From a virus, in the IMG/VR virus record IMGVR_UViG_3300034521_000108, positions 1-29,209 of that record: 29,209 nt of DNA; one strand, given 5' to 3'. Below are positions 1 through 29,209 of this stretch, piece by piece. The notes below the pieces were generated by a model. It did no database searches, had not been told where the DNA came from, and saw only the letters and a list, made by a program, of their open reading frames with translations. How positions within the stretch are numbered: position 1 is the stretch's first letter; the number at the start of each line of letters is the position of its first letter. The position numbers and the translations under genes were made by a program.

Positions 1-81
1 AAAGTGCAGCACAAAGGCGAAGCCCGTCGTGCAACAACTTCAGTCAAAGACGCCAACTTCGTCGAAGCAGAAGAAGAGTAG
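1..81 (+). CDS. raiA: RaiA (YfiA), C-terminal end only
   Basis: The first 26 codons read in frame 1 and stop at TAG 79-81. They match the C-terminal tail of the ribosome hibernation factor RaiA/YfiA: a QHKGEARR segment, then TSVKDANFVE and a run of glutamates. RaiA binds the 30S subunit in stationary phase and reduces translation; the body of the protein lies left of the window. This is host sequence, not phage. In enteric bacteria raiA is followed directly by pheL-pheA, and pheL is found at the other end of this window, so the two host ends are the split halves of one locus. Identification rests on recognising the tail sequence and on the pheL partner. Confidence 0.9.
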   Translation, partial: KVQHKGEARRATTSVKDANFVEAEEE

Positions 82-104
82 TCCCTTACATTGAGTGTAT
101 CGCC

Positions 105-126
105 AACGCGCCTTCGGGCGCGTTTT
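105..126. other. attL core
   Basis: The left copy of the crossover repeat matches 29078-29099 at 21 of 22 positions (G at 110 against A at 29083). It lies 23 bases after the raiA stop. The core coincides with the raiA terminator hairpin, an attachment target that leaves the host gene and its transcript end intact. Confidence 0.88.
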
Positions 127-130
127 ATTT
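105..130 (+). terminator. raiA intrinsic terminator
   Basis: AACGCGCC (105-112), a TTCG tetraloop (113-116) and GGCGCGTT (117-124) form a perfect 8-bp stem with a very stable loop, followed by TTATTT. It ends raiA transcription. In the prophage state its right arm and T-tract may come partly from phage DNA, because the crossover lies inside the hairpin. Confidence 0.88.
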
Positions 131-170
131 CACTGTAGCATACTGAAATAAAAGGATTTATTTCTTACGA

Positions 171-192
171 TGTCCACATATCGACCACATCG
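171..192. promoter_or_regulatory. Candidate integrase arm-type sites, attL side
   Basis: TGTCCACATA lies at 171-180 and a second CCACAT follows 11 bp later (185-190). TGTCCACATA occurs again at 28970-28979 beside attR, also with a second TGTCCA copy 11 bp on. The reverse complement TGTGGACA resembles, from memory, the arm-type recognition sequence of P2 integrase. Position outside the core on both sides fits P and P' arms. Assignment is by inference from symmetry and family knowledge. Confidence 0.55.
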
Positions 193-197
193 ACAAC

Positions 198-223
198 AAA
201 AAACCCCGAATCCGGGGTTTTTT
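198..223. terminator. Bidirectional intrinsic terminator
   Basis: AAAAAACCCCG (198-208), loop AATC, then CGGGGTTTTTT (213-223) make a perfect 11-bp stem that works in both directions. It lies between the arm sites and the accessory gene, and would insulate host and attachment DNA from phage transcription. On the minus strand it begins directly after the stop codon of the small ORF 223-444. Confidence 0.8.
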
Positions 224-444
224 CATGAGTCATTTTTACCGTCGGTAACACCGCGTGTGCTTTTTTTAGGTGCCGTGATAACTGAACAAATATCAGCCAA
301 AACCTTTTTGTCTTCGGGTTTGTCCGTGTATCGGACAAAAATATATCCCTGAGAAAACAACACCCGAAAAGCCTTTTTAATCAGTAACGAGAAGAGCACA
401 ACTTTTGAGTAAGGAGTTTTTCCAGACATGATCAATAAAAGCAT
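223..444 (-). CDS. Small ORF of unknown function (weak call)
   Basis: This is a 73-codon frame with a well-placed Shine-Dalgarno (GGAG at 455-452, seven bases before ATG 444) and a stop that abuts the terminator at 198-223. The product starts with a hydrophobic stretch (MLLLIMSG) and is otherwise basic and polar (GYIFVRYTDKPEDKKVLADI). I recognise no family. It overlaps the start of the opposite-strand gene at 428 by 17 bases, so both cannot be freely expressed at once. It could be an antisense partner or a chance frame; the signals at both ends are the only reason to list it. Confidence 0.25.
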   Translation of the reverse strand: MLLLIMSGKTPYSKVVLFSLLIKKAFRVLFSQGYIFVRYTDKPEDKKVLADICSVITAPKKSTRGVTDGKNDS

Positions 445-754
445 TAACTATCTCCATATAGCTGGCAGTGGACTTACTATTGATAAGTTCGGTGATGAAC
501 TGAACTCTCACGATATCAAATACCATCGCTCTCCACGGTGCTTTTCCCCAGGAACAGTAGAATTTGTCGAGATTGCGACACCAATAGCAACAAGCGTTCT
601 AAGTTTGATTGCAGGGATTATTGTCGCACGGTTCCAGAACAGAAAAATTCGCGTAAAGCTAAAAAATCATCCGCATGTGGAAGAAATTGAAGTTGGTTCT
701 CTGAGTGACTTCAAAAACGTCATGAAGGAAATTGACGAAATGTATCTCGACTGA
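428..754 (+). CDS. Small membrane-anchored protein with EACC1-like architecture
   Basis: The 108-residue protein has three parts: an N-terminal soluble segment (about 1-50: IAGSGLTIDKFGDELNSHD), a single hydrophobic helix (about 52-67: ATPIATSVLSLIAGIIV), and a basic RNRK-type junction followed by a short beta-rich tail (KIRVKLKNHPHVEEIEVGS) and a final acidic helix. This order, soluble alpha/beta piece, TM helix, basic turn, 'R-V-K-L...V-E-I' strands and an 'FKNVMKEI' helix, is that of effector-associated constant component 1 (EACC1) proteins found next to effectors in NTP-dependent conflict systems. The likeness is by pattern, not alignment. SD GGAG at 413-416 is 11 bases from ATG 428. No effector gene lies beside it. 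Its place between attL and the end of the late operon is where P2-like phages carry lysogenic-conversion or exclusion genes. Confidence 0.65.
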   Translation: MINKSINYLHIAGSGLTIDKFGDELNSHDIKYHRSPRCFSPGTVEFVEIATPIATSVLSLIAGIIVARFQNRKIRVKLKNHPHVEEIEVGSLSDFKNVMKEIDEMYLD

Positions 755-800
755 ATGTTAAGAATGATGGTGAGGCGCTTAGCCAAATCTGGATCGCTCG

Positions 801-1083
801 TCGGAAAACCGTCACAACCATCACACCTATTAAAATCACACCTTAACCATATGATTATTATTAATAAATATTGTGACGGTAAAACCATCACAAAACGTAA
901 CGTAAACCGTCACATCCAATAAATTCAGTAAGTTATAAAACAGAGTTGTGATGATTTAAAACCGTCACACTGTGATGCTGTTGTGATAGTTTTGTGATGG
1001 TTTTCAATACGCTAATTTACTTATATATATCATATAGATAGATACTATGTTTAAATCTTGTGACGTTTGTGACGGTTTTCCGA
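801..1083. repeat. Iteron array inside a perfect 17-bp inverted repeat; candidate origin
   Basis: The unit is TGTGACGGTTTT or its variant TGTGATGGTTTT. Copies pointing left (AAAACCGTCACA type) are at 805-816, 818-825 (partial), 832-840 (partial), 881-892, 903-914 and 958-969. Copies pointing right are at 872-880 (partial), 947-958, 971-978 (partial), 982-993, 993-1004, 1059-1065 (partial) and 1068-1079. The outermost copies extend to a perfect inverted repeat, TCGGAAAACCGTCACAA at 801-817 and its complement at 1067-1083. An AT-rich stretch (about 1009-1058) lies between the last clusters. Such iterons plus AT-rich DNA suggest a replication origin or crr-like element for a P4-alpha-like primase-helicase; the phage encodes such an enzyme. 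An operator array is the alternative. No ORF is convincing here. Confidence 0.7.
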
Positions 1084-1375
1084 TGGTCCCCCTAAATTTT
1101 TGAAAAAATCAGAATCGGTCAGAAATCACCCTGATTTGTTGGTAGTTTTGTATATCCATCTGTTAGTGACTTGAACACTGGAGCATGTACGTTAGTGCAG
1201 GTATGGCGATGCTTCAGGCTGTGCAAGGTATTTCAGTTCTGCATTTCACTGCCATTCCGCGTCAGAGCACGCCAGCTAAGACCTGGACACTTTCCCCCAA
1301 TTAACTGATCTCGCTGCGGCCATTACGTAAAAAGTCACGTAATCCGTGATGAACCCGCGCCACATCTGCGGTTGG
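1084..1375. other. Non-coding stretch, no clear gene
   Basis: I see no convincing gene in these 292 bases. They hold a 33-codon plus-strand frame without a Shine-Dalgarno (1203-1304) and, on the minus strand, an open frame ending at TAG 1276-1278 that could be a C-terminal extension of the neighbouring Icd-like ORF in another frame. Confidence 0.5.
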
Positions 1376-1645
1376 TCAGTCTGGTATCTGCAGTGCCCAA
1401 GGCATCCAACTGAAATCCACTGAAATCATTTGCACAGCGTGCAATTGCTGTTTTTCGCCATGCCCCCAGCGCTGGCGCGGTCTGGCGATATGAATTGCAT
1501 AAAATCCCAGTTGCAAAAAATTCTCAACACGAAAAGCGCAGGCGGGTGCGGTGTAGCGCGGTTTCCGTGACGTTTCCGCTTCCGCCGCAATGGGCTGGCA
1601 AACTTCGTCAGCGCCTCGCTGTGACGTTGTTATGTATTCAGGCAA
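1376..1645 (-). CDS. Icd-like host cell division inhibitor family protein
   Basis: The frame encodes about 89 residues from a TTG at 1645, with no ATG available after the upstream stop at 1676. The central block (TSRKPRYTAPACAFRVENFL, then IHIARPRQRWGHGEKQQLHA) is the signature I know from phage proteins annotated as Icd-like, after phage P1 Icd, an inhibitor of host division. Function here is by family name only. The gene lies between the iteron array and the late-operon terminator and points the same way as the late operon, but is separated from it by that terminator. Odd features: a TTG or other non-ATG start, and a TGA followed at once by a 33-codon open extension in the +1 frame (to 1276). 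It may be a decayed copy, or the true protein may be longer. Confidence 0.5.
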   Translation of the reverse strand: MPEYITTSQRGADEVCQPIAAEAETSRKPRYTAPACAFRVENFLQLGFYAIHIARPRQRWGHGEKQQLHAVQMISVDFSWMPWALQIPD

Positions 1646-1696
1646 GTCTTTAAGTGCTGGGGATAATGCGCAGCTCTACGTGGCGTAGAGAGGTAA

Positions 1697-1720
1697 AAAA
1701 GCCCACATCCGTGGGCTTAG
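1697..1720 (-). terminator. Late operon terminator
   Basis: AAGCCCAC (1699-1706), loop ATCC and GTGGGCTT (1711-1718) form a perfect 8-bp stem. Read on the minus strand, it is followed by a run of T (complement of 1695-1700). It starts three bases after the stop of the last late gene (1723) and ends the long right-to-left late transcript. Confidence 0.85.
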
Positions 1721-1722
1721 AG

Positions 1723-3420
1723 TCAGGCGATAATACCCTGATATTTTGTTCGTGTGGCGCCAGCTTTTGTGGCCGTGCCGGTGAATGCTCCCGCGTTCGT
1801 TGGTGTGCCGGTTGACGGATGGGAATGTGAGGCGCAGGTCGTCGCCAGTTCGGCCAGCAGATCGATGGTATCGAGCATCATCTGCAGGGTATTGACCCCC
1901 TCGCTACCGATATGGACAGTCGGCCCCATGATTTGCTGACCACCGGCTGCAACCGTTTTGCGCAGGCCCGCAATCTTCTCGCTCAGTGCTGCAGCCTGCA
2001 CATCGATGTTGCCAGTGACGGTGAGCGACTTATTACCGCCGATTTCAGTTGTGGCATCCTGTCCCACATGAGCCACATAATTGGCCTGGGTACCGACCGC
2101 ATAATCACCGGTACATCCATGCTGGATAGCACCGGCCAGCAGCTTCGCCGGCCCCATCACCTTTGTTGTATCACCGGCATGGATGGTGGTTTCACGCTGC
2201 GTGATGGTCCGCGTTTCGGTATCCGCTTTCACTTCACGGTGCATAGAGCTTTCAGCGATAGTTTGATCCGTTGTGCGCTGCATGTGCCCTTCCACTGTCA
2301 CGCGGCTGGCCACGCCTTCGCGCTGCTGCTGCAGCTGCTCGCCGGGTTTGACATCAGGCAGGCTGGTACCGTCTGGCAATGTCTGCCGAATGAACGGCTT
2401 ATCCGGACGTCCGTCCATGAATGCCACTTCAACCAGAGTACCGACCGGCGGGAACTGAAACTGACCACTGTCGTGACCGGCCATAGGTACCGGCACAGGC
2501 ACCGCCTTATACACCGGCGTATCCGGTACCGGATTACCATCTGCGTCCTGCAGCTGCAGGTCAACGGCATAACGCGGCCGGAATTCGTTGGCAATATTGC
2601 CACTGCTCACCGGTTCGCTGTGGGCGATAACCACAGCACGGCGGGGTACATGTAAACCGCCGGCCAGCTCAGGGAACGCATTCTCCATCTGGCGACGTAT
2701 AAGCGGCTTGCTGAGGGGATTGCCACTGGCATCAAGCGGTGTCCAGGTCAGCAACATATCGTCGTTCATCAGTCGAACCATGGTAATGCGCTGACCGTTC
2801 ACCATCGCACCCGGTCGCAGCGTCGGTACCATCGGGATAGTCATGCTGTCGCTGGCGGCCGTGGCCTGATTAAATTCATGCGGGATAGTGACAGGTTTTC
2901 CGGCCAGCAGACTGTGCGAATAGCTACCGGTGAACATATTACCGTCCGGCAGCTGGTACCAGACATAATCCGGTATGCTAAAAGCGCGGCCAAGGCTGGC
3001 CAGCAACTGCCAGCCAGTACCCGCATGCGTAAAATGGGCTATGGGTTTATCGGTGTAATCGACACCAGAGGGAAGTGTGAACGTCAGCCCCGAGTGACCG
3101 CCCAGCCAGTCAGTGACAATACGCAGCGTGGGGTGTTGAAATGAACAGGGAACCTGCCTGTCCAGTGTGCCGACCAGCTCACGAACAAACAGTTTTACAC
3201 TGCCGTTCTCCGCTGGCTGCGACCGTTCCACATACCCAGTAAACCAACGGTACATCATTTCGGGATAGCCGATATCAAGACGCACCAGTTTGCCTGTGTA
3301 ATCCTCTTCAGTGACCGCTGTAATAAAACCACGGCCTCCGGATGACAGTTCCAGTACCAGATTGCTGTCCACCAGGGGGATTTCGTTTCCGGAGAGATAC
3401 AGACGTTTAACCGGGCGCAT
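1723..3420 (-). CDS. Baseplate hub-spike fusion protein (gpD/gpV, VgrG-like)
   Basis: The 565-residue protein joins two roles that P2 splits between gpD (hub) and gpV (spike). Residues about 1-270 are hub-like (FITAVTEEDYTGKLVRLDIG near the start, then TLRIVTDWLGGHSG). About 300-370 form an OB-fold-like segment ending in FQFPPVGTLVEVAFMDGRPD, as in VgrG and T4 gp5. About 390-510 is a polar repetitive stalk expected to trimerise as a beta-helix (TETRTITQRETTIHAGDTTKV). The tip carries HSH (532-534), the histidine pattern that binds metal at P2-type spike apices. It should pierce the outer membrane. Its start overlaps the upstream stop (TGATG), and it is the last late gene, followed by the terminator. 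Confidence 0.8.
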   Translation of the reverse strand: MRPVKRLYLSGNEIPLVDSNLVLELSSGGRGFITAVTEEDYTGKLVRLDIGYPEMMYRWFTGYVERSQPAENGSVKLFVRELVGTLDRQVPCSFQHPTLRIVTDWLGGHSGLTFTLPSGVDYTDKPIAHFTHAGTGWQLLASLGRAFSIPDYVWYQLPDGNMFTGSYSHSLLAGKPVTIPHEFNQATAASDSMTIPMVPTLRPGAMVNGQRITMVRLMNDDMLLTWTPLDASGNPLSKPLIRRQMENAFPELAGGLHVPRRAVVIAHSEPVSSGNIANEFRPRYAVDLQLQDADGNPVPDTPVYKAVPVPVPMAGHDSGQFQFPPVGTLVEVAFMDGRPDKPFIRQTLPDGTSLPDVKPGEQLQQQREGVASRVTVEGHMQRTTDQTIAESSMHREVKADTETRTITQRETTIHAGDTTKVMGPAKLLAGAIQHGCTGDYAVGTQANYVAHVGQDATTEIGGNKSLTVTGNIDVQAAALSEKIAGLRKTVAAGGQQIMGPTVHIGSEGVNTLQMMLDTIDLLAELATTCASHSHPSTGTPTNAGAFTGTATKAGATRTKYQGIIA

Positions 3421-3980
3421 CAGTCCACCACCTTACCCAATGAGTCATTGACAGGCTTCAGCACTGTTTTTTCAAACCACGTCAGCTGCTGATCGGATTC
3501 TTTCGCGCCGGCTGTTGCCCCACCGTCTGATGATGAACCGCCCTGTTTTGCTGCAGCAGAACCGTTACGGGCATCATTACGCGCCTGTCGTTTCTCCGGC
3601 ACACTGTGTTTTTCACGTAACGTGAACTGGACTGCCCATGCCATCTTTCCATCCTGCTCTGCAGCCTCGAGCTTTCCGGCAAAGACCACCTGGCGAATCC
3701 CCACTACATTGGCCGTCAGGTTGGCCACACGCCATGTTTTCATCGCCCCGCCGCTGGTTGTTGTACTGGCCATCGTTGCCAGGCGGGTCAGCGTTTTATC
3801 GTCCCTGAAAGGAATAAGACCGCTAACCTGCAACTCTTTGGCTTTAATACCCTGCTCTGCATGGGTGGTGCTCGATGTCTGACCGCTCTGGTCTTTATCC
3901 TGGTATTGCATGCCGAGCGTAATGCGCAGATTTTTCATGATAATGGCTTCGCCATCGAGCGCGAGAATGATGTTAGCCAA
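3420..3980 (-). CDS. Distal tail / baseplate protein of HP1-type phages
   Basis: 186 residues. The N-terminal half (LDGEAIIMKNLRITLGMQYQ) has the 'induce a field with LDG..I' pattern typical of small tail-end proteins; the C-terminal half has a low-complexity linker (about 135-162, rich in A, G, S) and ends in a short helix (TWFEKTVLKPVNDSLGKVVD). It sits between the hub-spike gene and another tail protein and overlaps both, so a baseplate or hub-chaperone role is likely. The exact function is unknown to me. Confidence 0.55.
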   Translation of the reverse strand: MANIILALDGEAIIMKNLRITLGMQYQDKDQSGQTSSTTHAEQGIKAKELQVSGLIPFRDDKTLTRLATMASTTTSGGAMKTWRVANLTANVVGIRQVVFAGKLEAAEQDGKMAWAVQFTLREKHSVPEKRQARNDARNGSAAAKQGGSSSDGGATAGAKESDQQLTWFEKTVLKPVNDSLGKVVD

Positions 3981-4674
3981 TCATTGCCTCCAGTGCGCTG
4001 AGATCACTTCCTGTGAAAAGAATGGCTGCAGTATGTACCGCATCCGGATGGGGGATATTTTTTACCAGCTCCACAACCGTAGTCGTCGCCGGCCCTGTCA
4101 TATTGAAAAACCAGACTTTAGCCGATTTCGCCTGCAGTTCCGTCACCCCGCTTGCGATGTCTGCCAGTGCGGCCGTTCGCTCCTGAAGAAAGCCCGCCAG
4201 CCCGGTGGTGATCGAACTCACGCTGGCAGCTGCGGCCGCTTCAAGTTTTGCAGCCTCTACACGCGCAGCATTCAGTGCCTGCCGTGTCGTTTCCGTTGCA
4301 ACGGTAATCGGGGAAGGTAATGAAGAACGCACATCAGGCAGCAGCATTTTCACCTGTTCCAGTTCACCAAACGACTGTGCCAGCCGGCGCACCTGTTTCA
4401 GCTCCGGCATGGGCAGCACTGAAGCGACGGAATCAAGGGATGAAAGCAAATCGCTGTGCGTGTTTTCACACAGCATCATGATGATATTGTGTGAGCCGGC
4501 CCCTTTCTCCAGCAGGCGTTTACCCAGATAAGAAACAGCATTTAACGGGCTGAGATACCCCCCTGACTGGGTATGCTGCCCGAGCTCCGGCACCCAGGGG
4601 TGGGCAGGAATAACACTGCAGGATAGTGAGGATAATTGCGCCGGAATACGCAGTGTTCCCTGCTGCCAGCTCAT
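3973..4674 (-). CDS. Phage tail protein, function unknown
   Basis: 233 residues in the distal tail cluster, overlapping the next gene by eight bases and sharing a TAATG with the fibre assembly gene upstream. The middle (about 125-175) is an alanine-rich helical, probably coiled-coil segment (NAARVEAAKLEAAAAASV), flanked by globular ends. No catalytic motif or membrane segment is evident. By position it corresponds to one of the last tail genes of HP1-type phages, possibly a hub-associated or injection protein. The assignment is by context only. Confidence 0.5.
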   Translation of the reverse strand: MSWQQGTLRIPAQLSSLSCSVIPAHPWVPELGQHTQSGGYLSPLNAVSYLGKRLLEKGAGSHNIIMMLCENTHSDLLSSLDSVASVLPMPELKQVRRLAQSFGELEQVKMLLPDVRSSLPSPITVATETTRQALNAARVEAAKLEAAAAASVSSITTGLAGFLQERTAALADIASGVTELQAKSAKVWFFNMTGPATTTVVELVKNIPHPDAVHTAAILFTGSDLSALEAMIG

Positions 4675-4907
4675 TATGATTGCTCCGGTAATTCAGTGTC
4701 AGGTACCGCAGAATTCCCGGTCAGTACTGGCTTACCATTCCTTGCAACGATGACGGTTTTCCCTGATTCCTGTCCTGCCATTAGCTGGGAATAAAGCTCA
4801 GGAGCAATTTTTATTGCATCATCAGGCCAGGTTCCTGCTCTTTCATACAATGTCTGTAATGCTTCTGCGTAAAAAGCATTATTCGCTGCGCTGTAAAAAT
4901 AGTTCAT
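4674..4907 (-). CDS. Short tail fibre assembly protein (Tfa-like)
   Basis: The product from ATG 4907 has 77 residues: MNYFYSAANNAFYAEAL followed by AGTWPDDAIKI. That YFYSA...FY...GTWPDDA pattern is the N-terminal domain of tail fibre assembly chaperones (P2 gpG, lambda Tfa), which help fold the fibre tip. Family members are usually 130-200 residues; the C-terminal part is missing here, though the frame ends cleanly and overlaps the next gene, so this is a naturally short form or an old truncation. It starts one base after the fibre stop, so it is likely coupled to it. The longer upstream reading (from 5183) overlaps the fibre gene and is not used. Confidence 0.75.
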   Translation of the reverse strand: MNYFYSAANNAFYAEALQTLYERAGTWPDDAIKIAPELYSQLMAGQESGKTVIVARNGKPVLTGNSAVPDTELPEQS

Positions 4908-4908
4908 A

Positions 4909-7251
4909 TTAATATCCTCTCGCTTCCCAAAAAATATCTCCAGAACGCGCATCACCTTCATTACCATTAGACTGGAATACGACAATGGCAGACGTATTAT
5001 TCTGGGCATCTCCCCACGAACTGAGCATTGTCTGGTTATTCGCCATCTTTGTACTGCGCCTGATTGAAGTTTTGAACGAAATGCAGGCATGAGGAAATGC
5101 GGTTGGAAAATTGAGTGATGCCGGCGAATCATCACCGACGTCTCTGACCAGTCCCCACTGAACGATTTCCCCGGTCGAGCCATCTAGTTTCCAGCCAGTT
5201 ATCCCCAGTGAAGCAAAATTTCTTTTCTGTAACTGAACGACAGCATTGGAATCTTTATGGCGAATATAAGGACTATTGACATCATTCAGCGCAAAACCCG
5301 CAAATGTCGCCCCATCGAGTTTAATAAACCGTTCATCCGACCATGGCTGGCTGGCCATGGTCCCCGCAGGACCAACGATATTGCCATTGTTTAACAGCAC
5401 CCAGGTACGGGTAAAACCGTCATTGTCAGTCATTACAAGGGCAAAACCAGTATCGTGTGGACTAGAGTCAGGAGGGCAATAAACACCCACGCCTGCCTCC
5501 AGAACCCATTTTCCCGCTGTATTTTTTGCCTTCAATGCCGAAAACTTTGACACTGAATCGGGAGTGATATCCGTTTCGGCCAAATATCCGTTGGTAGCTA
5601 CCGAGTTGTACATCCCGGGATAGACCTTCGATTTGTATAACGGTTGTTCACTCCCGCTGGTCACCACATTCCCGGTATTTGAGCCAATCACCAGCCCCAG
5701 AAATGCGCACAATTGAGCAACATTCTTTCCACTAAGATTATTCAGGGTGTTATCGAGTGGCTGCTTGCCCGCCAGCGCGTTAAGCATGGTTGTTGCAAAA
5801 TGCGGGTCATTGCCCAACGCAGCAGCCAGTTCATTCAAAGTATCAAGCGCCGCCGGTGACGAACTGACTAACGCCGCTATGGCCAGATTGACAAACTCCG
5901 CAGTGGCCAGCGGAATAACCAGATTAGATTCAGCATGACGCAGATAGGGTTTTGTCGCGTCGTTGCTATCAAACCCGACAAAAAGTGCACCATCCGATTT
6001 AATGTATTCTCGCCACGGCCCCCATGGGCCATTCACCCCATTCCATGGTGCACCAAGCCCGCGAACAAATTTTCGGCAATCACTAAATGTCGTGTATTCC
6101 TGCTGACAACCATAGGCAGAGGGCGTCACCAGCAGTGAGCCTGCCTGTAATACCGGATAGTTATTTACGCTTGTTGCGTTAGCATTCATTTCCTGGAAAT
6201 AGACGCCAGCCGCCTGTGCGGATCCCAGTGTATTTAAATCAACTGCCAGTGGGGTTTTAGTCACCTGCAGCGCGTTCACAATCCGAGTGTCATCACCTGC
6301 TGCCACCGTTCCTGGTGTACTTCCCACATCAAGTAATGCCGCACCTTTTAACTCCAGTGCGTTACGGGCATCAGCTTTATTGGCCACATCGTTGAGATTA
6401 TTTTCTTGTTTCAGAAAAGCGGCGTTTTTACGTAAATCTGTAACAGAGCCATCAGCATTGATTTGTGCGACCGCAAAAACGAAATGATTTACGTCATTTT
6501 TCTCGTAATCAGCCAGCGTATCAGCCACGGTAACCACCGTACTGACCTGCCAGACACTGGTCAGTGTTCCGGTAAAACTTGTATCAACCCAGACTTTTAC
6601 CGGTTTATTGGCGACAGTCAGCGCCTGATCTGTCGCTAGTTTGGCACGCAGCCCACCGACATAACCAGCACCCGCAGTCACGCTGTAATTGTTCCCGGAA
6701 CGCTTAACCAGAAAACTATCCCCGATAAATGCGCCGGCGCCATAAACATCGATATTTTCAACCCGGAGGCGCTCATCCATCCCTGCCAGACGCGCAGTAA
6801 AATCAATCTGCCAGGTTTGCGCCGGCGTGGTGATATTTGTCTGTTTTTTGGCACCGTCATATTCCATCAGAAACGAGCGGGTCAGGACGTTTCCCTGCAC
6901 ACCGGCTGCATTGGCCACTTTGCTTTGAACGGGGGCATGGACAATCATCGCCACTACATTCGACGTTTTGTTGACCAGACCAACCCAGTTGAAATCAAAA
7001 TCCCCCACGGCCGTGCCAAGGGTTACGGAATAGACAACCGCGTTATCGTTTACGACGCCGGTTAAAGCCACATCAGCACGATGCACAATCTGCGCGTCAG
7101 GGGGAATAGCTTCATTTGGATCAATCGGTGAAGAGATATCCAGATTGGGGACATTGGCAAAAATAAACCCGTCCAGCACTACGGCTTCCCCCGTTACCGC
7201 CTGCTGGGCCTTCAGTTGTTCAAACGCACTGGTAATCACTGTCTGTGACAT
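4909..7251 (-). CDS. Tail fibre protein (gpH-like)
   Basis: 780 residues. The N-terminal ~160 residues (MSQTVITSAFEQLKAQQAVT, later DFDFNWVGLVNK) match the tail-collar attachment domain (DUF3751-type) of P2 gpH-like fibres. A pyocin-knob-like module follows at about 340-420 (LNTLGSAQAAGVYFQEMNAN, GPWGPWREYI). The C-terminal domain (GWKLDGSTGEIVQWG to DIFWEARGY) is the gp53-like tip that should bind the host surface. There is an internal duplication: residues beginning SDGALFVGFDSNDATKPYLRH resemble LDGATFAGFALNDVNSPYIRH some 250 residues later. This protein sets host range. The fibre lies 20 bases after the gpI-like gene and is followed by its assembly protein. Confidence 0.9.
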   Translation of the reverse strand: MSQTVITSAFEQLKAQQAVTGEAVVLDGFIFANVPNLDISSPIDPNEAIPPDAQIVHRADVALTGVVNDNAVVYSVTLGTAVGDFDFNWVGLVNKTSNVVAMIVHAPVQSKVANAAGVQGNVLTRSFLMEYDGAKKQTNITTPAQTWQIDFTARLAGMDERLRVENIDVYGAGAFIGDSFLVKRSGNNYSVTAGAGYVGGLRAKLATDQALTVANKPVKVWVDTSFTGTLTSVWQVSTVVTVADTLADYEKNDVNHFVFAVAQINADGSVTDLRKNAAFLKQENNLNDVANKADARNALELKGAALLDVGSTPGTVAAGDDTRIVNALQVTKTPLAVDLNTLGSAQAAGVYFQEMNANATSVNNYPVLQAGSLLVTPSAYGCQQEYTTFSDCRKFVRGLGAPWNGVNGPWGPWREYIKSDGALFVGFDSNDATKPYLRHAESNLVIPLATAEFVNLAIAALVSSSPAALDTLNELAAALGNDPHFATTMLNALAGKQPLDNTLNNLSGKNVAQLCAFLGLVIGSNTGNVVTSGSEQPLYKSKVYPGMYNSVATNGYLAETDITPDSVSKFSALKAKNTAGKWVLEAGVGVYCPPDSSPHDTGFALVMTDNDGFTRTWVLLNNGNIVGPAGTMASQPWSDERFIKLDGATFAGFALNDVNSPYIRHKDSNAVVQLQKRNFASLGITGWKLDGSTGEIVQWGLVRDVGDDSPASLNFPTAFPHACISFKTSIRRSTKMANNQTMLSSWGDAQNNTSAIVVFQSNGNEGDARSGDIFWEARGY

Positions 7252-7271
7252 AATTTCTTCCCTGAATTACA

Positions 7272-7805
7272 TTATTTTGATGCTGTATAAACCACATAAT
7301 CCCCGGTGTACCAGCCAGCCCGAATATCAAGCGTGTCGATGGTGATCACCTCATAGTCATAACGCCTGCAGGTACGGCCATACTGCCTGATGATTTCACG
7401 CAGCAATTCCCCGTTAGAGGCAATCTGCCCGTCACTGACCCGAATGGTGATCACATCCCAGTCTTTACCCGGCTGGCGCTCCTGCAGTTCCACATACCCG
7501 ATACCGAGGCGTTGAAAAATGGCAATAAATCCCTCAACACTGCCGGCATCCCGGGCATTTACCCAGGCGAACGCCACACGCTTACGGTACAAGTCGAGGG
7601 GTTCGCTATTAAACCGGGTAATATCCCGTTCCCACGCCAGCAGGTTCAGAATCGGGAGTGGGCACACCAGTGGGTCAAACTGTTTTGCAGGCCACATCAG
7701 CCACTCATAGAGCTGCGACCAGAATTTTTTACAGGCTCTGAGCAGTCTGGCCAGCTCACCTTTGCTCATCCAGAAAGGCAGCTTAAGCTGCGAGAAATCA
7801 GGCAT
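7272..7805 (-). CDS. I: Tail protein gpI-like, baseplate wedge
   Basis: 177 residues. In P2-type phages gpI follows gpJ and links baseplate to fibres, as here between the gpJ-like and fibre genes. The sequence has the family features: an aromatic N-terminal region (FWSQLYEWLMWPAKQFDPL), the pattern 'LPILNLLAWERDI...YRKRVAFAWVN' and a C-terminal beta-rich part (TIDTLDIRAGWYTGDYVVYT). It overlaps gpJ by eight bases. Family assignment is good; the exact Pfam family was not checked. Confidence 0.75.
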   Translation of the reverse strand: MPDFSQLKLPFWMSKGELARLLRACKKFWSQLYEWLMWPAKQFDPLVCPLPILNLLAWERDITRFNSEPLDLYRKRVAFAWVNARDAGSVEGFIAIFQRLGIGYVELQERQPGKDWDVITIRVSDGQIASNGELLREIIRQYGRTCRRYDYEVITIDTLDIRAGWYTGDYVVYTASK

Positions 7806-8979
7806 TGCTCAGACTCACTGTCAGGGTTTTAAGACGAGGAACAGCCAGGTCGCTGCTGATATCCGCCAGTGAAAACACGACTGACTCAACATCCTGAAAC
7901 TGCTCATGCAGCTCGCGCCCCAGTTGCGAAAACGAAAAGCGGCTGTATGGCCAGGTTTTAACCACGTCAAAGTCCGTATTTTCCCGGAACGCACAGCGAA
8001 TTAGATTGATCACACCTGATTTCAGCGCTGCCTGCTCGTCGGCTGTCAGATTAGTCAAATTGACAACATATACCGTTGCGGTCAGGTCATGCTGGGTTTC
8101 AGGTAAGGCCATACACTGCAGATCGTCACCGTGGCCATGGTGACCCCGCGTTGTGATGAAGTCATTCACCGCTGTGAGAAAAGGCTGTGATGCCTGACCA
8201 CTATCAAGCAACAGATAAGCATTCGCCGTTCCTGGTCCCCGGGGGGCATCATGTTTGAAAAAGATACGATCCACTGACAGTCCTGCCACACCAGAAATCA
8301 TCGAACGGTAAACCGCATCAGTATGGTAATTACCTACCAGATTGAACTGGTTACGACACCGCTCCCGCAGTTCATCATCTGACTCATCATCCCCGCCCGG
8401 TGTCGTCAGCCAGTCATCCTCATTAACCACACTGGCAATGCCGGTGACCGCCACCGGCAGGATCCGGTAATATCCGGGAGCCAGATTCCAGGCTGCGCCG
8501 GCACCAGTTGCCTGCACCGGTATCAGGGCTGATACGGTTCCAACAGGTATCGTGATATCAGCTGTCACTGACACCTGGTAAATAGTGCCGTTGATACGTT
8601 CAGTCTGAACCACCGTACCTGCCGTCACGCTGACAGCCTGTGCTGCAGAGGCTTTGGTAAACCGGATTACCCCCTGCGCTGCGCTGGCGGGTTTCGGAGT
8701 GACATTAAGCCCCCAGGCAAGCAGGCGCAAAAGCTGCCCACTGGCCGTGGCAACAAACATATTGCGCATCACAACATTAATCAGTGCGCTGATGATCCAC
8801 ATCACCGGCGTCGTAATGAGGGCAGTAACCAGACGCCAGAAAGGCGACATGCGCGAGGTATTGGTTACCATGCCCTCCGCCGTCACAATCCGGTTAAACT
8901 CGGCGCGTACTGCATCCTCAGTCACCGGCATTCCCGCATCCTGCAGGACTTTCTGAAAATCAGGTTTCGGCATTTCCAT
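7798..8979 (-). CDS. J: Baseplate assembly protein J
   Basis: From ATG 8979 (SD AGGGA) the protein has 393 residues, starting MEMPKPDFQKVLQDAGMPVT. It carries the baseplate-J pattern: a Gly-rich 'GDDESDDELRERCRNQFN' segment in the middle, preceded by the 'ATGAGAAWNLAPGYY' strand and followed by 'GPGTANAYLLLDSGQ'. J-type proteins form the wedge of contractile tails (T4 gp6 equivalents). The longer reading from 9096 would overlap the DUF2590 gene by 137 bases and adds a basic, unlike segment, so it is rejected. It overlaps the upstream gene by 20 bases. Confidence 0.88.
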   Translation of the reverse strand: MEMPKPDFQKVLQDAGMPVTEDAVRAEFNRIVTAEGMVTNTSRMSPFWRLVTALITTPVMWIISALINVVMRNMFVATASGQLLRLLAWGLNVTPKPASAAQGVIRFTKASAAQAVSVTAGTVVQTERINGTIYQVSVTADITIPVGTVSALIPVQATGAGAAWNLAPGYYRILPVAVTGIASVVNEDDWLTTPGGDDESDDELRERCRNQFNLVGNYHTDAVYRSMISGVAGLSVDRIFFKHDAPRGPGTANAYLLLDSGQASQPFLTAVNDFITTRGHHGHGDDLQCMALPETQHDLTATVYVVNLTNLTADEQAALKSGVINLIRCAFRENTDFDVVKTWPYSRFSFSQLGRELHEQFQDVESVVFSLADISSDLAVPRLKTLTVSLSNA

Positions 8980-9301
8980 AGTCAATTCCCTGTGAGAGTG
9001 GTCCGAAATCGTAGGTATCTGCAGTGACAAAGAGCCTTGTGGTACTTTCTTCTGTGACCACAGCCGTACCCGGAACAATGCGTTCGTCATCTTCAATCAG
9101 CAAAATCATCTGGGTGAAAATGTCACTGCGCAGCGTAGGGCTTCGCTCGGCGATCAGCGCGGTGGCCAGCCCGCTTTCCATAATGGCGTGAACCAGATCC
9201 TGTCCGATGCTGTAGCGGTTATTACAGAGCACCGGCTCATTGCCGGCATTCAGTGCGATATCCCCGCCAGTGATCAGCAGGTCTATGAATAGCGCGTTCA
9301 T
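8960..9301 (-). CDS. DUF2590-type baseplate protein (gp25/gpW-like position)
   Basis: 113 residues from ATG 9301, which shares an ATGA with the tape measure stop. The sequence (MNALFIDLLITGGDIALNAG, YSIGQDLVHAIMESG) is typical of the DUF2590 family found between tape measure and baseplate J in HP1/K139-type phages. By position and size it takes the place of P2 gpW/T4 gp25, a wedge protein at the start of sheath assembly. The upstream reading from 9319 would enter the tape measure gene and is not needed. Confidence 0.7.
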   Translation of the reverse strand: MNALFIDLLITGGDIALNAGNEPVLCNNRYSIGQDLVHAIMESGLATALIAERSPTLRSDIFTQMILLIEDDERIVPGTAVVTEESTTRLFVTADTYDFGPLSQGIDYGNAET

Positions 9302-11493
9302 CCCTGTGTCTCCTGCCATTCACGTAAAAGTGCCGGCGTTGGCATCTGCTGCACCTGAATAGTCGTGTTGCCAAACGTTTTACGCTGGTCGATGGTGGTC
9401 TGACCGTTACTTACTGCGCCTGCAGCCTGAACGCCATTTCGTCCAACACCCTGCGCGGTACCTCCGGTCAGCAATTCAGGTGCCAGTGAGGCTGGCACTG
9501 CAGGATGAGCCTGGGCAGTCTGCATCAAATCAATGTCAATACCCGGTAACTTGTTAAGCCCGCTCACTATCCAGTTAAACGTATCGCTGAAGCTGGCTTT
9601 AATGACCTGCCACAATCCGGAGAACATATTGCCAATCGCCGAACTCATATTTTTGAACGACTCAATCGGCGATGAGAGGTTGAAAGCAGCAATAACCTCC
9701 AGCCATCCCTGCTTAATAATGCCTATTGCGTCAAATAAATGACCCGTCCAGGTGATAACCAGCTGAATGGGTGACAGGATCAGACCAATGGCCTGCGCCA
9801 CGAACTGGCCACATGCCACGCCCGCACTGGTTACACCCTGGAGTTCTGCGGCGCTGGACTGGATGGGGGAAATCAGATTAACAAACCAGCCAAACAGCGC
9901 TTTAACCGTGTTCCATACTCCGGATATCGCACGACCAATCAGGCTGAATACACCATCAAACGGCGAAAGTGATCCGGCTGCCTGAATAAAACCATCAATA
10001 AAACCGCTGATGAACGCCTTAATCGGTTGCCAGCAGGCATAAACCGCCAAGCCCAGTCCGGCTATCACCGCAATCACGGCCAGCACAGGCCACAGCAGGC
10101 TGGTAGTCGCAATACCTGCGGCCCCCGTGGCAATGGAGTACGCCAGCATTGCACCACGGATAAACGTCATTGTGGCGCGAAAAGCCAGCATGGCTTTGTT
10201 ACTCACCCACAATGCTGCGGTATAAATGCGTACGGGCAACGTTACTGCGCCCCATGCCGCGCGAAATGCCAGCAATGACAATTGCCCGGCGCCCAGCATC
10301 AGATTGACAGCCGCACCTGCAGCTGTCGCACCAATGATGGCCATAACAACCAGCCCGATAGATTTGGTGATATGCGGGAATAATTCCTGCCAGCGCATAA
10401 ATTGTTTGCCGGTATCAGCCACGCCGTTCAGCAACGGATAAATCGTCGGTAACAGCGTGCTACCAATGACGATCCTGACAGCGTCCATGTAAGCGGTGAG
10501 CCGTTCCCAGGGATCCACCATGTTTTTCGCCATTGCCACGGCTTTGTCCAGGCTGTTCGTTGAGCCAATGGCAACAATATTGTCCTTCAGCTGCCCGGTG
10601 TTATTTATCAGTAGCTTAATCATGGCCACAGCTTCATCGGATCCAAACGCCTTTTTGATGAGATCAGAATCAGCAACTTTACTCAGGTCACCGTATTTCC
10701 CCCGGATCAGCTCCAGTATCTGCGGCGTGGACTTCATGCGCCCGGAGGCGTCCGTAAACTGCAGCCCCAGCGTTTTCGCTGCACCACCGACGCCGGCAAG
10801 GAAAGACTTGTATTTAGTCCCGGCCTCCGAACCCGACATGGTGGCCTGCAGCTGACCGAGAACCGCGAACTGTTCTGACACATCCGCACCGGCGGACGTC
10901 GCTGACGCCCCCAGCGCAGTGAATGCCCCGGACATTTCGTTACCTGTGGTTTTGAACATCTGCACGGCATACGCCGTTTTGCCGGCAATCGCGTTAACCC
11001 AGTCAGCATTGCCCATTGCATCAGCGTCTTTTTTGAAGATGCCGTACATGGTGCCCATGTAGTTGGTGATGGTGGCCGCATCGGATTTCGTGGCTTTAGC
11101 CAGCACGCTCGAGGCGTTAGTGAATGCAGCCAGATCGTTGCCGGCGAGGCCAGAAATCGCCGACTGGATATCGTAGGAAGATTTGACGAAATCGGCGGCG
11201 CTGCCACCGTACTCGATAGAGAAATTCATCGCCGCATCACGCAATGCGTTCAGCGCGTTCTCGGCGGTACCCAGGCTTCGTACTTCACCCAGCGCCATGT
11301 TCATTTCGTGCGCCGGCTGCAGTACCGCTTTGATGCCCATCCCTACACCAAGCAGTCCGGCACCGCCGACCGCAACATTGGCAAACGCCTGCCGGGAAGC
11401 ACCAGCAAAGCCCTTAACCCCGGCCTCTGCCTGTTTCAGCGGCCGGGTAATTTTATCAATCAGTGAGAGGGTAAAGTCGAGTTGTGCGCTCAT
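9298..11493 (-). CDS. Tail tape measure protein
   Basis: 731 residues, the second-largest late gene after the tail fibre. The N-terminal third is the TP901-like core (AGGAGLLGVGMGIKAVLQPA, then LGEVRSLGTAENALNALRDA), followed by the helical 'SFLAGVGGAAKTLGLQFTD' region. Four or so long hydrophobic segments lie between about 375 and 490 (GLVVMAIIGATAAGAAVNLM, VLAVIAVIAGLGLAVYACW), as expected of a protein that enters the host inner membrane. The length sets the tail at roughly 110 nm by the usual 0.15 nm per residue. It overlaps the chaperone -1 frame stop (ATGA) and the next gene. Confidence 0.92.
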   Translation of the reverse strand: MSAQLDFTLSLIDKITRPLKQAEAGVKGFAGASRQAFANVAVGGAGLLGVGMGIKAVLQPAHEMNMALGEVRSLGTAENALNALRDAAMNFSIEYGGSAADFVKSSYDIQSAISGLAGNDLAAFTNASSVLAKATKSDAATITNYMGTMYGIFKKDADAMGNADWVNAIAGKTAYAVQMFKTTGNEMSGAFTALGASATSAGADVSEQFAVLGQLQATMSGSEAGTKYKSFLAGVGGAAKTLGLQFTDASGRMKSTPQILELIRGKYGDLSKVADSDLIKKAFGSDEAVAMIKLLINNTGQLKDNIVAIGSTNSLDKAVAMAKNMVDPWERLTAYMDAVRIVIGSTLLPTIYPLLNGVADTGKQFMRWQELFPHITKSIGLVVMAIIGATAAGAAVNLMLGAGQLSLLAFRAAWGAVTLPVRIYTAALWVSNKAMLAFRATMTFIRGAMLAYSIATGAAGIATTSLLWPVLAVIAVIAGLGLAVYACWQPIKAFISGFIDGFIQAAGSLSPFDGVFSLIGRAISGVWNTVKALFGWFVNLISPIQSSAAELQGVTSAGVACGQFVAQAIGLILSPIQLVITWTGHLFDAIGIIKQGWLEVIAAFNLSSPIESFKNMSSAIGNMFSGLWQVIKASFSDTFNWIVSGLNKLPGIDIDLMQTAQAHPAVPASLAPELLTGGTAQGVGRNGVQAAGAVSNGQTTIDQRKTFGNTTIQVQQMPTPALLREWQETQG

Positions 11494-11950
11494 TTGTCAC
11501 CGTTCAGTGCCAGCGCGATACCGCTTGCCACGGACTTGCGCATGTTCTCCCAGTGACGGTTATCCAGCCAGATGGCCGCAGCAATGCTGTCAGGATCGTC
11601 GCCGTCCGCTGGCAACCAGTGGCGGCGCAATATCAGATACTGCGCCAGCCCGTTATCATCAATAGCCCGGACCCGGGCCGTCAGTTTTTTACTTCGATTT
11701 CCAGCTCAGGCACAAACTGCTCATTCACCTTGGCGGCCAGCTGCAGCGGAACTCCCGGTTTTTCCAGCAGCTTATCAAGTGCCTCTTTACACTCTGTCGC
11801 GACGATACGGCGCAGATAATTATGGGACGGGGCCACTTTGTTATCCGGCATCAGCTCATTGATATATTTGTTATAAGCTGGAGTCGTTGGCAGAAACTTC
11901 AGCTCTGTACCGCAGACAACCAGAGTGACCACATTGTTTTCTTTACTCAT
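11490..11950 (-). CDS. Tail assembly chaperone, long form made by -1 frameshift
   Basis: If ribosomes slip by -1 at the A AAA AAC heptamer (11690-11684), translation leaves the short frame at its last codon and continues as LTARVRAIDDNGLAQYLILR to a TGA at 11492-11490, giving about 153 residues. The extension is fully open for 64 codons, has no start codon of its own near its beginning with an SD, and its stop overlaps the tape measure start (ATGA). This is the E/E' arrangement of P2 and the G/GT arrangement of lambda: the two forms coat the tape measure during tail assembly. The site, frame and position are seen directly; use in the cell is inferred. Confidence 0.82.
11681..11950 (-). CDS. 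Tail assembly chaperone, short form
   Basis: 89 residues from ATG 11950 (MSKENNVVTLVVCGTELKFL), just upstream of the tape measure. Size, position and the frameshift site at its last sense codon mark it as the P2 gpE-type chaperone, although the sequence is not obviously gpE. The longer reading from 12055 begins in the spanin genes and adds a hydrophobic stretch from another frame, so it is not used. Its start overlaps the Rz1 stop by eight bases. Confidence 0.75.
   Translation of the reverse strand: MSKENNVVTLVVCGTELKFLPTTPAYNKYINELMPDNKVAPSHNYLRRIVATECKEALDKLLEKPGVPLQLAAKVNEQFVPELEIEVKN
11684..11690 (-). other. -1 ribosomal frameshift heptamer A AAA AAC
   Basis: On the minus strand the sequence GTA AAA AAC TGA ends the short chaperone frame. 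A AAA AAC is an X XXY YYZ heptamer in the right phase, among the most efficient slippery sequences in E. coli. The stop directly after it would promote slippage. Confidence 0.85.
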
Positions 11951-12236
11951 TTTTCGCTTTCCTTCGCAAAAGAATTTCATTAACAAGAGAATTATGGCGA
12001 GCTGCACACACAGGGTAGATATCCTGATAACGCAGTAAAGCAGCAGCCAAATCACGACCCGTTCCCCCCTGCAGTCGGGGCAGATTTTCGGGGCAACGTG
12101 TCAGCAGGTTTTCCTGATAAGGCACGTTCGGCCGCACTGGCGGCGTTGTTGTACATCCTGACAAAATCATCAGTGACGCAGACATTAGTAAAAACGGGTT
12201 TAACGATCTCCGTGCGGATTTCCACTGGCGCGGCAT
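11943..12236 (-). CDS. Outer membrane spanin (Rz1-like lipoprotein)
   Basis: 97 residues in a frame nested in and running past the Rz-like gene. The N-terminus (SLNPFLLMSASLMILSGC) is a lipoprotein signal with lipobox LSGC, so cysteine 28 should be acylated and the mature protein attached to the outer membrane. A proline-rich stretch follows (TTTPPVRPNVPYQ), typical of Rz1 and P2 LysC. It pairs with the inner-membrane spanin to fuse the membranes at lysis. The overlap with the Rz gene is 185 bases, an arrangement specific to spanin pairs. Confidence 0.82.
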   Translation of the reverse strand: MPRQWKSARRSLNPFLLMSASLMILSGCTTTPPVRPNVPYQENLLTRCPENLPRLQGGTGRDLAAALLRYQDIYPVCAARHNSLVNEILLRRKAKNE

Positions 12237-12435
12237 TTTTCAGTCCCTCGAGTTGTTGTTCCAGCTGCCGGGATGAACCTGCCGATACCGTCACCAGTTC
12301 ATCACGCAGTTTCTCACCGGTCGCTCTGGCTGCTTTATCGACGACCAGCTGAACCGAATCCTGATACCAGCCCCGGGTAAACCATCCCGCACACAGACCG
12401 ATAATCAGCGCCCACAGTGTTGCCCTGTTCATCAT
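12052..12435 (-). CDS. Inner membrane spanin (Rz/LysB-like)
   Basis: 127 residues with an N-terminal membrane anchor (ATLWALIIGLCAGWFTRGWY, about 5-24) and a periplasmic helical part (KAARATGEKLRDELVTVSAG, SRQLEQQLEGLKNA) expected to form a coiled coil. Together with the nested lipoprotein it forms the spanin complex for the last step of lysis. The start overlaps the endolysin stop. Either of two adjacent ATG codons (12435 or 12432) may be used. Confidence 0.82.
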   Translation of the reverse strand: MMNRATLWALIIGLCAGWFTRGWYQDSVQLVVDKAARATGEKLRDELVTVSAGSSRQLEQQLEGLKNAAPVEIRTEIVKPVFTNVCVTDDFVRMYNNAASAAERALSGKPADTLPRKSAPTAGGNGS

Positions 12436-12821
12436 CGCAGCTCAAAGTGCGGGCAATCCCAGTTGTCATTACCGACAGTGTGCCCATCGCCATTGAAATC
12501 ACCGCCCCAGCGCAGCGTAACCCCCAGCTCACTGGCAGCAGCAAACATCGCATCACGCAACGGGAAAAACTCTGCCGCTTTCCAGGTACCACCCACAGGG
12601 AATAAATCCACTGCCAGCCCGTCCTGATGTTTGCTGTGTGCCACCTTTGTTTTGCGTTCTGCCAGCAGCTGACGCTGACGCTCTGCTGTACGTAACCCTT
12701 CAATGACGATGAAATCCACCTTCGACAACTGCAGCGCACGACGCACCACAGCCTGAAGTTTTGGGTTAACTCCGCGCAGGCTTTCCTCGCTGCGACGACT
12801 GAAAACAAATCCGTTGCTCAT
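12432..12821 (-). CDS. Endolysin, M15-family L-Ala-D-Glu peptidase
   Basis: 129 residues. The zinc-site pattern of M15C peptidases is visible: SKHQDGLAVDLFPV (H and D ligands) and the C-terminal DCPHFELR (second His). RTAERQRQLLAERKTK upstream is also typical. The enzyme should cut the L-Ala-D-Glu bond of the peptidoglycan stem peptide, like phage T5 endolysin, where P2 has a lysozyme-type muramidase (gpK). There is no signal peptide, so release depends on the holin. Start ATG 12821 overlaps the holin stop. Confidence 0.9.
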   Translation of the reverse strand: MSNGFVFSRRSEESLRGVNPKLQAVVRRALQLSKVDFIVIEGLRTAERQRQLLAERKTKVAHSKHQDGLAVDLFPVGGTWKAAEFFPLRDAMFAAASELGVTLRWGGDFNGDGHTVGNDNWDCPHFELR

Positions 12822-13093
12822 TCACTATCCCTCTTTTTACGTCGTAGCCAGATTTCCAGAGCCTGATGGCCACCAATACCCAGCGCAGCCCCCAAACCGA
12901 TAATCAGCAAAGGACTGGCTCCGGGCACCTGCAACAGCACTGCGCCAGCGGTGGTGGAGGTCAGACTGCCGATAATCACCCGCGAAAAAAACAGTCGCGG
13001 TGTGATGGGGTCATTACCGTCAAGCATCTTGCCCAGTGCAGCCAGAAAACCAATAACCAGCAGGGTATACAGTGTTTTTTCATGTTCCTGCAT
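12818..13093 (-). CDS. Holin
   Basis: 91 residues from ATG 13093, seven bases after the tube stop. Three hydrophobic segments are visible (TLYTLLVIGFLAALGKML, FFSRVIIGSLTSTTAGAVLL, LLIIGLGAALGIGGHQALEI), followed by a very basic tail (WLRRKKRDSE), as in class I holins of P2/HP1-type phages. The TTG five codons upstream is a poorer start. It forms the membrane lesions that release the endolysin. The lysis genes interrupt the tail operon between the tube and the chaperone, as in other P2 relatives. Confidence 0.85.
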   Translation of the reverse strand: MQEHEKTLYTLLVIGFLAALGKMLDGNDPITPRLFFSRVIIGSLTSTTAGAVLLQVPGASPLLIIGLGAALGIGGHQALEIWLRRKKRDSE

Positions 13094-13100
13094 ACCCGCC

Positions 13101-13556
13101 TCAGCCAATCAGGTTGCGTACGTCATCACTGGACAGATACGGCACACCATTAATCTTGATGAACTCCGGAGAGGTCACGAAAAACTTCGCCTTGTGCGTC
13201 AGCGTTGAACCACCTTTAGGATCGATATCCAGCAATGAGGTCACCACAAGTTTGCAGCCGAATGCCTCCACCTTAAGCTCTTCATCACCCGCTTTGGCAT
13301 ACCACATGGCATCAAACTCCGGGATGGCCCGCCATGAGCCAGCACGCGCGGCCATCGGGGTAAGCTGGTCTTTCAGTACCCGGGAAGAAAACTCCACTTC
13401 ACCATCTGCGGCCACGTCCCCGGAAACAGAGCCATCCGGTACGCCGCGAGTCTGTGCTGCAGCAGTGTTGTCGGTGATATCGAGAGAAATTTTGTCGAAA
13501 TGGATCAGTTCACCGGCAAAATTGCAGTCAACAGACTGACCAGAAATACGTCCCAT
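13101..13556 (-). CDS. Tail tube protein (DUF2597-type)
   Basis: 151 residues starting MGRISGQSVDCNFAGELIHF, a pattern I know from the DUF2597 family placed directly after the DUF2586-type sheath in HP1/K139-type phages. The order sheath-tube is the usual one (P2 FI-FII), and the gene shares a TGATG with the sheath stop, so translation is coupled. It forms the inner tail tube. The sequence is unlike P2 FII, so the identification rests on family recognition and position. Confidence 0.75.
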   Translation of the reverse strand: MGRISGQSVDCNFAGELIHFDKISLDITDNTAAAQTRGVPDGSVSGDVAADGEVEFSSRVLKDQLTPMAARAGSWRAIPEFDAMWYAKAGDEELKVEAFGCKLVVTSLLDIDPKGGSTLTHKAKFFVTSPEFIKINGVPYLSSDDVRNLIG

Positions 13557-15082
13557 CAGGCATTACCTCCCTGTAAGCTCAAATCCAGCATCACGGACGC
13601 CTTGATGCCTTTCGGGCAGTCATAGGTACGTACAATGATGTAAATCTCCACCTGTGTTTTAGTGCGCCAGAGAATTTGCACATCACCATCCTGTGGTGGC
13701 ATACACTCCCCCGGGAACGTCACACCCTGAATACGCACCGTTTTGGACATCTCACGCATGGGTGCGGCGAAATATTGCTGATGCGTCGCAATGCTGGTTG
13801 GCGTGGAGTTCAGCGCACGGTCGGAAATTTTCGGGATGGCCAGCAGGCGAACGCGGCGACAGACTTTATCGATAACGCGTTTGTTCTCAATCGCCTGAAA
13901 ATCGCCCCCCTCAACATCAAGCGTGACGCCGTCAGCCCAGTAGTACCCGTCATAATCCGGATACCACATTGGTACCGAGAAACGCGCCTTATTCAGCGCC
14001 TGCAGCGTGGCAAGTCCCAGTTCCACACCGTCTTTATCCACTGGCAGTTTGCCGGTAACGTTCAGTCCGACCACCGGGCCGGTTTTAACGCGGGACGGAC
14101 TGTCAGCGATAGTGACGGCACGATTGCAAAGGCGACCGACATACCCCCCCGGCTCTGCGCCAAACAGACGCGGAACCAGCGTTACGCTGCTTTCAGCGAC
14201 ACCCTGCTGGTACGCCGTGACACGGGAGAGATAGTCAGCCCAGGATTCTGTCGAGGGCACAATGCCCTGGACGGAAAGATACACATGCACCCAGCGCTGC
14301 CATTTCGCGTTAATGTCCGCAATCAGGCTACTGGCGCGCAGAATATCCGCCTCGCTGGCGATATCGTCACTGACCAGAACCCCTTCCACCGAACAGACCG
14401 CCATCGCCGCTTCTGCCGCACTGGCAAAGGTGACTGCCGGCTCATCTTCATTCAGGATCCAGACATAGCCAAACCAGTTATCGCCGGCATTACGCATCGC
14501 AGCCTGAAGGTCTGTTTTAAACACACTGTCGCCAGCGCCAAGCAGTTGATCAAAGTCCGTCTGGGTATTGACCGGGATGACCTTGTTAGCGTTCGGTACC
14601 GATGCACCGGCTGTACCCGGGGTGACGGTCGCGCCGGCGGCGTTAGTCAGCTTCAGCAGTGGACCAATATCAGTCCCGGGCGATGCAGCACCGGCAACGG
14701 TGATTGTCGCGGCTGCGCCGGTCGTCAGGGTCGTCACCACAAAGCGTCCGGCAGCATCATCCCAGTTCACCGTGGCCAGCGAGCTGAGTTTTGCCTGCAG
14801 TTCGGTGGCGACCTGCGCAAGCGTAGTGACAGCAGACAAATCAACACCGGTAATATTCTTTTCAGTGCCGTTGATTGTCAGCTTCAGGGCACCATCACTG
14901 ACGGCCGTAAATTTAGCAATGGCTTTGTCTGCCGTTGCCAGCGTCCCGCCGGTCAGTATCGCTGCCGTAGCAGCGCCACCGGTGGCTTTCAGTGAGCCGA
15001 TGAATAACATCACCCGCTCGATTTCTTTGGTTTCGCCCTGCAGCTGGTTGAGCTGATCGACGTCTACAACAGGCCAGGCCAT
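13556..15082 (-). CDS. Tail sheath protein (DUF2586-type) with inserted domain
   Basis: 508 residues. The core of the contractile sheath begins MAWPVVDVDQLNQLQGETKE and ends with the beta-rich C-terminal part (VQILWRTKTQVEIYIIVRTY). Residues about 33-170 are an extra, alanine/threonine-rich module (SDGALKLTINGTEKNITGVD, then ATVNWDDAAGRFVVTT) similar to the repeat domains seen in DUF3383-type sheath and fibre proteins; it is likely a surface decoration. The gene lies two bases before the gpS-like gene. Sheath identity follows from size, position before the tube and family likeness. Confidence 0.8.
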   Translation of the reverse strand: MAWPVVDVDQLNQLQGETKEIERVMLFIGSLKATGGAATAAILTGGTLATADKAIAKFTAVSDGALKLTINGTEKNITGVDLSAVTTLAQVATELQAKLSSLATVNWDDAAGRFVVTTLTTGAAATITVAGAASPGTDIGPLLKLTNAAGATVTPGTAGASVPNANKVIPVNTQTDFDQLLGAGDSVFKTDLQAAMRNAGDNWFGYVWILNEDEPAVTFASAAEAAMAVCSVEGVLVSDDIASEADILRASSLIADINAKWQRWVHVYLSVQGIVPSTESWADYLSRVTAYQQGVAESSVTLVPRLFGAEPGGYVGRLCNRAVTIADSPSRVKTGPVVGLNVTGKLPVDKDGVELGLATLQALNKARFSVPMWYPDYDGYYWADGVTLDVEGGDFQAIENKRVIDKVCRRVRLLAIPKISDRALNSTPTSIATHQQYFAAPMREMSKTVRIQGVTFPGECMPPQDGDVQILWRTKTQVEIYIIVRTYDCPKGIKASVMLDLSLQGGNA

Positions 15083-15084
15083 CC

Positions 15085-15792
15085 TTAACCCCTTATATCC
15101 TGTGCATTCACATCCCAGCCGAAACCAATAGCCTGCAGCTGGCGAGCGAGTGCGTTCATAAAATCCGTTTCCCCTATACCCAAAAACTCACGGGCAGGCA
15201 GAGTGACGGTCCATGTCTGTTTTGCCGGAGTCCCCTCCAGCTTGCGGATCAGCATCCCTGCCTGAGCAGCGCTGACCTTCGCCTGTATCTCTTTGTAACC
15301 CGGCGTTCGCCAGCGTTTGCCGCTGCGCATTTTGAACCCTGCTTTACGCAGACGTTTTGCCTGGCGTAATGTTGCCGGGCCGGACTGGCGACTGCTCCCT
15401 GATGACTGACGGGCGCTGATTGTCGCTGTCATGCCATTTTGCTGTGCATAACCCACCGTGCCGGCAGAGACTTCGCGCGTGCCATTACGGTAGTTTCCCC
15501 CGCTCAGATAGAGCCTGACGGCATCAATCTCGGGCATCTCACGGATTCGGATGAGCTTTGGCATATTGCGCAACATCTTGCCTTTGCGCTTCGTTTTACG
15601 CGGTGCCCATGCCTCCCCATCGGGAGACTGTTGATTGCGCACGTTCCGCTTTGCCGCTGCCACCATTCCATATTTCGCCAGACGCCACAGCAGACGACGA
15701 CGCTTAGCCGGCGGCAATTCCAGTGACTTCAGCGCATCCCGCAGCGCTTTCAGCTGCGTGGGATTTAACTCACCTCGGATTGCGCCGGCCAT
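15085..15792 (-). CDS. Tail completion protein (gpS-like, virion morphogenesis)
   Basis: 235 residues, very basic. The N-terminus (MAGAIRGELNPTQLKALRDA) is followed by 'LPPAKRRRLLWRLAKYGMVAAAKRNVRNQQSPDGEAW' features typical of the virion morphogenesis family (P2 gpS, Mu gpG), in which 'R..I...Q..PDG..W' is the hallmark. The C-terminal part ends FLGIGETDFMNALARQLQAI, the 'R.FLG' ending of this family. It completes the tail at the head side. It is longer than P2 gpS (about 150), the extra part being a basic insert around 70-160. It overlaps the upstream gene by 28 bases. Confidence 0.75.
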   Translation of the reverse strand: MAGAIRGELNPTQLKALRDALKSLELPPAKRRRLLWRLAKYGMVAAAKRNVRNQQSPDGEAWAPRKTKRKGKMLRNMPKLIRIREMPEIDAVRLYLSGGNYRNGTREVSAGTVGYAQQNGMTATISARQSSGSSRQSGPATLRQAKRLRKAGFKMRSGKRWRTPGYKEIQAKVSAAQAGMLIRKLEGTPAKQTWTVTLPAREFLGIGETDFMNALARQLQAIGFGWDVNAQDIRG

Positions 15793-16271
15793 GTACCGTT
15801 CCCGCTGCCGAAATAGAGTGTGGCCTGTTCAGCCGTCCAGACTGTCGCATCAGCCAGCATCCAGCGCTGGCCATCCAGTGGAATAGCCCCGTCAGCATCT
15901 TCAAGGAGATCGAGCGGTTCAGCCATCCGGGCGGTGACCACCACAATGGCAGTCTCGTCATCAATGATTTCCACATCCATCTCAGGCAGTTCCCAGTCCA
16001 CGTTGATGGCATCCATCGCCGCAGCCCCGTCGTTCTGATACCAGGCCAACAACAGCGCCATAACCAGCTGCGGTGGGCAGAGACGATACGGGAAACGCTC
16101 CCATGCCAGTGTGGCGGTGTACTGCATGATGGCCAGACGATACTGCCCCGCCCCCAGGTCACGCGCAGCCGGCACGAAACGCACCTCATCCATGAGGCTG
16201 TCAAACCCGTCCATGGCACGTTCCGGCATGTTGCCTTTTACAAACTCAGTCAGCGATTCCAGCAGGCTCAT
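15765..16271 (-). CDS. Tail completion protein (gpR-like)
   Basis: 168 residues in the position of P2 gpR, between head completion L and the gpS-like protein. It has a gpR-like opening (MSLLESLTEFVKGNMPERAM), a central 'LAWERFPYRLCPPQLVMALLLAWYQN' segment and a strongly acidic beta-rich end (ELPEMDVEIIDDETAIVVVT), which fits the family. The role is tail-to-head joining. Start ATG 16271 overlaps the L stop. Confidence 0.72.
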   Translation of the reverse strand: MSLLESLTEFVKGNMPERAMDGFDSLMDEVRFVPAARDLGAGQYRLAIMQYTATLAWERFPYRLCPPQLVMALLLAWYQNDGAAAMDAINVDWELPEMDVEIIDDETAIVVVTARMAEPLDLLEDADGAIPLDGQRWMLADATVWTAEQATLYFGSGNGTWPAQSEVS

Positions 16272-16720
16272 ATGATGGATACTCCCGCACGTGACAGCCC
16301 TTTGAGACTACGTAGCGCAAAATTTGCCTCTGCCAGTAATGCTTCCCGGGTTTCCTGGGCTGATGGCTGCGCATCGGTTTTTACCCGCACAATACTGGTC
16401 CATTCCCCCATCAGGTCGGCTTTCGCCCGGGCAAAGACAGCTTTGCGGTACTGCGCGGCAACGTAGCTTTCCCCTTCATATGACGGTCCCGGAACGGCAG
16501 AAGCTGTAACAATACCCAGACTCGTCCAGTGGTCACGGCGAGCAATCAGACTGGCATTGATCTGCGCCATTGCGCTGACCAGCGCATCAGCCACTGTGCC
16601 GGCGGCAATATCTGCCGGGATACTGCGGTTATCCTGAAAATCCTTCACGTTCAGGTCAGGCCAGAATCCATCGTTGGTGACTGCAATATCCTGATAATCA
16701 ATGGGCTTGCCGTTGAACAT
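16268..16720 (-). CDS. L: Head completion protein L
   Basis: 150 residues from ATG 16720, which has a strong Shine-Dalgarno (AGGGGGA) five bases upstream; in-frame starts further upstream lack it. The sequence (MFNGKPIDYQDIAVTNDGFW, PDLNVKDFQDNRSIP) is characteristic of P2 gpL, which finishes the capsid at the connector after DNA packaging. The middle part (YVAAQYRKAVFARAKADLMG) also fits. It is separated from M by about 96 bases, the largest gap inside the late operon; I see no gene there. Confidence 0.88.
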   Translation of the reverse strand: MFNGKPIDYQDIAVTNDGFWPDLNVKDFQDNRSIPADIAAGTVADALVSAMAQINASLIARRDHWTSLGIVTASAVPGPSYEGESYVAAQYRKAVFARAKADLMGEWTSIVRVKTDAQPSAQETREALLAEANFALRSLKGLSRAGVSII

Positions 16721-16816
16721 ACATTCCCCCTGGAAAAGACGGCTCAGACCAGGCTCCACGACAATGAAGGCTGATGCCTGTTGTCTCCCCTGCGAGCCGC
16801 CGTGGGTCGGTGCTCG

Positions 16817-17518
16817 TTACAGCGTCAGCTTTCGCCGGCGCTGTGCAATTTTGTCCCGAAGCGTACGCACCTGAATTTGTGGATACATATCCTGTGCTGC
16901 GGCCAGAAACATATCGGCTTTGGCCAGTTGCGCATCGTCATCGATAGCGGAGGCCAGTGGCCTGCCATCTTTCCCCCGAAGCAGCTGCAGGCCAGAGAAT
17001 CGCAGATATTTAGCTTTGACGATCTCATTGACCGGCCATTCCTCCAGGACGCGCTGACTGACGCGGGAAAAGTACGGCTCTACCGCACGGCCGTTATCCG
17101 CTTCACGTTCAGCCCAGGCCAGCATCGTATCCGCAACAAAATGCGGGAAATCACTGCGGATATTGGCCGGCGTTTCCTGCCGCTGTTCAATGGCAATATC
17201 AGCCCAGTCCAGCGCCAAGCTGAAATCTTCCACATCAAACAGCCAGATGACGCAGTACGAAAACACCGGGTGCAGGTGAACCGCATCGCCATCGAGATAC
17301 TCCCGGACATAAGGCATCCAGCGCGGCAGCAGCTCGTCACGCTTCATCACGATCCGCTGTCCAATCTGCGACAGGCTACGCAGTCGTTGCACATCCACCG
17401 CCAGTGCCGTGACCAGCAGGTGCAGGCTGTTGGGGGCATTGTTTGCTGCCTCAACGTTGCCGGCAGCCATTGCCTGCGCCGCTTCGACACGGCGCTGATG
17501 ATCACGAAACAGGCTCAT
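16817..17518 (-). CDS. M: Terminase small (endonuclease) subunit M
   Basis: 233 residues beginning MSLFRDHQRRVEAAQAMAAG. The pattern 'LVTALAVDVQRLRSLSQIGQRIVMKRDELLPRWMPYV' and the C-terminal 'AKADMFLAAAQDMYPQIQVRT' are those of P2 gpM. P2 genetics assign the cos-cutting endonuclease activity to gpM, acting with gpP at the packaging motor. It follows N by eight bases. Length is close to P2 gpM (about 247). Confidence 0.9.
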   Translation of the reverse strand: MSLFRDHQRRVEAAQAMAAGNVEAANNAPNSLHLLVTALAVDVQRLRSLSQIGQRIVMKRDELLPRWMPYVREYLDGDAVHLHPVFSYCVIWLFDVEDFSLALDWADIAIEQRQETPANIRSDFPHFVADTMLAWAEREADNGRAVEPYFSRVSQRVLEEWPVNEIVKAKYLRFSGLQLLRGKDGRPLASAIDDDAQLAKADMFLAAAQDMYPQIQVRTLRDKIAQRRRKLTL

Positions 17519-17526
17519 AACGTTCC

Positions 17527-18573
17527 TTACGGATTAGTGGTGGTGCCTTTGTCGCCTTCCAGCACGACGTTCGCCGGTTCGATACCCACAAACAGGGTTT
17601 CGTCTTCCACCACATACGCTTCGTTGCGGTAGTAGGAGTCCACCAGACCTGCCAGCTCGTCATCGTCTTTGAAGCCACGACGCATCGAGTCAGTCTGGGT
17701 ATAAATCGACAAGTTGGAATAGGTGGTGATTACGCAACCACGCGCCGGGAACTGCGGTGGAACCGTTGCCGGCAGACCACCAAATGACCCCATCAGATCC
17801 ATTTGTTTCATGGCGGCACGTTCGGTCGGCGTACGGCCATGCATCTTGCCGGCGGCATCAGCTTCTTTAGCGATGATGTCTGCGCCGACTAACAGAACAA
17901 GGTCAGTACGCTGACGGTGAACCGGATCGAGTCCCTGACGCAGGTCGTAGGCCAGGTGATCGAGACTGGTATAGTCTGCTGCAGAATCGGTACCAATATT
18001 GATTTTGTCGGCTGCTTTCCCACCGGTCAGGATATTTTTAGGCAGATTGTCACGCATCCACTGCATCCAGCCTTTGTTCACATCCTCCAGCAACTTATGC
18101 GCTGTTGGGTCAGAACTATCCGCAACAGACGTACCATTCCAGGCAATCATCAGCTGGTCGAGCGCAATCTGACGCTGGACGAACTGCGCATACAGGGACA
18201 TAAACTGGTCACCCATACGCGCCCAGGTATCGGCCAGGTGCCAGGGCACAATCACACCGCTGTCAGTCGGAACGCAGGTATATTTCGCTCCTGCAGGGTT
18301 AATATTGCGGCGGTAGCGCCCGGTTGCTTTGCGGCCTGTGATGGTCTGCTGCATCCCGGCAAACACTTTCTCACCCTGGATATCAGTGACCAGCGGCATA
18401 TTAATCAGGTTGTTAAAATCAACAGACTCCTGAACCGCACCCAGCAGGCGCTCTTCCTGTGGCCCGGAAATGGCAAAGGATTTACCCGCCAGAATCACGG
18501 CTGGATCAGCGCTATACTGTTTGGCCAGAATGTCACGTACCTGTTGTACGAGCTTTTCGGTTTGTGGTTTCAT
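17527..18573 (-). CDS. N: Major capsid protein N
   Basis: 348 residues. The N-terminal helical region (MKPQTEKLVQQVRDILAKQY) and the body (INMPLVTDIQGEKVFAGMQQ, TGRYRRNINPAGAKYTCVPT, DLVLLVGADIIAKEADAAGK) match P2 gpN, the HK97-fold capsid subunit. In P2 the first ~31 residues are removed by the protease part of gpO. It lies nine bases after O in the order O-N-M-L exactly as in P2. Confidence 0.93.
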   Translation of the reverse strand: MKPQTEKLVQQVRDILAKQYSADPAVILAGKSFAISGPQEERLLGAVQESVDFNNLINMPLVTDIQGEKVFAGMQQTITGRKATGRYRRNINPAGAKYTCVPTDSGVIVPWHLADTWARMGDQFMSLYAQFVQRQIALDQLMIAWNGTSVADSSDPTAHKLLEDVNKGWMQWMRDNLPKNILTGGKAADKINIGTDSAADYTSLDHLAYDLRQGLDPVHRQRTDLVLLVGADIIAKEADAAGKMHGRTPTERAAMKQMDLMGSFGGLPATVPPQFPARGCVITTYSNLSIYTQTDSMRRGFKDDDELAGLVDSYYRNEAYVVEDETLFVGIEPANVVLEGDKGTTTNP

Positions 18574-18582
18574 CCCTGTTCC

Positions 18583-19485
18583 TTACAGCCAGACTTTGTT
18601 TTCTTCGCCCGGATTTTCATCCGGCTTTTTGGTGGTACTGTTACCCGCCAGTGCATCGAACTTCTGGGTAATCGCGTCCAGCTTTTCATCCAGCTTGGCG
18701 ACATTCGCCAGTTTGGTTTCCAGTTGGGTGAACTGCTCAACCGAGATACCTGTTACCACCGGTTTTTCTTCCGGTTTCACCTCGGGTTTGTCTGGCTCTG
18801 CTGAAGGCTTACCGCCGGCACTAAACGCTTTCACCTGTTCCTGAATGCCGGTGATAGCCGTATCCTGGCTATCCATACGCCCCATCAGCGCATCGAACTG
18901 TTCCTTGGTCATTTCATCCTCTTCCGTGGTTTGAGGTGGGTTTTCTTTTTGGCGACTGAAGAAGCGCTGCAGGAATGATGTTTCCCGGACCTCTGTTGGT
19001 TCGCTGATATCCTTCAGCTCACCCAGAGAGAATGCTTCTGCACCACTTTGAGACAGCTCTGACTGATAACTTCCCATGCTGAACATCAGACGATCGGTTC
19101 CCAGCGAGGCAGGAATATCGGTGACAGTAAGACCGACTAAATAGCATTCACCTGTGCCGGCAAAATTCTCTGCAACCTCAATCGAGGTGAACAGTTTCTG
19201 CCCTGCTTCATTAGTGGAGATCAGCCAGTCATTAGGCATTAACTGGGCAAACAATTTCAGAGTGCCATCAACACGCTCCGCTTTCAGACCATCCACCTCG
19301 CCATAGTTGTAGCTCCATGAACGGGCTTCCATGCTTTTATCGTGGCGTGGCCAGATAAGCGCCGTGTAAGTCTGGCGGTTATACGTTTTGGCCGCTCCCT
19401 GCAGCCATTCTTCCTTGATTTCGCGTCCGTCCGCTGTTTTCCCTGCGGTAGCAACACAAATCCAGTCTGTGCGTAAGCGTGGCAT
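18583..19485 (-). CDS. O: Capsid scaffold and maturation protease O
   Basis: 300 residues. The protease part carries Asp19 (KTADGR), His48 (WPRHDK) and Ser101 (LFTSIEV), which line up with the Asp-His-Ser triad of P2 gpO (D19, H48, S107). About 120-150 reads GECYLVGLTVTDIPASLGTD, also conserved. The C-terminal part is acidic and helical (scaffold), with a Pro/Glu-rich linker (about 240-255). It guides capsid assembly and then cleaves O, N and Q. It is the first gene of the late minus-strand operon; the promoter should lie within 19486-19651. Confidence 0.93.
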   Translation of the reverse strand: MPRLRTDWICVATAGKTADGREIKEEWLQGAAKTYNRQTYTALIWPRHDKSMEARSWSYNYGEVDGLKAERVDGTLKLFAQLMPNDWLISTNEAGQKLFTSIEVAENFAGTGECYLVGLTVTDIPASLGTDRLMFSMGSYQSELSQSGAEAFSLGELKDISEPTEVRETSFLQRFFSRQKENPPQTTEEDEMTKEQFDALMGRMDSQDTAITGIQEQVKAFSAGGKPSAEPDKPEVKPEEKPVVTGISVEQFTQLETKLANVAKLDEKLDAITQKFDALAGNSTTKKPDENPGEENKVWL

Positions 19486-19493
19486 AACGTCCC

Positions 19494-19610
19494 TGTTCGT
19501 CTTAGTCCCTGGACTCCAGTTAAACGGAACAAGAGAAGAAATTCACTTAGCAGAGTTTCGTGGGGTTTCGCTGCATTTCGATAGCGGAACGCAGCGGAAT
19601 TGAGCGGAAT
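19494..19610. promoter_or_regulatory. Divergent late control region with phased repeat array
   Basis: Between the O and P genes lie two repeat structures. First, TGTTCG (19494-19499) and CGGAACA (19525-19531) flank a perfect palindrome CTGGACTCCAG (19509-19519). Second, six related elements follow at 10-bp steps: TTTCG at 19556, 19566 and 19576, then the inverted form CGGAA at 19585, 19595 and 19605 (three copies of AGCGGAAY at 19583, 19593, 19603). One-helical-turn spacing puts all on one DNA face. In P2 this interval holds the two divergent Ogr-activated promoters; the usual TGT-N12-ACA motif is not present, so this Ogr homologue may use the sites here. Confidence 0.5.
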
Positions 19611-19651
19611 GCAACCTGTTGCCATCACGTCAGAATGGTCGAAAAGGAACT

Positions 19652-21448
19652 ATGGCCAGAGGGAACATGGCACAAAAATATTCAGAGGAAATCAGGGACG
19701 TCGCCCGCGCCCTGTATCTCAAACGATGGACACCGCAGGAGATCAAAGAGGAGCTGCGGCTTCCCAGCGTGCGCATCATCTACTACTGGGCCGAGAAGTT
19801 CAGCTGGCGTGACTTGCTGAGCGAGGAAGGTGTTGAGGCAGCATTATCCCGTCGCATCCAGGTACTGACAGACCGTGATGGCAAATCGCAGCTCGAGCTG
19901 CAGGAGCTGGACCAGCTCGTTGGCCATCACGTAAAACTGCTGGCACAACGTGCAAAACGGGAAGAGAAGCTCCTGCAGCTGCAGCACCTGCAGGAGAGTG
20001 GCAAATCATGCGCTGATGGTACCCTCACGGATGAAGGTACCAGCCAGCAACGCAAAGGCCGTAAGCGTAAAAATGACGTCAGTGAAATTACCGCTGACAG
20101 CTTTAACGAGTGGGTGTCGGTACTGTTTGGGTACCAGCTGACGCTGCGCGAAAACCTGCATCAGAAAATCCGTAACATCCTCAAAGCCCGCCAGCTCGGT
20201 GCCACCTGGTATTTTGCCGGCGAGGCACTGGAAGACGCGATACTTAATGGAAAGCCACAGGTTTTCCTGTCAGCGTCCAAACGCCAGGCAGAAGTATTCC
20301 GACGCTATATCGTGCAGATAGCGCATAAATTTCTAGGCATCGAGCTGACCGGTAACCCGATACGCCTGAGCAACGGCGCTGAGATGAGTTTTCTCGGTAC
20401 CAACAGCAATACAGCCCAGTCGGAAAGTGCCAACGTCTATATCGATGAATATTTCTGGATCCCGAAATTCCGCAAGCTGAACGACGTTGCATCGGCGATG
20501 GCCACACACGACCACTGGCGCATCACCTACTTCTCCACGCCCAGTTCAAAAGCGCATGAAGCTTACCCGTTCTGGACCGGGGATGAATGGCGACGCGGCC
20601 GGTCAGAGCGAAAGAACATTGAATTCCCGACCGAGGCTGAACTGCGTGACGGCGGCAGGCTGTGCCCGGATAAGCACTGGCGCTTTATTGTCACGATCGA
20701 AGACGCGGTAAAAGCCGGATTTAATCTGGCGAACGTTGATGACCTGCGCGACCGTTACAGTGGCCCGGCCTTCGACATGCTGTTTATGTGCGTGTTCGTG
20801 GACGATAAGGATGCCGTTTTTGCCTTCGACCAGCTGATGAAATGCGGTACCGACCCGGGACTATGGCAGGATTTTAAACCTGATGAGGCGCGGCCGTTTG
20901 GCAACCGGGAGGTCTGGGGCGGGTACGATCCAAGCCGAACCACCGACAATGCGACATTTGTCGTTATCGCGGTACCACTGTACGCCGCCGAAAAGTATCG
21001 GGTACTGCGAAAGTGGGTCTGGACGGGCCTCTCATTCAAGTTTCAGGCCGAGCAGATAAAGAAAATTAAAGAAGCGTACAACCTTACCTACATCGGGATC
21101 GATGTCACCGGCATCGGTGCCGGCGTATTCGATATTGTCAGCGCGTTTGCGCCCCGGGAGGCTGTTCCTATCCACTACAGCGTGGAGAGTAAAAACCGCC
21201 TGGTCCTGAAGATGATCGACGTGGTTGGCGGCAACCGTATCGAGTGGGACCGTGAAGACAAAGACATTGCGGCCAGCTTTATGGCCATCAAGCGCACCAC
21301 CACCGCCAGCGGTAACGCCATGACGTTCGTCGCCACGCGGTCACAGGAAACCGGCCACGCAGATTCATTCTGGGCGATATCCCATGCCATGCAGAACGAA
21401 CCGCTGAACACCGAACATAAACGCAAATCGAGATGGGTCCTTGGATGA
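19652..21448 (+). CDS. P: Terminase large (ATPase) subunit P
   Basis: 598 residues from ATG 19652 (SD AAAAGGA); an ATG at 19667 is the alternative, and the TTG at 19619 is poor. About 10-45 is a helix-turn-helix (ALYLKRWTPQEIKEELRLPS). The ATPase has KARQLGATWYFA (about 178-189) in place of a standard Walker A and VYIDEYFW (about 262-269) as Walker B, both as in P2 gpP. The C-terminal nuclease-like part includes VWGGYDPSRTTDNATFV and YIGIDVTGIGAG. It powers packaging into the prohead, with M cutting at cos. It shares an ATGA with the portal gene. Confidence 0.93.
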   Translation: MARGNMAQKYSEEIRDVARALYLKRWTPQEIKEELRLPSVRIIYYWAEKFSWRDLLSEEGVEAALSRRIQVLTDRDGKSQLELQELDQLVGHHVKLLAQRAKREEKLLQLQHLQESGKSCADGTLTDEGTSQQRKGRKRKNDVSEITADSFNEWVSVLFGYQLTLRENLHQKIRNILKARQLGATWYFAGEALEDAILNGKPQVFLSASKRQAEVFRRYIVQIAHKFLGIELTGNPIRLSNGAEMSFLGTNSNTAQSESANVYIDEYFWIPKFRKLNDVASAMATHDHWRITYFSTPSSKAHEAYPFWTGDEWRRGRSERKNIEFPTEAELRDGGRLCPDKHWRFIVTIEDAVKAGFNLANVDDLRDRYSGPAFDMLFMCVFVDDKDAVFAFDQLMKCGTDPGLWQDFKPDEARPFGNREVWGGYDPSRTTDNATFVVIAVPLYAAEKYRVLRKWVWTGLSFKFQAEQIKKIKEAYNLTYIGIDVTGIGAGVFDIVSAFAPREAVPIHYSVESKNRLVLKMIDVVGGNRIEWDREDKDIAASFMAIKRTTTASGNAMTFVATRSQETGHADSFWAISHAMQNEPLNTEHKRKSRWVLG

Positions 21449-22473
21449 GTAAAAAAAACCGTAAACCCGTGACGGCAGAAAATACCGCGCCGGCGCAGCA
21501 GAAAATGAGCATGATCACCTTTGGTAACCCGGAGCGGGCTATTCTCAACCCGCTCGAATATGAACCGGTGTATTACGACAGTTCGAGCCAGTTCTACACG
21601 CTGCCGGTCAACCGGCTGGCGCTGGCTGAACTGCCGGACATTAACGGCCAGCATGGTGGTATTCTGCGTGCCAGAACCAACATGATCACCGCCGATTTTG
21701 TCAGTGGCGGTGGCATGGTGCAGGAAACCATCCAGGCTGCGGTGATGAATCTGCTCACCTTTGGCGATGTCGCGCTGCTCAAGCTGCGCAATGCCTTTGG
21801 TAAGGTGATTGGCCTGCATCCCCTTCCCTCACTCTATCTGCGCCGTGGTAAAGACCAGAAATACTATATTGTGCAAAAGAGCGGTGCATTGACGTATGAA
21901 GAGAAAGATATTGTCTTTATCAAACTCTATGACACGCGCCAGCAGGTCTACGGTAAGCCTGATTATCTCGGGGGGATCCACAGCGCCATGCTCAACAATG
22001 AAGCCACCATTTTCCGCCGTCGTTACTATAAAAACGGCGCCCATCTCGGATACATCCTCTACACCACTGACCCGAACATGACGGACGAAATGGAAGACGA
22101 GATGAGAAAGCAGATTGCCGCCGGCAAAGGCGTGGGCAATTTCAAATCGATGATGATCAACATCCCGAACGGGAAAGAGAAAGGTGTGCAGCTCTTGCCT
22201 GTCAGCGACATGACCGCGAAAGACGAGTTTGTGAACATCAAAAATATCTCGATGCAGGATATTCTGAATGCCCACCGTTTTCCGCCGGGCCTTGCCGGTA
22301 TGATGCCGAACAATAACAGTTCTTTCCCGGATATCACGAAAACCCGCCAGGCCTATCAGCGCGATGAAGTGACCCCGGTACAAAAACTGATTACTGATGC
22401 GGTGAACAAAGACACAGATATTCCTGCAAATTTACGCATGAATTTCACACAATCAACACCAATTGATGCATAA
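21445..22473 (+). CDS. Q: Portal protein Q
   Basis: 342 residues from ATG 21445, which overlaps the terminase stop (ATGA); the in-frame ATG 21433 lies inside P. The sequence (MITFGNPERAILNPLEYEPV, LYLRRGKDQKYYIVQKSGAL, DAHRFPP-type 'ILNAHRFPPGLAGMMP' near 280) is typical of P2 gpQ (344 residues), the dodecameric connector through which DNA enters and leaves. P and Q are transcribed away from the O-L operon, as in P2. Confidence 0.94.
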   Translation: MSKKNRKPVTAENTAPAQQKMSMITFGNPERAILNPLEYEPVYYDSSSQFYTLPVNRLALAELPDINGQHGGILRARTNMITADFVSGGGMVQETIQAAVMNLLTFGDVALLKLRNAFGKVIGLHPLPSLYLRRGKDQKYYIVQKSGALTYEEKDIVFIKLYDTRQQVYGKPDYLGGIHSAMLNNEATIFRRRYYKNGAHLGYILYTTDPNMTDEMEDEMRKQIAAGKGVGNFKSMMINIPNGKEKGVQLLPVSDMTAKDEFVNIKNISMQDILNAHRFPPGLAGMMPNNNSSFPDITKTRQAYQRDEVTPVQKLITDAVNKDTDIPANLRMNFTQSTPIDA

Positions 22474-22529
22474 TTAGCAATAATAGAGCGTGAATAAAAA
22501 CCGGTTATGATGAATGCAAGGAGCCTGGA

Positions 22530-22793
22530 ATGCGGATCAAATGTCCGGAGTGCGGTGCAAGAGCAGTGATTAAATCCACCAATCCTATTCACCCGCAGCT
22601 AACTGAGGCGTACTGTGCCTGTAGTGATGTGAACTGCGGCCATACTTACGTTTTACAGGTATCGTTTAAACATACTCTCAGCCCCAGCAGAAAATCGCTG
22701 GACGACCTGCTGGTAGGATTGATCTGTTCGCTTGGTCAGAAACAGAAAGCAGAGTTGCTGGACAGGCTGAATCATTCAGGTGCAGCGGCATGA
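22530..22793 (+). CDS. ogr: Late transcription activator Ogr/Delta
   Basis: 87 residues with the zinc ligands of the family: C5 and C8 (KCPECGA), then C31 and C36 (ACSDVNCGH), in the C-X2-C-X22-C-X4-C spacing. Ogr-type proteins bind upstream of late promoters and contact RNA polymerase alpha. SD AAGGAG lies nine bases before the ATG. In P2, ogr is next to gene D at the far end of the late genes; here it follows the portal gene, 56 bases on, and ends at a terminator. It could thus be made from the P-Q transcript, giving positive feedback, or from a promoter in the 56-base gap. Confidence 0.92.
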   Translation: MRIKCPECGARAVIKSTNPIHPQLTEAYCACSDVNCGHTYVLQVSFKHTLSPSRKSLDDLLVGLICSLGQKQKAELLDRLNHSGAAA

Positions 22794-22796
22794 AAA

Positions 22797-22818
22797 AAGG
22801 CACCGTGCAGGGTGCCTT
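22797..22818. terminator. Bidirectional terminator between ogr and the early operon
   Basis: AAGGCACC (22797-22804), loop, GGTGCCTT (22811-22818) form an 8-bp stem with A-run before and T-run after. It lies between convergent genes and ends both the P-Q-ogr transcript and the early minus-strand operon. Confidence 0.85.
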
Positions 22819-22824
22819 ACTTTT

Positions 22825-23076
22825 TTACGCACTGGCCTCAGTCTTAATAAAGGCAATGCCATCTTTAAGGAATGCGTGATAATTTTTCCCACTTAAAGGA
22901 GACCTAACCAAAGCTGTAAATGGCAATAAAGCATCGACAATGTTAGCAATCTGCTCAAAACTGACTTCAAAGCGATCCATTGTCAGTTCATCAAAATCAG
23001 TCGTTTCATAAAGTTCATCACTGATATTAAACATCCCCATCAGTAATTCCTCATAAGAAAAATAATCCTGTTTCAT
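22825..23076 (-). CDS. Small acidic phage protein, unknown function
   Basis: 83 residues, acidic (MKQDYFSYEELLMGMFNISD, then ELYETTDFDELTMDRFEVSF). No motif or membrane segment recognised. It is the last gene of the early operon, overlaps the previous gene by ATGA, and its charge and size resemble small phage proteins that bind host proteins or mimic DNA, but no such role can be shown from sequence. Confidence 0.6.
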   Translation of the reverse strand: MKQDYFSYEELLMGMFNISDELYETTDFDELTMDRFEVSFEQIANIVDALLPFTALVRSPLSGKNYHAFLKDGIAFIKTEASA

Positions 23077-23384
23077 ACCGCCCTCTTTTTAGCCAGAATC
23101 TCACGACATAAATCAACACACTTATCACAGATATGTGCATTTCGGTTTCCCGTAATAAAAAGTATCCCTTCTTCGGTTGTATCCCGGTTACAAAAATCGC
23201 AATAGATACCCTCTACACGTTCGAGATTTTTAGTATTTGTTGTCGTTAACCAAGCGGCACGTGCCGCATTTGCACAATTCACAAGCTCAAGCGGCGTTAT
23301 TTTCTGGTTAATCATCAGCGTTTGCAGTCTGGCAGTGATACCAAGCAATTTTAATGATTTCGGATCGTACATTTGTTCTGGCAT
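23073..23384 (-). CDS. ClpX-type C4 zinc finger protein
   Basis: 103 residues. The C-terminal part has C62-X2-C65 (GIYCDFCNRD) and C86-X2-C89 (HICDKCVDLC), with the 'IYCDFC...ICDKCVDLCREIL' pattern of the zinc-binding domain of ClpX. The ATPase part is absent. In ClpX this domain dimerises and binds adaptors and substrates, so the phage protein may affect host ClpXP or act in replication, as the gene follows the primase gene by three bases. That role is inference. The N-terminal 55 residues are helical. Confidence 0.72.
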   Translation of the reverse strand: MPEQMYDPKSLKLLGITARLQTLMINQKITPLELVNCANAARAAWLTTTNTKNLERVEGIYCDFCNRDTTEEGILFITGNRNAHICDKCVDLCREILAKKRAV

Positions 23385-23387
23385 CTT

Positions 23388-26045
23388 TTATTTCTCCCGG
23401 CTAAATATCCAGCAACGGAATGTATCCGGCATCCGCTGCATATCCCCTTTACCACGATTATGGCGCTCACTTACCGTGCTGCGCGTGGTACTTTGTCTGA
23501 TGAACCGCCGTTCATTACCGTTTTTAAGCAACTTTTTAATTTCCGTTAAAGTGAACGGAATCCGCTGCCGGTGTGCTGCTGCAACTTCTTCCATATGGTT
23601 GAAATTAATTGCAATTTCATTTTCATCTGATGAATGATTGACGCCATAGGGTGCCAGTTCATCCAGGTAATCAAACAAATCCCAAAACTCCTGTACCATC
23701 GGGTGATCCTTTTTAAGCGCCTGACAACGTTCAATGGCCAGCGCGGTGATGGCTTCGCGCGTTTTTTCTATGCGTTCTACCGGTACCGGCACAACAAGCG
23801 CAAGCGCCTCCAGCAAGCCCACAAGCTGAGCGTGATTCTTTGCAATACGGATATGACGAATATTGCTGTTAGACTCCAGCGCATTCCTGGCGCGTTCGTA
23901 TCCCTTACCGAACGTCTGCATGATTTCTTTTTCTCGCATGGTGGCCAGTAGGGTAAATCCGGATACCTGGCTAACTGGGAGTTGTTCCAACCGCTCAGCA
24001 GCGTGGCGCGTCTGAATAGACTGCCCGCGTTTGTCGGTATATATATGGATAATACGCTCCAGAAACGCCTTGCTGCCGTCTGTATCAGCGTTCTGTGCAA
24101 TCACAATACTGCCCCTGAAAGGTGGTTCGTATGTCTCGTTATTGTTGGATTTTATCCCCACAGCACGGGAAGCACGGCCGTTATACAATGATTTCAGTTC
24201 ATCCCAGTCAAAAGCGCGTTGCTTGGCGTTATCCGTGGTACGATCGCCTTCGATTAACACAACCGGCAAGTTGCCGACCTGGGCAAAGTTACGCCCACGT
24301 GCTGCGGCCGTGGATTTAGAAGGATCAAAACCTTCGTATTCTTCACGGCCGGCGAGCTTCCACAGAAATTCAATCAGTGTGGATTTACCTGTCCCCGGTT
24401 CACCCACGATTTCCAGAAACGGGAATGACTTATCGCGCTCCCGGATTTGTTCAGCAAAAAGCGACCCCAGCCAGAATGCCAGCGCCACGTATCCCTTTTC
24501 ACCAAATGCCGTCCAGATATCGTCAATCCAGCCCGTGGTAAATTCATTCAGCTTTGGATTCAGATCCAGCGACGGTGTCAGGCTCAGGCTTTTTACACTG
24601 GCGTGATTGATTTCAAAATAGTCTTCATCGTTCATCTCATACAGTCGACCATCGCACACGGCCACACGGTTAAACAGCCACGCTGAATAATCTTTGTTGT
24701 AGCCAATAAAGTTCTGTGTCTTAACCTCTTTTATTTCAGGAAGCCGCATCTGGATGAACTTATCCAGTTGCTTGGTGCTGCCGGTGTATACCGCCCCTTT
24801 GGCGATATGTAGCAAACGTTTCTTAAACTCGGCGGAGCTGGTGAGCTGGTTCGCCGTGAAGGTATCCTTCACCGCTGGCCGGTTCGGCATGTTGACCTTA
24901 ACGTAATACCAGGACTCGTCAGTAGGTTCAGAACGCTGGAAATAGAGCGGAGTCAGCCAGCAGTTAGCTATTTCGGTCACACCGCCAGATTCTTTCACAG
25001 CCCGTTCTTTGGCTTCCCAGTCCTGGATAACTTCGGTACCGGTATTACTGATTCGTTCATAGGCTCGCATGTACCTGTCCAGATCCAGTTCAAACCAGTA
25101 CATGCGGGAATTGTGTTCAAAATAGAACGAATGCCACTCATTATGTTGATGCATGAGCAGCGCTTTTTCTGTCGGGCTTTTCGCCAGCAGAATATCGCCA
25201 TAGTAGCGATAATTTTTGATGTCCGATTTGCTGAACCGGCCACGCAGCAACAAGTCATTCCAGTCCATGCTGGAGGATGATTTAACCGGCTGCGCCGCGC
25301 GAACTTTCCAGCCAGCATCCTCACTACGGGCGGCGAACGCCAGCGTATGCTTTGTGCCGGCTTTATCACCATCAAATGCCCATACAAGGCGTGGGCGCGG
25401 TTTTTCGCCCAGTTCTTTGGCCAGCATATCCAGTGCTGCCAGCGGGTAGTTGTTACTGCTCAGTGTGGCAACCGCGGGTAAACCTGCCTGGCAAAGACTC
25501 AGCGCATTAAATATCCCCTCAGTGATCCAGATTTCGTTCACTTCCAGCAGATTGACAGAAGGTGGCACCCACCAGTGACCGACATAGCTCCCTTTAATAT
25601 TGGCTTTTTGCTTACCAAAGCGTTGGGGCTGGTCAATAATGCGCTCCCACGTCGCACCACATGCCAGCTTAAATTTGACTGTTGCCGATCCCATGCCATC
25701 TTTAACAAACGCGCCCTGAGTGAAAATGCCTTTCAGTGGTTCGGTATCCAGCCCTCTGGCCTCACGCAAATACGCCTCAGCAGCTGCGTGTGGGGTTTCC
25801 GGCGTGTCCTGATACCGCTTAGACCAGTCCTCAAAAATATCCGGGTACAGCTCTTTAACAACGACCTGATGGCCGCAGTTATTTTCGCGGCCACACTTCA
25901 GAATCCAGGGCTTATCTATGCTGGTGAATAATTCGCGCTTACGACACTTAGGGCATACACCCTGCTGCAAATACTTATCCCGCTCTTTAAACTCAAAATC
26001 CTGAACAAGACGGCGCACAACGTCCTGTTGTATCGTTGCGTTCAT
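23388..26045 (-). CDS. Replication protein: zinc finger, Toprim primase and ATPase/helicase
   Basis: 885 residues from ATG 26045; the frame opens 12 codons earlier, but MNATIQQDVV is the likelier start. Domains: a zinc site with C31-X2-C34 and C51/C57/H59; a Toprim fold with EIWITEG (171-177) and WAFDGDKAG (222-230), whose Glu and DxD hold metal; and an ATPase with Walker A GEPGTGKST (548-556) and Walker B-like VVLIEGD (595-601). The layout is that of phage primase-helicases related in plan to P4 alpha. It replaces the rolling-circle initiator gpA of P2, so replication is probably theta-type from an origin it recognises. The iteron array at 801-1083 is a candidate partner. The end overlaps nothing; the zinc-finger gene starts three bases on. 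Confidence 0.88.
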   Translation of the reverse strand: MNATIQQDVVRRLVQDFEFKERDKYLQQGVCPKCRKRELFTSIDKPWILKCGRENNCGHQVVVKELYPDIFEDWSKRYQDTPETPHAAAEAYLREARGLDTEPLKGIFTQGAFVKDGMGSATVKFKLACGATWERIIDQPQRFGKQKANIKGSYVGHWWVPPSVNLLEVNEIWITEGIFNALSLCQAGLPAVATLSSNNYPLAALDMLAKELGEKPRPRLVWAFDGDKAGTKHTLAFAARSEDAGWKVRAAQPVKSSSSMDWNDLLLRGRFSKSDIKNYRYYGDILLAKSPTEKALLMHQHNEWHSFYFEHNSRMYWFELDLDRYMRAYERISNTGTEVIQDWEAKERAVKESGGVTEIANCWLTPLYFQRSEPTDESWYYVKVNMPNRPAVKDTFTANQLTSSAEFKKRLLHIAKGAVYTGSTKQLDKFIQMRLPEIKEVKTQNFIGYNKDYSAWLFNRVAVCDGRLYEMNDEDYFEINHASVKSLSLTPSLDLNPKLNEFTTGWIDDIWTAFGEKGYVALAFWLGSLFAEQIRERDKSFPFLEIVGEPGTGKSTLIEFLWKLAGREEYEGFDPSKSTAAARGRNFAQVGNLPVVLIEGDRTTDNAKQRAFDWDELKSLYNGRASRAVGIKSNNNETYEPPFRGSIVIAQNADTDGSKAFLERIIHIYTDKRGQSIQTRHAAERLEQLPVSQVSGFTLLATMREKEIMQTFGKGYERARNALESNSNIRHIRIAKNHAQLVGLLEALALVVPVPVERIEKTREAITALAIERCQALKKDHPMVQEFWDLFDYLDELAPYGVNHSSDENEIAINFNHMEEVAAAHRQRIPFTLTEIKKLLKNGNERRFIRQSTTRSTVSERHNRGKGDMQRMPDTFRCWIFSREK

Positions 26046-26084
26046 ATATAATCCATGTGTGAAATGATGAATAAAAGGCAAAAA

Positions 26085-26303
26085 CTATATTCTGTACTGC
26101 TTGTTATATCTTTCATGCGTCATTAACTCCCAGCTTCTGCCCTTATCCTTACTAAGCAAACGCCAGCGATAGGAGACATGAACAGAGAAATAATGATTTG
26201 GTTTTATAACCTGATATATCTTTTTGCCGTTGTAATATTCTGTCAGCGCTGAAAATGCCTTGTTAATGACACTTTCACTTGCATGAGAGGTCACTTTCAG
26301 CAT
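26085..26303 (-). CDS. ParE-toxin-like small protein
   Basis: 72 basic residues (MLKVTSHASESVINKAFSAL, then HVSYRWRLLSKDKGRSWELM). The 'Y.V......YRWRLL......W.LMTHE.YN' pattern is that of small phage proteins labelled ParE toxin-like. No antitoxin gene is adjacent: neighbours are the exonuclease and the primase. A toxin function is therefore unlikely to be the main role; it may be an accessory replication or host-takeover protein. The assignment is by pattern. Confidence 0.55.
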   Translation of the reverse strand: MLKVTSHASESVINKAFSALTEYYNGKKIYQVIKPNHYFSVHVSYRWRLLSKDKGRSWELMTHERYNKQYRI

Positions 26304-26305
26304 AG

Positions 26306-26875
26306 TTATTTCACACTGGCTATTTTAACGAGATAAGTCCAGACGTAAGACACTAGTTTAGCCTGATAAATAGCGTCATATAGTGCATGGTGCGGTGTGC
26401 CTTCAAATTTAATAATATTTTTGATGTTCAAACCTAAATCTTTGGCCAGCGCATTTATCGTCCTGACATCCCGGTCATTCCAGTAATTCCACATCGGGCT
26501 TAACAAACCTACCTTATTTGCAGCATGGCGTAGGATAACGTTATCAAACGACGCTCCATTACCCCAAACCTGTAAATGATGTGCATCAGTGAGTTCACTG
26601 ATAAAGTGGAAAAGGTCAGAAATGGCCGTATCCAGCGGATAATTCGCATCATTAATAATCTCGCTCCTTGCTTCGGAGGACTGACGCAGCCACCACAGAA
26701 CTGTATCGGCTCCCATAGTGCAGTCGTAATCAACGCTACTTGCCAGACTGACACGGCGATAGAAAGTTTCCCCCATTTCGCCATTTTCCGGATTAAATAA
26801 TACAGCGCCAATAGCGGTAATTGCTGCCGTTGGTTTGTTATCCATTGTTTCAAGATCAATCATTAAATGTTTCAT
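26306..26875 (-). CDS. DEDD-type 3'-5' exonuclease
   Basis: 189 residues. Motif I is MIDLETMDN (D7, E9), motif II is VWGNGASFDN (D111), and motif III is TPHHALYDAI (H163, D167), giving the full DEDDh set. The 'WGNGASFD' form is that of the exonuclease family (Rv2179c-like/ExoVIII-like) common in phages. It may process DNA or RNA ends during replication or recombination. It is transcribed with the primase and lies 15 bases after the preceding gene. Confidence 0.85.
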   Translation of the reverse strand: MKHLMIDLETMDNKPTAAITAIGAVLFNPENGEMGETFYRRVSLASSVDYDCTMGADTVLWWLRQSSEARSEIINDANYPLDTAISDLFHFISELTDAHHLQVWGNGASFDNVILRHAANKVGLLSPMWNYWNDRDVRTINALAKDLGLNIKNIIKFEGTPHHALYDAIYQAKLVSYVWTYLVKIASVK

Positions 26876-26890
26876 AGCATTCCCTTAACG

Positions 26891-27211
26891 TTAAACAGCT
26901 TTCAGACTAGAATTGCCTTTTCTCATTACTCCTGAAGCAAGAGAAGAAAGCACAGGAATATTATCTTCCGTTGGTATATCGCCCTTAAATGCCATCAGGG
27001 TAATTTTGTGAAGCTCTGCAAAATCATCAACATCATTATTAAATCGTGCCGTTGCTGATATTCCTTCCAGACATTTTGCCAGCTGAAGATTCAATTCCAT
27101 TAAATGAATACCGTCACTATGGACAGAGAAATTTTCTTTATCAATCGCTGTTGCCTGTGCGTGATAGCTTTGCAACAAGTTTCGAATAAGCGTGGCATAT
27201 TTGCTTTTCAT
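26891..27211 (-). CDS. Early phage protein, unknown function
   Basis: 106 residues from ATG 27211; a GTG at 27223 is also in frame and neither has a clear Shine-Dalgarno. The protein is mostly helical (KSKYATLIRNLLQSYHAQAT, LNLQLAKCLEGISATARFNN), with no recognised motif. Position directly after cox is where P2 and 186 carry small early genes such as B or apl-adjacent genes. No function can be given. Confidence 0.6.
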   Translation of the reverse strand: MKSKYATLIRNLLQSYHAQATAIDKENFSVHSDGIHLMELNLQLAKCLEGISATARFNNDVDDFAELHKITLMAFKGDIPTEDNIPVLSSLASGVMRKGNSSLKAV

Positions 27212-27244
27212 AATTAATTTCACATTATCTAATGAAGTTAATAT

Positions 27245-27532
27245 TTAATTCTGAGTTCTGGATTTTTCGGTTGTGAATAGCCGATTTTTCCAATCATGCC
27301 ATTCTGGGGGAGCCTCTTTTGCAAGATGTTCCGCATAAGCATCCCACTCACCACGATGAATATATATTTCGCCACCTTTCTTTGATGGGTTTTGAGGGTC
27401 TTTCATGCGGATCACCGGCAGTTTCCCAGCCGTGGCCATCTTGCGAATTGCAGCTGGTGTTTTGCCTATATATTCAGCAAAAAGCTCAGGGGTCACCAAC
27501 TCTGAAAGCGCGTTTTCAGCTAGCTCCTTCAT
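27245..27532 (-). CDS. cox: Cox-like excisionase and repressor of C transcription
   Basis: 95 residues with an N-terminal winged-helix-like segment (LVTPELFAEYIGKTPAAIRK, MATAGKLPVIRM) of the P2 Cox family. Cox promotes excision by bending attP and represses the lysogenic promoter, so one protein links lytic choice to excision. A strong SD (GGAGGA at 27546-27541) precedes ATG 27532 by eight bases. It is the first gene of the early operon, facing away from C, as in P2. Candidate binding repeats lie both in the switch and at attR. Confidence 0.88.
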   Translation of the reverse strand: MKELAENALSELVTPELFAEYIGKTPAAIRKMATAGKLPVIRMKDPQNPSKKGGEIYIHRGEWDAYAEHLAKEAPPEWHDWKNRLFTTEKSRTQN

Positions 27533-27560
27533 CTGTGATATCCTCCGTTAGTTTGGGTTC

Positions 27561-27594
27561 CTAGTACGCTTTAAGGTGTATTAGGGTTTAAAAG
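27561..27594. repeat. Candidate Cox-binding repeat, switch copy
   Basis: This stretch is nearly the same as 28991-29022 beside attR, with GGTGTATTAGGGT (27575-27587) identical in both. Within it TTAAGG (27571) and TTAGGG (27581) are 10 bp apart. A protein that must bind both the switch and attP is Cox, so these are its likely sites. It overlaps the -10 of the proposed early promoter. Confidence 0.6.
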
Positions 27595-27605
27595 TCGTTA
27601 ATCAA
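27578..27605 (-). promoter_or_regulatory. Candidate early promoter Pe
   Basis: On the minus strand, TTGATT (27605-27600) and TAATAC (27583-27578) form a -35/-10 pair with 16-bp spacing, upstream of cox. The proposed operator repeat at 27594-27610 covers the -35, which fits repression by C. Confidence 0.5.
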
Positions 27606-27635
27606 CAACCAAAGAATAGTCGTTAGGTAACAACC
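27594..27635. promoter_or_regulatory. Candidate C operator: two direct repeats
   Basis: GTCGTTAATCAACAACC (27594-27610) and GTCGTTAGGTAACAACC (27619-27635) are 17-bp repeats with three mismatches, 25 bp apart start to start. P2 C binds two direct repeats about two helical turns apart. The left copy covers the -35 of Pe and the right copy touches the C start codon. Confidence 0.68.
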
Positions 27636-27935
27636 ATGTCAAGAGACTATGCGGATAAACTCCGACAAATTAGGAAAGCAGAAGGAATGACACAGAAGGT
27701 ATTTTCAGAGCGTACGGGGTTAGCTCTGGGTACGATCAAGTCATACGAGGCAGGACATCAATCGGCAAGGTCAGAAATTGTTGAGCGAGTTGTGAGCGTT
27801 TTACAGTTTGAAAAATATACACTTTGGCTAATGACAAACAAAACAGCTCCAGCAGCAGGGCAAATAGCTCCGTCTCTCTCCCCTGATGGGCAAGACGGCA
27901 AAAACTCATCCCACTCCACCCAAAAGGTTGGTTAA
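27636..27935 (+). CDS. C: Lysogeny repressor C (P2-type)
   Basis: 99 residues, the same length as P2 C. An N-terminal helix-turn-helix (KLRQIRKAEGMTQKVFSERT, LALGTIKSYEAG) is followed by the family C-terminal part: FEKYTLWLMTNKTAPAAGQI and a final PSLSPDGQDG...SHSTQKVG, closely like the end of P2 C. It is a short repressor without a self-cleavage domain, so the prophage should not be SOS-inducible by RecA in the lambda manner. No Shine-Dalgarno is visible before the ATG, which lies right after the operator. Confidence 0.92.
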   Translation: MSRDYADKLRQIRKAEGMTQKVFSERTGLALGTIKSYEAGHQSARSEIVERVVSVLQFEKYTLWLMTNKTAPAAGQIAPSLSPDGQDGKNSSHSTQKVG

Positions 27936-28001
27936 TTGTTTGTTTTTTCTATGCGTTAAATCAAAAGTTACATAATGACGCAGATATCGGAGGGCTTCGC
28001 T

Positions 28002-28994
28002 ATGTCGATTAAGAAGCTCGATGATGGTCGTTTTGAAGTGGACGTAAGACCGCGCGGAACTTCAGGGAGAAGGATTCGTCGCAAATTTAGTCGTAAAGCG
28101 GAGGCTCAGGCATATGAAAAGTATGTTCTGACAAACTTCCATGATAAAGAGTGGCAGGACAAACCCGCAGACAGAAGACTACTGTCTGATTTGATTGCTA
28201 TATGGTGGAGTTACCACGGAAAGAATCACAATTATGGTGACTCATATAAAAAGCGCCTGGATAAAATCAATCGCGAAATGGCCGAACCCAGAGTGTACGA
28301 ACTTACCCGTAACTTTTTGATGAAACATCGTGCAGAAAGACTTCATAGCGGAGTCTCGGCCGGAACGGTTAACAGGGATTTCTGTGTTATGTCCAGCATG
28401 TTCAGTCTGTTGATCGATATGGAGGAGTTTCACCACGAAAACCCATTCCATACTGTGAAGAAACTGCGTCTGGAAAATACAGAAATGTCGTTTCTGTCAG
28501 AAGAAGAAATCCGCAACTTGCTGAATGCTCTTACCGGGGATGACCGCAGGGTTGTCGTTCTGTGCCTGAATACAGGTGCACGATGGGGAGAGGCCAGTAA
28601 TCTCAAAGCTGAACACGTTATAAGTAACCGTGTTACGTTTGTTAAGACTAAAACAGGCCCAGCTCGTACCGTACCGATATCAAAGGAAATCGCGGACTAT
28701 ATCCTCACGCGCAAATCGGGGAAATTATTCGATACCAACTATGAACGGGTTCGTGATGTTCTTCGTAGGATAAAGCCAGACTTACCGAAAGGTCAGGCAT
28801 TGCATGTTTTACGCCATACCTTTGCAACGCATTTCATGATCAACGGTGGAAATATCATCACGCTACAGCGCATTCTGGGGCATACGACAATTGAGCAAAC
28901 AATGACATATGCACACTTCGCCCCCGATTATCTGACTGATGCAATACGCTTTAATCCAATGCGCGGGAGTGTCCACATAATGTCCATGAACTAG
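28002..28994 (+). CDS. int: Integrase, tyrosine recombinase of P2 type
   Basis: 330 residues from ATG 28002, chosen for its SD (CGGAGGG) and for the start MSIKKLDDGRFEVDVRP, which matches P2 Int; the frame opens earlier at 27975. Catalytic residues: R194 (TGARWGE), K217 region (VKTKTG), H268 and R271 (LHVLRHTFATHF), H294 (ILGHT) and Y303 (MTYAHF). It recombines attP in the raiA-pheL gap. It follows C in the same direction, so lysogenic transcription covers both. It ends just before the arm sites and attR. Confidence 0.95.
   Translation: MSIKKLDDGRFEVDVRPRGTSGRRIRRKFSRKAEAQAYEKYVLTNFHDKEWQDKPADRRLLSDLIAIWWSYHGKNHNYGDSYKKRLDKINREMAEPRVYELTRNFLMKHRAERLHSGVSAGTVNRDFCVMSSMFSLLIDMEEFHHENPFHTVKKLRLENTEMSFLSEEEIRNLLNALTGDDRRVVVLCLNTGARWGEASNLKAEHVISNRVTFVKTKTGPARTVPISKEIADYILTRKSGKLFDTNYERVRDVLRRIKPDLPKGQALHVLRHTFATHFMINGGNIITLQRILGHTTIEQTMTYAHFAPDYLTDAIRFNPMRGSVHIMSMN
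28970..28990. promoter_or_regulatory. Candidate integrase arm-type sites, attR side
   Basis: TGTCCACATA (28970-28979) and TGTCCATGAA (28981-28990) are 11 bp apart and overlap the end of int. The same 10-mer lies at 171-180 beside attL. Confidence 0.55.
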
Positions 28995-29022
28995 GGCATT
29001 TTAGGGTGTATTAGGGTAAAAG
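28991..29022. repeat. Candidate Cox-binding repeat, attR copy
   Basis: Near-copy of 27561-27594, with TTAGGG at 29001 and 29011 (10-bp spacing). It lies between the arm sites and the core, where P2 Cox binds to favour excision. Confidence 0.6.
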
Positions 29023-29059
29023 AGGCGCTCATAACATATTGATTTATCAATGAGCGCCT
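29023..29059 (+). terminator. Candidate int terminator
   Basis: AGGCGCTCAT (29023-29032) and ATGAGCGCCT (29050-29059) form a 10-bp stem around an inner TTGATttATCAA hairpin (29039-29050), followed by TTATTT. The T-run is weak, so the hairpin may end C-int transcription imperfectly or protect the mRNA. Confidence 0.55.
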
Positions 29060-29077
29060 TATTTGACGGGCTTTATA

Positions 29078-29099
29078 AACGCACCTTCGGGCGCGTTTT
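29078..29099. other. attR core
   Basis: The right copy of the crossover repeat; AACGCACC TTCG GGCGCGTT with a following T-run. The hairpin has one stem mismatch (A at 29083). The 16 bases 29084-29099 are identical to attL. Crossover must lie inside this identical part or the 22-bp extended one. Confidence 0.88.
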
Positions 29100-29102
29100 T
29101 TG

Positions 29103-29132
29103 TTGACAGGGTGAAAACAGTACGGGTACTTT
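29103..29132 (+). promoter_or_regulatory. pheL-pheA promoter
   Basis: TTGACA (29103-29108) is followed by TACTTT (29127-29132) at 18-bp spacing, about 26 bases before the pheL start. The sequence keeps the layout of the enteric pheA promoter. The attR core ends three bases before the -35, so integration does not remove the promoter. Confidence 0.7.
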
Positions 29133-29157
29133 ACTGACGTAGCCAAAGGAAAATTAC

Positions 29158-29205
29158 ATGAAACTTGTTCCGTTCTTCTTCGCATTCTTTTTTACCTTCC
29201 CCTGA
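29158..29205 (+). CDS. pheL: PheL leader peptide of the pheA operon
   Basis: The 15-residue peptide [15 protein letters not shown] has seven phenylalanines. Ribosome stalling at these codons when charged tRNA-Phe is low prevents formation of the attenuator, so pheA (chorismate mutase-prephenate dehydratase) is transcribed. E. coli PheL is [15 protein letters not shown]; two residues differ. SD AAAGGAAA lies upstream. pheA itself is outside the window. Confidence 0.95.
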   Translation: [15 protein letters not shown]

Positions 29206-29209
29206 ATGG

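Follow-up and report, generated by a model that had tools for sequence, protein, structure and literature searches.

The question raised by this locus is whether the gene that precedes the tail tape measure gene yields one protein or two. The stretch of DNA analysed, referred to here as the window, comprises 29,209 nucleotides of a virus contig. The short frame, encoding a tail assembly chaperone, lies on the minus strand (11681..11950), starts with ATG at 11950 and runs for 89 codons to the TGA at 11683-11681. Its end reads gt A AAA AAC TGA, and the slippery heptamer A_AAA_AAC was found in phase at 11690-11684 (11684..11690, minus strand), with the stop codon directly 3'. The -1 frame begins with CTG at 11684, the last base of the heptamer being read twice, and forms an extension of 64 codons plus stop (11490..11684, minus strand). 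Its TGA at 11492-11490 overlaps the ATG of the tape measure gene at 11493-11491 (ATGA), and the two overlapping frames sit directly upstream of that gene (9298..11493, minus strand; 731 aa; PhageMin_Tail, E 6e-32; phrog_28, E 3.3e-97). An earlier note on this DNA had described the in-phase heptamer with its immediate stop and the -1 frame open for 64 codons to a stop overlapping the tape measure start. These coordinates were confirmed, and the lengths of 89 and 153 residues that it predicted agree with the frames (89 + 64 = 153). The heptamer by itself proves nothing because AAAAAAC occurs 11 times on the two strands of the window, against 5.6 expected; its evidential weight comes from its phase, position and conservation.

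The phage of the window was assigned to the HP1 subgroup of Peduoviridae, of the HP1/ESSI-2 kind, because Pfam profiles found HP1-type families in its tail module (PF10772 Phage_HP1_Orf24, PF10758, PF10761 and PF10963) and because the nearest records were Peduoviridae such as Evevirus, Quadragintavirus and Seongnamvirus. The closest named relatives among genome contigs were prophages of Buttiauxella and Cedecea, with 70% protein identity. Spanin, endolysin, holin, tail tube and sheath genes lie upstream of the chaperone, and tape measure and baseplate genes lie downstream. A near match to the region was found in 1 of 5,426 E. coli genomes, with 7% covered. A plasmid search with the region gave no match, and scans of the window for Rfam families (gathering cut-off) and tRNAs found none.

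Conservation was studied in two samples. The first contained 154 loci: the window, 22 loci from phage records, 97 from viral contigs and 34 from named genomes, the window's own copy (L023) being excluded; the viral-contig loci of the larger scan were the best 80 of 345 confirmed. These loci represented 133 distinct regions and formed 36 clusters at 80% protein identity. An in-phase A_AAA_AA[A/C/G] was present at the end of the chaperone frame in 154/154 loci, with AAC as the last codon in 133, AAA in 20 and AAG in 1. The stop codon followed directly in 151 loci, after one sense codon in one and after seven in two. The extension was in the -1 frame in 153/154 loci; in the remaining one (L135), an indel broke the frame within the extension. 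An in-frame fusion suggested by the tblastn ends for SMHB1, L9-1 and ValB1MD-2 was rejected, since the short match had ended one codon early and all three were -1.

The second sample, of 35 loci, was drawn by Pfam model so that resemblance to the window played no part in the choice; no locus was obtained for three of the 33 places in its main table. Seven of the 35 loci overlapped the first sample (two of them being one place), and 28 were new. The heptamer was found in 34/35 loci and in 27 of the 28 new ones; where it was present, the stop followed directly in 29 loci and 1 or 12 codons later in five. The -1 extension was seen in 34/35 loci, the other (L177) being cut by the contig end. The exception for the heptamer was a Vibrio prophage (L187), which reads GTA AAG AAC TGA and has an intact -1 extension. 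It is a second prophage copy, and the first copy in the same Vibrio genome (L075/L171) keeps the heptamer. Thus, conservation of the heptamer and its phase in relatives, which had been proposed as a check, held throughout the first sample and in all but one locus of the second; in that one case, L187, the heptamer is lost with the frames intact, as the earlier note had specified for a refutation. Judged by these alignments, conservation makes a chance origin of the heptamer and the -1 frame untenable.

The codons that form the heptamer were then compared with the same codons elsewhere. The first base of the heptamer is mostly free under the protein code because it is the third base of a codon that is mostly valine. 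This codon nevertheless ended in A in 36/36 clusters (GTA in 30, CTA in 3, and TTA, GCA and ATA in one each), whereas elsewhere GTA made up 41 of 220 other valine codons and A was the third base of 577 of 2,772 other codons. The second codon was AAA in all 36 clusters, as against 111 of 168 lysine codons elsewhere. The last codon was AAC in 25 clusters, AAA in 10 and AAG in one; where it encoded asparagine, it was AAC in 25/25 cases and never AAT, while AAC accounted for 120 of 214 asparagine codons elsewhere. By codon comparison, the heptamer codons are conserved beyond protein constraint.

The -1 frame was stop-free over 55 codons in 36/36 clusters, and the other two frames were stopped, except for one frame of L022. 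Among 76 pairs with at least 65% identity, differences in the -1 frame at codon positions 1/2/3 numbered 917/630/2008, a pattern like that of the short frame (858/603/1749). Codons 2-16 of the -1 frame, taken alone, gave 207/205/550. These substitution patterns indicate that the extension is under selection as protein and is coding-like from its first codons. In 24/36 clusters, the -1 frame contained no ATG, GTG or TTG before codon 16, and in two of these it contained none at all; in the other 12, one of these codons occurred early, at codon 4, 5 or 13. Because the protein-type change in codons 2-16 precedes any usual start in 24 of the 36 clusters, ribosomes most likely translate this part, and a slip would be the simplest way in.

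The short form matched PF10963 Phage_TAC_10 over the whole profile (1-82 of 82; E 2.9e-36, 123.9 bits against a cut-off of 25.7). Its AlphaFold2 model (pLDDT 90.6) matched 3fgx_A with Z 10.3 and rmsd 2.3 over 84 aligned residues, the next row having Z 4.1. The short form is thus predicted to have a tail assembly chaperone fold. The matched structure is a structural-genomics entry, and in PMC9603447 its protein is called 'tail assembly chaperone' in the text and 'uncharacterized' in a table. Designed pentatricopeptide-repeat proteins that appeared as PDB sequence relatives of the short form (E down to 1.5e-12) were set aside as a repeat artefact because no single stretch passed. NCBIfam profiles gave no family for either the short form or the extension.

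The extension matched PF21830 DUF6890, a Pfam family of unknown function, over the whole profile (1-44 of 44; E 1.5e-22, 79.5 bits against a cut-off of 23.6), the match covering residues 19-62. All 36 aligned extensions matched this profile at E 0.01 or better, and their length was 59-64 codons. AlphaFold2 predicted a three-helix domain (pLDDT 89.3), in which the first helix lies wholly, and the second mostly, before residue 19, where the PF21830 model starts. Comparison of this model with BFVD gave 41 matches with E of 10 or less, all of them above 0.001, and comparison of the extension with PDB sequences gave no match below E 0.34. In a tool-drawn sample of 295 genomes of one order, PF10963 and PF21830 were found in the same 26 genomes. 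PF21830 lay directly behind PF10963 and in the -1 frame at 32/32 places, starting 53-62 bases past the PF10963 match, a spread that tracks the start of the profile match. A single PF10963 place lacked PF21830, and this was a locus at a contig end. On a wider scale, PF21830 was present in 2 of 369 genomes across a whole class, and PF10963 in 6 of 398 genomes across a phylum. Since all 32 places share the -1 register behind PF10963, DUF6890 reads as a domain encoded by frameshift, whose Pfam model starts about where annotators placed a start codon.

An alternative to a frameshift would be an independent small gene for DUF6890 that starts within the -1 frame. The extension does appear as a hypothetical ORF of its own in six of 21 annotated records of relatives, extension residue 19 is both the point where the Pfam model sets in and the first possible start in the window (TTG, codon 19), and the 12 clusters with an early ATG, GTG or TTG would allow such a start. 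However, 24 clusters offer no start before codon 16 although codons 2-16 are under protein-type constraint, and a separate gene would leave unexplained both the conservation of the heptamer and the fixed register behind PF10963. This alternative is therefore considered very unlikely, and a programmed -1 frameshift that joins the chaperone to a second domain is supported as by far the best reading of the sequence data.

A putative stimulatory stem-loop was found downstream of the heptamer (11645..11675, minus strand). Its arms (11675-11668 and 11652-11645) are those of a stem of 8 bp with a 15-nt loop, separated from the heptamer by a spacer of 8 nt; spacers in studies of such stimulators are usually 5-9 nt (PMC5009743). 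In the alignment, with the heptamer as columns 1-7, columns 16-23 pair with 39-46. The stem was evaluated in 27 sequences: 19 Enterobacterales loci of the 34 named genomes, seven enterobacterial phage records and the window; L004 was excluded as identical to L002 in that stretch. Pairing was retained in 89.4% of cells, whereas slid versions of the stem were at most 44% paired. The covariation score was 0.347, against 0.235 +/- 0.021 in shuffles (0/500 as high). Three pairs were changed on both sides, a number reached by 58 of 500 shuffles.

Because the position of this stem had been chosen after looking, tests were run over all stem positions. Nulls that treat the sequences as independent overstate significance among related sequences; the most trustworthy was a synonymous null that preserved relatedness, in which codon usage was not kept. 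Against this null, the stem was the best of all 8-bp stems tested in the 27 sequences, and its value was reached by null maxima in 0/3000 cases for these sequences, in 0/3000 for 19 sequences left after thinning and in 2/3000 for 10. Over all 36 clusters, the neighbourhood of the stem gave z 4.9, whereas 300 null sets reached 4.49 at most, a signal carried by some lineages only. The stem was detected neither in the Aeromonas-type group (8 sequences, z -1.65) nor in the Vibrio group (9 sequences, z 0.02). In the former (LTxRAE) group, other stems were best, with z 5.3-5.5 (null 95% quantile 3.94, maximum 6.28); most of these were poorly paired (0.22-0.34), and one reached 0.69. In the Vibrio group, none of the stem positions exceeded the 95% null quantile.

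In the window, 7 of the 8 pairs form. The shift region of L024 is identical to that of the window, and eight relatives shown beside L024 also have 7 of 8 pairs. Taken by itself, the stem in this sequence was not significant (P 0.08), and the computed minimum-energy fold of the window uses a pairing that overlaps the stem. Minimum-energy z-scores downstream of the heptamer were unconvincing by themselves, with a mean of -0.8 over the 36 clusters and +0.65 for L024; a 66-nt stretch of the window gave -2.17. RNAalifold found almost no consensus structure in 99 distinct stretches. A Shine-Dalgarno-like stimulator 5' of the heptamer was also sought in the 36 clusters, and the duplex energies, from +0.2 to -6.4 kcal/mol, revealed no clear common strength.

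The -1 product could in principle also arise from altered mRNA, if RNA polymerase slipped on the poly-A run. Runs of A can cause such slippage, and runs of more than 7 A are mentioned in this connection in PMC3711429, whereas the run in the window has 6. Moreover, polymerase slippage would not need a conserved tandem-slip heptamer that mostly ends in C, and an RNA stem is conserved downstream in the Enterobacterales members. Such slippage is regarded as less probable still than a separate gene. The last alternative, a decayed remnant whose -1 opening is due to chance, could point to the broken extension of L135 and to L187 without its heptamer, but it has practically no probability given a frame open in 36/36 clusters, change dominated by third positions and a Pfam model that passes its cut-off in precisely those 26 of 295 genomes in which the chaperone occurs.

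The element is thus, with little doubt on comparative grounds, a programmed -1 ribosomal frameshift site of the tail assembly chaperone gene in an HP1-subgroup Peduoviridae phage. The frames, the phase, the conservation, the coding behaviour of the -1 frame, the chaperone-like predicted fold and the conservation of the stem are directly supported, and from them we infer that slippage takes place in cells, how often, and what the two products do, as follows. Most ribosomes would read gtA AAA AAC TGA and stop, giving the chaperone of 89 aa. A minority, with tRNA-Lys and tRNA-Asn on AAA AAC, would slip back by one nucleotide onto A AAA AA, bypass the stop and append the 64 residues that contain DUF6890, giving a 153-aa protein encoded immediately ahead of the tape measure gene. 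If lambda gpG/gpGT is a guide, the tape measure protein would be coated by the numerous short copies, and the few long ones may use the extension to recruit the tube protein. In Enterobacterales members, the stem-loop 8 nt past the heptamer probably raises the slip rate.

Low efficiency is expected because, in E. coli, A_AAA_AAC was reported to be a poor site, much less slippery than A_AAA_AAG (PMC5009743). The description of the heptamer as 'textbook' suits mammalian ribosomes better than those of E. coli. That AAC (25/36 clusters) and AAA (10) are favoured over AAG (1) fits a long form made at a low level relative to the short one; lambda is similar, with a reported short:long ratio of 30:1, and frameshifting in P2 and related phages was 2- to 3-fold higher than in lambda (PMC5009743). 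Frameshifting at 6 and 7% was measured in two genes belonging to an HK97-like chaperone cluster (PMC3711429). It is reasonably likely, as a fuller statement, that DUF6890 is the second domain which HP1-subgroup chaperones gain by frameshifting and is nowhere an independent gene, that the weak A_AAA_AAC is tuned by the stem-loop in Enterobacterales phages, and that the members from Vibrio and Aeromonas rely on a different stimulator or lack one.

The G/GT-type arrangement itself is already known from phages lambda and P2. Lambda is unrelated to the phage of the window and has another heptamer, G_GGA_AAG. The logic of its G/GT genes is the same, with an abundant short chaperone and a rare -1 product carrying a second domain (PMC5009743); the heptamer of TP901-1 was given as GGGAAAG (PMC4493119). 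The E/E+E' genes of phage P2, also a member of Peduoviridae, lie before the tape measure gene as well and encode a short chaperone with a -1 extension that overlaps the tape measure start (PMC3931495; NC_001895). However, the P2 heptamer is T_TTT_TTG, with six sense codons before the stop, whereas in the window the stop follows directly. The two systems are equated by position and logic because P2 gpE and the short form have no detectable sequence relation (hhalign probability 0.1, with a single P2 sequence).

A direct precedent within the HP1 subgroup was found in Pseudoalteromonas phage ACA1 (OR438928). Its gp36/gp36a belong to the same protein family, the joined CDS is annotated as a 'projected programmed frameshift analogous to that in phage P2', and the accompanying note cites HP1 and PF10963. 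The ACA1 heptamer differs from that of the window in being A_AAA_AAA, with 7 sense codons between it and the stop. PMC10612066 uses neither 'slippery' nor 'tail assembly chaperone' in its main text, where the sole 'frameshift' concerns another gene. ACA2 and proACA1-A probably also carry the joined form because each has two chaperone features. Haemophilus phages HP1 and HP2 (orf26), Vibrio phage K139 (orf30) and Cronobacter phage ESSI-2 have homologues in which the stop follows A_AAA_AAC immediately and the -1 extension is present; their records contain the short form at most and leave the extension unannotated.

Full-text literature searches yielded, among the matches listed, no mention of the stem-loop or of a link between DUF6890 and frameshifting, and the name DUF6890 itself gave no match; the DUF6890 assignment and the stem-loop are accordingly the parts for which no earlier mention was found. 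The frameshift reading gives this orphan Pfam family a likely role, and it leaves the general picture of tail assembly unchanged. The groups with and without the stem, together with the loss of the heptamer in L187, provide a natural series on how the short:long ratio is set. The gene model also improves for one subgroup of the P2-like phages and prophages. The 21 annotated relatives, apart from which one further record carries no annotation, comprised one with the joined form (ACA1), 13 with the short form only, six in which the extension is listed as a hypothetical protein of its own, and one with neither. The expectation that automatic annotation would miss the long form was therefore borne out in 20 of these 21 records, ACA1 being the exception.

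The shift site was found to be altered at one of the chaperone loci collected from relatives, L187 (G004:C20:58694-59112), which belongs to a second prophage copy within a Vibrio genome. At this locus, the site reads GTA AAG AAC TGA, and the -1 extension is still intact; this copy represents a natural loss of the heptamer.

Downstream of the heptamer, a G+C-rich hairpin was observed in six members (L027, L046, L047, L057, L071 and L133) at a distance of approximately 4-5 nt, closer than the conserved stem, the putative stimulatory stem-loop located 8 nt past the heptamer in Enterobacterales members. This hairpin was identified from computed folds for L027, L057, L071 and L133 and by eye for L046 and L047. 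In these six members, it might replace the conserved stem or compete with it.

The tail sheath of the window (13556-15082, minus strand) comprises 508 aa, whereas that of phage ESSI2_ev239 comprises 375 aa. The approximately 130 additional residues lie around residues 31-163, and the main match to the sheath family profile begins at residue 160. It is possible that the additional stretch is an inserted surface domain.

Also on the minus strand, the 780-aa tail fibre (4909-7251) and a 169-aa ORF with a tail-fibre-assembly match (4674-5183) overlap. Because this match is confined to residues 87-158, the true start of the ORF is probably close to the stop of the tail fibre.

The window further encodes a 609-aa terminase (19619-21448) and an integrase (27975-28994) on the plus strand. 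The 897-aa protein encoded at 23388-26081 on the minus strand, which has a Toprim match and weak ATPase-domain matches, is presumably the replication protein.

Follow-up and report, generated by a model that had tools for sequence, protein, structure and literature searches.

Late-gene activation in the P2 family of phages is a textbook case drawn from P2, 186 and P4, all of which carry the site TGT-N12-ACA. That site is missing from a large branch of the family, which includes HP1, K139, phiO18P, ESSI-2 and the phage analysed here. The late promoters of P2 and 186 are activated by Ogr/B, with TGT-N12-ACA as the consensus (PMC3931495). In the Ralstonia phages phiRSY1 and phiRSA1, the motif TGTTGT-X13-ACAACA has been proposed for the late promoters (PMC5694545).

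As far as the literature covered goes, the late-gene switch of the HP1/K139 branch has so far been left to annotation notes. The GenBank record of HP2 (NC_003315) contains a repeat_region at 12555-12610 with the remark that it 'most likely contains promoters for late genes of HP2'. Neither a 10-bp comb at this locus nor its agreement with Ogr is described in the open papers that were searched. An earlier mention may exist in Kapfhammer 2002, on the K139 genome, which lay outside this scope.

The window, meaning the whole 29,209-nucleotide stretch of the viral record IMGVR_UViG_3300034521_000108, belongs, as a prophage, to the HP1/K139 branch of Peduoviridae. Its close relatives are found in Cedecea and Buttiauxella, and the hosts of the wider branch include Vibrio, Aeromonas, Pseudoalteromonas, Oceanimonas and Pseudomonas, among others. 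Sequence comparison makes it very probable that an array of short elements in this phage serves P_O and P_P, two late promoters placed back to back, as the core to which their activator binds; the reader is most likely an Ogr-type activator.

The array between the O and P operons

The array sits between the divergent O and P operons, the location of P2-type late promoters (Table 1). The start of P was picked from the conserved MA.KY start of its relatives, the reading frame being open from a TTG at 19619 and containing another ATG at 19652. The Ogr product at the end of the P operon has the zinc motif CX2CX22CX4C (C5, C8, C31 and C36). Searches of solved structures and folds gave no significant match for this protein, and its AlphaFold model (pLDDT 84, pTM 0.50) consists of a three-strand ribbon plus two helices, which is too little for modelling DNA contacts. 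Past ogr come a primase-type replication gene, Cox-like and repressor genes and the integrase. Directly past the integrase gene, TAGGG occurs three times at exact 10-bp spacing (28992-29016); these repeats are possibly integrase arm sites.

Table 1. Features of the late promoter region and neighbouring genes in the window (-10 boxes, start sites and the role of the array are predictions)
Feature	Position	Strand	Remarks
O, capsid scaffold/protease	18583..19485	-	first gene of leftward late operon; phrog_73
P_O -10 box, TTAACT	19518..19523	-	predicted, with start near 19511
Six-element array	19556..19609	none	10-bp pitch; predicted activator-binding core of divergent late promoters
TTTCG, outer O-side element	19556..19560	+	canonical
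TTTCG, inner O-side element	19566..19570	+	canonical; O-facing end to O -10 box, 47 nt
TTTCG, extra element	19576..19580	+	in central gap
CGGAA, inner P-side element	19585..19589	-	canonical; P -10 box 46 nt away
CGGAA, outer P-side element	19595..19599	-	canonical
CGGAA, extra P-side element	19605..19609	-	over P_P -35 position
P_P -10 box, CAGAAT	19631..19636	+	predicted, with start near 19643
P, terminase large subunit	19667..21448	+	phrog_5909
Q, portal protein	21433..22473	+	homology to relatives' Q
Ogr/Delta-family zinc-finger activator	22530..22793	+	end of P operon; PF04606, 64.1 bits (cut-off 26.3); phrog_603

The preliminary description listed three TTTCG and three CGGAA elements at positions that a sequence check found to be exact, and took the two halves to be mirror images. 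The halves are indeed similar but not exact inverses, the reverse complement of TTTCG being CGAAA; in the same reading direction they are TTTCG and TTCCG. The reported absence of TGT-N12-ACA was borne out, with none in the O|P intergenic region (19486-19651) and 4 matches window-wide against 7.9 expected. A nearby 11-bp sequence, CTGGACTCCAG (19509-19519), had been called a perfect palindrome; it is palindromic, but its centre is unpaired. As one unit with its flanks TGTTCG and CGGAACA it is not conserved among close relatives, and it falls on the predicted start site for O; both palindrome and flanks are therefore probably incidental.

Exact 5-mers repeated three times at a fixed step of 10 were found in the window as the two combs of the array and one more at 28992, against an average of 0.03 in shuffled sequences. 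Two such combs within 60 bp of each other were seen in none of 100 dinucleotide-preserving shuffles of the window.

Four of the six elements stand in the register common to the branch, and the other two are of restricted conservation. The extra element at 19576 is degenerate in most close relatives and, among those aligned, intact only in L008; the one at 19605 is present in relatives of the same Ogr type (L003 and L008, with CGAAA in L004) and missing in L082, a Buttiauxella prophage. The 3+3 form of the window is therefore read as a local extension of a branch-wide 2+2 array. A further CGGAA (19525-19529) adjoins the O -10 box, exactly 60 bp, or six turns, from the element at 19585. Relatives that share the Ogr type of the window retain it, L082 with its different Ogr does not, and it may be one more activator contact.

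Conservation and promoter geometry across the branch

The O|P intergenic regions from 133 loci and the window were dereplicated, and 43 regions of the branch were analysed. Counting exact 5-mer self-repeats, which involves no motif model, gave 78 at a distance of 10 in these regions against 9.4 +/- 4.1 expected (z 16.8). Among distances of 5 to 40, none of the others gave a comparable count, and the 10-bp peak was not found in three coding control segments of the same loci.

When a mirrored two-pair layout was fitted to the 43 regions, the inner element had the consensus ATTC(G/C)GAT and the outer one TTCNG, the usual arrangement in the branch being outer-10-inner-17/18-inner'-10-outer'. The spacing of the inner pair is 17 or 18 in 36 of the 43 regions, and the gap between the halves, taken modulo 10, is 7 or 8 in 40. 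The three exceptions are weak fits from Pseudomonas, whose members match the layout weakly or not at all. The window array has the defining features of the branch's array, namely mirrored tandem pairs at 10 bp, a gap of 17/18 plus or minus whole turns, and a -10 box 46-48 nt off both inner elements.

The pattern TTCGG-N5-TTCGG-N12..15-CCGAA-N5-CCGAA has 47 matches in the 2.9 million viral contigs of IMG/VR, and 46 of them are at an O|P junction. The sole carrier elsewhere (L187) is an unrelated viral contig with iterated GTCCGAA/TTCGGAC repeats at about 4480-4610, upstream of a primase-like ORF, which look like a separate iterated binding site. The window-type pattern TTYCG/CGRAA has three matches, two of them close relatives with the array at O|P; the third (L191) was rejected as a chance match in coding sequence.

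Promoter positions were sought with a standard -10 matrix, applied at all offsets in 37 relatives. A single strong peak was obtained on both sides, 47 nt from the inner element, with z values of 13.6 (O) and 10.7 (P). With the predicted -10 boxes taken to start at -12, the elements fall near -59 and -49. The -10 boxes of the window itself are poor, which counts against the promoter reading. The two best combinations of an element pair and a -10 box genome-wide are P_O and P_P, both in the window and in five complete relatives, and these phages therefore appear to use one divergent promoter pair. A further copy of the array in the window was considered and rejected, the next best element pair lying inside the exonuclease gene with no -10 box.

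In 20 of the 37 dereplicated relatives the predicted P -10 box ends at most 9 nt (nearly always 6-7) from the terminase ATG, as in K139 (L135, 15445-15433), so close that the terminase mRNA is predicted to be leaderless. For the window, a leader of about 24 nt is predicted instead.

It could be argued that Ogr reads one P2-like dyad for both promoters, the inner inverted pair TTCNG-N14-CNGAA, with the outer and extra elements as auxiliaries. P2 and 186 use a single shared site, and in the present branch conservation is highest in the inner pair, its 17/18 gap is common, and the Pseudodesulfovibrio members (L113 and L114) show little beyond it. However, the two halves in HP2 are one turn further apart and the 47 nt to each -10 box are retained, suggesting that the functional unit is the tandem pair tied to a promoter. 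Since the outer elements at exactly 10 bp are also conserved across most of the branch, a shared dyad seems rather unlikely.

Ogr and other candidate readers of the array

The letters of the array follow Ogr more closely than they follow the terminase. Across 83 dereplicated loci, array distance correlates with Ogr distance at 0.61 and with terminase distance at 0.41, although the terminase gene adjoins the array and ogr lies 3 kb off. In partial Mantel tests on these loci, which remove shared ancestry incompletely, the array-Ogr correlation given terminase is 0.57 (p 0.0005), and the array-terminase correlation given Ogr is -0.32.

The Buttiauxella prophage L082 and the window share 89% identity in the terminase but 47% in Ogr, and TTCGG replaces TTTCG/TTCCG in the array of L082. 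Only 24 of 54 positions are identical in the array, compared with 40/66 and 42/58 in the flanks. Judged from these alignments, L082 is a natural switch of Ogr and array together, and the flanks are better preserved than the array between them.

At the level of residues, Ogr proteins with both K16 and D26 belong to 58 of 58 TTCGG-type loci and to none of the 25 others. The pair and TTCGG change together at 4-5 independent places of the terminase tree, a number too small for significance, and the residues were chosen post hoc after inspection. Three further phages with K16 and D26 (SW3, SMHB1 and ev015) all have TTCGG. The exceptions are HP1 and HP2, which combine R16/R26 with TTCGG, and L008, with D26 and TTCCG. 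In the AlphaFold model both positions are in the first two ribbon strands. HP2 (L136) encodes its Ogr homologue at 9299-9577 (-), where its record has no annotation; in the counterpart stretch of HP1 (L194, about 4471-4731) the first CxxC is seemingly frame-disrupted, perhaps by a sequencing error.

Phage promoters are often bound by host factors, and a host transcription factor could in principle read the array. It is very improbable that this is so, because the same TTCGG array recurs among phages from Enterobacterales, Vibrio, Aeromonas and marine hosts, and the array differs between close phages that have different Ogr proteins. Another phage regulator, either of the Cox/Apl type or the CI repressor, is very improbable as well. 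Although 186 Apl and P2 Cox are annotated as binding multiple adjacent sites, the Cox and CI proteins of phages sharing the array belong to separate families: of 15 pairs of compared phages that share the array, 5 have related Cox proteins, 7 have related CI proteins and all 15 have related Ogr proteins, which makes Ogr the only regulator homologous throughout. In addition, none of the best element pairs of the window is in the cI-cox intergenic region.

The packaging reading, also put forward in the preliminary description, treats the array as a cos-like or terminase recognition element. The array does adjoin the terminase gene, yet the cos site of P2 is located past Q, the linear records of K139 and HP2 end near int, between the late operon and int, the letters of the array do not follow the terminase once Ogr is accounted for, and the distance to the -10 box is fixed on both sides. 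A role in packaging is thus extremely unlikely. Lastly, chance repetition, which might be suspected of short elements within a 166-bp region, is ruled out by the shuffles of the 43 regions and of the window and by the in-register conservation across the branch.

The original suggestion of a new Ogr-type recognition array is well supported by promoter geometry, by conservation throughout the clade and by co-variation with Ogr rather than with Cox, CI or the adjacent terminase. Since the array keeps the same distance to both promoters in dozens of phages and its letters track Ogr, it is very probably the landing site of this protein.

Proposed mechanism and comparison with known systems

It is proposed that the Ogr of the HP1/K139 branch would recognise short TTCNG elements arranged in tandem pairs, whose exact 10-bp pitch would place successive molecules on the same helix face. 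Each promoter would be served by a separate pair, at about -59 and -49 and 47 nt from the -10 box, and with two mirrored pairs one loaded array could recruit RNA polymerase both ways for the head, tail, lysis and packaging genes. Binding by Ogr, the tandem oligomer mode, activation and the exact start sites are all inferred. The position of ogr at the end of the P operon would make feed-forward possible. In the window the array may have grown from 2+2 to 3+3, the additional P-side element covering the -35 position, and the extra activator contacts might make up for the weak -10 boxes. The label of nucleoprotein nucleation site, offered earlier for this array, fits only as a statement about such a binding mode, with tandem Ogr on one DNA face.

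A more specific version is advanced tentatively, as a possibility. Ogr of this branch might form head-to-tail tandem oligomers on one face of the DNA at the 10-bp pitch and choose between TTCGG, TTCCG and TTCCT largely via residues 16 and 26, in the zinc-ribbon hairpin. If so, array and activator would evolve as a matched lock and key. The branch thereby gains a defined site, a fixed promoter geometry, a named putative reader and candidate specificity residues, which opens the question to direct tests. It also provides naturally matched activator-operator pairs whose specificities differ.

Among the described systems, the repeat annotated in HP2 is at the same locus as the window array and of the same kind. 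The K139 record lists putative promoters P16 and P17; the -10 box of P17 lies no more than 2 bp from the one identified here, and P16 is placed elsewhere. These annotations come without motif, register, activator or clade-wide comparison. The Ralstonia phages phiRSY1 and phiRSA1 are similar in having an Ogr homologue and a proposed motif upstream of late genes, but theirs is a dyad related to the P2 consensus, occurring in four regions, and a 10-bp comb has not been reported for it.

P2 and 186 share with this branch a divergent promoter arrangement flanked by O and P and the same family of zinc-finger activators. Their activator sites are annotated at about -55, and the elements of the HP1/K139 branch would, with the predicted -10 boxes, fall around there, near -59 and -49. 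Instead of TGT-N12-ACA, the branch has tandem TTCNG elements at a 10-bp pitch, with one mirrored set per promoter. P2 has four late promoters and a single promoter pair was found here, and ogr, which lies beside D and int in P2 and 186, is beside Q in this phage. The array is therefore outside the TGT-N12-ACA promoter class, while its position and presumed role are alike.
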